From Nigrospora sphaerica (taxonomy: Eukaryota; Ascomycota; Sordariomycetes; Amphisphaeriales; Apiosporaceae), in NCBI GenBank assembly GCA_018287875.1, contig JAGVVL010000001.1:6510001-6574000 (forward strand): a stretch of 64,000 bases of DNA. The letters run 5' to 3'. Position 1 is the stretch's first letter, and the number at the start of each line of letters is the position of its first letter. The position numbers and the translations under genes were made by a program. The notes below the pieces were generated by a model. That model ran no database searches. It worked only from the letters and a program-made list of their open reading frames with translations, and was not told the DNA's origin. Shown one piece after another: positions 1 to 64,000 of this stretch.

Positions 1-664
1 AATGAAACTGTCCACAAGAGACCAGATGACGATTATGCGGGCGACGGGAGGTCTTGGCGCGTCAAAGAGAGACTTCCAAGTCTCTTGTCCGTTTTTGTTA
101 TGCATGGAAAGAAGGTACCCATGAAGATTCCGTCGCGGGCTGGTGGGCGGCCGCTGGCGCAACCCCACATGGATGCGATTTACAGGTGGTAAAGGGTAAA
201 ACGGACCAACGGGTATCCCTTTGGTACACGTTTGTAGGCGACCAAGATTCGGGCATTTGATTTCTAGGCAGCTATGGCAATGGATGAGAAAAGAGGTGGG
301 TGGTCACAATGTTAGTAAGTGCCGTTCTGTCTGTTTCGTGACCAAGGATGTCGTAGAAAGAGAAACAGCGAGCAGGCTTCTATGTAAATGCGATTGCCGC
401 CACTTGCCAAACTGTACCTACCAGCCTGGCCGAGAAAGTGTATCTTTGTCTGCCAAATAAAATGAATGGTAGGTCTCTGGAAGTAACGGGAAAACATAAT
501 TCAGTCTATAAATTCAGCCAACCTGGATGCCAAGTTCAAACTCCGCCCCCCTTGCAAATGCTTCCAAGACACGCGCCGCGCCACGATGCAGGTTGATTCC
601 ATGCAGGTAAGTCATCTTTTCAGGATGGCCTGCATGGAGATAGCTTGGGTATATTTTTGCTATG
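1..664. other. intergenic, no gene recognised
   Basis: Only short overlapping frames are open here (all under 100 codons) and none resembles a known protein or has GC-rich third positions like the neighbouring genes. The right part should hold the 3' UTR of the dihydrouridine synthase gene that ends at 665 on the minus strand. The left part may be the flank of a gene outside the window. Confidence 0.6.
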
Positions 665-3159
<2,495 letters not shown>

Positions 3160-4304
3160 ATGTCCTACAGCGTCCGCAAGGTGGCTCCGGCCCACACCCT
3201 GGAGCACCGCGTCTACATCGAGAAGGATGGCGTCCCCTGCTCCCCCTTCCACGACGTGCCCCTGTACGCCGACAAGGAGAAGGGCATCCTGAACATGATC
3301 GTCGAGATTCCTCGCTGGACCAACGCCAAGCTCGAGGTCCGTTTTGTTGCCCCCACGGCCTCATGTCCCCCTTTTTGACAGGTTGGGAGCCTTTTCCGCA
3401 GCTGACATGGTGGCGTTTATCGTTCCGTAGATCTCCAAGGACGAGCTCCTCAACCCCATCAAGCAGGACACCAAGAAGGGCAAGCTTCGCTTCGTCCGCA
3501 ACTGCTTCCCCCACAAGGGCTACCTGTGGAACTACGGTGCCTTCCCTCAGGTCAGTGACGCCGCCGCTGCCCCGAGACCCCAATGCTAACCCGTGGGGCC
3601 CAACGCCAGACCTGGGAGGACCCCAACGCCATTCACCCCGAGACCAAGGCCAAGGGTGATGACGACCCTCTCGACGTCTGCGAGATTGGCGAGCTTGTCG
3701 GCTACACTGGCCAGATCAAGCAGGTGAAGGTCCTCGGTGTCATGGCTCTCCTCGACGAGGAGGAGACCGACTGGAAGGTCATCGTCGTTGATGTCAACGA
3801 CCCCCTGGCCCCCAAGCTCAACGACGTCGAGGATGTCGAGCGCCACCTGCCCGGCCTCCTCCGTGCCACCAACGAGTGGTTCCGTATCTACAAGATCCCC
3901 GACGGCAAGCCCGAGAACCAGTTCGCCTTCACTGGCGAGTGCAAGAACAAGGCGTTAGTCCACTCCGTCCTGGGTTTCTGATCTGCTACCCAACGTGCAA
4001 ATGCTAACGTGGCCACTTCCAGTTACGCCATGGACGTCATCCGCGAGTGCGCTGAGGCGTGGGAGCGCCTTATGACCGGCCAGACTGCTGCCGGTGGTAT
4101 TTCCACGTAAGTCGGCGCCTCTCCACTACACAATGGACAAGCATTAACCATGATTGCTTTAGTACCAACCTGACGGTTGCCAACTCGACCAGCCGCGTCA
4201 CCCCGGACCAGCTGCCTCCTCTGCCCGCCCACCAGGAGCTTGCCCCGGAGAAGATTGACGCGTCCATCGACAAGTGGTTCTTTATTAGCGGTGCCGCTGC
4301 GTAA
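3160..4304 (+). CDS. ipp1: inorganic pyrophosphatase (family I)
   Basis: Hydrolyses PPi to two phosphates, pulling biosynthetic reactions forward; normally a soluble cytosolic homodimer. Exons 3160-3336, 3431-3550, 3610-3953, 4023-4106 and 4163-4304; phases are consistent and give 288 residues, almost the yeast Ipp1 length (287). The acidic metal-binding signature [11 protein letters not shown] (D116, D118, D121) is intact and the C-terminus IDKWFFISG matches the family. Start chosen at the Met of [10 protein letters not shown], which aligns with cytosolic enzymes. The frame stays open upstream with further in-frame ATGs at 2959 and about 2695. The 67 residues added from 2959 are rich in Ser and Arg and nearly free of acids (for example [17 protein letters not shown]), like a mitochondrial presequence, so a second longer isoform is possible. 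Confidence 0.95.
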
Positions 4305-4876
4305 ATTACGCAAAAAGGACACAGACAAAACGGAGAAGCCTGTCGCGGTGGATACGAAGCAACTTGTATGAGAAGTACTAGCTAGAGGCAGCTCAGTAGA
4401 CGTTCTCTAGTTCGTCGTGTGCTGTTCTCCCTAAGCAAGAGAAAACATAACTTGTCACAATTAGGTCACATGCGGTGACAACATTAAGATGTTTCCCGGT
4501 GATGTCGGCCAATGTTGGCACGTGCTTGCTGTCCAGGAGTTCCGGTGCTCGGTTGTGCCGCGTCTCCTGCGTGAATTCGGCGAGGCTGCGCCTTGGGTGC
4601 TGAGATGCAGAACAGCGGACTTGTCCTACCCAGAAGAGGGAAAGGGGGCACCCAAATGCCCCCGACACAGTCTTGCGGATAGTATACAATACGCCCTGGC
4701 TTGGAAAAACGGGGCTCTTTGCAGGCGGATGAGTCCGTCTGTCTCCGAATCGACCAATTTCTGGCAGTACCAGTAGTCATGAAGCACTGGCAAAGCTGGC
4801 AAAGCGAGGACGAAGGGCTTTCTTGTAATGGGACGAACCGCTGCATGGCACGGGGAAGAAAAAGGCTTTCCCTTCA
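4305..4876. other. intergenic between two convergent genes
   Basis: Convergent 3' flanks of the pyrophosphatase (+) and mL53 (-) genes. Short open frames here show no family resemblance. I see no RNA gene or repeat. Confidence 0.6.
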
Positions 4877-5262
4877 TTAACCGTCCGTCAGGGCCGCCTG
4901 CTTCTGGAGCACGCGCGAGTGTCTGTCCACCTCCTCCACGATTCCCTTGATGCCCAGCTTGGCGCCGTCGAGGTTCATCTCCATTCCATCCTCTGGTGCA
5001 GCTCGGTTAGCACAGGGTGCGTCGGGTTCGGGCCCGGCCAGGGCGAGAGCGGCGGTGGCCGGCGAGCGGGAGGGGGCATACTGAATTTGACCTGGAGGGT
5101 TGCGGGCTCGGTCGAGGTCCGCGGTAGGATCTTGGTGTTAACCTTCATGCCATTGACGCGGGCGTCGGGCGGGAGTGCCGTCAGGAAGAGCCTGGTGGCG
5201 CGGGCCGCGGTCGAGAATGGGTTGAACTTGGTGTTCACCTCGGTGATGAACCGGGTGATCAT
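4877..5262 (-). CDS. mrpl44: mitochondrial large ribosomal subunit protein mL53 (MRPL44)
   Basis: Small structural protein of the mitochondrial large ribosomal subunit. Exon 1 5262-5082, intron 5081-4993 (GTATGC...CACCAG, phase 1), exon 2 4992-4877; 98 residues, typical for fungal mL53. The N-terminus MITRFITEVNTKFNPFS and the later segments LLPRTS-like ILPRTSTEPATLQVKF and KLGIKGIVEEVDRHSR are characteristic of the family. The start is the Met aligning with homologues, although the frame is open further upstream. The basic N-terminus probably serves as targeting signal without a long cleaved presequence. It is divergent from the Sec20 gene. The call rests on sequence recognised from memory; the C-terminal splice is supported by both splice sites and family alignment. 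Confidence 0.88.
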
Positions 5263-5879
5263 GGTGGGCGGGGCGGGGGCTCGACGGCGAGGGGAGGCGG
5301 AACGGGAGAGAGAGGAGGGCTCTTCTCGAATCGACGTGGGTGTTTTCGGCGGCCAAGCTCGTCGGAGCTGCTCGATCTCGAGCCTTCCGATTCCCTTTCG
5401 TACACCAAAAAATGGCTTTCCGCCCGTCAGTCGCGCGCGCGGCACCTGGAGGTACGTACCTAAGTATCCCTGCCGCATTTGGAGGGGTCTCGGCTTGGAT
5501 TGGTGAGCGCCCCAGAGAGTGGATTCACTCCTTTGGGCATGGATAACGAGCCGGTACACAATACATAGCATGTGGTGTATGTGGCGGTGCGCAGCTCCTG
5601 CCTTCTGCAACACCACCGGCTACATTGGTGACAGCGACAGCAAGCAAGCCACAACAGTACCTTAAATTCAACGTCACCACCTACGAGTCGCTACTCCCTG
5701 TTCAGCCCCCAACTTCCCGCAGTCGGCGCTGCGCACCTGGCGCTGCAGGACACGTCTTGGTGCGTACCACACAGCTAGAGCCAGTTTGCGACGCAGGCCT
5801 CGTACATATCGAGCTCCTGAGATAGCCCGTCAGAAGTGACCTTTTGTTCCTCGGCTCTTGAGCGCCATTATCCGGCAAA
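5263..5879. promoter_or_regulatory. divergent promoter region mL53/Sec20
   Basis: A 617-bp spacer between two divergently transcribed genes, so it should contain both promoters. No TATA box in a convincing position and no recognised operator. The frame upstream of mL53 remains open but has no family similarity. Confidence 0.45.
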
Positions 5880-7243
5880 ATGACCACCGACGCGCGTGAG
5901 CAGCGGCTTGCCGAGCTGCAAGACCGGCTTACCACGCTTCAGGATGCCATGGCCCAGCTCCAGGATCTCATCGCGCGGCTCGCCAACTTTGACTTTCAGC
6001 CCGGTGCCGTTCCCCTGGGCGCCGGCGACGACGACAACGTCAGCGCCGAGCTCGGTGCCGAGATCATCCAGGTCCTGCGCGAACAGAACGAGGACCTGGA
6101 GCTGCTGGAGGAGGAGATCGCTTCCCATCGCCCGCCCCACCATCATGACAAGGAGCGCCTGCGGGATGGGGTCGAGCGCCTCAAGGGGGAGCTACAGAGG
6201 TAAGTGCCCGGCGCTGCCAGAAGGCGCACGCAACTTGTCCGAGAGGGCCTTCGGCTGACCCCTTTTCCCTCTCTCCCCTTGGCAGCTGCCGGGTGGCTTT
6301 CCGTAAGGCGCAGATGGCCGCCAAACGCAACCGCGAGGCCGCGCAGCGGCGGGAGCGGCAGCTTCTCCTGGCCTCCCTGGCGGCGCCCAAGTCCCCGCCC
6401 GACGCGTCCTCCCCCGTGGTGGCGGACCAGCCAGCGGTGCGGCGGAGGAAACCGTTGCGGTCGGAGATGACCAAGGAGGAGCAGATGGTGGCCGCTTCCG
6501 GCGACGTCACCCTGTCCCTCAAGAGGACGCACGACTTGATGGTCGCCGAGCTGTCCCGGAGCGACTTTGCCCACACCACGCTGAAAGAATCGACGGCGGC
6601 CCTGGCCCAGCTGTCCGAGTCCTACTCGAGCCTGGACTCCATCCTCGCCAGCTCGCGCGACCTGCTGGGCACCCTGCTCAAAAGCCAGAAGAGCGACACA
6701 TGGTACCTCGAGACGTCCTTCTACCTCCTGGCCGGGACCATCAGCTGGCTCGTGTTCCGCCGCTTCCTGTACGGGCCCATGTGGTGGCTGCTCTGGCTCC
6801 CCCTGAAGATGGTGTTCCGTGTGGGCGTCAGCGTGTCGGGCACCGTGAGTCGTTCCGACGCCCAGGCCCACAGCCCGGGCGGGCCGTCTGGCGTGGCGCC
6901 CGGGCAGCCTTCGGCCGTCATGAACAACGAAGGGGTGCCAACGATACGGGTGAGCGAGGAGAAGGCGCCCGAGCCCCGAGGGGAGGCCGCAACCGGCATG
7001 ATAGAAGAGGTTGGGCGCATCATCGACGAATCGCAGCAGGGCATGTCCGTGGAGGAGCAGGAAGAGATAGCCCGGCTGGTGGATGAAGCCAAGCACGGCC
7101 GATCAGCCGAAGAGGCATTGCCAGAGGATCACGAGATGCCCCCCGAGCCGCTGATGGAGCAGGTACTCGAGGCTGACCAAGCCGAGCCCGCGGTGGTGGA
7201 TGGGCAGGAGATGTGGGGTGAAAGAGCTAGAGATGAGCTGTAG
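5880..7243 (+). CDS. sec20: Sec20-type SNARE of Golgi-to-ER retrograde transport
   Basis: Q-SNARE that works with Ufe1, Use1 and the Dsl1 tether in fusion of COPI vesicles with the ER. Exons 5880-6199 and 6286-7243 (intron GTAAGT...GGCAG, phase 2); 425 residues. Residues 1-107 are coiled-coil with many Leu and Gln. From about 110 there is a basic stretch (AFRKAQMAAKRNREAAQ). Residues about 170-245 form the Sec20/SNARE helix (LKRTHDLMVAELSRS, LKESTAALAQLSESY), followed by one or two membrane segments about 251-287. After it comes a long luminal, acidic tail that ends in Arg-Asp-Glu-Leu, an HDEL/KDEL-like retrieval signal, as in yeast Sec20, which ends in HDEL. The tail supports both the identity and the completeness of the gene. 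Confidence 0.88.
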
Positions 7244-7634
7244 CAGGGTGAGCATAATAACACACCACAGCCAGCCCAACGGACCGGTGTTCTTTCGAGG
7301 GTTTTAGGCAAGCGAGCCCTGTGAAGACACGTTATATTCGGGCACGCTTACTTGAGACACCTGCCGTCCTTACACTCAGATCTGGTAAGTACCCAGACAG
7401 TGGCATGTTGCTATGTCGTGAGGCCGCGCCGTGCAGGCAGCGGGTGGGACGTTCAGTTCTTGGAAGCTACTTTGTATTCACTTTAAATGTATTGTCTAAT
7501 CCGACCCAGGCCGTCCCGCCCAAACGGACTTCCGGGATTGCGGCCATGTCCTCCTCCTCCTTTCCCCCCTTTTCCTCAATGTGTTGTATTGCTCGTCAAG
7601 CTTATGCGACGATGGTCGTTTGGGGGGCTCGTGT
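7244..7634. other. intergenic between convergent genes
   Basis: About 390 bp holding the 3' flanks of sec20 (+) and of the HMG-box gene (-). No gene or RNA recognised. Confidence 0.6.
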
Positions 7635-9617
7635 TCACTCTCCGGTCTCGCGCTTCACCGACGTTCCCTCCCCGCCGGCCTCGGCCCCGGGCGCGGCGGC
7701 GGCGCCGTCGTCCAGCAGCCGGTCCAGCTTGTCGTCCGGGACGGCCTGTGGCTGCACCGGCGCCGTGTCCCAAAGGGTGGCCTGCAGCGCGGGGTCGAGC
7801 GTGCGGAGGAGCGCGGCGTCCAGCAGGCCCTCGGCGAGGCCCGACGGCGGCGCGGGGTCGAAGGGGGTGCCCGCGTCGACAAAGCGAGGCGTCCCGGCGT
7901 CGCCGGCGTAGAGCCCGGGGGTCTCGGGCCCGTAGCCGGCGACGAAGTGGTCGTGGAAGATGGGCAGGCCGCCGCCGCCGCCGCCGCCAAAGCCGTCGAC
8001 GTCGCCCTCGTGGCCGTACAGCGACGGCTCCAGGTACAGAGCGGGCTCGTGCGACGCGGGGGGCGGGGCCGGCTGGTGCGGGTGCTGGTGGTGCTGGTGG
8101 TGGACCGGCACGGCGGCCGGGCCGTGGGGCGGCGGGCACGCGAAGGCCTCGGGGGGCGCGGGCGTGCCGTGGGCCGAGTATGAGGGGTAGGGGATGTGCG
8201 CGTGGGGGCCCAGGGCGGGCGTCGGCGAGGGGCGCGTCATGTAGAGGTTCTCGAGGGTGGCCGGGTCGAGGTAGGCCGGCGGCATCGGGTGGAGGGCCCG
8301 GTGGTGGTGGAGCTGCTGCATCGGCGCCGGTTCGTAGCGGGCCACCTCCTGCCGGTAGTACTCGCCGGGACCAGGATCGCCCCCGTACCCCATGGGCAGC
8401 GGCTTGCCGGCGTTCTGGTAGCTGTACTGCGCCACGGCGCGGCCCGGCGGCGGCAGAGGCTGCGCCGCTCGGAACGGCGAGTACACCGACGCCGCCGGCC
8501 CGCACGTGGGCTGGAATTCGGCGTCTCCCGGGTCGCCGCTCATGGCGCTCATGGCTCGCGTGGGCATGCCGGCCGGCCCGGCGCCCAGCCCCCCGAACAT
8601 GTCGGGCATCATCTCGAACTCGTCCTCGCCGCTCCCGGGCCCGGTCCCCTTCTTGTCCTTCTTGGGCTTGGCCGGCGCAAACTTGTAATTGGGGAAGGCG
8701 GCGGCGTGGTTGTCGCGCTCGATGCGCGCCCACTCGTTGTACTGGGCGACAATGTGCTCGGGCTCGGTCGCCCAGCCGTCGCCGCAGACGGCGCTCACGA
8801 CCTGGTGGTTCTCGTGCGACCAGAGATGCTTGACCCGCAGCTGGTGCCCCTTTCGGTAAAGCATGAAGGCGTTCATGGGCCGCTTGATCCGTTTCTGCGC
8901 CGTGTTCTCCCGCTCCTCTTGGCGCACCGCACTGGACCGCGTCACCCACGCCTCGATGTCGGCATCCTGGACCGCCGTCACCTCGTTGCACATCTCCGAG
9001 AGCGGCCGGGCAAATTTGTAAGTCCGCTCCGCGTCGTCCGGCTTCTTCTTCCGGCTCCGTGGCTTGGTCTTGGCCCTGGGCTTGCTGACACCCGCCGACT
9101 GCGAGCCGCGCAAGGGGTTCGTATCCGTGTGCCGCAACAAATAGCGTTTGCTGGGCACTACCAGCGGAGAGTGCGAGTACGACTGCGGCGTCGACTGGAA
9201 GAGACGCACCACGTTAGCCTGTAGGTACACTGGGCGCAGGGCAAAGCCGAAGTCGCCCCCGATACGAGGATCATCACGACGGGTGCTACTCACCGGCCCA
9301 ATGCTGGATGACACATCCTGTGGTAGCTCGGGATAGACTGAGTTGTAGTATGCGGGCGTGTCTGAATACTCCTCTGCCGGCGTGTAGCTACCGTATGGGT
9401 GAGACAGTTCGTGGTGCTGCTGAAGCTCAAAAGGGCTCTGACTCTGCACCTGGTGCTGGTAAGGGATGGGTTGATTGTAGCTGAGGAGGTGCTGGAAGCC
9501 GTTGGAAAAGTCCGTTGCGGTGACGTCTGGTCGTGGTTGCGAGGCCGCCGGTGAAGGGGGGTCCGTATTCGACATGTTTTCTTCAGGTGGATAGGAATCT
9601 TTGGCTCTGCCTGACAC
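7635..9617 (-). CDS. fmf-1: HMG-box transcription factor, FMF-1/Ste11-like
   Basis: Sequence-specific HMG-box factor of the group that includes Schizosaccharomyces Ste11, Neurospora FMF-1 and Podospora HMG5, which act upstream of mating-type and pheromone genes. Exon 1 9617-9294, intron 9293-9195 (GTGAGT, GCTAAC branch, CTCTTCCAG; 99 nt and open in frame), exon 2 9194-7635; 627 residues. The HMG box (about residues 212-280) contains KRPMNAFMLYRK, NHQVVSAVCGDGW and YKFAPAK, the Ste11-like version with a split tryptophan spacing. Just before it is a basic cluster KPRSRKKK, a likely nuclear signal. The rest is low-complexity: Gln/His/Pro/Tyr-rich N-terminus and a Pro/Ala/Gly/His-rich C-terminus with a Gly run and HHQHHQHPH-like stretch. 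A second start is available 14 codons in (MSNTDPP). The orthology is inferred from the box alone. Confidence 0.78.
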   Translation of the reverse strand: MSGRAKDSYPPEENMSNTDPPSPAASQPRPDVTATDFSNGFQHLLSYNQPIPYQHQVQSQSPFELQQHHELSHPYGSYTPAEEYSDTPAYYNSVYPELPQDVSSSIGPVSSTRRDDPRIGGDFGFALRPVYLQANVVRLFQSTPQSYSHSPLVVPSKRYLLRHTDTNPLRGSQSAGVSKPRAKTKPRSRKKKPDDAERTYKFARPLSEMCNEVTAVQDADIEAWVTRSSAVRQEERENTAQKRIKRPMNAFMLYRKGHQLRVKHLWSHENHQVVSAVCGDGWATEPEHIVAQYNEWARIERDNHAAAFPNYKFAPAKPKKDKKGTGPGSGEDEFEMMPDMFGGLGAGPAGMPTRAMSAMSGDPGDAEFQPTCGPAASVYSPFRAAQPLPPPGRAVAQYSYQNAGKPLPMGYGGDPGPGEYYRQEVARYEPAPMQQLHHHRALHPMPPAYLDPATLENLYMTRPSPTPALGPHAHIPYPSYSAHGTPAPPEAFACPPPHGPAAVPVHHQHHQHPHQPAPPPASHEPALYLEPSLYGHEGDVDGFGGGGGGGLPIFHDHFVAGYGPETPGLYAGDAGTPRFVDAGTPFDPAPPSGLAEGLLDAALLRTLDPALQATLWDTAPVQPQAVPDDKLDRLLDDGAAAAPGAEAGGEGTSVKRETGE

Positions 9618-12600
9618 TCGAGCGAAGCTGGTAAGAGATACCGGATTAGGTAGCTAGGGAGAAGGAGACCGATCAAGTGAGAGCCAGTCGATTCCAGCAA
9701 GGCGAAGCAGGGAAACAACGAGGCAGCAGAGACGAAGGCGAAGAGGAAAAAGAAGTTTCAGTACCAGCAGTCGCAAGTGAGCAAGCAACTCTCTGTCTCT
9801 CTCTCCCCCCCCCCTGCAGTGCTGTTCGCGCAAGTCAGAAACCTATGCCGGAGGATGGTGCAACCGGGATGAAGGGACGGTTCAGTACTGTCCCAGCGAA
9901 AGCCAAAAAGTTTGAAAGGAGTGGGTGGCCACAGGTGGGTAGGCTTCCTCGTGGATGAAGCTGAGTTTCTGAATCTGCGTCTCTCAGATACCGATTCTGA
10001 CGTCTTCACTCGCCCAGTCTGAGACTTGAATCCGAGCCTGGTGGACAAGACCTCGGCCCCCACGATAAATGATGTGTATGTCTGTACCACAAAAGAATGT
10101 ATTGGGCCAAATTCAGCCAGCCCGGGGACTGGGTAGGGAGCTTCTGGAAAAGTCAGGAATCTGACAAGAGAACACTGATGAGGTTAGCGACCAGGTCATA
10201 TCCCAACTGCAGAATGGCGCTCAAGGCGGAGGAGAGGATGGGCGGGCCTGAATGTAAGGCAGCGGTAGCTGAGCAACAACAACACGCCAGCAGCTGTCCG
10301 ACGGTCAGATCCGGGGGCTGTCAGTGACGAGAGCTGCAAGCCCCCCTGCACTCTACGTGTAGGTTTCCCCGTAGGGGTTTGTGTATGTGTGAGCGTGCGT
10401 ATGCGTAGGTACGTGTGCGTATCAACCAGAGGCCCTCTTGTGTAAGCTACGGCGCCTGTGCTATGCGGGCATGCGCACAGAAAGCACAAGGCGGTGGGCA
10501 GCGAAGAGACCTGTCAGAAACACCAGCGGTGGGTTTGTATCGTGCTAGTTCAGGGCCCCTACAGCAAGGCGAAGAGACCACTCTCGGCCTTGCCGACGGC
10601 CACTGATGGATTGTCCACCGGGTGTGGAGTATGGTTGGGTGTAGGAGATGCGGGTTCGGGTACATGCAAAATACAGACAACAGAAAGAGAATGCTCCGTG
10701 CTTACCTAGCCGGCGCAGGATGCAGATGCAGTACGGTACAGTACAGCAGCTCTTTGCCCAGCAAAGCAGAAGCAGGTATCCCGGGTATCCACCTGTGTCG
10801 CGAGACTTCGGAGGCGGCTGATTAGAAAGCGTACACAGGCTCGGAATAGTTGTGTACGCAAGCGAGGAACGGTAGACAGGCCGAAAATGGTGTATACCGG
10901 AAGAGCTGATGGCTGAGTCTCCGGGGATATGCAAACTGCTGCTGGCCACGGCCAAACACCTTACCTCGGGTGGAGGATGGGGATACAGCCTGCTTGCGCC
11001 TACGTCCGCGTGTTCTGCGGAAGCTGTTTTCTTTCGCCTCTGTGGCCTGCTCGGCTTGTTTCTGTTGCTACTTGCTTCTCGCCTTCCTGCGGCTCGTGGG
11101 CAGGGCCGGTCGGGCGGACAGTCAGGCGCGCAGAATGCGGCTGGTAACACTTTCGGGTGCTTGTTGGCTGTGAGTTTTGGTACCTTCTGGTGCTTGGGGG
11201 CCTGATGTGGGCAAGCAACTGTGGTGTTGCTCCTCAAAGGCCGATGCCGAGGAGAAAGACCTGGTAATTTTTATGTTGGTTCGCTCTGACGACGGCTATG
11301 TGCCGAGAACAAACTCTTTCGAGTCGATGGACGGGCGTTCAAGGCGAGCAGGGGTAAATGAGGGTTGAATTTCAGGGTCGCTTTTGTCCTTCTTGTTCTC
11401 ATCGTCTTTGGCTACCTCGTACATGAAATGACTTCTTTGAAGGAGGACCAACGACCAACAGCCATGAGGGAAAGAGGGCCAAGGAAAGACAGAGGTGGGA
11501 GCCGAAGGAAAAGCAGAGCACATCGGCCTTCCCATGGGACTCCAAGACTTTGTATGGTTCTTTGCGACCTGAGGGCGTGGCTTTGAAGCCAAAGGTCCAA
11601 AGGAAACCCATTACCGCATTCGGCAAGTCCAAAGAGAGACGGGGGTAGGTAAGAGTCGTGTATGTGAGTGTATACGGCCAGGCCCGGCTGGATAAGAGCG
11701 AACGCAGCAGTTACCCGTGCTCAGAGAACAGAGGCCCAGGTTAGCCGTCTCGCCGGCTTCTAGAGACCCCGAGCTGGATCAATCCAAGTCAAGCTTCACA
11801 TCGCCGTGTTCGGTACCGGCTTGTTTCTATTTCCGAAGCTGGGGTCAGTCGGCACATTCCGGCCACGGCCTCCTGGTCGAGTATAGTGGGCAGTCTCCCG
11901 AATATACCGTCCGTACCCGCTGGTCTCAAAGCGGTAAAAACTTATGGCAAAGGTATGTATGCTGGTGCGTACGTATGTACACAAGTAGCAGCACGTAGGC
12001 ACAGACAGTCTCGCGGAAGCACAGCGAGCAGATATGCCATAGATCCATCCCCATGGCATACCCATCCCATGTCTGCGCCGGCTCAAGCCAGGCACAGGGG
12101 GGGATATGGAGCAGGATACACACGGGACTGGACCTTGACCCCGCCCCCAATCGTCGTCTGTTTGTACGGCGCACCGTCTGCGTGCGGGTGTTAGGTTGCC
12201 AGGGACGCCGTGGAGAGAGGGCGGCGACTGGAATGCGATTTCTGGCGTTCCTTTGCCCGAAAACGGAAGTTGCGATAGGTCTGTGGCTGCCGCGTTCCAC
12301 CCAGGGTCTGTCGCTGAAGAAGTGATTCATTCCATTCCCTGGCATGGGATTGGCCCGCACGCGTTGGAGCTCAACCCTTATGTAGCTGCATGCATGCAAC
12401 GCATGTACCTAGTTTGCGGAAAGAGGCTACGCAGGTACATGCCGACTACGAAATATACCTCCTACCCCTACATAACCTATCTGGCTTGGTTGTGCTACTG
12501 GCAATAACGGAAACGGGACCAGTTGATGGTCAAGGCGCCTACATACCACTTCATGCACCCATGATATATACGCGAAGCACCACGCATGTATACGAGTCAC

Positions 12601-14273
12601 ACCGCCACATATATGCCATTGGGTGAGAAAGGAAGGGAAGGAAGAGCGTGTATATGTGCGCGCGTTTGTGTATATGGAAAGGACCGTGAGAGGAAACACC
12701 GACCAACCGACCAGAAAAGACCGAGCGCGTCCCGCGTGTCGCCGTCGCCGTCCAGCAGCAGCATCTGCTATGTACAATCCAGCTTCGCCGTGGCTACGCT
12801 GTTCTCCTTCAGTATTGGGAAGGACTGGGATCCCGTACCGTCGGGATCTCCACGACCCATCCCCATTCCGCTTCTCCAAATTGTCCGTTTGCCGGCTGTG
12901 TGGGAACCCTGCATGAACACCGGGCGGAAAGTCGCATTAGCGTCGATGCCGTCCTCCCATGGTTGTTTGGACGTCAATCGCACGGGAAGAGAGAGAAAAA
13001 GATGGAGGGAGGGGGGAGAGCAAGAGAGCGAGAGCAGCGCGGAGGCTGGAGACGCTGGGCCAACAACCAGGCCGAACGAACAGAGCTCCCCAGTTCCGGA
13101 CAAACTCTTCTTCTGCTTCTCTTTCTCCTTGTCCTTCTCATCCTCTGTCGCCCTCTTCCACAGAATTTGCAAAGACGCCTATGTACACTCTCTTGTTTGG
13201 CCCTGCTCGAAAGTCACGGCCCCGGAACAATAGGCGCCGTCATCGAGGCCGGCTCCGCCCCTACCCCTGAGTTTCTCCAAAGCAGGTATACCACCTCTCA
13301 GCAGCTGCGCTGTCGAGGATCTGATGCAACGCTTGTCTGCTACCAGCCAACCGTATGTGAATACTTCCCTAGAGCACAGATACTTACCTTAGGTACCTCT
13401 CTCCTCACACCGTTCGCACCCCGGCCCCCACGCCCCGGGAAATCGGATCGCGATGGTCTGCCGGGCCAGGAATCCGCCGCCGACCTGAGTACCACCAACA
13501 AGCCAACCAACTACATGGTAAAGTACCACCTCCCCCCTCTCACTCATGCTACATTATTGGGCGCCACCCGTCGGCCGGAGCGTGGATGGGTACATGACCC
13601 GATCTGTCTCGGAGCTCAGGCCAGCAGTTCGTCACGTTCAACATGGAACGCGACGGCTTAGACTGTGCGAACGGCTGGGTACGCGACGGTGGTTCCAGGG
13701 GCCCACGAGTCACCCAAGGGGCGTCCGATGGCGGTGAGTCGACACGCTCGGAGGAAAGCGCGCCCTTCACGTCCACGTCTATCCGTTCGTCGCCTGTCGC
13801 CATGGGTGGTATCTGTGACTTTCGGCCCGGGCGCTGGTTCTGCTGCGTCCCAAGGCCTGGACCCGGTCGCACCGGAGACGGCGGCACTCACGATACAGCT
13901 GACAGCTACTTGCCCTGGGGCCGCGGCGACAGAGCACGCCGCCGAGGCACTTTGGCGCACTATAGTCGACTTCAGCCGGATTGCTTCTGCCGGCCTGTCA
14001 GACCTCCGAGTTCGATGCTGTCGGGTGTAGATATCGTGTAATTTCCAAAGCCTATGAGAGGCTACCGCGCTTTTCTTCTTCCCGTTAGCATGCAGCTTGT
14101 GAGCTTGCTTGCAGTCCCTCCCTGGAAGCCCCCGCGGCCGACAAGTTGCCTTCGATCTCCGGGACCCGGGTCGTCCGTCTGCTGGACGTTCATCCGCACT
14201 GTAACGCCACGCCACGGCTTCGACTTCCTTGAAGATTAGAGGCAGCCAAAAGCGGCAGGCGAGCCCTGGCTCC
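9618..14273. other. 4.7-kb gene-poor region upstream of the HMG-box gene
   Basis: No open frame here looks like a known protein or keeps the GC3 bias of true genes. The longest frames (for example 10545-11237 minus and 12900-13661 plus) are low-complexity or mixed in character. Several minus-strand donor-like sites (for example near 10707, 10972) fit a long, possibly intron-bearing 5' leader of the HMG-box gene, in line with the long leaders known for ste11-type genes. Runs rich in TACCTA/TAGGTA occur. The right edge is the 3' flank of the UstYa-like gene. Confidence 0.45.
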
Positions 14274-15743
14274 TCAGTCATGCGGGAAAGCTGGGCCTTG
14301 ATTCCCGTCAGCGCCCTATACCCTCCTTGCATGGGGGGTTTGGACAGACTTACCGAGCTCAGGATGCACAAGCATCCCGTCTGCGAACACATCTACCGTG
14401 TTGGCCTTTGCATAGTCCATCAGAGAGTCCCAGCGGACGCATTGGTGAGTGCTTGTGACGTTGTGCTGGACGCTGAGGTTAGTTTCGCCCTAGTAGGTTC
14501 TGTAAAGACTGTCTCTGAACGACACTGCTGCAGAGATGTGGAATTGGCAAAGACTATTTGCCCCTGCAGGAGGCAAAGCAGTTCGGGGCGGTTCTTGTGC
14601 TAGCAAGGCGGATCAGGAGTCTCGAGAGTTATTTGCTTACCAGAGGCAGCCGCTTCCCAGGGGCCCATTTCATCGTCTCGATAGTCGGGTCGGCCTTGCA
14701 CATAACATAGGCCTTCAACGCTCCAAGGCAATGTTCTGCAACGCGTCAGCTAGGTTGTGCCCCTGAATGGCCCGTTGGGCGAGACGGTGTCCGGCAGGCA
14801 GGTATCTCTTCACTTACCCGTATGGCTCCTCAGCTGCTTCTTTTCCTCGGCCGTTTGATTTGAATCACCGTATCGCTCCGGGTAAAGCTGGTGATAGATG
14901 TGCTTCTAGAGAAGACGACAGACCGTCAGCGACAACATACGTAGGCCCCTCAGCGCAGCAGAATAGTAACTCACGAGGCAATGCAAATGATGGAAAGCCA
15001 TCATGGACCCAAAATACCGACCATCCGGGAAGCGCACGGCCTGATCGAGCCGTCCAACCTCTTCGATGAAGGATTTGGGGAGGCCGATGTTGTGGTCTGG
15101 TGGTGGGAAAGCGCAAGGTTAGGACAAAGCAACGAACAGCAACGCGCGGAAGCGGTCACAGAGGTTTCATACATCGAACTAGTTCATGCCTGGATTTGGG
15201 AAGCATCAGGATCAGCAAGTTTCTTGGGCGGTACGCATGGAACGCGGGGAACCCTCATCCGATTGCCGTCACTCGCGTTTGTAGGGGCGGAAGAGGTAAC
15301 AATCGGAAGAGCAGAAGAAGGCCTTTACCGAGGGGAGAGATCTTACCAGTTGCTGTCGATTTCTTTGCTCGGCTCGCCAAAGTAGGCACCGCTCTCTTTC
15401 CAGTCCAGGTAGTCCACCTCACGGGTTTCGTACTTGATATAGTCCATGGCGGGGGCTAGTCAAAAACCCGGCGACGGTCAGCAGATACCGGCGGTGGCTC
15501 TTTCGAGACGCACTCACAGCGAATAATGTTGGCGCCGAACAACGCATTGTGGCCCGAGGTTTTCTTCGCCAGCACGACGACGACGAGAGTATACAGGGCC
15601 AACGCCAGCAAAGCCGCTATAGACTGCCAGCATCTTCGGAATACGTTGCTCGAACGGGTCCGGGCATTGATGGATTTCATGCCGGTGCCATCTTCCAAGG
15701 AGTCTTGGGTCGGAACGGACGCGTATCCCTTCTGTTTCTCCAT
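14274..15743 (-). CDS. UstYa-like oxidative cyclase (DUF3328)
   Basis: Member of the UstYa family, membrane-anchored oxidases that cyclise ribosomal peptides in ustiloxin, phomopsin and asperipin pathways. Eight exons: 15743-15518, 15455-15347, 15189-15173, 15096-14975, 14905-14818, 14735-14641, 14465-14354, 14296-14274; every junction has GT/AG and phases agree; 263 residues. One membrane helix lies near residues 38-56, then the typical PAMDYIKYE and SGAYFGEPSKEIDSNW segments. Both signature motifs are intact: HHLHC (153-157) and HTEHC (186-190). The C-terminal part has the expected STHQCVRWDSLMDYA and VHPELGPAF. An in-frame ATG at 15767 would add eight residues. The 17-nt third exon is needed to keep frame and gives the family sequence WHELVRYHNIGLPK. 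It lies divergent from the repeat precursor at 16788. Confidence 0.93.
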
Positions 15744-16787
15744 GGGGAGTGGTTGACTCTGGACCAAAAGGCGCGCGCAAGAGATTCAAATCTACACCGT
15801 ATGCGATACAGGTTTGCGGGCGCTGGGACCGGGCTGGGTTATGGCCAGAAGTGTCTCTCTCTGTCTCTCGGAGATGACCAGTAAAACTAAGGTGTAGACG
15901 GCATCGCGGGGGAAACACGTCGCCGGCACTTGCCGCTTACCGGGTACAACAAACCAGGCCCGCCGGCAAGGCAAAGGGCGATCTGGATCAGACAAGGGTC
16001 TTGGCACTAGAATCCTACGAGAGGGGCTGATAGGCAACTTGCCTGGTTCCGGAAGGCGCATCGTAACATGGTCGGCGTCCACCGTCATCATGTTGCGGAT
16101 CGGGGCCCCTCGTGCTCGCGAGTGTACAAAATGCTCCTCTGGGTACTTGCCCGCGCACATTGGAGTCGGACCGGTTGGCCGAGGCCCCCCTGCGTGGCGA
16201 GGGTCTCGGCTCTCGGAATTTCGTAGTATCACGGGTTACCATCGCCTTCCTCTTTGGTCTACTCTGCTCCATGCAGGTCTCGTATAGGAGGGGTTGATAA
16301 GGGATCACGACATCAGCAAGGGCTTTCCCCAGTAGACAGATGCCCCATGCCAAGGCGGTGGCCACCGAATGGTGTACTAACGGCTGAATACAAGCAACCT
16401 TGGGCAGATGCTTGACATGCCGGGCGATTGGCCACAAACCAAAGTACCGCACCGGAAGGCAGGCGCAGGTCGATCCTCCTCACGGCTTGGCATCACCGGC
16501 CCGCCTGGGGGAGTGCATGAACGAGGGGAACATGAGCGGGAGAATGAACCCGCCGAGTATCGGTGTAAGAAACGGGGAACCGCTTGAAACGTGCCTCACA
16601 GGCGGGCGGCGATCTGGGTCACCTCGGTTGGCCACAGCTGGATATAAAGAAAAGACAATAGGCGCCCGGGGTACACGGGCTTTTGACTCCAGGTTAACCA
16701 CGAGTTCCCGGGCCATTATATCGATTAATCCTTCTTTACCTGCAGTCTCACCTCTCGACGTAGCAAGTACCTACTGAGACATACGCC
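15744..16787. promoter_or_regulatory. divergent promoter between UstYa-like gene and RiPP precursor
   Basis: A 1-kb spacer from which both putative pathway genes are transcribed outward. On the plus strand a TATAAAG at 16643-16649 sits 139 bp upstream of the precursor ATG, a plausible core promoter. CGG/CCG half-sites that could suit a Zn2Cys6 regulator occur, for example CGG-N4-CCG near 16171. Frames on the minus strand (15792-16232, 16015-16452) resemble nothing known and are treated as chance. Co-regulation is inferred from the arrangement. Confidence 0.5.
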
Positions 16788-17213
16788 ATGAAGCTGACCA
16801 GTGTATTCCTGGCCTCATTGGCGAGCCATGCGTTGGCTCTGCCTCTAGAACAGCCGGGTCCGGACCCTCGAAGCACTTGGACTTCTGTATACGCTGACCA
16901 AGTTGTAGCCAAGGCCATCCGTGCCACCGCTGAGAGCCTGGACGCCGACCTGCAATACTTTCCCACTAAGCGGGCCGAGGAGCAGGACGCCGACCTGCAA
17001 TACTTTCCCACCAAGCGGGCCGAGGAGCAGGACGCCGACCTGCAATACTTTCCCACCAAGCGGGCCGAGAAGCAGGATGCCGACCTGGTGAGAAAACCTC
17101 ACCCTACCATCACTGGGGGGGCAGCCCAAGTCTCGATCCCAGGGCGGTATCTCTCGTACCACACGAACACGTACTGATTTTGCGTGCTACAGCAATACGA
17201 TCCCAGCAAGTGA
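16788..17213 (+). CDS. secreted multi-repeat RiPP precursor peptide (dikaritin type)
   Basis: Putative precursor of a ribosomally made, Kex2-released cyclic peptide. Exon 1 16788-17087, intron 17088-17192 (GTGAGA...GTGCTACAG, phase 0), exon 2 17193-17213; 106 residues. Residues 1-17 form a signal peptide (MKLTSVFLASLASHALA). A pro-region follows to residue 51, then three 15-residue repeats DADLQYFPTKRAEEQ (52-66, 67-81, and 82-96, the last with AEKQ). The intron cuts a fourth, shortened repeat, so exon 2 completes DADL as QYDPSK and then stops; this continuity is strong support for the splice. Each full repeat ends in Lys-Arg, a Kex2 site, after a Tyr-containing core (YFPT or LQYFPT), the layout of UstA and PhomA. 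An AATAAA lies at 17352. The divergent UstYa-like gene is the expected partner. Product and core limits are inferred. Confidence 0.9.
16941..17087 (+). repeat. 45-bp tandem repeats encoding the RiPP core units
   Basis: Units at 16941-16985, 16986-17030 and 17031-17075, plus a 12-nt start of a fourth at 17076. The three full units differ from each other by only two base changes: one synonymous (ACT/ACC Thr) and one giving Glu to Lys in the spacer of unit 3. Such identity at silent sites points to recent duplication or gene conversion. Confidence 0.95.
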
Positions 17214-17675
17214 GGAGGCCAAAGTCGATCTGGACAAGTCAACAGCGCGTCCATTGCTGCGCGGCCGTGCGAAACCCGGGGTCTTGTCTCGTGATGGTGC
17301 TGGGCCGATGGAAAGCTGACCTGGATGGCAGGAAGCCCAGCCTTATCCACGAATAAAGGTGTATACGCAACGGCGATGAGTGAGCATGCCCATGATTTCA
17401 CCGTACGGGCAGGAAACCCTAGAGGCATAGCATGCGGCTTATATAAGACTTGTGTATTGATCTACCAGATAAGTCATGGCCGTAGGAAGAATACACCTGT
17501 TCTCACCTAGCCCTCCCTAAGCGGACTCGCACCTTGGGTACGAGTACGACCAAGTAAACTGCCTTCGCACTCCGCCTCCGTCTAAATGCAGCAACATGTC
17601 TTCTTCGAGGGCTTGAGCCTGGAAGCACCGCAAGATAGTTTATTCATAAACCCGGTACCTCGGTACATGACACGA
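17214..17675. other. intergenic, 3' flank of the RiPP precursor
   Basis: Contains the poly(A)-signal-like AATAAA at 17352-17357, 139 bp after the precursor stop codon, and the 3' flank of the convergent PHD-finger gene. No further gene seen. Confidence 0.55.
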
Positions 17676-20268
17676 TTATAAACTCCTCGTCGTATCACTT
17701 GACTGTTGTGAGACTGGTCGAACCGGCTCGGTGGACTTGACGGGCGGCGTATTGATTTGCTGCTGCGGTGAGGGCGAAAGAGTCCTCACCGGGGGCAGGA
17801 TCGCTGGCGCTGGCGTCGAGCGCCCGCCACTGCTGCCCACCGGCGGAGATGACCGCTTGGAAGGCGACAGACCATTTTGGGGGGGCGGCAGTGTCGGCGT
17901 GGCCATGAGAGGGCTGGACCCCCCTCCATGGCTGGCTTTCAGCCGAGGTGTGGACAGCGCAGTGTTGCTGCTCGGCGACCGCCCGGACGTCGAGAACGAC
18001 ACCGAAGGGGGTGAGAGCACCGGCAAGCTGCTAGAAGCTGCTTCCAAGGGTTGTTTAAGAGGGGAGTCGGGCCGTGCAGCAACCGGCGGCACCGTCGCGT
18101 CTGCATGAGAAGGTAGACTGGTTGCCGGAGACGCTGGCTTCCGCCCCGCGCCGTTCGGCTTTGGCGACACGTGAAAGACACCTTTGGGCGGAAGGCTCTG
18201 GTGCTCTCCGGTGCGGGTGGCGGCGGAGTTCGGCGATGACTTGTTGATGGTAGAATAGGCTCGTGACTTGTTAGGTGACTGCCGGGGGGGTGATAGTGTC
18301 GGATGGGGAGACGAAAAGGGGTTGGGCCCGTCACTATTGAACGGAGACACGGAGGACGGGATATGCGTCTGGGTCGACAGCTTGATAGGGATTGCAGGTT
18401 GGCCCGACACTTGCGGCCGAGATCCCTGTTGCAATGGTAAACCGTTCAGGGCAGCCGCCCCATGAGAAGCAGCCCCCTTCGTGGGAGGCAAGTCAGGCTT
18501 AGCCAACGGCTTGGAGGAGGGCGCCTCGAGGCCCGACTCTGTGGGTGGTTGACGCGATGCCGGAGGAGACTCGGGGTCGGTGGGTGCCGTGCGCGAGGGC
18601 GAGGACGGAGCCTCGCCGGGACTCTTCAACTTGAGCTTGATGACCGGCTGTTTGGGTGTCGCTTCTTTCCTCTTGCAGGTACTGCAGATGAAGTGGAAGT
18701 CGTCGTTGTCGGCTTCCTCCTCGCTCACCCCTACACATTTACTGTGCTGCCAGACACTGCATCTCTCGCAAGCTATGCTGTGCGTGCCGTCGTCCACTTG
18801 GCCGTACATGCCACAGACGCAATCGAACGTCCAGTTTTCCTCTTGTTGCTCGAGCTCCTCAAGCGCCTGTTTACTCTTGTCGATCGCGGCCTGCCGTCGC
18901 CGTTCGGATACGCGACCGGTTCCGGAGCTGAGGTTCTTGCTGTCTTCAGAGAGTTGCGACAGCTCACGCTGGTGTTGAAGACGCCGTGCCTCCCGTTCCT
19001 TGAGACGGCTTTCTCGCGACATCAGCCTATCGTCGCGCTCTTTCTCCAGTTTTTGGCGCTTCAGGTCCTCCTTCTTGGAGGCTGCCTCCTCTTTACGACG
19101 CCGCTCTTCCTCATCTCGCGACTGTTGTTCCTGTTTTTGCAGCTCGGCTTTGCCGGCAAGGCGACTGGAACGTTTGGCGGTGGCCATCTTCTGCAGGCTG
19201 AGCAGCTCCCGCTCCCGCGCTTGCGCCTTTCGTTTTCGTGACTCTTCCTGCTTCTCGAGTATGGGCACAAGCCCCTCCTGGATTCTGTCCCTCAAGATTT
19301 TCTCGTTCTCGTCACGCGTCTTGCGTATGGTGGCCAGGAAGGCATTGACTTCAGGCAAGGTGACGGCGATGCATTCCCACTTGGCACCCCCCAAACCATC
19401 ATCTTCAGGCTCCGGGGCCTCTCCGGGCTCTGAAGCCAGGTCCTCGTCGCCATCGTCCGGGTTGGTGGCGGCGGACTTTGAAACGCGGCGTCTCTTGGCC
19501 GATCGCGCAGCAGCTTTGGCTTTCTTGGAGTTCTTCTTAGGCTTCCAGGCGGCGGAAGGCGGCGGTGCATCCGTCATGCGGTATAGGCGGTCGTCATCGA
19601 GGAGGTAGTATGTTCGGTCCTCGCTGTCCCAGCCGTAAGGCTCAATCCGCCAGTCGGTTTGGTCGGTGACACGTTGCTCGTCCATCTTGTCGCGGACGCG
19701 CTCGGGGTGCAGCATGACCCACTGAGTCAATTGCTGCAGGACTCGCAGCTGTTCCGGGCTTAATGTCATTTCTATGGGCGGCGGGGGTGCTTTGGCAATA
19801 TCAGCGTACCTTGACTTCAATATCGAAGTCATGAAACTTTGCGGGCTCCGGGTCGGTGCCAAAGGGGTTGCGACCAGGATTTTTGGCAACATATTGGCGT
19901 CGGGTATATTCATCGAACAATTCGGGGGTGAGTCCACGATGCGAGGACACGGATTTGAGCAGCGCAAGGCCGATGTCAACGAGGACGGTCGACCGCGGCT
20001 TCAGACATTCGGCCTCTAGCGTCTGGGGCCGGCGTCAGCAGAGCATGGGGGATGACGGCGAGGCACCTACATCGATATCAAGACTGTCGTCGATCTTGAC
20101 TACCTTGCCAAAGAGGTATATCCACTGGAACAGATTGGCGAACTGCCAGGTGTTGCGGACACGTTGGAGTAGTGACGCATGTTCGGGCGCATCCTGGGGA
20201 GTGGCAGGCGCCGGAGTATCTGGCTCGGGCTCGGCATCACGCAGAGCACGTTTCCTAGACGAAACCAT
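17676..20268 (-). CDS. DDT-WHIM-PHD finger chromatin protein (RSF1-like)
   Basis: Probable accessory subunit of an ISWI-type nucleosome remodeller or a histone reader. Exons 20268-20071, 20022-19810 and 19748-17676, with introns of 48 and 61 nt, both phase 0; 827 residues. Residues about 40-137 make a DDT-like helical domain (FANLFQWIYLFGKVV, LEAECLKPRSTVLVDIGLALL) continuing into LRVLQQLTQWVMLHPERV. A WHIM-type motif follows at about 171-195 (WRIEPYGWDSEDRTYYLLDD...LYRM). Then comes a basic stretch and a long charged coiled coil, about 280-445. A C4HC3 PHD finger sits at about 443-498 (CVCG, CERCSVWQHSKC, CSTC). The C-terminal 330 residues are Ser/Pro-rich and disordered. The domain order resembles animal RSF1. 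The complex it belongs to is inferred, not shown. Confidence 0.82.
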
Positions 20269-23200
20269 GGCGGCAATCGCGCACGCTGCCGGGCAACGGG
20301 AGGGAGCTCGGCTACGGGCGATATAGCTACGCGATGATCTAGCTGTCGCTGGTAGTCATGGACAGGCGGGTCGGGCAGCGGCAAGAGGGTGGATGCGATG
20401 GCAGGGCCGGAGGAGAAGCGGCGAGGTACAAAGGCAGGGAGGAATGCGACCGAGGCGGCGCTCTCCCCAAGGCGCCAAGCAGCGGTACAGGCTGAAATGC
20501 CGGCGGTGTTGATCGCAGAAGCAGATGGCTATGGCAGGAGCGCTGATGCGGATAGTCAACAGTGGCCGGCGCAAGTCGAGCTTGAGGTCGAGATGGTGGT
20601 TCTTCGTATGGATGTTGGGATTATTTTCCACTTGGGTAGCCTCCAGGGCGCGGTTCGCTTTGGCTACAAACGCGACTGGTGGCCGATTTCGTAATGGGGG
20701 GACGCACGCACACGCACGCGCTTGGGAGCCACACCTGCCAGCCAACCTCCCCACCTGCCATCCAGCATCCAGGCAAGATGAGCTGCACAGCGTCTTGTTG
20801 CATACCTCCGGCCTCTGCCTTCATTATCCAAGTACCTACGTAGGTAGGTGGCAAATACTGAATTGGTATACAAAGGCCTGTTTACATGCATGCTATTTCC
20901 GAGATTGCTAACAGACCGACTTCTTATAAATAATACATCACGACTAACCGTAAGATGCCGCGATGCCCTGTGGCTGTCCATACAGAGGTACATAAGTACA
21001 AGGTAGTAGGTATGGTCGCTAGGCTGTCAAGCAGAAGCTGACATCTTCCGTGCATACAATACATAGGTACAGGTATTGGTAGAAAGCCCGATGTGACTGC
21101 ATACATAGTAAGAGGTAGGTAATCCAATTGTCCGTAGCTGGTCGACCTTTTCGCGGTTCGATGGGGCTTCTCTCAGCTTGAGTCTCTCCGGTCGGCTGAT
21201 GGGCAGTATGGCCAGTCAGATCGGTTGTGCCACCGAAAGAAAGACAGCAGAGGCAGGACAGATGAACCCTGCAGCAGAGCATGTGCCTAGGATGGGGCCC
21301 TATCATGTAGCTGTTGTTCCTTTCTTGTTGTCATTGCCCTCATTGCCCGGCTCGCCTAGGTTCTTTCTCTCTTTCACCCTTGACCACTTCGGCCGCCATG
21401 AATCATTTTCGGATGCTGGATGAATAGCCCTGGTGCCTAACATACCACATGATGCTCATGATTCAAGCCGGAATGCATAGTAGAGACGACCCGTCAATAG
21501 GTAGTGTATATCTGCCCTGGGTATTTGTACATCCATGTTTCTTATGCACAGACCTGTTCAGAAAGACCCTTGACCATATATTAGAAGCAACCACGGCGAA
21601 AGAGGTAGGCATCGCCTTCTATTCCATTGAAGTAATGTTAAGACTGCACCCTCCCCCTCACCAGTATCCTTTGACAGGAGAAAGTATATCTATATACCAA
21701 ATAATTGGGCGGGTAAGGGGACAAGATGGTTGCCAGTGGTGTTGAAAGATCGGCAGTAGTTTGCTGGTCTCTTCTTTTTGCCTTGTGCGGGTGGGTGGCC
21801 AGGGTTTAGTTGGTGTTTCACAACTCCATCTCCCATGTTTGACTGTGTCATCTGAAATGGTCCCCTGCCGTGATATTCAGTCCTGGGCTGCCGAAATGCA
21901 TGCCATTGGCTTTAACAGCACCGGGCCGGGCAGCGGACTGTGTTTATTCCACAGAGTTCTTCAGAACAGATTAATGCCTCCATGGGGAGGATCCAGACTA
22001 GGAACTCCTCCTCTCCCCCCCTAGAGGCTCAGAAGCCTTCATGCGTTTGTTTGACTGATGTGCCCGGCTCAGGCCGCAGGAGGGGGGTACTGCCGGTCTG
22101 TTAGCACCTCGTGCCTCGTCTTAAGGCTGAGTGTGTGCGTTGGCTGCCGGCCTGCTCTGGGTTCCCAATCGGACTCACCCGGCCCACAGACCCGGATCTG
22201 ACGGGACCCGCGGACCACAAAGCGGGTGCGTACTGTGTACTGTGCCTGGCATCCGCGTGGAACGATGAGGTATTTGCATGTACATCTTTTCTGTCCATAG
22301 CGGAACTACACCTAGCACACAAAAGCATCCACCGGGGCGGCTGGGTAGGGGGACCTGAGCCAGATAAAACATCCATGCTTCGCTGCCAAGCTGTCAATGT
22401 GTTCCCGCAAGAGGCCAGGTCAACTCTTAGTAGGTCAACCAGAAAGATACGACTCGGTAGGTACATGGACATCACAGCCGGGAGGATGGATGAATGTCGC
22501 TGCTGCAGCTGAATCGAAGCTAATCCGCTCCAAGAACTAGTCGTGATGATAGGGCAGCTAGGTACTCTGTGGATGTGGGCCAAGGCCTGGAAGCTGGAGG
22601 CCCGTTAGTCGGAGTCCTTGGGATTTCATACACAGTACATGTACATACATGTAGGCAGTTCTGGATGCGATGGCAATAGGGAACGAATGGGATGGCATGG
22701 ATGATGGGAGGCCTACGAACTACAATACGAGCTCGCCCCAGACAGCGAAGTACCCAAGCCGCCAAGGTACCCGTGCAACTCGCATTAGGTTTGATGCGAT
22801 TCCCGACACCTTGGGGGCGGACATACGTAGATGTTACTACTTATAGAAAAGCTATATACTCGGTACGTAAGTACATCAAATGAAGACGGCCACGGCGGTT
22901 GTCGTGGTAAGAATAACACGGTGGTTGCTTTTGTTGCCGGACTGGTCCCTCAAACTCTCAGCCATCGCACACCTCCGCGATCCGACACACGACTTGCCCA
23001 ACTTGCGACACAATCGCAGGCTCTCAAGCACTCAGGGATCGATTGATTGCCCCCGACGTGCGACAGTCTCGGGCCTACATACACATGGATGTACATACCA
23101 TGTGGCACGCTTGGTAGTATGCAGGTACTGTACCGTACGTTTCACATAGTACCTGTACCTCGAGGTGGTCCCCGACGCGTACTTGGCAACGTACTAACTT

Positions 23201-23516
23201 CCATGTCAGCCAGGGACCTACACGATAAGTTCCCCCCAGCTCCCACTCTCTCGCTCTCTCGCTCGCGCAAGGACCCCTCGATCTTGTACACTCGCCCGCG
23301 CCGCGCCGCACCGCACCGACTGCATTTCAGCAACGGAACAGCTTCGACCTTCTGCCGAAACCCCCACGATATCGCCCTTCTGGTAATGATTTAGCTTGCC
23401 ACGGAACCCTCGAGTGCGCGCGCCTTGCGCATTGCGCGCGCCAGCCAACCTGCTGGTTTCCACGCCGCTGAACAACCATCCCATCCCATCACACCCATCT
23501 CTCTACGACGCCAGCC
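20269..23516. other. 3.2-kb intergenic region, no gene recognised
   Basis: Separates divergent genes (PHD protein minus, Cch1 plus). Open frames are short, AT content is higher than in the genes, and none resembles a family I know. A perfect 14-bp palindrome TACCTACGTAGGTA lies at 20833-20846 and related TACCTA/TAGGTA words recur. The last 300 bp before 23517 are C-rich and could be the Cch1 leader. Confidence 0.5.
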
Positions 23517-26500
23517 ATGGATCGTCCTCCGAACTCGCCCGGCCCTTCACAGCGCGAAGACCCGTCGTCTCCTCCGCCGCCTGGCATACAACTGCAAAGC
23601 CTCACACGGCCTCCAGATGGCTATAACCCGTTCTCCTCGGGCCAGCCGGGGCCAGCCGCTGGTACGCAGAGGATGGCCTCATTATCGCCGCAGTTGTCGC
23701 CGCACTCGACAGGCAATATGCCCTCACTCTCAACCTATTGGGACCAGCCACCTGCCGCCCAGACAGCACAGCAGCCAAGGCAGAGAGAACGATCCGACTC
23801 GAGTGCGCCGACTTCGCCCATTGACGCCGCTGCTTTGCAGTTCGCCCTTCCACCCGAGATCTATCCGCCAAGCACACCCGCGAACCCGTACGACACGCCC
23901 ACGCCGTCGAACCCGTACGGGACCCCGACCCGGGTATACGACGAACTGACACCCCATGACTACTTCGATTCCGACAGCGCGCCTCTGACATCCGCCGCGC
24001 AGCCCATCTCCGGCGCTCTGGGGACCCCGTTACCCGAGGCGCAACCGCGCAACAGCTTCCAGACTGTCTCCGATCTGGATGGTCCCCATTCGCCCAGGCC
24101 GCGGGACACCAAAATGCTGGGTTTTGACTTGGGCCCTGACTACGAGTCTAACAAACACCGCAGCTATGGGAACAGCCTGGGACCAAACGACAATCGAATG
24201 TCTCGATCCCCAGGAACGGCGCTGGAAAAGGCCGGGTCCATCGTCCGAGCCATGTCCCAACGTGTCGTCAACATCAGTGGTGAGAATGAATCCGTCGAGC
24301 AGCAGCAACGACGCGCTCGGTCGAGCTCTCCCGCCGTAGACGGCCGCATCTCCCAGCTTCCGCCCCGGGATTTCACCCGGAGGGACACATCCTACCAGTC
24401 CCAAGTCTACCCGCCGCCAGAGAAGGCGGGAGACCGATTTACTTTCACCGATGGGCCGCCTGAAGCCCCGCGCCCGCCACTGCCAAATCCCTTGAAGGGT
24501 CGCTCACTGGGCATTTTCGCCCCCGATAATCCCATCAGGATGCGGCTCTGTGATGTTCTGGTCAACCCGTACATGGAACCGCTGATTCTCATATTAATCG
24601 TGCTGCAAACCATTCTGCTGGCCGTTGAAGCCGCCCCCAACGTCTTTGAAGGTAACCCGCGCCCAGATCGATGGGCTGGCACTGCTATCGATTGGGCTAT
24701 GTTGGGATTGTTCATAATATTCACCATGGAGCTGATCGCTCGCATCATTGTCTCCGGCTTTATCCTCAACGCAACAGAATACAGCACCATTGACCGAGGA
24801 AAGGGGATGCGCAGAGTCGTAGCCGAACGATACCAGGCCGTCTTCAAACCTCAGCGGCAACGATCCATCCGGGTCAGCACGACTGAAGACCACTATGGAC
24901 CTCATACGTTCGCCCGCTCTTTCACCATGATGCACAATCAGAGGCGCCCAGAGACGGTGGAGGAGGCGCAGAGGATGCAACTGGCCCGGCGGGCTTTCTT
25001 GCGCCATGGTTTCAACAGAATGGACTTCCTTGCCGTGGTCTCCTTCTGGATTAGCTTCGTTCTGAGCATCACGGGCTTGGAGAAGGAGCATCACCTCTGG
25101 ATCTTTCGCATGCTGAGTTGTCTTCGGATCGTGAGACTTCTTGCCCTGACAAATGGCACATCGGTGAGTCCCCTGCCGTAAGCTCGTGCGCTGTGGTCTA
25201 AAGCCGCTGACTAGCTCCTAGATCATCTTGCGAAGTTTGAAAAAGGCAACACCTTTGTTGCTTCGAGTATCCTTCCTGATCCTTTTCTTCTGGATTGTCT
25301 TTGCCATCATCGGCATTCAGAGTTTCAAGTCGAGTCTTAGCCGGCAATGCGTTTGGCGTGACCCCCTGGACCCCGACAACATCAACGCGACCTTTACCAA
25401 CGATGAAGCTTTTTGTGGCGGTTACCTCGACAATGTCACCGGGATTCCGCAGCCGTGGGTCCGTTTCCGTGTAAAGGATGACCTGACCCAGTTGGAAAAT
25501 GGTGCCGGGTATCCCAAGGGGTTCCTTTGTCCCAGGGGTTCCCTATGCCTGGAGCAGAAAAGCCCCTCGAACAACACGGTCAATTTCGACAACATTTACC
25601 ATTCTCTCGAAATGGTGTTCGTCCTGATGAGTGCGAACACCTGGTCTGATATCATGTATATGACGACCCGGTCGGATTATCTCCCTGCCGTGCTTTTTTT
25701 TGTGGCCGGCATTATCATCATGATGCTGTGGATGACAAACCTCCTGATTGCCGTCATCACGACCTCCTTTCAGGTCATCCGCGAAGAGAGCAAATCCAGT
25801 GCCTTTACCGCCGCCAGCGAAGAGCCGCTCATGGCCGATGTGGCCACCCAAGACCGACTACACCGTCCTTCGACGTTGCAGAAGATATATGACAAAACAT
25901 CGGGCATTTGGGTCCTCCTAATTGCTGCTGACCTGGTTATTCAGGCCTCCCGGAGTTCGCACATGCCCCCGAGTCGCGAGACTCTAATCACAGTGGCGGA
26001 AATCATCACCACCAGCCTGCTCGACATCGAAATGGCGATCAGGATTGCGGCAGACTGGCGCCGCTTTCATCGGTCCGGTCGTAACCTCTTCGACTTGTTC
26101 CTGGCGGTCGTCACAACCGTCATCCTTATCCCGTCGATTCGCTTGTCTGGCCGGCCATATGCATGGCTCACTGTCTTCCAAATCCTCCGAATCTACCGAG
26201 TCGTCCTAGCTGTCCCCATAACCCGAAAACTGATCCTCCTGGTTCTCGGAAACGCGGCAGGTATTGCCAATCTCATGTTCTTCGTCTTCCTGATGACGTT
26301 TTTGATGGCCATCTTCGCGGTTCAGCTTTTCCGCGGGGAGATTCCCATGTTTGTGGATGACGAGTTGAACAGGATATCTTTCTACAACATTTACAATGCC
26401 TATATCGGCATGTACAACATCCTGTCCAGTGAAAACTGGACCGGCATCCTCTTTACGGCGCAATCTCATACTACAGGTTACGGGACGTCCTGGTATGGCT

Positions 26501-29500
26501 CGTTGTTCCTTATCGGCTGGTTCATTCTCGCTTTCTTTATTCTGGTCAACATGTTTATCGCCGTCATCCAGGAGAATTTCGATGTCTCGGAGGATGAGAA
26601 GCGGTTGGAACAAGTCAAGTCGTTTTTGCAACGCAAGGAACTCGGCACCAACAGCAGCAACTTGGCCCTCTCGACTATATTCTCGTTTGGGAAAACCAGG
26701 AAGAAGAAAGACGCCCTCGACTATGGCCCCGCGACGATGGAGATGCTGCTGAAGGATGCCGTTGTACGAGAGTTTCTTGATGACAGCATGGACCCCTTGC
26801 AGCAGTCGTCCAACGATAACCAGCAGGCCGATTCGGCTGGCGACGTGCGTCCTGGCGTACTTTCCGGCGCATGGACCCGAGTGCGCGGCCTGTTCACGAG
26901 CAAAGACCCCAACCCGTTCTATTCGAATATTCGCTTCAATGGGCCAAACGAGGCGTTGGACCCGCGGCAGATGGCTCGCGAAGCTGTCTCATCTGCGACG
27001 GCACGGCGCAAGGCTCAGCGTGAATATCTCAGCCGGCACCCGACATACAACAACTCGCTGTATATCTTCACCCCCAAGAACCCCATACGTCGAATGTGCC
27101 AACAGCTTGTGGGCCCGGGACGGGGAACGGAGCGTTTCGATGGTGTCGAGCCCAACAAATACGCTTGGTACGCCTTCTCCGCGTTTATCTACGCTGCCAT
27201 CGTCGCCATGGTGGTGCTGGCCTGCGTGACCACGCCCCTGTACCAGAAGGAGTACTTCGCAGAGCACGATTTTGAGTTCTCCAACTGGTTTGTTTGGGTG
27301 GATATGGGTTTTGCGGTCCTCTTCGCAGTCGAGGCCGTGATCAAGATCATCGCGGATGGATTTTTCTTCACGCCGAACGCCTACTTCCGAAGTTCCTGGG
27401 GTTTCATCGACGGCGTTGTGCTTATTACCTTGTGGATCAATGTCCTTACCCTCCTGGCCAACGACGGCGCCATCTCCCGAGCCGTCGGTGCTTTCAAGGC
27501 CCTCCGAGCGTTGCGCTTACTCAACATCAGCAACAGCGCCAGACAGACCTTCCATTCGCTTGTCATCGTCAGCATTTGGAAGATTATCGGGGTACGTTCT
27601 CTCGCGCACTGGCACAGTGCTCTGGACCGTTATGGCTGACTAACAGACAATTTTAGGCTGCTTTTGTTTCGATTTCGCTCCTTATCCCCTTCGCGATTTA
27701 CGCGGTGAACTTGTTCAGCGGGTCACTCGTAAAGTGCAACGGCGACGTGGACGACCTGAGGGATTGCTTTGGCGAGTATGAAGCCACGCCATTCAGCGAC
27801 GATTGGCCAATGTTGGCACCCCGTGTGGCCAACAATCCCTTCTACAGCTTCGATGACTTTGGCTCCTCCCTATTCATTCTCTTCCAGGTCGTCTCGCAGG
27901 AGGGCTGGCAAGATGTGACCTTCTCCGCCATGGAGATCACGGGTCCCGGCCTACAACCGAAAGACCTTGCGTCGCCGGGCAACGCCGTGTTCTTCATCAT
28001 CTTCAACCTCATGGCTACGGTCTTCATCCTCACCCTGTTTATCTCTGTCTTCATGCGTAATTACACAGAGCAGACGGGCGTGGCCTTCTTGACGTCGGAC
28101 CAGCGGTCTTGGTTGGAGCTGCGGAAACTCCTCCGGCAAATTTCGCCGTCCAAGAGTTCGTACGACGAAACGGAGAACAGTTGGAAGAAGTGGTGTCACA
28201 AGCGAGCCATTGAAAAGCGTGGTCGGTGGTATACGGCCGTCACGGGGATTCTTGTTCTCCATTTGATCCTGCTGATGTGCGAGTTCTACCCGGAGCCCAC
28301 ATGGTGGACGCAGACGAGAGACGGGCTGTTCCTCGTCTTCAACCTCATCTTTCTCGCCAACATCGGCATCCGCATCGTGGGGCTGGGATGGGCGCGGTTC
28401 CGGAGAAGCTCCTGGGACGTATTCTCGCTGGTTGCCGTCGTCGGATCTTTGGCCACATCGATTCTCCTCATCAGCCACAAGACCTTTGAAGCGTACATTC
28501 AGCTGCATAAGTTCTTCCTGGTCGCCATTGTGCTTCTGCTCATTCCGAGAAACGACGCACTCGATCAGCTCTTCAAAACGGCAGCAGCCAGCCTTACCAC
28601 CATCGTCAACCTATTGGCGACGTGGCTGGTCTTCTTCCTGGTTTTTGCCATCGCCATGACGCAGACCTTCAGCCTGACCCGGTTTGGCGAATCGGAGGAC
28701 GAGAACCAGAATTTCCGGACCGTTCCCAAGGCCCTCATTATGCTGTTTCGCTTCAGTTCAGGCGAAGGCTGGAACCAGTACATGGAGGACTTTGCTACCA
28801 TGGTGGCGCCGTTCTGCGTCGAAGTGTCCAACTTCTCCGACAGCGACTGTGGCAGCACAACGTGGGCACGTTGCTTGTTCATCGCGTGGAACATCATCAG
28901 CATGTACTTCTTCGTCAACCTGTTCATCTCGCTCATCTACGAGAGTTTCTCGTATGTCTACCAGCGCTCGGGCGGCCTGCCCATTGTGGACCGCGACGAG
29001 ATCCGGCGGTTCAAAGAAGCATGGCGGAGTGTGGACCCAGCGGGCACGGGTTTCATCAGCAAGGAACAATTCCCTCGCCTTCTGGGCGAGCTGTCGGGCG
29101 TGTTTGAGATGCGAATCTACGACGCCGAAGACTCGGTTCGCTCCATATTGGAAGACGTCCGCAGTGCGCCGCCCCGCACAAGGCACGGCTCGGTCGCTTC
29201 GGCTGTGCCGTCCACCAGCGCAGCCCACGGTATCGACCTCGCCAGGCTTAACGAGCGACTGGCCAGGATCGACGTCCAGACGATTCGCGAACGGCGGCGG
29301 CGCTTCAATGTCTTTTTCGAAGAGGTCATGGTCACGGCGGACCCAGACAAGGGCATCTCATTCACGTCGGTACTGATGATTCTGGCCCACTACAATATCA
29401 TCAGCGACAGCAAAAGCCTGCGGCTGGACGAGTTTCTCCGTCGCCGTGCTAGGCTACAGCGTGTCGAGGAGCAGGTGCGCCGTAGGGTGGTGCTCGGTTT

Positions 29501-30005
29501 CTTCGATACGCTGTACTGGGTCCGCAAGTTCAAGCGGCACACTGACAAGAAGAAGGCGGGACGGATGACGGGGGTCCCGCAGTTGGACGTGCCCGACATC
29601 TTCGTGGAAGACGACGACGGGCGGCGCAAGGAGCGCAGCACGCTCGCGGCTACGCCGCGGGGGGCGGGGCGGTCATCGGAGTTCCTGGGCGTCGGGGACG
29701 CGTTGAAGCCACAGCACCGGAGCTGGAGCTCGGCGGACATCGCGGCCCAGGATGCCTCGTACGCGCACCCGCTGAGCGCTCCGCGCACGGCGCCGTCGAT
29801 GCCGCGGCCGCCGATGCCGGGGCCGGCCTTCAGTTTCGAGCTGCAGCAACCGGGCACGTCATCAGGCGAGAACAGCCGGCGTGGAAGCTCGGTGAGCCCG
29901 GCACAGGTCCGGGAACTGCTCGACGACTCGGTCTGGGTCGAGAGTATCCGCCGCAGCGCCACGATCCGCAAGTCGGTGCGCAAGACGGATTGGAGCAAGT
30001 ATTAA
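23517..30005 (+). CDS. cch1: Cch1 voltage-gated-type calcium channel alpha subunit
   Basis: Pore subunit of the fungal high-affinity plasma-membrane Ca2+ influx system, working with Mid1. Exons 23517-25163, 25222-27591 and 27657-30005 (introns 58 and 65 nt, both phase 0); 2121 residues, near the yeast Cch1 length. A disordered Ser/Pro-rich N-terminus of about 340 residues is followed by four six-helix repeats. P-loops are SANTWS (N688), SSENWT (E953), SQEGWQ (E1421) and SGEGWN (E1709), so the selectivity ring reads N-E-E-E. Repeat I has an S4-like IFRMLSCLRIVRLLAL and repeat III has FKALRALRLLN; repeat IV S4 is poor in positive charge. An EF-hand-like loop (DPAGTGFISKEQF, about 1799-1811) lies after repeat IV. 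The tail is Arg/Ser-rich. The frame has no disruption. Confidence 0.96.
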
Positions 30006-33000
30006 GAAGGGCGCGGGACCCCAGGGCGAGGCATGAACTGGACGACAGGACGATGATGAGTGACGGGGCCCAGAAAAAGGGAAGGGGAAAACCGGGGGGG
30101 GGCCGGAAAGAGGGGTGGCGTTCTGGGCGCGAACTATGCTCTCTTTCGTCTTTGGTTCTTGCGATGTTCCCGAGCGGGCGAATCTGCCATGTCGATAGAG
30201 GACTGCATCTAGACGTACCGATACCAGCATTTACACGATCCAAGGGTCGTTGATAGCGCGTTATTGAATTACTTTCCAACGACCTGAAACAAGCCGCAGC
30301 ATGCATGAGGACGCATGGCGATGAGCTATAGGCGTAGCGTATGCACATTGTGCCGAAAAACTGACATGGAGTTATGTAAATACTGGAGCCGAGGAGTACA
30401 AATCCCGGGCTACTTATCGGGGAGGGGTTCCTACGAGAGAATCAACAGACAAGTCCAGTATTCACGCTACACGGGAGCGTCACGCGCGGCGTGTGCCCAA
30501 TGCTAATAAACAAGTCCCCAAGGTCGGGGGAAGCCCACGTATTCCGCCCAGTATACATGTAGAGAGGTGGAGCGCAATAACGGCTTCCCGTTTCTTGTAT
30601 AGCACCCGACGAGAGGGGCCACGATGCGGGCTACTCGTTTAGCAGCTTAGGGTTCAGGGGTGGGGGGGGTTGTTTGGTGGTGGGTGCGTCCGGCAACGGG
30701 CAAAGACGCCGGCAGACGACGGTCAAAAAGCCGTTGGCCCCAACATCCACGGACGGCAAGGGATGTGTTTACAAGGAGAGGGAAGAAAAAAGAAGGAGGA
30801 TAGATCCGGGACGACGGGCGCGGGATGCCGATCGGGGGGTTCATCGGCTGTTGCGTAGTCGCGTCGCGAGGTGCGGAGCGAAGGAAGCGGACGCGTGTGT
30901 GTGATGTGTGTACGAAGTACCCAAGCAGTCGAGTATGGATGTGTGTATGCGTGTGTGGCGCCTACTCGTCGCTTTCGCTCTCTCGCTTCCCCCTTCGGCA
31001 GGACCCGGCAGGGACTGATTCCCCATACGATTCCATGTACTACGACCACGCAGCGCGCGTAAGCGGCAACCCGCCCGTCTGCTTTACCTAGTACACCCAT
31101 GTATGTAATCACGAACGGACGGGCGTTGTTGGCGGGGGAGGCGGGGGCAAATGTTGTTTTGTGATGCTTGTACGGGTGGAGGGCGGTCCTTCCTCGTCGA
31201 TGGGAAAATCCCGCCCCATGGCGTGATGCGGTTTGGCTGTAGATCCATCCGTGCCTGCCTTCCCGGAGTTGAGGATGACACGGGTATTCTAGGCCCACTA
31301 CCCCTCCTCTTTCAAAAAGTTCCGACCTGCTCAATTTCCACCCAAAGTGCTTCTTATCGTCAAGCCAAACGACGTACCGAGGTACAAAGCGGACATGCCG
31401 AGGCAGAAAGGCGGCTCCGACGAAGACGACAACATTGGCAAAAGAGAGGAAGAAGAAGCAGAAGCCAAAGGAAGGAAAAAAGGAAATGCTGGCGTTCCCA
31501 TATCGGCCTTGCTGGGGTGGTTGTAGACAGAGAGGGTGAAACGGGCTCGCGGCGGGGCCTTTCCCATCTGGTGATGCAGCGTCGCAACGAAACCCCGGGC
31601 AGGCCTGACGGGCCTGGCAGACCAGGAGCTGCGACTCGGATGCGGCTTAGATCCCTGCCGACGATCATACGGACGCCAGTCTTTTTCGTGACCGACCCTG
31701 TGCCTCTGTGGTACGCGATCGCAGCCGTGGGCTGGACGGCCGTCCCGCTGTCACACGTCTCGCTCGACGCAGCCCGGCGGAGGGGACAACTGCTACAGTC
31801 TTGATACGAGTCGTGGGCGGGTGGACGACCCCTCTTCCACAGACGGCCTCAGGTTTGTTCGTTTCACCCCCCCTCAGCTCGACCAAATCCATTTCCCCAT
31901 ACGGCCGTTTATCCGCTCGCCTGCCCGCCACGATACGGCGGCCGGGGGGCTCTTCAGTACGCGTAACTCCTCATGCGCCATGCTGGTGCTCACGTCGGCT
32001 GTGCCGGACGGGCATTACCTTTTCGCCACACGCGCGAAACTGCCTGCATGGCCTTCGGCACGCGGAGCGGGAGGGTAGGGAGCAAGATCAGCAGAACAGC
32101 AAGGCCCAACTTGTTTGTTTGGGGGGTCCGTCCGATGGGCCATCCGATGCAAAGCCGCCGTCTATCGTGTGTATCTCTACCGTTTGTTTGTCCAGTGTGC
32201 GTGTCGGGCCTGCTCGGGCCCGTTCTCCTCGCCTCTCCCGCACGTGCGTGCCAAACGCTGCCACGCGCGCACGCACGCACACACGTATACACACACACAC
32301 GAGACGCGCGCGCACACAATACCGGCTGGCCGAAATATAGTTGCACTAGTCGACCCGTTGACTGCGCCGTGCCTGCAGTAGCTTCCAAACCTCTCGGGCC
32401 TGGCATCGCGCATGAACTCCCTTATGACCCACGCCCCTCTTCCCCTGCCGTACGGACGAGGTACCGGTTTGGCCTGGCATGGCCTTGATCGCCAAGGGGT
32501 TCCCTCTTTTTGCCCCCTGGCACCGGCTCCCTGACAGCCAGCCCTGACTAACTAACTAGCACTATGCATTACCCTGCATCGCATTCTTCCCACCCTGCTA
32601 CATCGTTCCACATGCAGAGCCCGGTCCGCCTGGGCTTGGCTGGCCCTGTTTCTATTCCCAGCCCCACCCCATCCGTCTCGTCGTCGCGACGCCCATTACT
32701 TATACTCGGCTGTCTCCGGCTGCTTCCTCCTGATTTCCCTCCCTCCGACTCTGCTTCTGTGTAGCGCCCTCCGCCTCGACTTCCCCGCCGACCTATCCAA
32801 AGCCCCTCGTGGCCCATTCCTCTGACCCTGTTTCACCCTCCCCATGAACGGATCGTCCCATCTTTGAACATTCTCGTCACTCGCTTCGACAAACCGTACA
32901 CTTCACACAACAGGCTGCGCCTATTTGCTTCACACACTCTCTCTTCCACCACCAACCCACTACGAAGACTACCTGAATCTTCCCGGCCTGCCAGTCAGCC

Positions 33001-33054
33001 AGTCAAACGCATCAATCCAGACGACCGCGCACAACCCACCAATCCACACTCAAG
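30006..33054. other. 3-kb intergenic region with low-complexity stretches
   Basis: No convincing gene. The frame 31151-31804 has a basic Arg-rich character and no recognisable domain. A CA/CG dinucleotide-rich stretch lies at 32263-32317. The last 500 bp (from about 32550) are pyrimidine-rich on the plus strand, consistent with promoter and leader of the small gene at 33055. Confidence 0.5.
32263..32317. repeat. CA/CG dinucleotide microsatellite
   Basis: Imperfect run of alternating purine-pyrimidine, mainly (CG)n then (CA)n with one TA interruption. Such sequence can adopt Z-DNA; no coding role seen. Confidence 0.8.
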
Positions 33055-33324
33055 ATGCAGTCCTCTTCCCGCTTCCAGGCCATCCGCAGCCGCTTCTCGT
33101 TCCGCCGGGCCTCGTCGGCCTCGTCACGGTCGACCAGCTCGCGCGGCTCGTTCGGCTCCAGCACGTCGTCCCAAGCCGACACCATCAACAGTGTCATCTT
33201 CCGCCAGCCCTCCATTGTCTTCATGGAGGAGGAGAAGAAGAGCTTCGGCCCGGAGTTGAGCCTGCTCGAGCCCCGCCCCATTGTCTACTGGGGCGGCGTT
33301 GAGGAGCGCATGGGCTCGCTGTAG
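33055..33324 (+). CDS. small conserved-looking hypothetical protein, 89 residues
   Basis: A single-exon frame of 89 codons preceded by a long pyrimidine-rich leader and followed by a pyrimidine-rich 3' region. Residues 1-42 are Ser/Arg-rich and basic (RSRFSFRRASSASSRSTSSR), while residues 43-89 are well-structured in look: INSVIFRQPSIVFMEEEKKS, then LEPRPIVYWGGVEERMGSL. I recall the C-terminal IVYWGGVEERMG motif from uncharacterised small proteins of filamentous ascomycetes but cannot name a function. Codon use is GC3-rich like real genes in the window. The basic Ser-rich start might be a mitochondrial targeting or a phosphorylated segment; this is a guess. Confidence 0.72.
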   Translation: MQSSSRFQAIRSRFSFRRASSASSRSTSSRGSFGSSTSSQADTINSVIFRQPSIVFMEEEKKSFGPELSLLEPRPIVYWGGVEERMGSL

Positions 33325-36300
33325 AGCGAGGGAGACGCATGACGACCCCTGGGGGCTCTTCCTCACCATTTTTTCTTTCCGGGAGAGCTTACCTCTATTG
33401 TCTACTTTTAATTTTCGCCTCGTACCGCTGGATGGGACCTTTTTGGGGGAGATTTGCAGCTGCCGGTACTGTGCGAGGGAAAGCAGAGGGCTTTCACCCT
33501 TTTTTTTTTTTTATACTCCCACTCTGGAGAGCCCTGGGATTGGTTCGCCCAGATACGACTGGGCACGAACCTGATGGATGGAACAACGGGATTGACCTGC
33601 GCGAGGGCCAGCACTGGTTCTGCGGCAAGCGTCATGGCGACGACACGCGATGGGGAATGGCTATGCACACACGCACACGCACACATGAATCGGCCGGAGG
33701 GTACGGTCAACAAAACGGCGCTCGGGGCGTTGTCTTGTTTACCTAGAGGGCAGACGTCCACACTGCCATTACTGCTACAGTTGTTATCGCTACTGGACTA
33801 GAGGTTGCACTCTTTTGAATTGAATTGAGAAACCCACACTTTGTGAGGATTTCATCTCACCCTTCTCTCTTTCTCTCTCTCTTCCTCCCTCCCTCTCTCT
33901 CTCTCTCTCTCTCTCTTCCTCCCTCTCTCTCTCTTCCTCCCTCTCTCTCCCTCTCTCTCTCTCTATGTGTGTGTGTGTGTAAGAACTACCGGATGCGGGA
34001 AACCCGCCCTGTCGTTCATAGTCTGCGCATGTGAAAAGTTGGGACCAAAAACCTTTGTTAGTTTCACGACTCGCGGCGGCTATGCAAGCGTTAAACCTTG
34101 GGTACCTTTAGCCAGGCGACCAAAGAATGCTTCAGCTATCGAGGAAAAGAAGGGGCGGCTGACACGTGGCGGCACGTAACACATGCGTGACGCTGCAGAC
34201 AAAGGCTTTTTCTGCCTACCTCTTTTCCCTCCTGTCCCCGCAAGTAGCGAATGCGAGTTTAGCCGCCACGTTCCGGGATGAGCAGGCCCTCTGCCCCCTT
34301 CCCAGCAAGGACCGGAGATCCGGGTTTATCGGGACCAAGGCCGCCTCCCCCCCGCCGGGCCTGACTCGCTTGCTCGCCCGCCCACCCATTCCCCCAGCGG
34401 CGCCGCCGGTGACGCCGGTGCCACCGCCGGGCACCAAACAGAATAGCCCGCGGCGGTCGTTTCAGCGGATTGGGCCCCAGGGACAAGGCCGTTGGGGAAC
34501 TGGCTGGGCAGGCAGCCGGACGCGAGCGTCAGGGCACACGCCGATGGGCGACGGGAAGGGAAAACCCCCAGGGGGGCTACCGAGGGACCCCCTACGCGCT
34601 TAAGCCCCAAGTGACTTGATGGTCCCCCGCCCGCAGCCGCCCGCACGACTTGATGCCATCTCACGTCGTCATAGGGGGAGGAATCGGCCCGTGGTTGAAA
34701 GCGCAACCCCTGCGTCCAGAACCGGTGGCCCCTGAAAAGAGACTGGGCTCGGCTGGGAATACGCCGTAAATAGTATGGACGCAGGTCCGCCGTTGGTCTT
34801 CCCCGTGGCCTCGCCATAATACCCTTCCTGACGTCGGGCGTGGCTCTCGTTGCTAGCTGCCCCCCTCCTTCACTCCAGCGCGTTGCGTTAAGGGGGGCAA
34901 CCTTCGCGACCCCAAGCGGCCCGATGTGAGGCTCCTTGTTGCATGACATCAGGATTCCCCACGCCCATCGGCTCCCTCTTCGGGACGGGCCCAGAGACGG
35001 GCCCAAAGCCGGCCATCGGTCGGCCGAGGACACCCCAGGTTCTTGGCGGCCTCGCCCGGCCTAAAGAGGGGAAAAGACCCCCGCTGGCTTCGGACCTCCG
35101 TGGTTCTACCATCGCGACCGGGTCGTACTCGGCAGCATGCGCGTCATGGCACTACGGGCCGTCCCTTCAAGGTCAGCAATTCGAGAAAATATGACGACCG
35201 TCGGGGGCCGGACGGTGCGAGCATAGTCAGTGGCCAAGGTCTCGGTTTCGCTGGACAGCTGGTGGATCTTCACGGTGGTCTTCCCCTCGATGGCGCTCAT
35301 GCCTTCACAGCGTGTGCGTATTTCGGCCTCACCTTGACCCGCCGGTGCTTGGACACCACAAGCCCAGCTTGCGGGCCGGAAACCCCATGGTCTACGTACT
35401 CGGGATCATCAGAATAGGGTTGCCATCATCTCTTCCGCAGACCGGACGTTTCAAGTGACTGTCCAAACTCCTACGATCGCCCTTATGCCGAGCTGAACAC
35501 CCAACACCAGGTGGGCCAGGACACAGAGAGGTTCGCTTGGTTCATTAGAAGAGACCGGGCCATGGTACTCGAGACGGAAACTTTGATGGCTTCTCTGAAC
35601 TGGGGGGTACAGAATGGCCGAAGAGCCAAAAGGCGGGCCAAGAAACTTGGGAAAGGGTAGGGTCGAGCATGGACAAAGCGAGGCCGTTGTGAGACGGTGT
35701 TGATGGCCCAGCAACTCAGCGTGACAATCACGGCGAATAATTCAGAGCTTCTCGCCTTTTCGGGGTACTTAGAGTTAGGAGAAGCGTGGGCGGTGTAGTA
35801 TACCTGAGTACAGGCCGGCGGAATAGCCCTGATTGCCCTTGCCATCACCAAGCACGCCGTCGCGTTGAATATTCCAACCCGCCGTTTGCAAAGGAACTGC
35901 GCGCCCACGAATTCCCTCTTCTTTTTTGGGTCCAAGAAAGATACCTTACACGGTTAACCTGCTGTGGCGTCCCGCGGGTTTCTCTTTTACCCCTTCGTCT
36001 TCGTCTTCGCCGGCCAGCGTTCTTTCACCTCTACCGTCTTCCTCCCCCCCCTTTCGTGGATTTCCGCGGCGGCCTGACGCTTGCCATCTATTGCCTTCCG
36101 CGTTGAGGTCCTGGCGCTTTCGCGTTTGCCGTTCTCCTCCCTACCCGAGGACCGCCGCCTTCGCCAGCCGGTCGTTCGCCTTCCTTCTCCCGGTTGCCTT
36201 TTTTTCCCCGGCATTTTCACCCACCCCTCTTCGACGATTCACTTGGACGTCAGACAGCTTCGTTTTGACGCGCCAGAAGTCATTTCTGCGAGTCTTTTCC

Positions 36301-36458
36301 TCTTCCTTTGGCGGCCAAAACGGCCCTTCCTTCCTCGCGCGTTCTTCGACGGCAATACCGCTTCCCTGCCGCGGCCAATATTTCGAGCCCTGCTCGACAA
36401 TAGGTAACACTCGGCCATCTACTCTTCCTAGCCTCTTCCCATTCCGCCGACCGCCGGC
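33325..36458. other. 3.1-kb region without a confirmed gene
   Basis: Contains the CT/GT microsatellite at 33861-33980, a very GC-rich part (34250-35100) and, on the minus strand around 35150-35440, short stretches with coding-like codon use that I could not join into a gene. From 35930 the plus strand is pyrimidine-rich, likely the leader of the gene at 36459. No transposon ends recognised. Confidence 0.45.
33861..33980. repeat. CT-rich microsatellite followed by (GT)n
   Basis: About 100 nt of CT/CCCT repeats on the plus strand, ending at about 33964, immediately followed by a short GT tract to 33980. It lies downstream of the small gene ending at 33324. Confidence 0.9.
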
Positions 36459-37829
36459 ATGTCTTCTTCTCCGGTGCAATACTCGGCACCGTCGTACCTC
36501 TGCTTTTCCCCTCAAGTCCTCGGACGCTTGGAGGCGCGACTCGAGAAGATAGCCAAGGAGCGCAATGACAGCACCGGGTGGGACAACCACCCCAGCGACG
36601 AGGCGCGCGAAGGCCGCGACGCCAGAGAGGGTGGCCACCACAGCGATGTGGGCGGTGAACATGGTCATGACGAGGTGGGAGATGGCCGTGACCGTGACGA
36701 GGTGGGAGATGACCATGGCCACAGCCACCTCAACCACCATGGCAGTGATCAAGGAGGTGGTCACGGAGATGGTCACGGAGATGGCGACAACAACTCTCTC
36801 CCGGTCCAAACTTCGTCGGACGAGTCCTCGATGCACAAGACGTCGCCGAACGACCCCCTGCCTGTTTCCCCCGTCCTGTCGCGGCCCAACGAAGACCCCA
36901 ACGGCGCGCCCTCTGCCACGGCCCTGCGCGGCTTGAGTCTTGTCGAAGGGTAAGTGGCACATAAAGATCCCTTTCCGCCTATCGGCGACACGGCTACGGT
37001 GCTAATTTGTTCTCGTGCCAGCAACCACCCGGGCTACTCTGCCGGAGACGCCTACATCCAACCGGCGGCTTCGGACCTCGGGATCGATGAGGACTACTGG
37101 GTGAAATACGACTACCCGGGCATTCGCGCCCTCCTGCGGGTGCCCACCGAAGACCTGCCAGACCCGTACCGCACCTACGGCCCCCTTCCCTCCACCCCGG
37201 CCAACGAGCCCCGACGTAGATTCCGCGAGAGGATGAAGGAGAGCGGCTACCTCGTGCGGGGTAGACGGGAGTGTTCGAGCCACAGCCCCGAGCGCTATCG
37301 TTTCCTACCTATCAGTCGCCTCGGGAACACGAAGAGAAGCGCCGAGGCCGAGGAGGACGGAGGCGCCAAGCTCGGCGTCGAAGCCGACGACGACGCCACG
37401 TCCCGGGCCGACGTCAAGGCACAAGACGAAGTCAAGGACCGAGACGGCATTACAGCCCGCGACGACGTTAACGTCTGGGGCAACACGAAGCTCCAGGACA
37501 ACGCCAAGGATCAGGACCGCGTCCAGGATCAGGACAGTTCCAAAGATCAGAACGGCGTTAATGCTCAGGACAACAAGGCCCGGAACGATGTAAGGGCCGA
37601 TGGCAGTGTCAAGTCGGACGACCACAACAAGGTTGAGAGCGCCCTCCTGGCGCAAAGCGACATCGACCGGGCCACGACCGCGGCTGGCCACGGCCTCGCC
37701 GACAGCACAGAAGACGACGACGACAACAGCGAGTGGGACGTGGTCAGTATCTGGTCCGGGGCTGAGGAGGCCGAGGCCCTCCCTAAGCCGCTCACCACCC
37801 GTGGCTTCCCCCGTTCTCTCTTGCCGTGA
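36459..37829 (+). CDS. hypothetical protein with His/Asp-rich and KDQD-like repeats
   Basis: Two exons, 36459-36949 and 37022-37829 (intron GTAAGT...GTGCCAG, phase 2), 432 residues. I do not recognise the family. Residues 1-30 look folded (YSAPSYLCFSPQVLGRLEAR). Then comes a His/Gly/Asp-rich segment about 60-115, built from DNA repeats such as GAGGTGGGAGATG and GGTCACGGAGATG. The best-preserved part follows the intron: GIDEDYWVKYDYPGIRALLR and DLPDPYRTYGPLPS, then a basic RRRFRERMKESGYLVRGRR. Residues 235-340 are a degenerate charged repeat (KDQDRVQDQDSSKDQ). The end has an acidic-Trp motif EWDVVSIWSG. It is probably intrinsically disordered. The conserved core suggests a real gene despite the low complexity; the His-rich stretch could bind metal, which is speculation. 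Confidence 0.7.
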
Positions 37830-40117
37830 GCGCCGGCGCGCTGCTCCTTTCACTCACGGGCTCCCCCCTTGACTAGTGACCCGACGAGTCACCAGGGGGG
37901 GGCTCGCACAAAGTCCTCTGGCGGGGGACGTTGTTCGCAGCCTTTCAAGGGAGCAAGAAGGCGACAAAGGAGAGACACAAGGCGCAGGTGCAGTCCCAAG
38001 GGAGACTCGGAACCAAGCTGCACGCCTCTGGTTTCGGTCACGGAAGCTATGCTGTGCGGGATTGTAGGATACGGAGGAAGGCCACGGGGAACCCACGACT
38101 GCGGCGGTGCCCGCCCACGCGGAGAGACACACGACGCCACGAGTGAAAAAGCGATGTTTTGCACCCCCCGCGGCAGAATACCTGCCTGGGACAAGGGGGC
38201 CCACGATTGCATTACTGCGTGGCCTTTGAGGTGTTCCCCTTTGCCGACACCTCGTCGGTGTCCAGGGGGCGAAGGAAGCCGACGACGCGATGATTCTCTC
38301 CAGAGAAAGAGGGAGATGGCCGACGACGGCGTAACGAAGACGGGGTTTAATACCTAATGATCCATGTACATAGCTACTCTCCCCGAACCCGCCGCATCGT
38401 CCGTTCGCCGTACTTAGATGGCCAAGGAACAAAACGCCCACCGAACCGCCCGACTGCCGTCGTGGTACATGACTCCGTCCGGGCTTTGCGTTGCCATGAC
38501 GCATCGCAGTTGGTGAGTGAGGGAATGAATGACCCCACGTGCCCGTTCTTGTTCAATGCCGGTATGTATTACAGAGTATTCCAAGCAAGGACCTTCTCCT
38601 GGATATACATACCACCTTGGTCCGCCACCCACAATGCCCAATGCCTAGACCTCGACCAACCCGCCAGCCTCCCAACATCTCTCGCGCGGGTTACCCATGA
38701 GGCCTCACTAGCAGATCCGGCACCCCAGAGAAACCTCTTCGCCTGCCCCTCCCCCTCCCCCTTGGTGCAGTGTACGTGTGTGTGCGTGTTCGGGTATATA
38801 CCTGAAAACACCACAAATCTGCCTGCGGGCCTATACATGCATCCCTCCACCGGCCGACCGACAGACGTAGCCCGAAACCGGAGCCATGCCGCCACCACCC
38901 CCCGCAGACGACCTATCCTCGCTCCTCAGCGAACCCGTGCTCCTCTCGTGGTGGTTCCTGACCGCGGGCACGGCGGGGTCCTACTTCGGATCTCGGGCGG
39001 GCCCAAGCGCACTCCGCGGGCGTCCGCCCACCGGAGGCCGAAGCGGGAGGAGCTGATGGCCCGGTTCGACCCCGGCTCCGGCGTCCGGTGCGGCGACCCC
39101 AGGCACCCGAGAGGCAGCGAACGACCGTGGCACGGCCGAAGAGGGAGACGACCCAGACGGCACTGACCCTCCCGGTTCAGGTGGGAATGGACCCGCGTCC
39201 AGCCCACATCCTGTCATCCCGGCATAGGAAGACGTCGGGACCGTCGAGACTGACGGCTCAAACAGCTACAGGCCCGGGGCCCGAAGAGCAAGCTGCCAGA
39301 AACACACCCCGCAAGGCAGCGAACTGAAGGTGGCCAAGAGCTCCCAAGAAACAAACATCAACGTGTCATCTCACGGCCCATGACGAGCACAGAACAGAGC
39401 AACCCGCTGAGCCAACCCTAACCGCTTATTCGTGCAGTAAGCCTTTTTGGGACTCATTCATCAGCCATATTCTAATCCAACAACCAACAGAACTATGTAC
39501 ACGCCCGTGCCGGTGTACTGCCACGCCTCAGCCGCATGCGTCGAGGCTGGCTTCCGTCGGCCCACGATGCCGGCCGGGCCTCGACTCAGCCGAGATGCCT
39601 GGCCCGTGGCAACGGGGCACAGGAGCACCGGGCACGACCGGCTCCTAGAGCAGAGGGCATGCGAGGCCCGACTAATCAAAGCAAAAATAAAATCAAGAAC
39701 GCCACCAACCACAAACTCCAGGACGCCCCCCCCCCCCTTTTTGCCAATACGCCATGCACCACCAACGGGTGGCAAATATGGGGTCGCAAAAGTATAAGTA
39801 GTAGGGACGCTTCAATGCGTCCCTGGGTTATCTGGGAAGCCAAGCCCTGAGCGACGATGACATGCCGCGATGAGTCCTCGTGGACCACCAAGTTTGCGAC
39901 GGCCGGGGAATGAATGGTATGGGTATGGAGGCGGTACACGGGAGCAGGTGGCGGGAGGAGAGTCGACCATCTATGCCGTCATACAATGAAATCATCGTGG
40001 GGGGCCATCCAAGACCCGGGGGGTATCCTGAGGGTGAACGGGAACACGGGACGTGGGGAAATCATAGCGCTTGCGGATGCTCGCTTGCGAGTAGGGGGAG
40101 GAAAGAAACACCACTGC
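37830..40117. other. 2.3-kb intergenic region
   Basis: No firm gene. The longest frame (38357-39166 plus) has no recognisable domain and no start context of note. A small frame at 38886-39056 is listed separately as doubtful. The final part is the 3' flank of the cyclin gene on the minus strand. Confidence 0.5.
38886..39056 (+). CDS. possible small one-helix membrane protein, doubtful
   Basis: A 56-codon ATG frame. After a Pro-rich acidic start (MPPPPPADDLSSLLSEP) it encodes a possible membrane helix VLLSWWFLTAGTAGSYFG and a basic Gly/Pro/Arg tail. Codons are GC3-rich. No family recognised and no splice model that would extend it. It could equally be chance in GC-rich DNA. Confidence 0.22.
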   Translation: MPPPPPADDLSSLLSEPVLLSWWFLTAGTAGSYFGSRAGPSALRGRPPTGGRSGRS

Positions 40118-41754
40118 TCATGACGAGATCTCGTCCAGCGTGAGGGACGTGTCGACAACGCCAAAGATGGGGGCGTTCTTCTTGGCCCATTGACGCGTGA
40201 GTAGCGACGCCTTGAGGAACTTCTTGCTGGCGTACTTCTTGTAGAAGGCCTCGTGGATGACAGGGCGGGCGAGGTAGTCGATCATGAGCTCAAACACGGG
40301 CTCAATCTCCTCCTCGGTGTAGCCGGCGTAGTAGGCAATCGTCGGGTCCTGTGTAAATCATGTCAGCGCCCGTCCACTTGCACCTCGGGGCCTGTCAGGC
40401 CACAACTCACCCACTCGCCTCTGTCGAGGATCATGCGCGCCAGGTACATCGACGCGGCGGCGACGTGGCTGGGCCGGTAGGCCATGAAGCGGTGGTCGAG
40501 GAGGCTGATTTCCATCAAGTACTTGCCGATCGTCCGAGACTGGATATCATAGTTGTCCGCCTTGGAGATGCGACGAAGGAAGTTCATGGGGTTGGGGTAG
40601 CTCAGATCGTAGTTCAGGGTGCCCAGGATGAAGCGCTCAGCGCTCAGGATCTCCGACTCGGTGAAGCCGTCGTCGGCCACGTGAACAAAGTTCTGGACGT
40701 GAGGGGAAAGCACCTCTTCGTACTTGGAGGCAATGAACATGGCCGTGATGCCGACCAGCTGCAGTCGGTCCAGCTGGACCACCTTCTCTGACAGGAAACG
40801 GTCGATGATGTTGACAGCCAGGAAGAGCGTCTCGGGCAGCAGGTGAAAACGCGTGTGGACCTCAATCAACCAGTCGATGAGGATGCCTCGCGTCTTCCAC
40901 TCCAGGTCGTCTTGGTGGTTCATGTATTCTGGGTTGGGGACCGACTGGACCTCGAGGTCGCGCAGGTACTCAAAGATCTCTGTGGCGTACTCGGCAGCCA
41001 TCAAAGGGTCGTCGAGATCCTCGTCATCCAGGTTCTGCACGCCTTCGGGGTAGACGGTCTTAGTGTCCAAGGACTCGACCACGGGCGCCTCAACCGGCTT
41101 CTTCTCGACCACGGGCTCCGACTTGGCGGCTTTGGGCTGCTTCTCGCTTTCCACAATCTGCACCTTGCGAACAGGTTCCTCGATGACGGCTTCCTTCTTG
41201 TCCTTCTTGGCCGTTGCCGCGGGGGCGGCCTTTCTCTTTGTGGTGGTGGTGGTGGTAGTGCTGGTGGCTATGATGCCAGGACCAGCGCGCTTTACCTCGG
41301 CCTTCTCCGTCTTCTTGGTAGCGGTGACATTTCGACTCGAGCCGTTGCGAGGCTGGAGGGGCTGCTTCGAGACGCCCGTGGGGTGAGCGGCCTTGGACAC
41401 GAGACCACCAACGTTCTTCGAGGTTGCAGCCTTCTTTCCCTCGACGGCATCGCTCTTGCCAGCATTGGTAACGTCGCCCAACGCGGCGCGTTTGGTGGGC
41501 TTGGCGGCCGCCGTCTTTTTAGTCGCGGCAGGCTGCTGTTTCAAGACATCGACTTCAAGGGCGGCCGCCTTCGCGCGCGTCATACGCGTCGACGTGACAT
41601 TCTCGTCATTCTCATTGGAAGCCACCCGTCTCGTAGCACGTCCCTGTGCCTACGCGAAGAAAAGTCAGCATCCGAGGGACGGCAAAAAACGCGCCATGGG
41701 AGGCAGCCCGAGACGCGTATCGGCGAGTGCGCGTGCGTCACTCACCGGAGGCAT
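40118..41754 (-). CDS. nimE: B-type cyclin (NimE/Cdc13-like)
   Basis: Mitotic cyclin that activates Cdk1. Exon 1 41754-41746 (only 9 nt, Met-Pro-Pro), intron 41745-41650 (GTGAGT...CGCGTAG), exon 2 41649-40411, intron 40410-40349 (GTGAGT...TTACACAG), exon 3 40348-40118; 492 residues. The start was chosen because ascomycete B cyclins begin with MPP followed by a basic stretch and NENDEN, exactly what the splice gives (MPPAQGRATRRVASNENDEN). A destruction box RAALGDVTN lies at 57-65. The Ala/Lys/Thr-rich N-terminal half is disordered. The cyclin box (KTRGILIDWLIEVHTRFHLL, MFIASKYEEVLSP) and the C-terminal cyclin fold (AYRPSHVAAASMYLARMIL, AYYAGYTEEEI) are complete. Starting instead at exon 2 would leave no ATG before residue 25. 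Confidence 0.95.
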
Positions 41755-44190
41755 ATTGCTGATGTATGAACGCTGTAGAAAGAGTTCGAGGCGATCGCGA
41801 GGAGATACTAAGCAATTGGCACGTCAGAGTCGCTGGGGGTGGTGGGTGGTGAGTGGTGGTGTGGGTTGCATGTAACGTGTGTAGGTCGGTGAATGAAGGA
41901 ATATGGATCTGGGTCTGCGTGGATGGGCCGGTCGGGGTTGAGAATTGCAGAAGCTAAGCCCGGGGCGTGGGGCAAGCTCAGCCAGCCCAGCACCAGCCCA
42001 GCACAGCACAGCACAAGCACGGGCACAATTCCTCGCCCAGACGCCGGAACATGATGCAACACCAGCACGGGCGGGCTGGCATGGCACCGACGCGCAAAGG
42101 CTGGGACCCCAGGCGCGCCGGTGACGTGTGGCGTGTGGGCGGTGAGCCCGAGGCGGGAACAACGTGACTTACGTGAATAGAAGTCCCAGCGGGCGGCTCT
42201 CTGGTTTGCGGCTCTGGTTCAATATCAACAAACTTTGGAGCGTGGCGTGTCAGCGACCACTTCGGGTTTCCCAGGGCTGTGAAGTCGGGCTTGGGCAAAA
42301 CGTGCACGACGCGAACGATGCACGGGAATGTTTGAGGAGTTGCGGCGGCGACTCGGTGACCGAGAGAGGGCGTCAGGGGGGGAGGGCAAAGAATGAGAGG
42401 GCTGGAAGCGAGAAGGGAAGCAGGAGGGAGGAGAGTGGAAGGCAGAGAGCGAGGGCGGCCGTTGAAGTTGTAGTAGGTCGGGGTTGTTTGTTTATGGGGA
42501 TGGGGTCGATGGAGACTTGGGGTGTGTTGTTTGGCAGAGAGGAAAGTGGTGCAGCCAGCGATGCCGTGCAGTAGTCGCAGCAGCGGGCAGGGCAGGACAG
42601 CGGCAGCAGCAGTAACAACGGCAGCAACAATAATAACCAGGAATGCCCGCCTAAGGACGGATGGGTTGGGAAAGCGCGCGGGCGGTGGGGAGAGCGGAGC
42701 GGTACTGATGCTCAGAGCGACGAGAAGGAGACGGGCCTTGTACAGACCAACTCTTACCTGATGTGGGCGCGAGGGCACTGGTGGGGTGGGGCCGGGCGAA
42801 AGACGTGTAGCAGGAACCGGTCGCAGGTACCGACACGCGTCGCGCTGGGCGCGGAGGTACTAGCAGGCGGAGGTACGCACACACACGCACACACACGGGG
42901 CGACGCGCGACGAGGGCGTGTCGGGGGTTGGGCGCTGCCGGGAGAGGGGACAAAGCGGAACTACAGACCAGACCGCAGGCGTTTGTCGAGGTTGAGGGAC
43001 GGGACACGGGACACGGTCTCGGTGGAAGATGCGCGTACGCGGGTTTAATAGAGGAATGTCTCTTACACGCGCGCATTCAGCCGAGAAAGGGACGTGAGCA
43101 ATAGGGTTGGAAAAGGAGGAAAAGATGTTGGATCAGCAGAAGAAGCCACAACCGGGGGACCGGTGACGGCGTGCCAGCTCTACAAGTACTTATTTCCCCA
43201 ACGCGTCTTCCCAGACTACTTACTACAGTACCCATACGGATGCGTGTTGTATGGACGGGACGGACACGCTCCCGTCAGTCGTCCCTTGTCGTGACGGGAC
43301 CAGGGAAACCGCGATGACCCCACACCCGTCTGCGGGCTCCATAATGTCAATAGCAACGGCCGGGCAACCGTCTCCCGAGCTAGGGGGGCTACCAGCCTAG
43401 TCGAGATCGCACAAGTTATAACCTACGGGACGGACTACCGCGTACGACTACGTCGTATGTAGGCCCGGCGCGCGGTACACCTATCAATCCACGCCCTCGC
43501 CCCTCCCCTTGGGCCAGAGATCGTGGCGGCCGTAGAGGACGGGGTTGGCCGGTGCCGTGTCTTGCTACGCCGCCCGCGTCCGTCCAAACCTTGTCCCACT
43601 GGGTGTTGGGTGAAAGTAGACCATCAAAGCCAGTACCTGCCTTTCTCATCGTTCCTACAAACATGCAGGTAATTACTAAGGACGCGGGCGACCGCGGACC
43701 ATGACGGTTGCTATGAGATGCGCAGTCAAGTCAGGCAAATCAACCCTTCATAGTGGGAGGGAAAGTGCAATTGGGCAAGTTTTCTTGAGTCTCCCGTGCC
43801 GTCGAGCGTGATACGGCGGCCCCGGCGGAACCCCGGTAGATCATTCGTGTCCTTTGCCGGAGTTGAGGATGTTGAACGTAGACGGGAAAGAAGAAGAGGT
43901 GAACAGTCAATCAACTAGCCTGGCTTATTATGCAAGTTATGTATGTACGTAGGTCAATGCACGCTACTTAGGTAAGCAAGCGATCGGCCCGTGGCTGCAG
44001 TGCGGCTGCCCGCAACTCTGGGGCACCGCGACGGAGAGCTAGCTGGTCCGGCGATAGGAAATTTAAAAGTTCCTGCATCCAGCCCAATTACTTACAGGCG
44101 ATCCCGCAACGCAAAGCAGCCCGAGCCGAGGCGGAGAGCTCGTCCAGCACGCCCACACCGTCGTGCCTTTCCGTCGCCCGGAGGAATGCC
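41755..44190. promoter_or_regulatory. long divergent upstream region of cyclin B and uL2m
   Basis: 2.4 kb between two divergent genes with no recognised coding sequence. On the cyclin side donor-like sites on the minus strand (CAGGTAAGAG near 42770; ACGTAAGT near 42175) suggest a long, intron-bearing 5' leader for the cyclin transcript. A GTGT/ACAC-rich stretch lies at about 42875-42900. The right 100 bp before 44191 are the likely uL2m promoter. Confidence 0.45.
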
Positions 44191-45488
44191 ATGATGCTGC
44201 AACCCAGATTCCTCGCAAGACCGTCACGGACGGCCTTGGCCTTGGCCGGCTGCCAATGGCCGACGACGGCCGCCCTCGTGCGCCGCTCCGGCTACGCGAC
44301 TCTGCAGTCCAAGGTCGAGCCCGTCACCACGACCGTTCCGAGCCCCAGCAGCTTCACCGCCGACCGGCCTCAGAAGGTCCAGGACCGCCAGTCCACCGTC
44401 GTCCTGCGCACGTACAAGCCCCGAACACCGGGTGTCCGCCACCTGAAGCGGCCCATCAACGACCATCTGTGGAAGGGCCGACCCTTCCTGCCCTTGACCT
44501 TCCCGAAAAAGGGCATGGGCAAGGGCGGCCGCAACCATCATGGCCGCGTGACGGTCCGGCACCGCGGTGGCGGCGCGAAGCGCAGGATAAGAACCGTGGA
44601 TTTCAAGCGCTTCACCCCCGGCCCGCACCTGGTCGAGCGCATCGAGTACGACCCGAACCGCAGTGCCCACATCGCCCTGCTTACCGAGGAGGCTACTGGC
44701 AAGAAGTCGTACATTATTGCCCCCGACGGCACGCGGGCCGGCGACGTCGTCCAGAGCTACCGGGCCGGCATTCCCCAGGACCTTCTTGACACCATGGGCG
44801 GTATCATCGACCCGGGTATTCTGGCCGCCAAAACGGCCCACCGGGGCAACTGCCTCCCGCTGCATCTGATTCCCGTCGGCACTCCCGTCTTCAACGTCGG
44901 TTCGCACCCCAAGGGTGGCGCCGTCTTCTGCCGAAGTGCCGGAACCTACGCCGTGGTGGACTCCAAGGACGAAGAGACGACGGCTGACGGTGTCAAGGTC
45001 GTGACGGGCAAGTATGTCAACGTCAGGCTGCAGAGCGGCGAAGTCCGCAAGTGCAGCAAGGATGCCTGCGCCACCGTAGGAGTCGCCAGCAACCCGCATC
45101 ATCAGTACCGCCAGCTTGGAAAGGCTGGTAGGAGTCGATGGCTGAACATCCGCCCCACCGTCCGAGGTGTCGCCATGAACAAAGGTCCGCACAACCCCCG
45201 CTGAGCATCGTCCCCGAGCCGTACCGTCGTGGAAGCTAACTTTGCCCTAGTTGACCATCCCCATGGTGGTGGTCGTGGTAAGTCCAAGGGTAACAGACAC
45301 CCTGTCAGTCCCTGGGGACGAACACCGGTATGTACCTTTCCTACGGCGATGGAATTTTGGACGGCTGTTAACACCCCCCACAGGCCAAGGGTGGTTTCAA
45401 GACGCGCCGGACCAGTCATCCCAACAAGTGGGTGGTGGTTCCCAGGATCAGAAACCATGGCAAGCGGAGAAGCAAGAAGACGGCATAG
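44191..45488 (+). CDS. rml2: mitochondrial large ribosomal subunit protein uL2m
   Basis: Core protein near the peptidyl-transferase centre of the mitochondrial ribosome. Exons 44191-45184, 45251-45327, 45384-45488; 391 residues, close to yeast Rml2 (393). Residues 1-36 are a basic, Ala/Leu/Arg-rich presequence ([20 protein letters not shown]). The bacterial-like L2 fold follows: [39 protein letters not shown], then [17 protein letters not shown] and the C-terminal [21 protein letters not shown], in which the conserved His (HPHGGG) needed for peptidyl-transferase function is present. The tail ends [18 protein letters not shown]. The first intron splits the codon in NK|VDH, and both small introns have CTAAC or pyrimidine-rich acceptors. 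Confidence 0.96.
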
Positions 45489-47091
45489 GCGTGACTCGGA
45501 GATGGCGACCTCGTGTATATCCATCCATTTGTATGATACTTGGTTTGCCGTCTGTGCCCTTTTCGACGTGTGTATAGAATCTGTACAACAGCAAACAAAG
45601 CGTACAAGTCGATGGGCTCCACTGTCACCTCTTGGGGCTGTTCCAGCGCGTGTGGCCCGGTGGACGGCTTATACCAGAGGCGAAGCTGACCAGGCTGAGC
45701 GAGCGGAAAAGACAACTCTCTGCCAATTTTAGAACTACCGGGGCGCGCGTTTCCTAAGGGGCTATTCATGCTTACTCGGTCCGGTCAGTCCACGGCCTAC
45801 TGTTACACAACGGCGTAAAGCACCCAGTCAGCCACAGTTCTTGCACGTTTCCGCGGTCTCTCCTCCCCGCGACCCCGCTGGTATAGATAGGTTCCTATCC
45901 TCGAGTTGTTTAGGGACGCGGCCCAATCTACGGGATCGGACCGAAGGGCATGCGTGTTTGGGTGTCAGCGGGCGCCTCGCGGATCCATGTGTGCGCCCAA
46001 CAAGTGCCCGTCACCGCCGCCCCTGGATTCAAGGGGTGGCGGTTCCTCATCGAAGCCACTCCGGCTTCCCAGCCCCCTTCCCCCTCCGCCTTAGCGGCCG
46101 AGGGGGTGTTTTATCTAGATGTAGCTTCCCTGGAAGGGTTGGGCTGAAGTGGCGGCACCGGCGGCGCCACGGGGGCGTCGTACGGCGCAAAACACCTGGG
46201 CCGGCACGGAAGAGGGGGTGGGGACGGGCATTCGCACTCTCATAATGTAAGGGGGAGTAGGCGAAGGCGTCGACCTTGTCCCCAGCGAAAAGAAAGCCCC
46301 GAGGGCGGGCCAAGGCTTAATGTCTTTCTCGCGCCCGGCGCTTGGGTTCGGAGCCTTCTCGAAAGGGCGGCCGAGCCTCGCGGCAGCAGTCGATGGCGCT
46401 CGCCCCACCCCTTTCGCGCGGCACGCTGAAACCCCCCCAGACGTGGGCGGCCGGGCCGACGGAATCCCCCGGGAAGGGGGCCTTGTTTGCATCCTCCTCT
46501 CCTGTGTTTGTGCGCGGATTTTGGTCTCGCCACCGCCCTAGCATCGGCGGATGATGCCGTTGTTTATTTTGGCCGCCTCCAAGGGACCGCACGCAGTTTT
46601 GTGGCTGGAAGCCGCGCGGCTGGGCCCCTAGGGGCATCGGAGGCTACGAATATGCGCGAGTGCTCCTTCCTATCCGATTCATTACCATTGCCGCTGACAC
46701 ATTTATTGTGACGTCGGAACAAGGACGATGCTTGTACGTCTTCGTTTTCGGATTTTCAAATACCATTGTTTATTTAGGGTGTATATATCTATATCAGCTT
46801 TTTTTTTCTCAAACATGTGTCGGGGCGATTCTGCCCATTACAGCCCTGATTAGCGCCGCAGTGTTTGTATTCGTGTATTGCAACGTCCATTCCATATCGG
46901 CGTCCTGCCCAGCTTATCCCGAGGGGCTAGAAAAAGTTCAACTTGCCCTTCACCCCCTTAAGCCAGTCTTGCCACTCCGTCCAGAGATCTATTCGTGGGG
47001 TTCAGCTACTATGCAAATGGACGGCAGAGGAAGGCCATGGTCGGTCTTCTGAGCGAGGTCTGAAACCCCCGGGGGGGGGGGGGGATGAGGT
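45489..47091. other. 1.6-kb intergenic between convergent genes
   Basis: 3' flanks of uL2m (+) and the chitin deacetylase (-). Open frames have no family resemblance; the stretch 46660-46900 is AT-rich. A run of about 14 G lies at 47071-47084 just past the deacetylase stop. Confidence 0.55.
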
Positions 47092-48875
47092 TTACGCACC
47101 GGCAGGAGTTGGCTTCGAGGGCCGGGGGGCGGGTGGGGGAGGAGCAGGGGACGACGAAGGCTTGGCCGATGAGGGCTTGGCCGACGAAGGCTTGGACGAG
47201 GCGGTAGTAGGGACGGCGGAAGTAGCAACGGCGGAGCGTGTCGCGCTCGTCAGCGTCGTGGCGGCGGACGGCGCCGGGCCAGAAGCCGTGGAGCCCAGGT
47301 TCGCGCCATTGTCGTAGCGGTACCAGTTGGCGACGGGGTCATTGAGGCACTCGCCGACGGTCACGAACTTGAAGCCCTTCTGCGTCACGGTCGACAGCAT
47401 GTACTCGGTCAGGTTGTACACGGTCTGAAAGTGGATGTCGTGGCCGATGGCGAGGGCGTCGAAGTTGGAGCTCGACTTGCCGGCGAAGAACTGCGCCACG
47501 ACGTCCTTGGAGGTCTGGATCAGCTCGGGCTTGGTGTGCAGGTAGTCCTGGGTGTCGAGGTCGAAGTAGGTGATGTGGTAGCCGAGGTCGTCGAGGTCCT
47601 TCTCGCAGCCGCTTGCGGCAGTGCACGACGAGTAGGGCGGGCGCATGTAGGTAGGGATGAAGCCCAGGATGTTACGGAGGGCCATCTCGAGCTTGACCAT
47701 CTCGTTGCGGCGCTGGGCCGAGGTGATGGCGCTCAGGTCGGCATGGGACCACGTGTGCGAGGCGATCTGGTGGCCGTCGGCGTGCTGGCGCTTGATGACG
47801 GCGGGCCAGGGCGTGGCCGGGTCGTCAATCTGGCCCTTGTTGTTGTTGACGCCCGTGATGAAGAAGGTTGCCTTGGCGTTGTACTTGACCAGGAGGTCGA
47901 GCAGGTCGTCGGTGTAGTCACTGGGGCCGTCGTCGTACGTCAGGGCCACGGTGCCCGGCTTATCGCAGTCGTAGATGCCCGCGCCGCCGTAGGCTATCTT
48001 GCCCAGCTTGGACCGGGGAAGCGTCGTCGTGTTGCTGCCCGCCGGCATGCGGTTGGCATCGCAAGCCGGTCCGAAGGCGAACTGGCAGTCGGGCGCCTTG
48101 CAGTGATCGGGCGTGGTGCCGCAGTACCTGTACGAGAAAAGGTCAGAATCGCCCGTGGTGTCTTTATATCGACGGGGTGTGGCGTGACCACTCACCCTTC
48201 GGCCGAGCAGCACTCGGTCGACGAGCACTTGGCGTTGTTAAAGTTGACACCGCATCGGCCCGTTCCCGTGTCGCCGTCGCCGGTGCCGTTGCCGTCGCCC
48301 GAGCCGGCCGTGCAGTCGCCGAACTCGTCCTGGCAGCCGGGCGCGGCGCAGTAGTCGGCCGTGCTCCCGCAGTAGCCACTGCCAATTGTGTTAGCCTGAG
48401 GTACCGCACCCGCGGCGCCAAGGGTGCTTCGGTGACTGACTATTCAGAACAGCACATGCCCGTCGGGCAGATGTACCCCTTGGTGCCGGCTCCCTGGTTG
48501 CCGCACGTCAGGTCCGGCGATACGGTGCCGGGGCCGCCGCCGGGGTTTCCGCCGCTGCTCTTGCAAGTGCCAAACGCCGACTGACAACCCGTTTCGCAGT
48601 AATCGGCCGTTGAGCCGCAGTAGCCGCTATGCCGACCAGGTCAGGGACGGAAGCCACGCAAGGGAGCCGCAGAGGAAGGGCGGGGCAAGGGGAAATACGT
48701 ACTATTGTGAGCAGCATGCAGCGTCCGAAGGGCAGGTGTATCCCTTAGTGCCGGCTCCCGTGTTGCCGCATGTCAGGTCCGGCGAGACATCACGCTTGTT
48801 CTGGAGCAGCGAGGAGGCAGAGGCAACCGTCAGGCTGCTTGCCAGGGTATAAGACATTAAAATAAACGGCCTCAT
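47092..48875 (-). CDS. secreted chitin deacetylase with three CBM18 modules
   Basis: Carbohydrate esterase family 4 enzyme that removes acetyl groups from chitin to give chitosan, with lectin-like modules for binding. Exons 48875-48703, 48626-48441, 48378-48196, 48127-47092, all introns phase 2; 525 residues. A signal peptide covers about residues 1-21, with a following dibasic KR site. Three Cys-rich CBM18 modules each span an intron (CCSQY^GYCG, CCSEY^GYCG, CCSAEG^YCG). The NodB domain has TYDDGP (244-249, catalytic Asp and metal Asp), the zinc-binding HTWSH (305-309), RPPYSSC, DLDTQDYLH and GHDIHFQT. The C-terminus is a Ser/Thr/Pro/Ala-rich tail with KPSSA repeats, likely O-glycosylated. 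No GPI signal seen. Role: cell-wall modification or hiding of chitin from host or competitor chitinases. Confidence 0.95.
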
Positions 48876-51800
48876 GGTGTGGATAGCGACGGCAACGAGC
48901 GTGTCAAGCGAGTGTGGGTGGAGGCGATGGGCCAGGACGAGAAGCCAGAGGCAGGCTGCAGAAGCGAGAGAGCAGACAGACCACGCTCGAGTCCATCCGA
49001 GGCAGGTCGCCGCCTCGATTATTATACCTTCACACGAGGACGGCCCTCGGATGACCAGACGGGCTAGGCCGGGGAGCGTACGACCGACCCGTCATGGCGG
49101 CCGAGATAGATGAAGGAGCCGCTAGGGGTATACTGTCGAACGGCTATGGGTGTGCAGCTAAGCAGCTGAGCAGCCGCAAAGCGATGTCACCCAACCCGAC
49201 TGCTCACCTCCCCATGGCCCATGCAGGCACACGCACATACTGTTTATGCATGGACAGCTGGCGGCGGCGAGGCAGGGGGGTTTCCGGAAGAGGTAACTCG
49301 CACGACCGCAAAGCAAGCATAGTCGTCAATGCCCACTCCGACGTCGACGTTGGTGCGCCGCCACGGCCGAGGATCCGACCCTCCAGCCGCAGCCTTTTTT
49401 TTTCCTTTCCGCTGGCTGGCCACTGGTAGGCGCTGGCCAAGGCACGGCGGCGTCTGTCTTCCCTCAGGTGGCATTGGCATCCGAAACGACGAACGGCAGA
49501 CGCATGTGTGCAATATACGCGGCTCCACAAGATCTAACTTAGTAGTGTCGTGATCCGATCAGGGCCACTTCCCCCCGTGTCCCCGCCCTTCGGGGGATCA
49601 ACGGGATAGAAAGATCGGATTGGGTTTAAAGGGTAGGGTACACGGTTAGCCGTGCTCTGTCGCGGGAAACACCCAAACACCGGGCAGTATCCCGGGGGGG
49701 GGGGGGGCAGAACGGGAGAGCTGACAAGGGGAGAAGAGGGGCCGCTAGTTCGCCGTCACGGTTGCATTGGGAACATCATCATTCAGGTTGGTAGAGAGGT
49801 CTGTGAGCGGTCCAAGTCGTGCCAGTTGTCTAGCATTGGATTTTTTCTTGTTTCTTACGTCGCCCTGGCACTAGGCGGGCGACGCGTCCAATAGATGGAG
49901 ACCATGGACATACCAAGAGACGCAGCAAGAGACGCAGTGAGCATGCAGTAGAAGAACACGAGGAACAAGGAATAAGCAAATAGCGAGATACACGCATCCC
50001 CACAGCATCAGACGATCGGCTTGCAGGTACGAAGTAGCCAATATCCGGGACACTTGCGGGAGGGTGGCACGTAAACCGGGAATGCAGGAAAACCCTCCAC
50101 TGCCAGCGGCACGGTGACGGTGTTGCTCTTTCTCTCATTCCCTCCCTTTTCTCAAGGTCCAGGCCAAGTACATCAGGCAGGTCCTTGAGTAAAGATGTCC
50201 ACACGTAGATAGACGACAGAAGGTAGCTAACGCCGGGCATTGTATGCATGGGCCACCCTGCCAGGGCCGCGATCCGCACAGTCGGCACCGCACCCTCTTG
50301 CCGGCCCCGATAGAAAAGAAAAGAAGGAGCTGGGCCTCCTCGCAGAAGCGACCGTCGTCAGCTATGGATACCGTGTGCAGGTAAGACAATAAGCGACGAC
50401 CGGAGGCTGGAAAGTCACCCGAGCACGCCACTGGCATACAGAGGTGCATGTATGTATTGTCCAAGTATGCATTCGTCTAGACGCAGACGGGCGGGGACAA
50501 TGGGGGTACGATGCATACGGGAATACGGCGACTGTGGGGACGGCGAGCTGGCCGGGCAACTGGCAGCGTTCCATGGCCAGACGATGATGGACTCAGGTGT
50601 AAGATGTGACGCTGAATTGGCATCGTCGGATGACGGACGGCCGGGCATGGGCTTGGTGCCGTAGTAGCCCGCCCAACTTTTCCTGGTCTGAGCGGGCAGT
50701 ACCTGAGACCGCCGCTGAGAACAGTAGCTCGGAGCGGCACGACAGGGCACGATGATGGGGACCCTGGATCTGACCTCAGGTCGTGGCGTGCTTACGGGTT
50801 ATTTCCATCCGCGCGCCCTGTTCATCTTCTTTTTCTTCCCCCTCTCCCACGCCAGCTTCCTTTTCCTTCTTTTCCTTCTTTTCCTTCCTTCCCCAGCCCC
50901 TCTCCTCTTCCCGCGGCGGCAAGGGAATGCGAGGCGCAGAGGGGGCAATGCTGTAATTAAATCAAACCCTACTCACTCTGCCAAGAAAGGGCGAAGTGGG
51001 CTCGTAGTGCCCAACGCCGAACGAGGGTGAAACGACCGAGCAGACCAAGGCTGGCGGTGCCCTCCGGTCCAGCACGCCGAGGCTACTATAGATACCCGCG
51101 GGAGGATTTCGCATGCGCGCCGTATTTCGACTGAAGAAGAGAGGAAGAGCACCCAAATTCATGACGCCAATCCGGCCGGTACGCAAAAGACCCAGTCACC
51201 AGTACGGCCAACATGGATACGGGCAACGAAGCTGATGCATCGGCAGTATCGCGCCAGTTGAGGCTTAGGACCTGGGCTGTCATTGGGATCATCGTTTAGG
51301 TTGGCTTTGTTGGTGCCACACAGCTAATATGAACGCATGCTGTGAAGGAAATGTCGACCAGGCCCGATACGGGTTTTTATACAAACCTAGGTACCTCTTA
51401 TATAGCTCTCCTCTGCACACGCTAACAAATATGCCGTTGGAGCCAAGGGGGTACGGCATGTTCGTATCCGACACATTGTACGGATGAATACCTTTAACGA
51501 ACCGCTCATGACGGCACCCAGGGGTTGTACAATCCGTCCGGCAGGCAAGGCCAGGCCTCATGCAAGTTTCGATAGGTCCCAGCACAGCCTCCTGTAAGTA
51601 ATCTCCGTCAGCCTGTCCGCCCGCTGCGCTGGCTGCCAGGCATGATGATGCGTATGTCAAAAGTCCATGACTTTAACGTCGTTCGAAGCCGATCGAACCG
51701 TTTCTTGGGGTCTTTCGGTTACCGGCTGCTTTTCAGCCGAAGTTCTGTCGCTTAGACGGCAACGGCAACGGCAACGGCAACGTGGCAGCCGCATCATCGC

Positions 51801-53978
51801 GCGAGCGGCAGCACGGCAGTCGCAGAACCGGCAGGGGGGGTTCCCTTTGTCGGATACTCACGACGATGTGATGGCACGGAATGCAGGCACGGAACGCGGG
51901 CACGTACGACTTTTGTACCAATAGGATGGATCCATGATAATGGCCGACAGTTCACCAGGTGGGCGGCAGAGGCCGCCTCTGCCGCTACCCGTGCCCATCT
52001 GTCACCCGCCCGCCGCCCCCTTTGCGACTGTTGGTCGTGTCGTACTCGCGTAGTTCGAATACAAGCAGTGTTCAGTGTGGCGGCCAGGCTGTGTGCTCTG
52101 GCGACGACAACTCATACTACATATAATAGCATGTCAACAAGGCAGCTTCCATACCTTGGCAGGTCACTCTGGTAGGACAGTACTGTGTAGGGATGGGATG
52201 CATTCAGCCGATGTGTTGTACCTTGCTATCAAATCACAAGCGGTGGGAAGTGTGCCAAGGGTCTGAAGAGGAGTGTGGCACTGGGCACAGCCAATCCGCG
52301 TCCACGCCGGGGTAACCACGCCCCCGTGCCATTTTCAAGGCGCCAACTCAAATGACTATTACCTGCCTGGGCCGGGACCACATGCGGGCTGACCGACAAC
52401 CCAAACGCTAATAGGAGTGTGCCTTTCTGGGGATCCATGATGGGACGGGTAGTTTGCACAGTAATCCCAGCTTATTATATGCTTTTGTGGAGTTGGCAAA
52501 CGGGCTTCATCATGGCTGATAGGATGGATGGGGGCTGCCAAAGGTTGGCTGTCATCTGGATTGTCGGTACGCAGGCCAACGAATATGCAGCGTCTTTTCG
52601 GGCCCCAGACGCAAACGGACAGGATGCACAAGTATTGGCGGGTAAGAAGTACCTACTATTGACAGACGGGTTGGGCCCGTCAAGCGCCTCGAGGACATTC
52701 ATACCTGCGTACAAAACGCGGGTTTAGACTCCCATGCATGAGGGGGGGTTGAAACCGCGCAATCGTACCGTGGCTGAGTCGCGTCAGCCCAGGTCAGGCA
52801 GGGTCTTTCCCCTAAGCCGCCAAGACTGGAAGAGTAGAAGCGCCCCACGAGCTGCTCCACTGCTAAATCTGTCACGTCTCGCATCCATCCCATCCATGGA
52901 TGCGTCGCCATGGGGCAGTCAACGCCATTGCGTAGCCGTAACAACGTTCACTTACTATATGTATAGATAGGTAGATATGTATTTGGGTAGGTAAGCTGTG
53001 TAGGATGCAGGTGGAATATCTCTCCTGCAGCGCTGCCGCTGGGCCTTGAAGGCTCCCCAGAGCATCCGTGGGCACGCGAGCACCGCGCCTATTCATCCCT
53101 TCGCCCCCAAGCCTCTAACGCCAATCCGTGCTAGCTCGCCGGCAGTGGGTGGGATGGCATGTGCATACATGGTTCACACCATCCATTCATCGCGCCCGAC
53201 TGGCGAGGGTGCGGGTAAGGAGTGGAAGAGTGGGTAGATCCCATCTCATATCCCCCGGGCGTGCAGTTGTTGTTTGGGGGAACCTGGGTGGGGGGAAGGG
53301 ATTTGCAACAATAGCCACCTCGTGGAATACCGTCTATCCCATGTATTGTATGTGCGTGGCTCAGCGGCCCCCAATGTGATGGCAATGGCATGGGCAGGGA
53401 CGCCGAGCCGGTCACAATCCAGGATGGATCTACGGGCGTGGGAATACATGCAACTAGTAGAAGATCCCATGTCCACGACTGTGCCCGCCTATCCCGTGAG
53501 GTCCCATCTGCAGGCCAAGCTACCCCAAACATCATCGACTTGCCATCCTCCTCCCCCATGTCCACCACACCCGCCGCCGCTCTCACTCTCCGCATTCTTT
53601 TTTTTCCCTCAGTCGCCCTCGGCAGTCGCAGTTCGAGACCACCGTAACCGCCGCTCGGCCGCGCGCTCCGCTCGCCCCAGGACCCCGTCCCCGTAGGTCT
53701 GATTGATCGGTCCATTGTCTCCTCGCGCCCCTTGCTGCCTGTGCCTGTACCTGTGCCTGTGCCTGCCGCCACACCCACACACAGCTCAGCGCCGTATCCG
53801 GGCGCTCTCTCCCTCACTTCCCTCCATCCATTACATCCACTTCCCCCCCTCTGTTGTTGACGGCTGGACAGCACAGCACCACATCACACCTCTTACACCC
53901 AACCCACGTAATTCCCCTACCACCCCCAGGCACCACGAGTGGGGGGAAAGGACCGTCCAGGAGTTCCCGATTATTGAT
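48876..53978. other. 5.1-kb gene-free region
   Basis: The longest gap in the window. All ORFs are short or shadow-like; I recognise no protein, RNA gene or transposon end. It holds a G run at about 49694-49707 and a (GGCAAC)n minisatellite at 51756-51782. A plus-strand pyrimidine-rich stretch at 53500-53900 is probably the leader of the lipid phosphatase gene. The left 200-300 bp should carry the chitin deacetylase promoter. Confidence 0.5.
51756..51782. repeat. hexanucleotide (CGGCAA)n minisatellite
   Basis: Four to five copies of a CGGCAA hexamer, not inside a recognised gene. Confidence 0.85.
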
Positions 53979-55423
53979 ATGCAAGACGCCGCCGCTGCCC
54001 ACGGCTCATCTCGACTGCTCTTCCCCAACTACCAGTCGTACCGCAAAATGCCCGACCTAGACGACGCATCCCCACGCCGTTCAGCCCGCATTACCAACAA
54101 ACCCAAAATGGCCTGGCTCTTGCCCACCTCCTATGTGACCGACTGGCTCTGCTTGATCGCCGCTGGCGGTGTCGGCCTCGTGCTCAACGATATAAGCCCC
54201 CGAAAGCGCCCTTTCAGCCTGCAGGACCAAAACATCTCGTACGTCCCCCTTTGTTCCCAAACCCCTCCGCCGCCTCCTCCGGAAGCTTACCTTGTTCGCC
54301 TAGTTTCCCCTTTACCGAACACGAAACGGTGCCGCCCTGGCTGCTGCTGGTCTGCAATGCCGCCATCCCCATTGCCGTCATCCTCATCGTCGCCCTCATC
54401 TTCGTCCCGGGGCCCACGGTGCCCAAGGGAACCCCCAAGTCGCTGATCTGGAAGCGCAAGCTCTGGGAGCTCCACACGGGCTGGTTGGGCCTGGCCCTGT
54501 CCCTGATAGGCGCCTGGTTCATCACCAATGGCATGAAGAACCTCTTTGGCAAGCCGCGGCCTGACCTCCTGGCCCGCTGCCACCCCGATATTGAGAACCT
54601 GACGCAGTACATTGTCGGCGGCTACGCCAACACCTCGAGCAACGGCCAGCTGGTGTCGGCCGCCATATGCAAGAACACGGACAGGAAGATACTCGACGAC
54701 GGCTTCCGCAGCTACCCCTCGGGCCACTCGAGCTCTGCCGCCGCCGGCCTCATTTACCTGTCGTTCTTCCTCGCCAGCAAGTTCGCCGTCACCATCCCCT
54801 TCGCCGCCGATGGCAGCTACGCCGCCGACTCCGGCGCCGCCCACTCGTCGTTTCCCTCGCGCCTCCGCCAGGCCCGCGGCTCCGCCGCCGACGAGGCCAT
54901 GCGCCCCCTGTCGCAGGCCACGGACGAGTTCTCGGGCGGCGGCGACCCGGCCGTGGCCAAGCAGATCACGTCGCACAGCACCACGGTGCTCGCCGTCCGG
55001 CGCCAGGCCGCCGCGCCCCCCGTCTACCTCCTCATCCTCACCGTGCTCCCCTTCTTCCTCGCCATCTTCATCGCCGGCTCGCGCTGGTCCGACTTCCGCC
55101 ACCACGGCTTCGACATTCTCTTCGGCTTCCTCATCGGCACCGTCACGGCCTGGTTCGCCTTTCGCTACTACCACCTGCCCATCTCGCGCGGCGCCGGCTG
55201 GGCCTGGGGCCCGCGGAGCCACAGCAAGGCCTTCTGGGCCGGCGTGGGCTCGTACAGCTACGCCACGGAGAAGTCTGACTGGGACCGCCCCGCCTACGAC
55301 GACGGCTTCGGCCAAGCGCCCGCCGACATCGAAATGGGCCTGCGGCAACGCAAACCCGATTACAGCCCCGCCCACCGGACTCAAACCGAGCCAACAAACG
55401 TCATGCGTCACGACTCTTTGTAG
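53979..55423 (+). CDS. PAP2-superfamily lipid phosphatase (Dpp1/Lpp1-like)
   Basis: Integral membrane enzyme that dephosphorylates lipid phosphates such as diacylglycerol pyrophosphate, phosphatidate or lysophosphatidate. Exons 53979-54238 and 54304-55423 (GTACGT...CGCCTAG, phase 2); 459 residues. All three PAP2 catalytic motifs are present and in order: KNLFGKPRP (165-173), YPSGHSSS (about 225-232) and SRWSDFRHHGFD (346-357). About six membrane segments can be seen, for example WLCLIAAGGVGLVL, LLVCNAAIPIAVILIVALIF, YLLILTVLPFFLAIFIAG. A roughly 60-residue hydrophilic insertion (about 255-315) between motifs 2 and 3 is longer than in yeast Dpp1. Start chosen at the first ATG of the open exon (MQDAAAAHGSS); MPDLDDAS and MAWLLPTS downstream are alternatives. 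Substrate cannot be told from sequence. Confidence 0.9.
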
Positions 55424-56279
55424 CGAAGGGGCGGTACTTGACTCTGTTTCACTCAAGCCTTGAAATTTCTCAGCGGGCACTAGATGATGAGATTTGGATA
55501 AGGTGAACACGAAAAAGGACTGCGCGTGGCTTTGGCTGTGGACACGACGGCGTACGGTTTGCTTGGGGCTTTCATGAACGAATACGAACATTGGCCTCGA
55601 GCCACGGTATGACTATACGTTGTGTGAGCCCGTCACTTGTGTCTCTGGTTGGTATCACTCTGTATCCGTAAGATTATCCTGCTAGCAATAACTGACCCCC
55701 GCCTTCTCTCTCCCTCACTCCATCCCCTCTCCGCCGTGCTATGGAAAGGCCGCCGTATTGATGGCACCTACGAGAGGGCTGGCATCAGGGGAGGAGCGAG
55801 GACAGCGGGTGGGCTACGTAGTACCAAAAATGAGACGGCATGTAGGCCCTTGCATCGGAACGTGTATCTTTGGCTGCGCGTTCTGGCCCAGGGCCACCCG
55901 AGTGGAAGCCCAGCCAAGGCGCACTTCTTGTTCCATCGGGGCACCCACCCTTCATGCTTCTCTCCTCCCACCAGGCGTTTCGGAGTGCGTACCTCACGCC
56001 GTTGGGTGCTTGCCAAGGAATACGCCGGAACGTGGATGCGGGGACCAAACTCGTCTCGAGTCTCCATGCTGCCGTATTTCTCCTATTGAATGCCCGCTCA
56101 CCTGAGCAGCGGAGATGCGGGGGAATCACTAAACGCCGTCGCAAGAAACCAGCTCCTCTTTGAACGCCAGGATGAGCAAGGTCACTACCGGACCACTCCC
56201 TGAAGGCCGCCGGGTTCATCATTCGTCGCATTACGCATCCCCTCGCGCGCCGCGTCATTTGCGTCATGGCACGGTGGCC
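55424..56279. other. intergenic between convergent genes
   Basis: About 860 bp of 3' flanking sequence for the lipid phosphatase (+) and CK2 beta (-). No gene recognised. Confidence 0.6.
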
Positions 56280-57210
56280 TCAGCCCACCACATTGGTGTC
56301 CCCCTCGACGTCGACGTCGTCTTCTTCGTCGTCTTCTTCGTCCAGGTCGTCCTCGCCAGCGTCTCCCTTGAAACCGCTCTCGACCTCGAGCTTCCGCAGC
56401 CGCCGGAGCATGTCTGTGCGTTGGATGTTCTGCCAGCGGATGAGGGCGGCCGAGGCGTGGACGCGGAAGCCGTAGACGCGCGGGATGTACCGTTCGGCGC
56501 TCTTGGGCGGGACCAAGGCCGGGTAAACCTGGAACATAATGTTGTGGAAGGAAGTGCCGAAGTAGGCGCCGTCGATGGCGGCATGGCGCGAGGACTTGGG
56601 GTTGTAAACGTCCTCGCAGCGGACGCAGTACAACTTCACGGGCTTTTGGTTGGGCACATCGGTCTGGCCCATGGGCAAGAGGGGGTGCGAGTGACAGAAG
56701 ACGCGGGGACATTTGCCGAAGTCGGCCTTCTTGTACTTGTCGAGCTGTCGGGGCGCAGGTTAGCGGGGGTCCCAGGGGCAGACGAGGGCGCGAGAAGCCA
56801 ACAAACCATCTTTGCCAAACCGCGGGTCGTCACGACGTAGCGAGCGTGAATCAGGCCGTAAAGGTGTCGAGCCGACTTCTCAATGGTCTCCCGCATGTCA
56901 TCGTCACAGTCGAGGTCGAAGACGTCGGTGATGAGATCCAGAGCATACTGGTAATATTGGACCTCCGTGTTGAGACCTGTCAGGTTGAAGCGGTCTGTCA
57001 AGTAGTCCTCGTCGATCTCGCAGAAGTATTCGTTTCCGCGCGATGAGATGAACTGGGGCAACGTGTCAGTCAGGCGGTGTTCTCGCTGGGTCGGGGGCCG
57101 CTGGGCCACGGCGAGGCGCGGCAACAGCCATCATATAACCACACATGACGTACCCAGTCGCGCCAGTAGCTCGTATAGTCGCTATCAGACTCGGAAGCGA
57201 AGTCGTCCAT
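56280..57210 (-). CDS. ckb1: casein kinase 2 regulatory (beta) subunit
   Basis: Regulatory subunit that dimerises through a zinc finger and docks two catalytic alpha subunits. Exons 57210-57154, 57052-56807 and 56744-56280, both introns phase 0 (the second with a less usual GTTTGT donor); 255 residues. N-terminus MDDFASESDSDYTSYWRDW has the acidic Ser sites that are autophosphorylated in the family. FISSRGNEYFCEIDEDY, the acidic loop DVFDLDCDDDMRE, and the zinc-binding cysteines (CPRVFC, CVRC) are conserved, as is AYFGTSFHNIMFQVYP. The C-terminus has a distinctive acidic run (about 235-250). Of the two fungal beta paralogues this looks like CKB1; paralogue choice is from memory. Confidence 0.94.
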
Positions 57211-58387
57211 CGTGGGCACGCGCCGCCGTGGACGACAGCAGGTACGACGGGTGAGGAGCGGAGCGAGGTGGTGGGGTCGAATAGGGCGCCGGGCGAGGGA
57301 CTCCTCGGCTGGAAGAGTGGCGGGCTGGGTGGGCGGACGACGGGGGAGGGTGAGGAGGACGGAAAGAAGGCGGCGGCGGCGGCGGCGGCGGTGGCCGAGG
57401 CGGCGCTGGGGGTTGTGCGATAGATACTTAGGCTCCGGGAGTATCACGTCCTAATCATGGGCATCACGCGCCTCGAGGAGGGACGGGACAACCGTAGGGC
57501 GTCGGCGGGACAGGATGGTCTGCGAAGGCACGAGCCGATGGTGGGGGGTGGGAATATGGGATATTTGCCTGCTGGGCAAATGCAAGGCGCAGACGAACCG
57601 ACGGATAAGATTGAGAGGGCGAGTGTGGGAGAAGGGCGCCACGGATGGGGCAGTCAGCCTTTCCACCTGCTGTTTGTTCCCCCCTCTTTCTTTCTGTCTC
57701 CCGCTTCAGCTGTGGTGGCGCGTGTGGGAAGGTGGGGAGGGGTTTTTCAAACCAGCTACACCCAACAGGTACCCAAGGTACCTACCTCTCTTACAGTTAG
57801 AGGGAGGGCTATTCATGAACGTACAACTACATCATAAACATCCATCTTCCAACAGTACCTGGGAGTGTCTAGGTAGGTTCTACACATGCCTTAACTCGGT
57901 TGTAATTTCCAAATATGTGAGGACCAAAATAATCAATCACTGCAGTTATGTCCCCGACGGATGCTAGTTGACCAGTGTTGGGCCCCTGGATACATGCAGT
58001 GAGGAGTTGCTGTAGTAGGTAGGGTAGCCATCCACACAGTAGAGGCACCCATACACCACCGCCACCACCATCAGATAGATAGGAGGGCAGGTGGTATACG
58101 CAGACAGGCAAAGAAGGGATCCCCGGAAAGTATCCGCATTCGAAATGGGGAGCGAGGGGGAAAAGTAAATGCAGGACAGAAAGCAAGAGGAAGCTGGACC
58201 AAGTGGCAGTCGCCTCGCGGGGAATATTTTGAGCTATACCAATAAATCAAGTACCTTTTGAACCCACTATCCCCCTTCTAATACCCTGGTAGGCACGCAT
58301 GCTATAACTGCAAGCGTCATGGGCCTCGACGCAGACAAGCTCGCCGTGTTGTGTCGACAAGCACGTACATATCTAGCTAATAAGCAT
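57211..58387. other. 1.2-kb intergenic, no gene recognised
   Basis: CK2 beta promoter on the left and the RIC1 3' flank on the right. A (GGC)n-rich purine stretch lies near 57365-57400, likely in the CK2 beta leader. TACCTA-type words occur near 57775. No RNA gene seen. Confidence 0.55.
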
Positions 58388-61300
58388 CTACGCTGGACTG
58401 CTCGCCCCCGGGCTGCTCCCTTCGCTGCCCGATGGCCCATCCGAGCCCGACCAGCGTCGAGGGCCGCCATTCAACCGCACTGAGGGAACCTCCAGCCGCG
58501 TCATGATATCGACGTCGTCGCTCTCCTGGCGCACCCGCAGATTCACCAGTTCCATGGCCTCGCGCAGCGTCTCGCCGCTCTCATCCATGGCTGCGAGGAA
58601 CCGTGCCAGCTCCTTGCAGAGCTCCCAGTCCTCCTCCCGGATTGCACGAGAAAAGAGCCGCACCGATTGTTCTGATGCCGCCGCCAGTTCTTCAAACGTG
58701 TGCAGGATGAGCAGGTAGCCGCCCGCCGTCTTAAGGGATCCACGCTGGAGCGACTCCTCGAACAGCTCCTGCGGCGGCGGAAGATATGCAAACAGCGTCC
58801 GCCAAGAACGGACTTCGGTCTTGCGCGTGCACTGCACCACGATTTCGTGGTACTGCTTGAACGAGGATAGTAAGGACAGTACCCGGGGAAGAATAGCCGC
58901 CTCGGGCGCCGGCGCCGAGTCCACTTCCTCGTCGAGCACATGGTGAAGGAGAATTTCGAGGGCGTGAGCAAAGTACTCGAGCTCCTGGTAGTTCCGTGCA
59001 AGTTTCAATGCCGCGAGCGCCTTGTTCGCCGTGAGATGAAAGCGCAAGATCTCGGGGAGGAAGAGGTGCGTCTGGAACGGTTAGCTGCGGACTTGACTGT
59101 GTCTGTACGTGCATGTACGCACGCACGTGCGTCTTGGAGGGGAAAAGGGGGGGGGGGGGGGGGGGGCAACAACTGCACTCACCCGGATGGAGAAACGAAA
59201 ATAGGAGAAACTGACGTCTCTCCGTTGTACCAATTCAGGCTCCACACCAAGCACAATGCCTTTGCCCAGCAGTATCGAGAGTGGATAGAAGTCAACGGGC
59301 AAGAGTACCGTGGGCGGCATGTCACACGTGGCATCCGTAGCTGCTCGCAAGACTTCCTGGACGTCGGGCCAAGCCTTGAGCTCGTTCCCCTCGAACACCC
59401 ACAGGGCACTTCGGAGGCCGCTTTCCTCGGCGTCGGCCGCAAATTGTGCGCGCGAGTGCGCCGGAAGATGAACGGCAGACTGGTCCCTCATGCTGATGTA
59501 GTACTCCACGCTCTGGGATATCACGCGCATGTCATATTTGAGGTGGCCCTCTGTGTTCAGCGACGGCTGAAGAAGCACCAGTTTACCGTCGACGAGGAAC
59601 AACACCGACGCCACCGCGACGTCCTGCGACGGATCGCCGTCCACCAACTGGCTTTCCGGCAGGATCCAGCTAAGGCCCCTGACGCGTGCTGGCGAGCGAA
59701 CAATGCCGTGGAAGGCAATCTGTCCGACCTGGATGGGCCGGATGGAGCCCCCGACGGGGGCAAAAACGAAGTGGTATAGTAGGTTGTCGTACGTGTAGAC
59801 GAGCAAAGAGTCGTCCCCGGACGGCGTGATCAACACAATGGGGGCGGGCATCTGCTGCTTGAACATGATTGTTGAGCTTTCGAGTGCTGTTTCCCTCGAA
59901 TACAACCTTAGCTCGTATGACCGGCTATTGGCTTCCACGGCGGCCACGAGTATGTGCTGGTACCAGCACATGCCGCCTCGTACTTGGAACTCATTTTCGG
60001 CCGCTTCGTTGGGGAACGTTTTCCATCTCCCACTGTTGATACTGTAGTGCGCGAGACCACGCCGACCAGCTACAGCGACGTAACGCCCATCAGCCGAGAC
60101 AACGGTGCATTTAATGGGCCACTGGTTCAGCAGATAATTCGAGGGGATCCTGGCCGTATGCCACAGGAAGGGTTCGGCCGAAATACTGGTCAGGTCGGGG
60201 AGATCGTAGCCCCTGTAAACCATGACGCTGGAAGATGTCTGCAAGACCGTCCGGAAGAGGTTCGGTGGGTTGTAGCAACCGGCGACCGCACTTCGGGCCA
60301 TCTCTAGCAGCCAAATACCATCGCTACGGCGGCTTGTGAGCAGCATCTCACATGCACCTCCGATCCAGGAAGCATCGCTCACGCCTGCCAGCCAGTCCTC
60401 CTTGTTGGCTGCAGAAATTGTTGAGTTGGCCCCGAAACTTTGGCTCGCAGGCTTGCCAAACACACTCCAGGTCGCCCAGCCATTTTCGTAGCCGGCGAAC
60501 AGACAGTATCCGTCAGGGGAGTAGCTCAGTGTCGTCAAAGGGCCTGACGATCTTATGGAGTCCGGATGCGGGTGAATGTGAGAGGGTGGAACGTTGCCCG
60601 TGTAATCCTTGACTGAGTAGACGTGGATGCTTCCATCAGCGCAGCCCACGGCAATCAGGGAGAACCTCGCATTGATAACCGCCTTGACGGCGTGAGCCGC
60701 CTTGTCTTGCGGCGAGTGGAAGCAATGGCCTTTGAATAATTTCTTGGGATCTGGATCGCCTTGGTCTTGCGGCTGGCCGGCCTGCGCCCCAAGGTTGCGC
60801 TGTACGGCATAGACCTTGCCATCGCTCGTGATCCATGTGGACAGGTTCATAGGGCGGTCGTAGGTCATCTCTTTGACCGAGACCTTCTTCTCCAGCCAGC
60901 CCATGCGGCTCAATATTTCGGTACTGGTCTGGCTCCCAGTGCTGTCGGGTGTCCAGCGTATGCACTGGACGGCCGCGGGCTTCTTCGTAGCAACCACCAA
61001 CTCGTCGTCGAGGGCCAAGGCGCTCTCGATGCCTGCATCCACTTTGATGACCCTCCGAAAACGCACACTGACATCGCGAACCCCGACGCCCTCGCCGGGG
61101 CCCAGCAAGATCTGGTCGGGGGCCGAGTTCCCGGGGCCGCCAAAATGGCTCTGCCTCCGCCTCTGTATGTTGCTGTGGTCGGCAAAGTGTGGTTTATAGA
61201 CACGCGATTCGGGATCGGTGGCCAGAGAGTATGTAATCAGGTAACCCGCGCTCGTCTGCACGACGAAGATGGCCGAGTCGGGACGCAGGAGCAGACCCAC

Positions 61301-61852
61301 GTTGACACCGTACGATTTCAGGGAGGCGGCTGAGCGCGCCACCACGGCCAAGATTACGGTCGGCTGGGCGTCGTCAGAACATCAGCTTAGTAGGCCACAG
61401 GCGCGAGCGAGCAGAGATACCTTTGTTTGCCAGATGGTCATGGTGGTCTCGGTGATGACGGCGAACAGGTGGCCCGTCCGCGACAGCCGTAAGGCCACGA
61501 TGGGCTCGCCCGACGGGAAGGGCACGGCACTGCCGTCCGAGTTGAGGCCGGAGGAATCATTCTGGAAGTAATGGTCGACCGAGTTGACGGCGGGCGTCTT
61601 GGGAGTGTAGGGAGGCGGGCTGAGGGGGGTCGTAGCAGCAGGCGCGTCAGAGGCCGGGTCACTTTGGCTGCTACCGCCGGCGGCGCCGTCGGGTCTGGAG
61701 AGAGCAGTGTCGACGCTCAGCAAAGAGCCCGTGTCGGCGGTGGCGGTGCTCGAGTCGATGCCATCTTCAGAGAGCACGGCGGTGGGACGTGGAGGGGCCT
61801 GGCTGCTGGTGGTTGTCGCATAGATCCGAGGCGTTCCGATGGGCCAGTACAT
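58388..61852 (-). CDS. ric1: RIC1, subunit of the Ypt6/Rab6 exchange factor
   Basis: With Rgp1, forms the guanine-nucleotide exchange factor for the Golgi Rab Ypt6. Exons 61852-61421, 61363-59183, 59071-58388, both introns phase 0; 1098 residues, as expected for fungal Ric1. Residues 1-144 begin with MYWPIGTPRIYA, typical of the family, followed by a Ser/Thr/Pro-rich insert and the first propeller strands (IVALRLSRTGHLFAVIT). Exon 2 encodes the WD40-like propeller (FSLIAVGCADGSIHVYSV, LTTLSYSPDGYCLFAGYENG). Exon 3 is the helical RIC1 domain (LALKLARNYQELEYFAHALE-like helices, ILHTFEELAAAS, EDWELCKELARFLAAMDESG). The tail is Gly/Ser-rich. Intron 2 contains a run of about 20 C in the transcript sense. 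Functionally it belongs to the same Golgi trafficking system as Sec20 but is not linked to it. Confidence 0.93.
59146..59166. repeat. homopolymeric G tract (C tract in the RIC1 transcript)
   Basis: About 20 consecutive G on the plus strand inside RIC1 intron 2 (59182-59072). In the transcript it is a cytosine run near the 5' splice site side. Homopolymer length may vary or be mis-called. Confidence 0.85.
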
Positions 61853-63379
61853 GGCTGCCTAGAGCCGGTTCAAGCGAGGCCGCATCCGCGCTGCCGCATG
61901 CCAGTCGAGGAGGTACAATGATGCAGGCTTGCTGGGCGGGCGCGTGGGAGGGTCGAGCCGGTCAGCGCAAAGGGATTAAGGGATTCAATTGCAGGAACCA
62001 TCAACCGCGGTTGTTTGCAGTCTCATGGTCCACGGGGGTCCAGGACAGAAGCAGCACTACCAGTTAGATCCCCCGGTGGTGGAGGCGGTGGACAAAGAAC
62101 CATGGAGGGGAGTCAATCCGTCCCGTCGGATCTGGGACGGGCTGGACCGGGACCTGACTGAACCAGGGCCAGGAAGCTTGGGACACCACGTATCCCATGA
62201 GAACGGCATCAGCTACAACTATGTACGTACATGCGGTACCTACTCAACGACCTCTACAATACTTACATGATCTGTACGAAGATATATGTAGATAGAGACC
62301 GGGATGGGGTGAATAATACATATAATATAATTAAAATCTACCAATACCTCCCATTTCCCATTACAATAGAATAGAGGCCGGTCGACAAGGCCTCTACTTA
62401 CCTTCACTAGAGGCGCATACATACTTATGTAGTACACCTCATGTAATGCTGGAGTGAACAAGAGGTACGTGGGTCGCATGTAAGGTAGGCGCATCAGGGT
62501 CGGCCAGGTGCCTGACGCAAGCCGCATGTGCGAAGTACCTAGGCCGATCGATACCAATTGCCCCTCAACTAGTGCATTTAAAAAAGGAACCAATCCTGCC
62601 CTCGGGGGGCCGTCCGGGGGAATACGACGATGGCAACATCCGTCATGGAGATAGAAACGTTGCAAACCCACGGCTTGCAGTCAAACCGGACGTCGTATTC
62701 ACCTCTTGCAAAAATTTGACGCCAGGAACCGGGCAATTGGGCGCCGCAACCGCGTAAGCTGGAGCGTTAGTTACCTCCAGAAGAGGTAGGTAGGATGTAG
62801 TTACCCAACCTTTGAGGTCCCCTGCCGAATTCAATGGTGGAGAGAGCAATACTTACATACCTCTTATGTGCCTAGCCACCTCTCACTCACTCAGTGTGTT
62901 CTAGATTCAGGTAGATAGATCTGTCACTCAATGTTTGGCTTCCAGGTACCTACCTGGGAATGTACCTACTAGGTATGAGGCCGTGCCACGAGGAATGCCA
63001 TTCATTTTCTGCTTCCATTCAATGGAGGAAGGTCGTAGGTACGTCCATATAGCAGTCGAAACTGCGATGCCCCACTAGGTAGTAATTCTTTGGCGCTGAA
63101 AGCACAACTGCTGCTCTCTGGTTGCAGCACCCAATCCCGCTCTCGATTGCATATACCTGTACTAAAGTTACGGCTACTGCTACTTGCTTCGATATCGTCC
63201 GATTTCCGACCACACGGATAGGAAGCGGAATTCATCGAGCACCGAGCACTGTCGAGAGGGGTACTGATTCATTGGACACCACGCGCTCGCTCGCGCACCC
63301 GAGACACACCCGCCGCGCGCTCACTCGCGTGTGCATACAGTCCGTCAATCCTACACGCGAGCACGCCTGCAGCCGCAAC
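61853..63379. promoter_or_regulatory. divergent promoter region RIC1/THO3
   Basis: 1.5 kb between divergent genes. AT-rich around 62230-62350 (TATATA-rich) and with several TACCTA/TAGGTA palindromic words (for example TACCTACTAGGTA at 62963-62975). No coding sequence recognised. The last 100 bp are the likely THO3 leader. Confidence 0.5.
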
Positions 63380-64000
63380 ATGTCGCGAATCCTTCCCAAA
63401 GTGTCTGTGCCGCCGGAGAAGTTCAAAGCGGTTTTCCCCAACCTCAAGCCCACCGCGTATAACGACACCAACGCAAGCCGGGGGGTGGCCAAGTGAGTCC
63501 GACACCCTTGCAGCCGAGCGCATCGCCGAGACTGACCGTTTGCCCAGCTTACGTTCGATAGCATGGAATCCGCTCGGCACTTGGGTGGCCACGGGATGCG
63601 CCGACAAGACTCTGCGTGTCTGTATGTGTGCCCACACCCTGTGCTGGACCCCCCGTGTTCCGAGGCTGACTTGTTGTTTTCCTGCCAGGGAATGTGGACA
63701 AGCCTAACGTTCGTCAGTCGACGGAGCTCAAAGGCCACACGGCCGCTGTGGAAAAGGTGGCCTTCAATCCCGTCAAGGAGCTCGAGCTTTGCAGTGTTGG
63801 CAGCGATGGCACCGTCAAGTTCTGGGACGTCAAGACCAAGGCTCTCATCAACGAGGTCAAGGGCCTGGGCGAGGCCTTCACCCTAGCCTGGTCGCCGGAC
63901 GGAGAGTACCTGATTGTTGGAAATAAGGTACGGCCTCCCGACAACCGCAAGACCTTCTTGCCCCAGCAGCATTGACACATGGGCCAGGCCGACACATTAT
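63380..64000 (+). CDS. tex1: THO complex subunit Tex1/THO3, 5' part (cut by window end)
   Basis: WD40-repeat component of the THO/TREX complex in mRNA packaging and export. Exons in the window: 63380-63492, 63548-63621, 63689-63927 and the first 13 nt of a fourth from 63988; introns 55, 67 and 60 nt with phases 2, 1 and 0. The N-terminus MSRILPKVSVPPEKFKA is short. WD repeats start at LRSIAWNPLGTWVATGCADK|TLRVW, then LKGHTAAVEKVAFNP...LCSVGSDGTVKFWD and EAFTLAWSPDGEYLIVGNK. The order and the GHTAAVEKVAFNP phrase match THO3 better than other WD40 proteins. The rest of the gene lies beyond the window. Confidence 0.85.

Follow-up and report, generated by a model that had tools for sequence, protein, structure and literature searches.

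A divergently paired UstYa-family oxidase and repeat precursor in Nigrospora sphaerica probably form a minimal single-UstY RiPP locus

Can a single UstYa-family (DUF3328) oxidase gene and a single repeat precursor gene, transcribed divergently and with no other recognized tailoring gene beside them, constitute a fungal RiPP pathway? We analyzed such a pair in a 64,000-nucleotide stretch of the Nigrospora sphaerica genome, referred to here as the window; positions are those of the window. DUF3328 is the class-defining enzyme of the dikaritins/ust-RiPS in a 2021 review cited in PMC12048977, and UstYa-family proteins that work in non-RiPP pathways are also described (PMC12048977). From the evidence below, we consider it likely that the locus is a minimal, single-UstY RiPP locus of the dikaritin/ust-RiPS type, which would make it a further instance of an established kind. 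The enzyme half of the pair, which we call UstY, comprises the following features.

14274..15743, minus strand: UstY, gene for a UstYa/DUF3328-family oxidase, stop codon included; 8 exons, 263 aa
15743-15518, 15455-15347, 15189-15173 and 15096-14975, minus strand: UstY exons 1-4; gene model, joins agree with the homologue alignment
14905-14818, 14735-14641, 14465-14354 and 14296-14274, minus strand: UstY exons 5-8; gene model, joins agree with the homologue alignment
15567..15623, minus strand: putative N-terminal membrane helix, residues 41-59, SIAALLALALYTLVVVVLA; Kyte-Doolittle peak 2.65, 19-residue span
14978..14992, minus strand: HxxHC motif 1, HHLHC, residues 153-157, in exon 4; translation and alignment
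14728..14824, minus strand: HxxHC motif 2, HTEHC, residues 186-190, split by intron 5; translation and alignment

All seven UstY introns are GT..AG and the reading frame is intact over the eight exons. A first model of 276 aa, in which the acceptor of exon 7 was placed 24 nt too early and the last intron was read through, was ruled out by eight homologues. It is this 276-aa model, not the corrected 263-aa protein, that matched the UstYa profile PF11807 in the Pfam scan, scoring 153 bits where the cut-off is 25 (positions 4-220 of the 220 in the profile; E 1.4e-44). A 265-aa version of the first model was the query for the homologue search, the PDB search and the homologue alignment, and the corrected protein was used for the paralogue search and for the paralogue comparison and tree. 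The first HxxHC motif is conserved in eight of the nine aligned sequences, H186, H189 and C190 of the second are invariant in all nine, and the search table gives 55-61% identity to UstY for five public homologues. A profile match over the cut-off together with two HxxHC motifs points to a member of the UstYa family (PF11807), as the sequence-only reading had proposed when it described a UstYa-like cyclase with both histidine-cysteine motifs. No UstYa relative was returned by the PDB sequence search (three chance matches, E 0.43-0.93), and an AlphaFold2 model of the homologue P0001, built from 8 sequences, had a mean pLDDT of 43.7. A further homologue, P0003 (280 aa), runs uninterrupted within a 1,246-base contig, a hint, though no proof, that the contig is a spliced transcript from another fungus. 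Judging by its title, a 2025 paper reportedly describes copper dependence of UstYa oxidase activity on a peptide.

The other half of the pair begins about a kilobase away on the opposite strand.

15744..16787, no strand: intergenic region of 1.04 kb between the divergent start codons of UstY and the precursor; coordinates of the gene models
16788..17213, plus strand: precursor gene, ATG at 16788; 2 exons, 106 aa; gene model
16788..17087, plus strand: precursor exon 1, encoding the N terminus MKLTSVFLASLASHALA, the leader, repeats 1-3 in full and the opening four residues of repeat 4
16941..17075, plus strand: three 45-nt repeats, DADLQYFPTKRAEEQ, DADLQYFPTKRAEEQ and DADLQYFPTKRAEKQ; Tandem Repeats Finder and translation
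17088..17192, plus strand: precursor intron, GT..AG, after the DADL of repeat 4
17193..17213, plus strand: precursor exon 2, QYDPSK and stop, which completes the degenerate repeat 4 and has no KR

The precursor thus consists of three DADLQYFPTKRAE[E/K]Q repeats and a degenerate fourth (DADL plus QYDPSK) that straddles the intron, behind a hydrophobic N terminus that appears signal-peptide-like from hydropathy alone. The full repeats begin at 16941, 16986 and 17031; what separates them is a single synonymous change and a single E-to-K replacement. Three Kex2-type KR sites bound the repeated cores. Tandem Repeats Finder reported a period of 45, 3.3 copies and a 97% match; such closely matching in-frame units, the retention of KR and the existence of a relative, P0011, led us to reject the repeats as a chance artefact. 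Gene models of eight and two exons bear out the divergent pair first recognized from the letters. The three KR-terminated repeats in a secreted precursor, noticed in that same reading, also stand, though the degenerate repeat across the intron had been missed. The genome carries a single copy of the precursor (one strong match, E 5.7e-61; the other two of the three reported have E 0.1 and 0.9), and a dibasic-repeat screen of the window listed no second ORF like it. The repeat letters did not turn up in the papers covered by a text search of the literature.

The intergenic region may serve as a shared promoter. The recognized genes that flank the pair are housekeeping genes, and the PF11807 search of the genome reported within the window one exon of the single UstY gene. 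Neither tyrosinase (59 matches genome-wide) nor S41 peptidase (one match genome-wide) had a match in the window, and none of the 103 P450 matches listed, from a search that scored 92 of 323 candidates, fell within it. Tailoring-enzyme domains were likewise absent from the window ORFs scanned with Pfam, the sole route by which transporters and methyltransferases were sought; among the 71 stop-to-stop ORFs of at least 180 aa they took in 41, together with one shorter ORF, the rest mostly overlapping scanned frames, and they may overlook genes built solely of short exons. As far as these searches reach, the earlier proposal of a single UstYa gene with no tailoring genes nearby holds. One UstY per locus is not a new arrangement, as asperipin-2a has one (PMC7329392, PMC6514808). 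A link to mating type was dropped, since HMG_box is the profile matched by the HMG-box gene at 7.6-9.7 kb and its MATalpha score stays under the cut-off.

The asperipin-2a locus of Aspergillus flavus (aprA, aprY, aprT and aprR) shares with the window pair a single UstY-type enzyme and a secreted repeat precursor and, in the cited parts of PMC6514808 and PMC12048977, is likewise presented without a tyrosinase or a cluster peptidase. However, its core is FYYTGY rather than YFPT, and its cluster also includes genes for a transporter and a reductase; no counterpart of either was recognized beside the window pair among the ORFs scanned. The ustiloxin B locus (UstA, UstYa, UstYb and UstQ) also combines UstYa-family enzymes with a core held between an acidic motif and KR: ED-YAIG-KR in UstA (PMC6514808), DADLQ-YFPT-KR in the window precursor. 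It differs in having two UstY enzymes, a tyrosinase and further tailoring genes where the window has one UstY alone, and 16 repeats in UstA against three and one degenerate (PMC6514808). The phomopsin locus has a secreted repeat precursor, DUF3328 enzymes and a Tyr core in common with the window, but carries five DUF3328 genes, a tyrosinase and a methyltransferase (PMC7329392, PMC6514808). The full set of features in the original, phomopsin-based definition of dikaritins (tyrosinase, methyltransferase, several DUF3328 genes, transporter/peptidase) was not found in the window; later definitions, as given in the cited part of PMC12048977, omit the tyrosinase, the multiple DUF3328 genes and the peptidase/transporter. 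The window pair does show the dikaritin/ust-RiPS features of a signal-peptide-like precursor (from hydropathy), Kex2-bounded cores and a DUF3328 gene 1.04 kb away. In a 2020 survey, 1,758 of 7,878 KEPs lay near a DUF3328 gene, most commonly in the adjacent position, and Tyr occurred in 65.6% of repeats with DUF3328 neighbours vs 38.2% of those without (PMC7329392). The window precursor resembles these DUF3328-neighboured KEPs in its putative signal peptide, its tandem repeats between KR sites and its adjoining DUF3328 gene.

Is the pairing more than adjacency? The PF11807 search of the genome gave 52 UstYa exon matches, and we examined 14 other UstYa loci, a non-random sample that holds most of the stronger matches. 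A repeat precursor was present at seven, so that such pairing is common in this genome; at the other seven none was seen, although sub-threshold precursors could escape the screens, and UstYa genes are therefore not always partnered. Across the genome, the paralogue most similar to UstY is C5:4263267-4263800 (51% over 73 aa in the best non-self match, E 1e-18; 43% identity over 220 aa for its full model). It adjoins a divergent precursor with the repeat DADLAYNKPAAVARAEL, the two ATGs being 1.19 kb apart. These are the only two DADL-x-Y precursors found in the genome, and both, with an RAE joint downstream, adjoin a UstY of the same subfamily. When the window unit was compared with eight other UstYa-linked repeat units, only the C5 unit stood apart from its shuffles (36 of 5000 reached its score, vs 903 to 3243 of 5000 for the other seven), which lends the likeness of the two repeats moderate, not overwhelming, support. 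In the UstY tree one of nine inner branches is starred and four are open, among them the window clade (92/87) and L027 with Metarhizium (92/93), and the outgroup branches are long. The precursor has its own relative in P0011, from a public contig, with four DADLQYFPSKRAEEQ repeats; it leaves the repeat after DADL, the exact point at which the window precursor intron begins, and its downstream letters appear, as argued from the protein letters, compatible with an exon-2-like QYxPSK-stop. Because the P0011 repeats break at the intron point and the C5 UstY paralogue is also divergently paired, the pairing is supported beyond adjacency.

We propose that, if the pair is expressed, the signal peptide would bring the precursor into the secretory pathway, with UstY acting as a membrane-anchored oxidase whose two HxxHC motifs are probably lumenal. 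The acidic DADL stretch may be recognized by UstY, which would oxidize the core beginning at the Tyr two residues past DADL (YFPT in the three full repeats); the simplest oxidation would be a cross-link of the Tyr side chain, with loss of 2 H. Kex2 cleavage after KR would then yield AEEQDADLQYFPT-KR units, and trimming to the core would give the product of the locus.

Alternatively, the precursor could be an ordinary Kex2-processed repeat protein that yields linear secreted peptides of a signalling or pheromone-like kind, with UstY a mere neighbour that works elsewhere or at any rate not on it. Such a role would be in line with the 6,120 of 7,878 KEPs, in 1,461 strains, that lacked a DUF3328 neighbour in the cited part of PMC7329392, and with the linear alpha-factor of yeast (PMC7329392). 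We regard it as unlikely, since a divergent pair is also formed by the closest UstY paralogue and the one further DADL-x-Y precursor found in the genome, a random site would lie within 1.2 kb of a UstYa gene with a chance of roughly 0.24% (52 x 2.4 kb of 51.6 Mb, exon matches being counted as genes), and among pheromone-annotated KEPs a DUF3328 neighbour was noted in only three (PMC7329392). It is similarly improbable, in our judgment, that UstY modifies the core without macrocyclization, for instance by desaturation or hydroxylation, to give a linear modified peptide. A phomopsin paper, going by its title, is said to describe the installation of dehydroamino acids by UstYa-family proteins, which counts toward this outcome, as does the Pro at position 3 of YFPT, vs the cross-linked Ile of ustiloxin and phomopsin. 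Hydroxylation and chlorination have also been reported for UstYa-family proteins (PMC12048977). Both precursor types, however, carry Tyr after DADL-x, and Tyr is the cross-linked residue of ustiloxins, asperipin-2a and phomopsins (PMC7329392). That the pair is a decayed or silent RiPP remnant, its tailoring genes lost and itself out of use, would agree with a window that has no tyrosinase or S41 match and no Pfam-supported tailoring gene among the scanned ORFs, but seems very unlikely given frames intact across eight and two exons, near-identical repeats and retained motifs, the precedent of asperipin-2a as a one-UstY pathway presented without tyrosinase or peptidase in the cited part of PMC12048977, and the uninterrupted P0003 contig, perhaps a spliced transcript from another fungus.

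A minimal single-UstY RiPP locus remains our preferred reading. In the C5 precursor repeat AR replaces KR, leaving no dibasic site, so Kex2 processing is not family-wide. Four Colletotrichum proteins annotated as hypothetical (P0012-P0015) carry DADLAYNKP units, the repeat type of the C5 precursor, behind signal-peptide-like starts. They resemble the window precursor in those starts, in their DADL-x-Y repeats and in their RAE joints, and differ in the core (YN[K/M]P[A/S]), the monobasic joints and the number of repeats (2 or 3); three of the four (P0012-P0014) have AK at the close of their final unit. Because there are no dibasic joints between its repeats, this DADLAYNKP type falls outside the survey rule of PMC7329392. 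A word-limited homologue search (1,224 candidates) gave no Colletotrichum UstY, and word-limited searches (three candidates; 7,991 scored) listed no annotated precursor for Thozetella, Xylariales AK1849 or Coniochaeta, in which the UstY orthologues lie (strains PMI_491 of Thozetella and PMI_546 and 2T2.1 of Coniochaeta).

With no further tailoring gene recognized nearby, this self-contained pair of enzyme and precursor comes close to the simplest system in which to ask how a UstYa protein finds and oxidizes its core. That DADL-x-Y is kept in a paralogous pair while the core changes suggests a concrete recognition motif. More tentatively, with the odds slightly against it, DADL-x-Y may be a signature recognized by a distinct UstY subfamily in a two-gene divergent cassette that moves through the Sordariomycetes, with a changeable core after the Tyr (YFP[T/S], YNKP[A/S]), a KR or AR joint and one UstY sufficing. 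On that view genome mining that insists on dibasic sites would miss the AR branch, and minimal fungal RiPPs, those of Colletotrichum among them, would exist as a group hidden from it. The paralogous pair also suggests that surveys which call for dibasic joints overlook repeat precursors that lack them.

The sequence-only reading had proposed a two-gene RiPP locus at 14274..17213 of the window, and its two genes were modelled as follows:

15743..14274, minus strand: UstY, the UstYa/DUF3328-family gene, eight exons, 263 aa
16788-17087 and 17193-17213, divergent to UstY: the repeat-protein precursor gene, two exons, 106 aa

Their start codons lie 1.04 kb apart. The window corresponds to C1:6510001-6574000 in a genome of 51.6 Mb whose genes mark it as fungal. 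GT..AG sites and an alignment with eight public homologues together fixed the exon joins of UstY. Only 17 nt long, exon 3 is a micro-exon, and the residues it encodes fit the conserved WHEL-RYHN stretch. A 276-aa version of the model gave a near full-length match to PF11807 (UstYa) of 153 bits in the Pfam scan. The protein has a single hydrophobic helix close to its N terminus and carries the motifs HHLHC and HTEHC. Among nine aligned sequences H186, H189 and C190 are invariant, and the first motif reads HHLHC in seven and HxxHC in eight (HNLHC in the homologue P0006); P0008, a homologue that has no first HxxHC motif, appears mis-translated at that point. The homologue search gave ten matches from 1,224 candidates, with 55-61% identity to UstY in Thozetella sp. 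PMI_491, Xylariales sp. AK1849, two Coniochaeta strains and one 1,246-base contig, and remoter matches in Microdochium, Metarhizium acridum, Biscogniauxia and two contig fragments. Searching by exact five-residue words, we found no annotated DADL-x-Y precursor in these genera among the matches listed; short repetitive genes may escape annotation.

The precursor gene is single-copy in the genome. Its product has a signal-peptide-like N terminus, MKLTSVFLASLASHALA, and three 15-residue units, DADLQYFPTKRAE[E/K]Q, distinguished from one another by a single silent change and a single E-to-K change. A degenerate fourth unit follows, made up of DADL and, past the intron, QYDPSK-stop. From a protein database of 5.8 billion sequences, with three candidates scored, one close relative emerged, P0011, from an 846-base contig. 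Its four units DADLQYFPSKRAEEQ are followed by DADL and after that by unrelated letters. It leaves the repeat exactly where the intron of the window precursor starts, which makes a genomic contig and a conserved intron position probable. Further downstream, arguing from the protein letters, P0011 is compatible with QYxPSK-stop in another frame. Two fungi thus share the unit, the joint and, probably, the intron position, with T replaced by S in the core and a different number of units.

The closest relative of UstY within the genome lies on another contig, C5 (C5:4263267-4263800; its full model is 43% identical over 220 aa), and it too has a precursor beside it:

L027:2635-3083 (minus) and 4274-5406 (plus), equal to C5:4.2611-4.2639 Mb: divergent paralogous UstY/precursor pair, repeat DADLAYNKPAAVARAEL

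This precursor, 1.19 kb from the start codon of its UstY, combines a signal-peptide exon with a GT..AG intron and six units: DADLAYNKPAAVARAEL five times and a last one ending in AAVAK-stop, without dibasic joints between units. The contig ends about 35 kb from the pair, whose GC content is 0.49 versus 0.59 in the window. Only two DADL-x-Y precursors were found genome-wide, and they adjoin the two closest UstY genes, one precursor to each. Set against shuffled units, the window unit resembles the C5 unit moderately strongly, with 36 of 5000 shuffles scoring as high; for seven other UstYa-linked repeat units of the genome no such likeness emerged, 903 to 3243 of 5000 shuffles doing as well. A profile of three precursors (7,991 candidates scored) also retrieved Colletotrichum proteins with DADLAYNKP units, at E-values of 8.5e-11, 1.3e-5 and 4.3e-4; a fourth, at E 2.4, shares the unit by eye. 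The paralogous pair, the repeat likeness and the Colletotrichum units are to us the strongest grounds for linking enzyme with precursor and for seeing in DADL-x-Y the stretch that the enzyme would recognise; they amount to correlation, not proof.

Around the locus, the Pfam scan (41 of 71 ORFs of at least 180 aa) found housekeeping-type neighbours, namely dihydrouridine synthase, MRP-L53, Sec20, an HMG-box protein, a PHD protein, a cyclin, a ribosomal L2 similar to mitochondrial chains, a polysaccharide deacetylase, PAP2, RIC1 and ion-channel domains that we read as calcium-channel-like. The HMG-box gene (7635-9653, minus), the neighbour of the locus on the left, is by Pfam not the mating-type gene. 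The window holds no match to tyrosinase (59 genome-wide) or S41 peptidase (one genome-wide), and no P450 among the matches listed (92 of 323 candidates scored); across these scans and searches no tailoring-gene cluster was recognised near the locus. One UstY may act alone here, as is proposed for AprY in the macrocyclisation of asperipin-2a (PMC6514808).

In UstA every YAIG core lies between ED and KR (PMC6514808). The window precursor has YFPT between DADLQ and KR, for which the simplest reading would be a Tyr-initial four-residue core. Ustiloxins, asperipin-2a and phomopsins are cross-linked at Tyr, and DUF3328 proteins are indispensable for their cyclisation (PMC7329392). From the genes, motifs, repeats and paralogous pair observed here, a pathway can be proposed in which the precursor would be secreted and cleaved by Kex2, the enzyme would recognise it, and a cross-link would form in the peptide to give the product. 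A DUF3328 enzyme reportedly performs copper-dependent macrocyclisation, going by the title of a 2025 paper cited in PMC12186524.

We sampled 14 other UstYa loci in 20 stretches, for the most part loci whose PF11807 matches were among the stronger. At seven of them clear tandem-repeat precursors, eight in all, came to light through a dibasic-segment screen, TRF and frame reading:

C9 and C10: two related AGWLY types
C1: a di-histidine type
C7, C5 (three) and C10: others

The genome is thus rich in UstYa/precursor pairs, which agrees with a survey of Kex2-processed repeat proteins (KEPs) in 1,461 strains, in which 22% of 7,878 KEPs (30.1% in Ascomycota) had a DUF3328 neighbour, most often the adjoining gene (PMC7329392). 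Two related precursors (L016:3174-3674, plus; L017:3164-3697, minus) have units DNNVDAAATRAGWLY[T/I], and the UstYa clusters beside them on C9 and C10 also look mutually related. Ten PHHKTK units in a precursor-like frame (L021:8100-9100, plus) recall the di-histidine KEP types with DUF3328 (PMC7329392). A second repeat precursor in the C5 region of the paralogous pair (L028:6111-6491, plus), downstream of another UstYa match, has six KR-joined DEYG[I/T]TMKC units. Near two UstYa and several tyrosinase matches at C5:1.314-1.324 Mb, a precursor with three SETPEVIEDYVGGFEVAKR-type units (L031:6090-6281, minus) gives the locus the look of a classic dikaritin cluster with tyrosinase. Two stretches centred on UstYa genes hold the repeat precursors ESIYEDPKTATLPYAPGSLKPVEVR, with R joints and no KR (L024:6500-7000, plus), and AYLVSYPEEDDKVAKR (L030:3368-3700, minus).

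Loci of this kind, including those with one UstY, are already known. Searches of a literature text library did not turn up the repeat sequences; relatives may be listed in the KEP survey's supplementary tables. That survey required at least three repeats bounded by KR, KK, RK or RR (PMC7329392, section 13), a rule that the C5 sister type, with its AR joints, would fail. A wider DADL-x-Y family is a defensible possibility.
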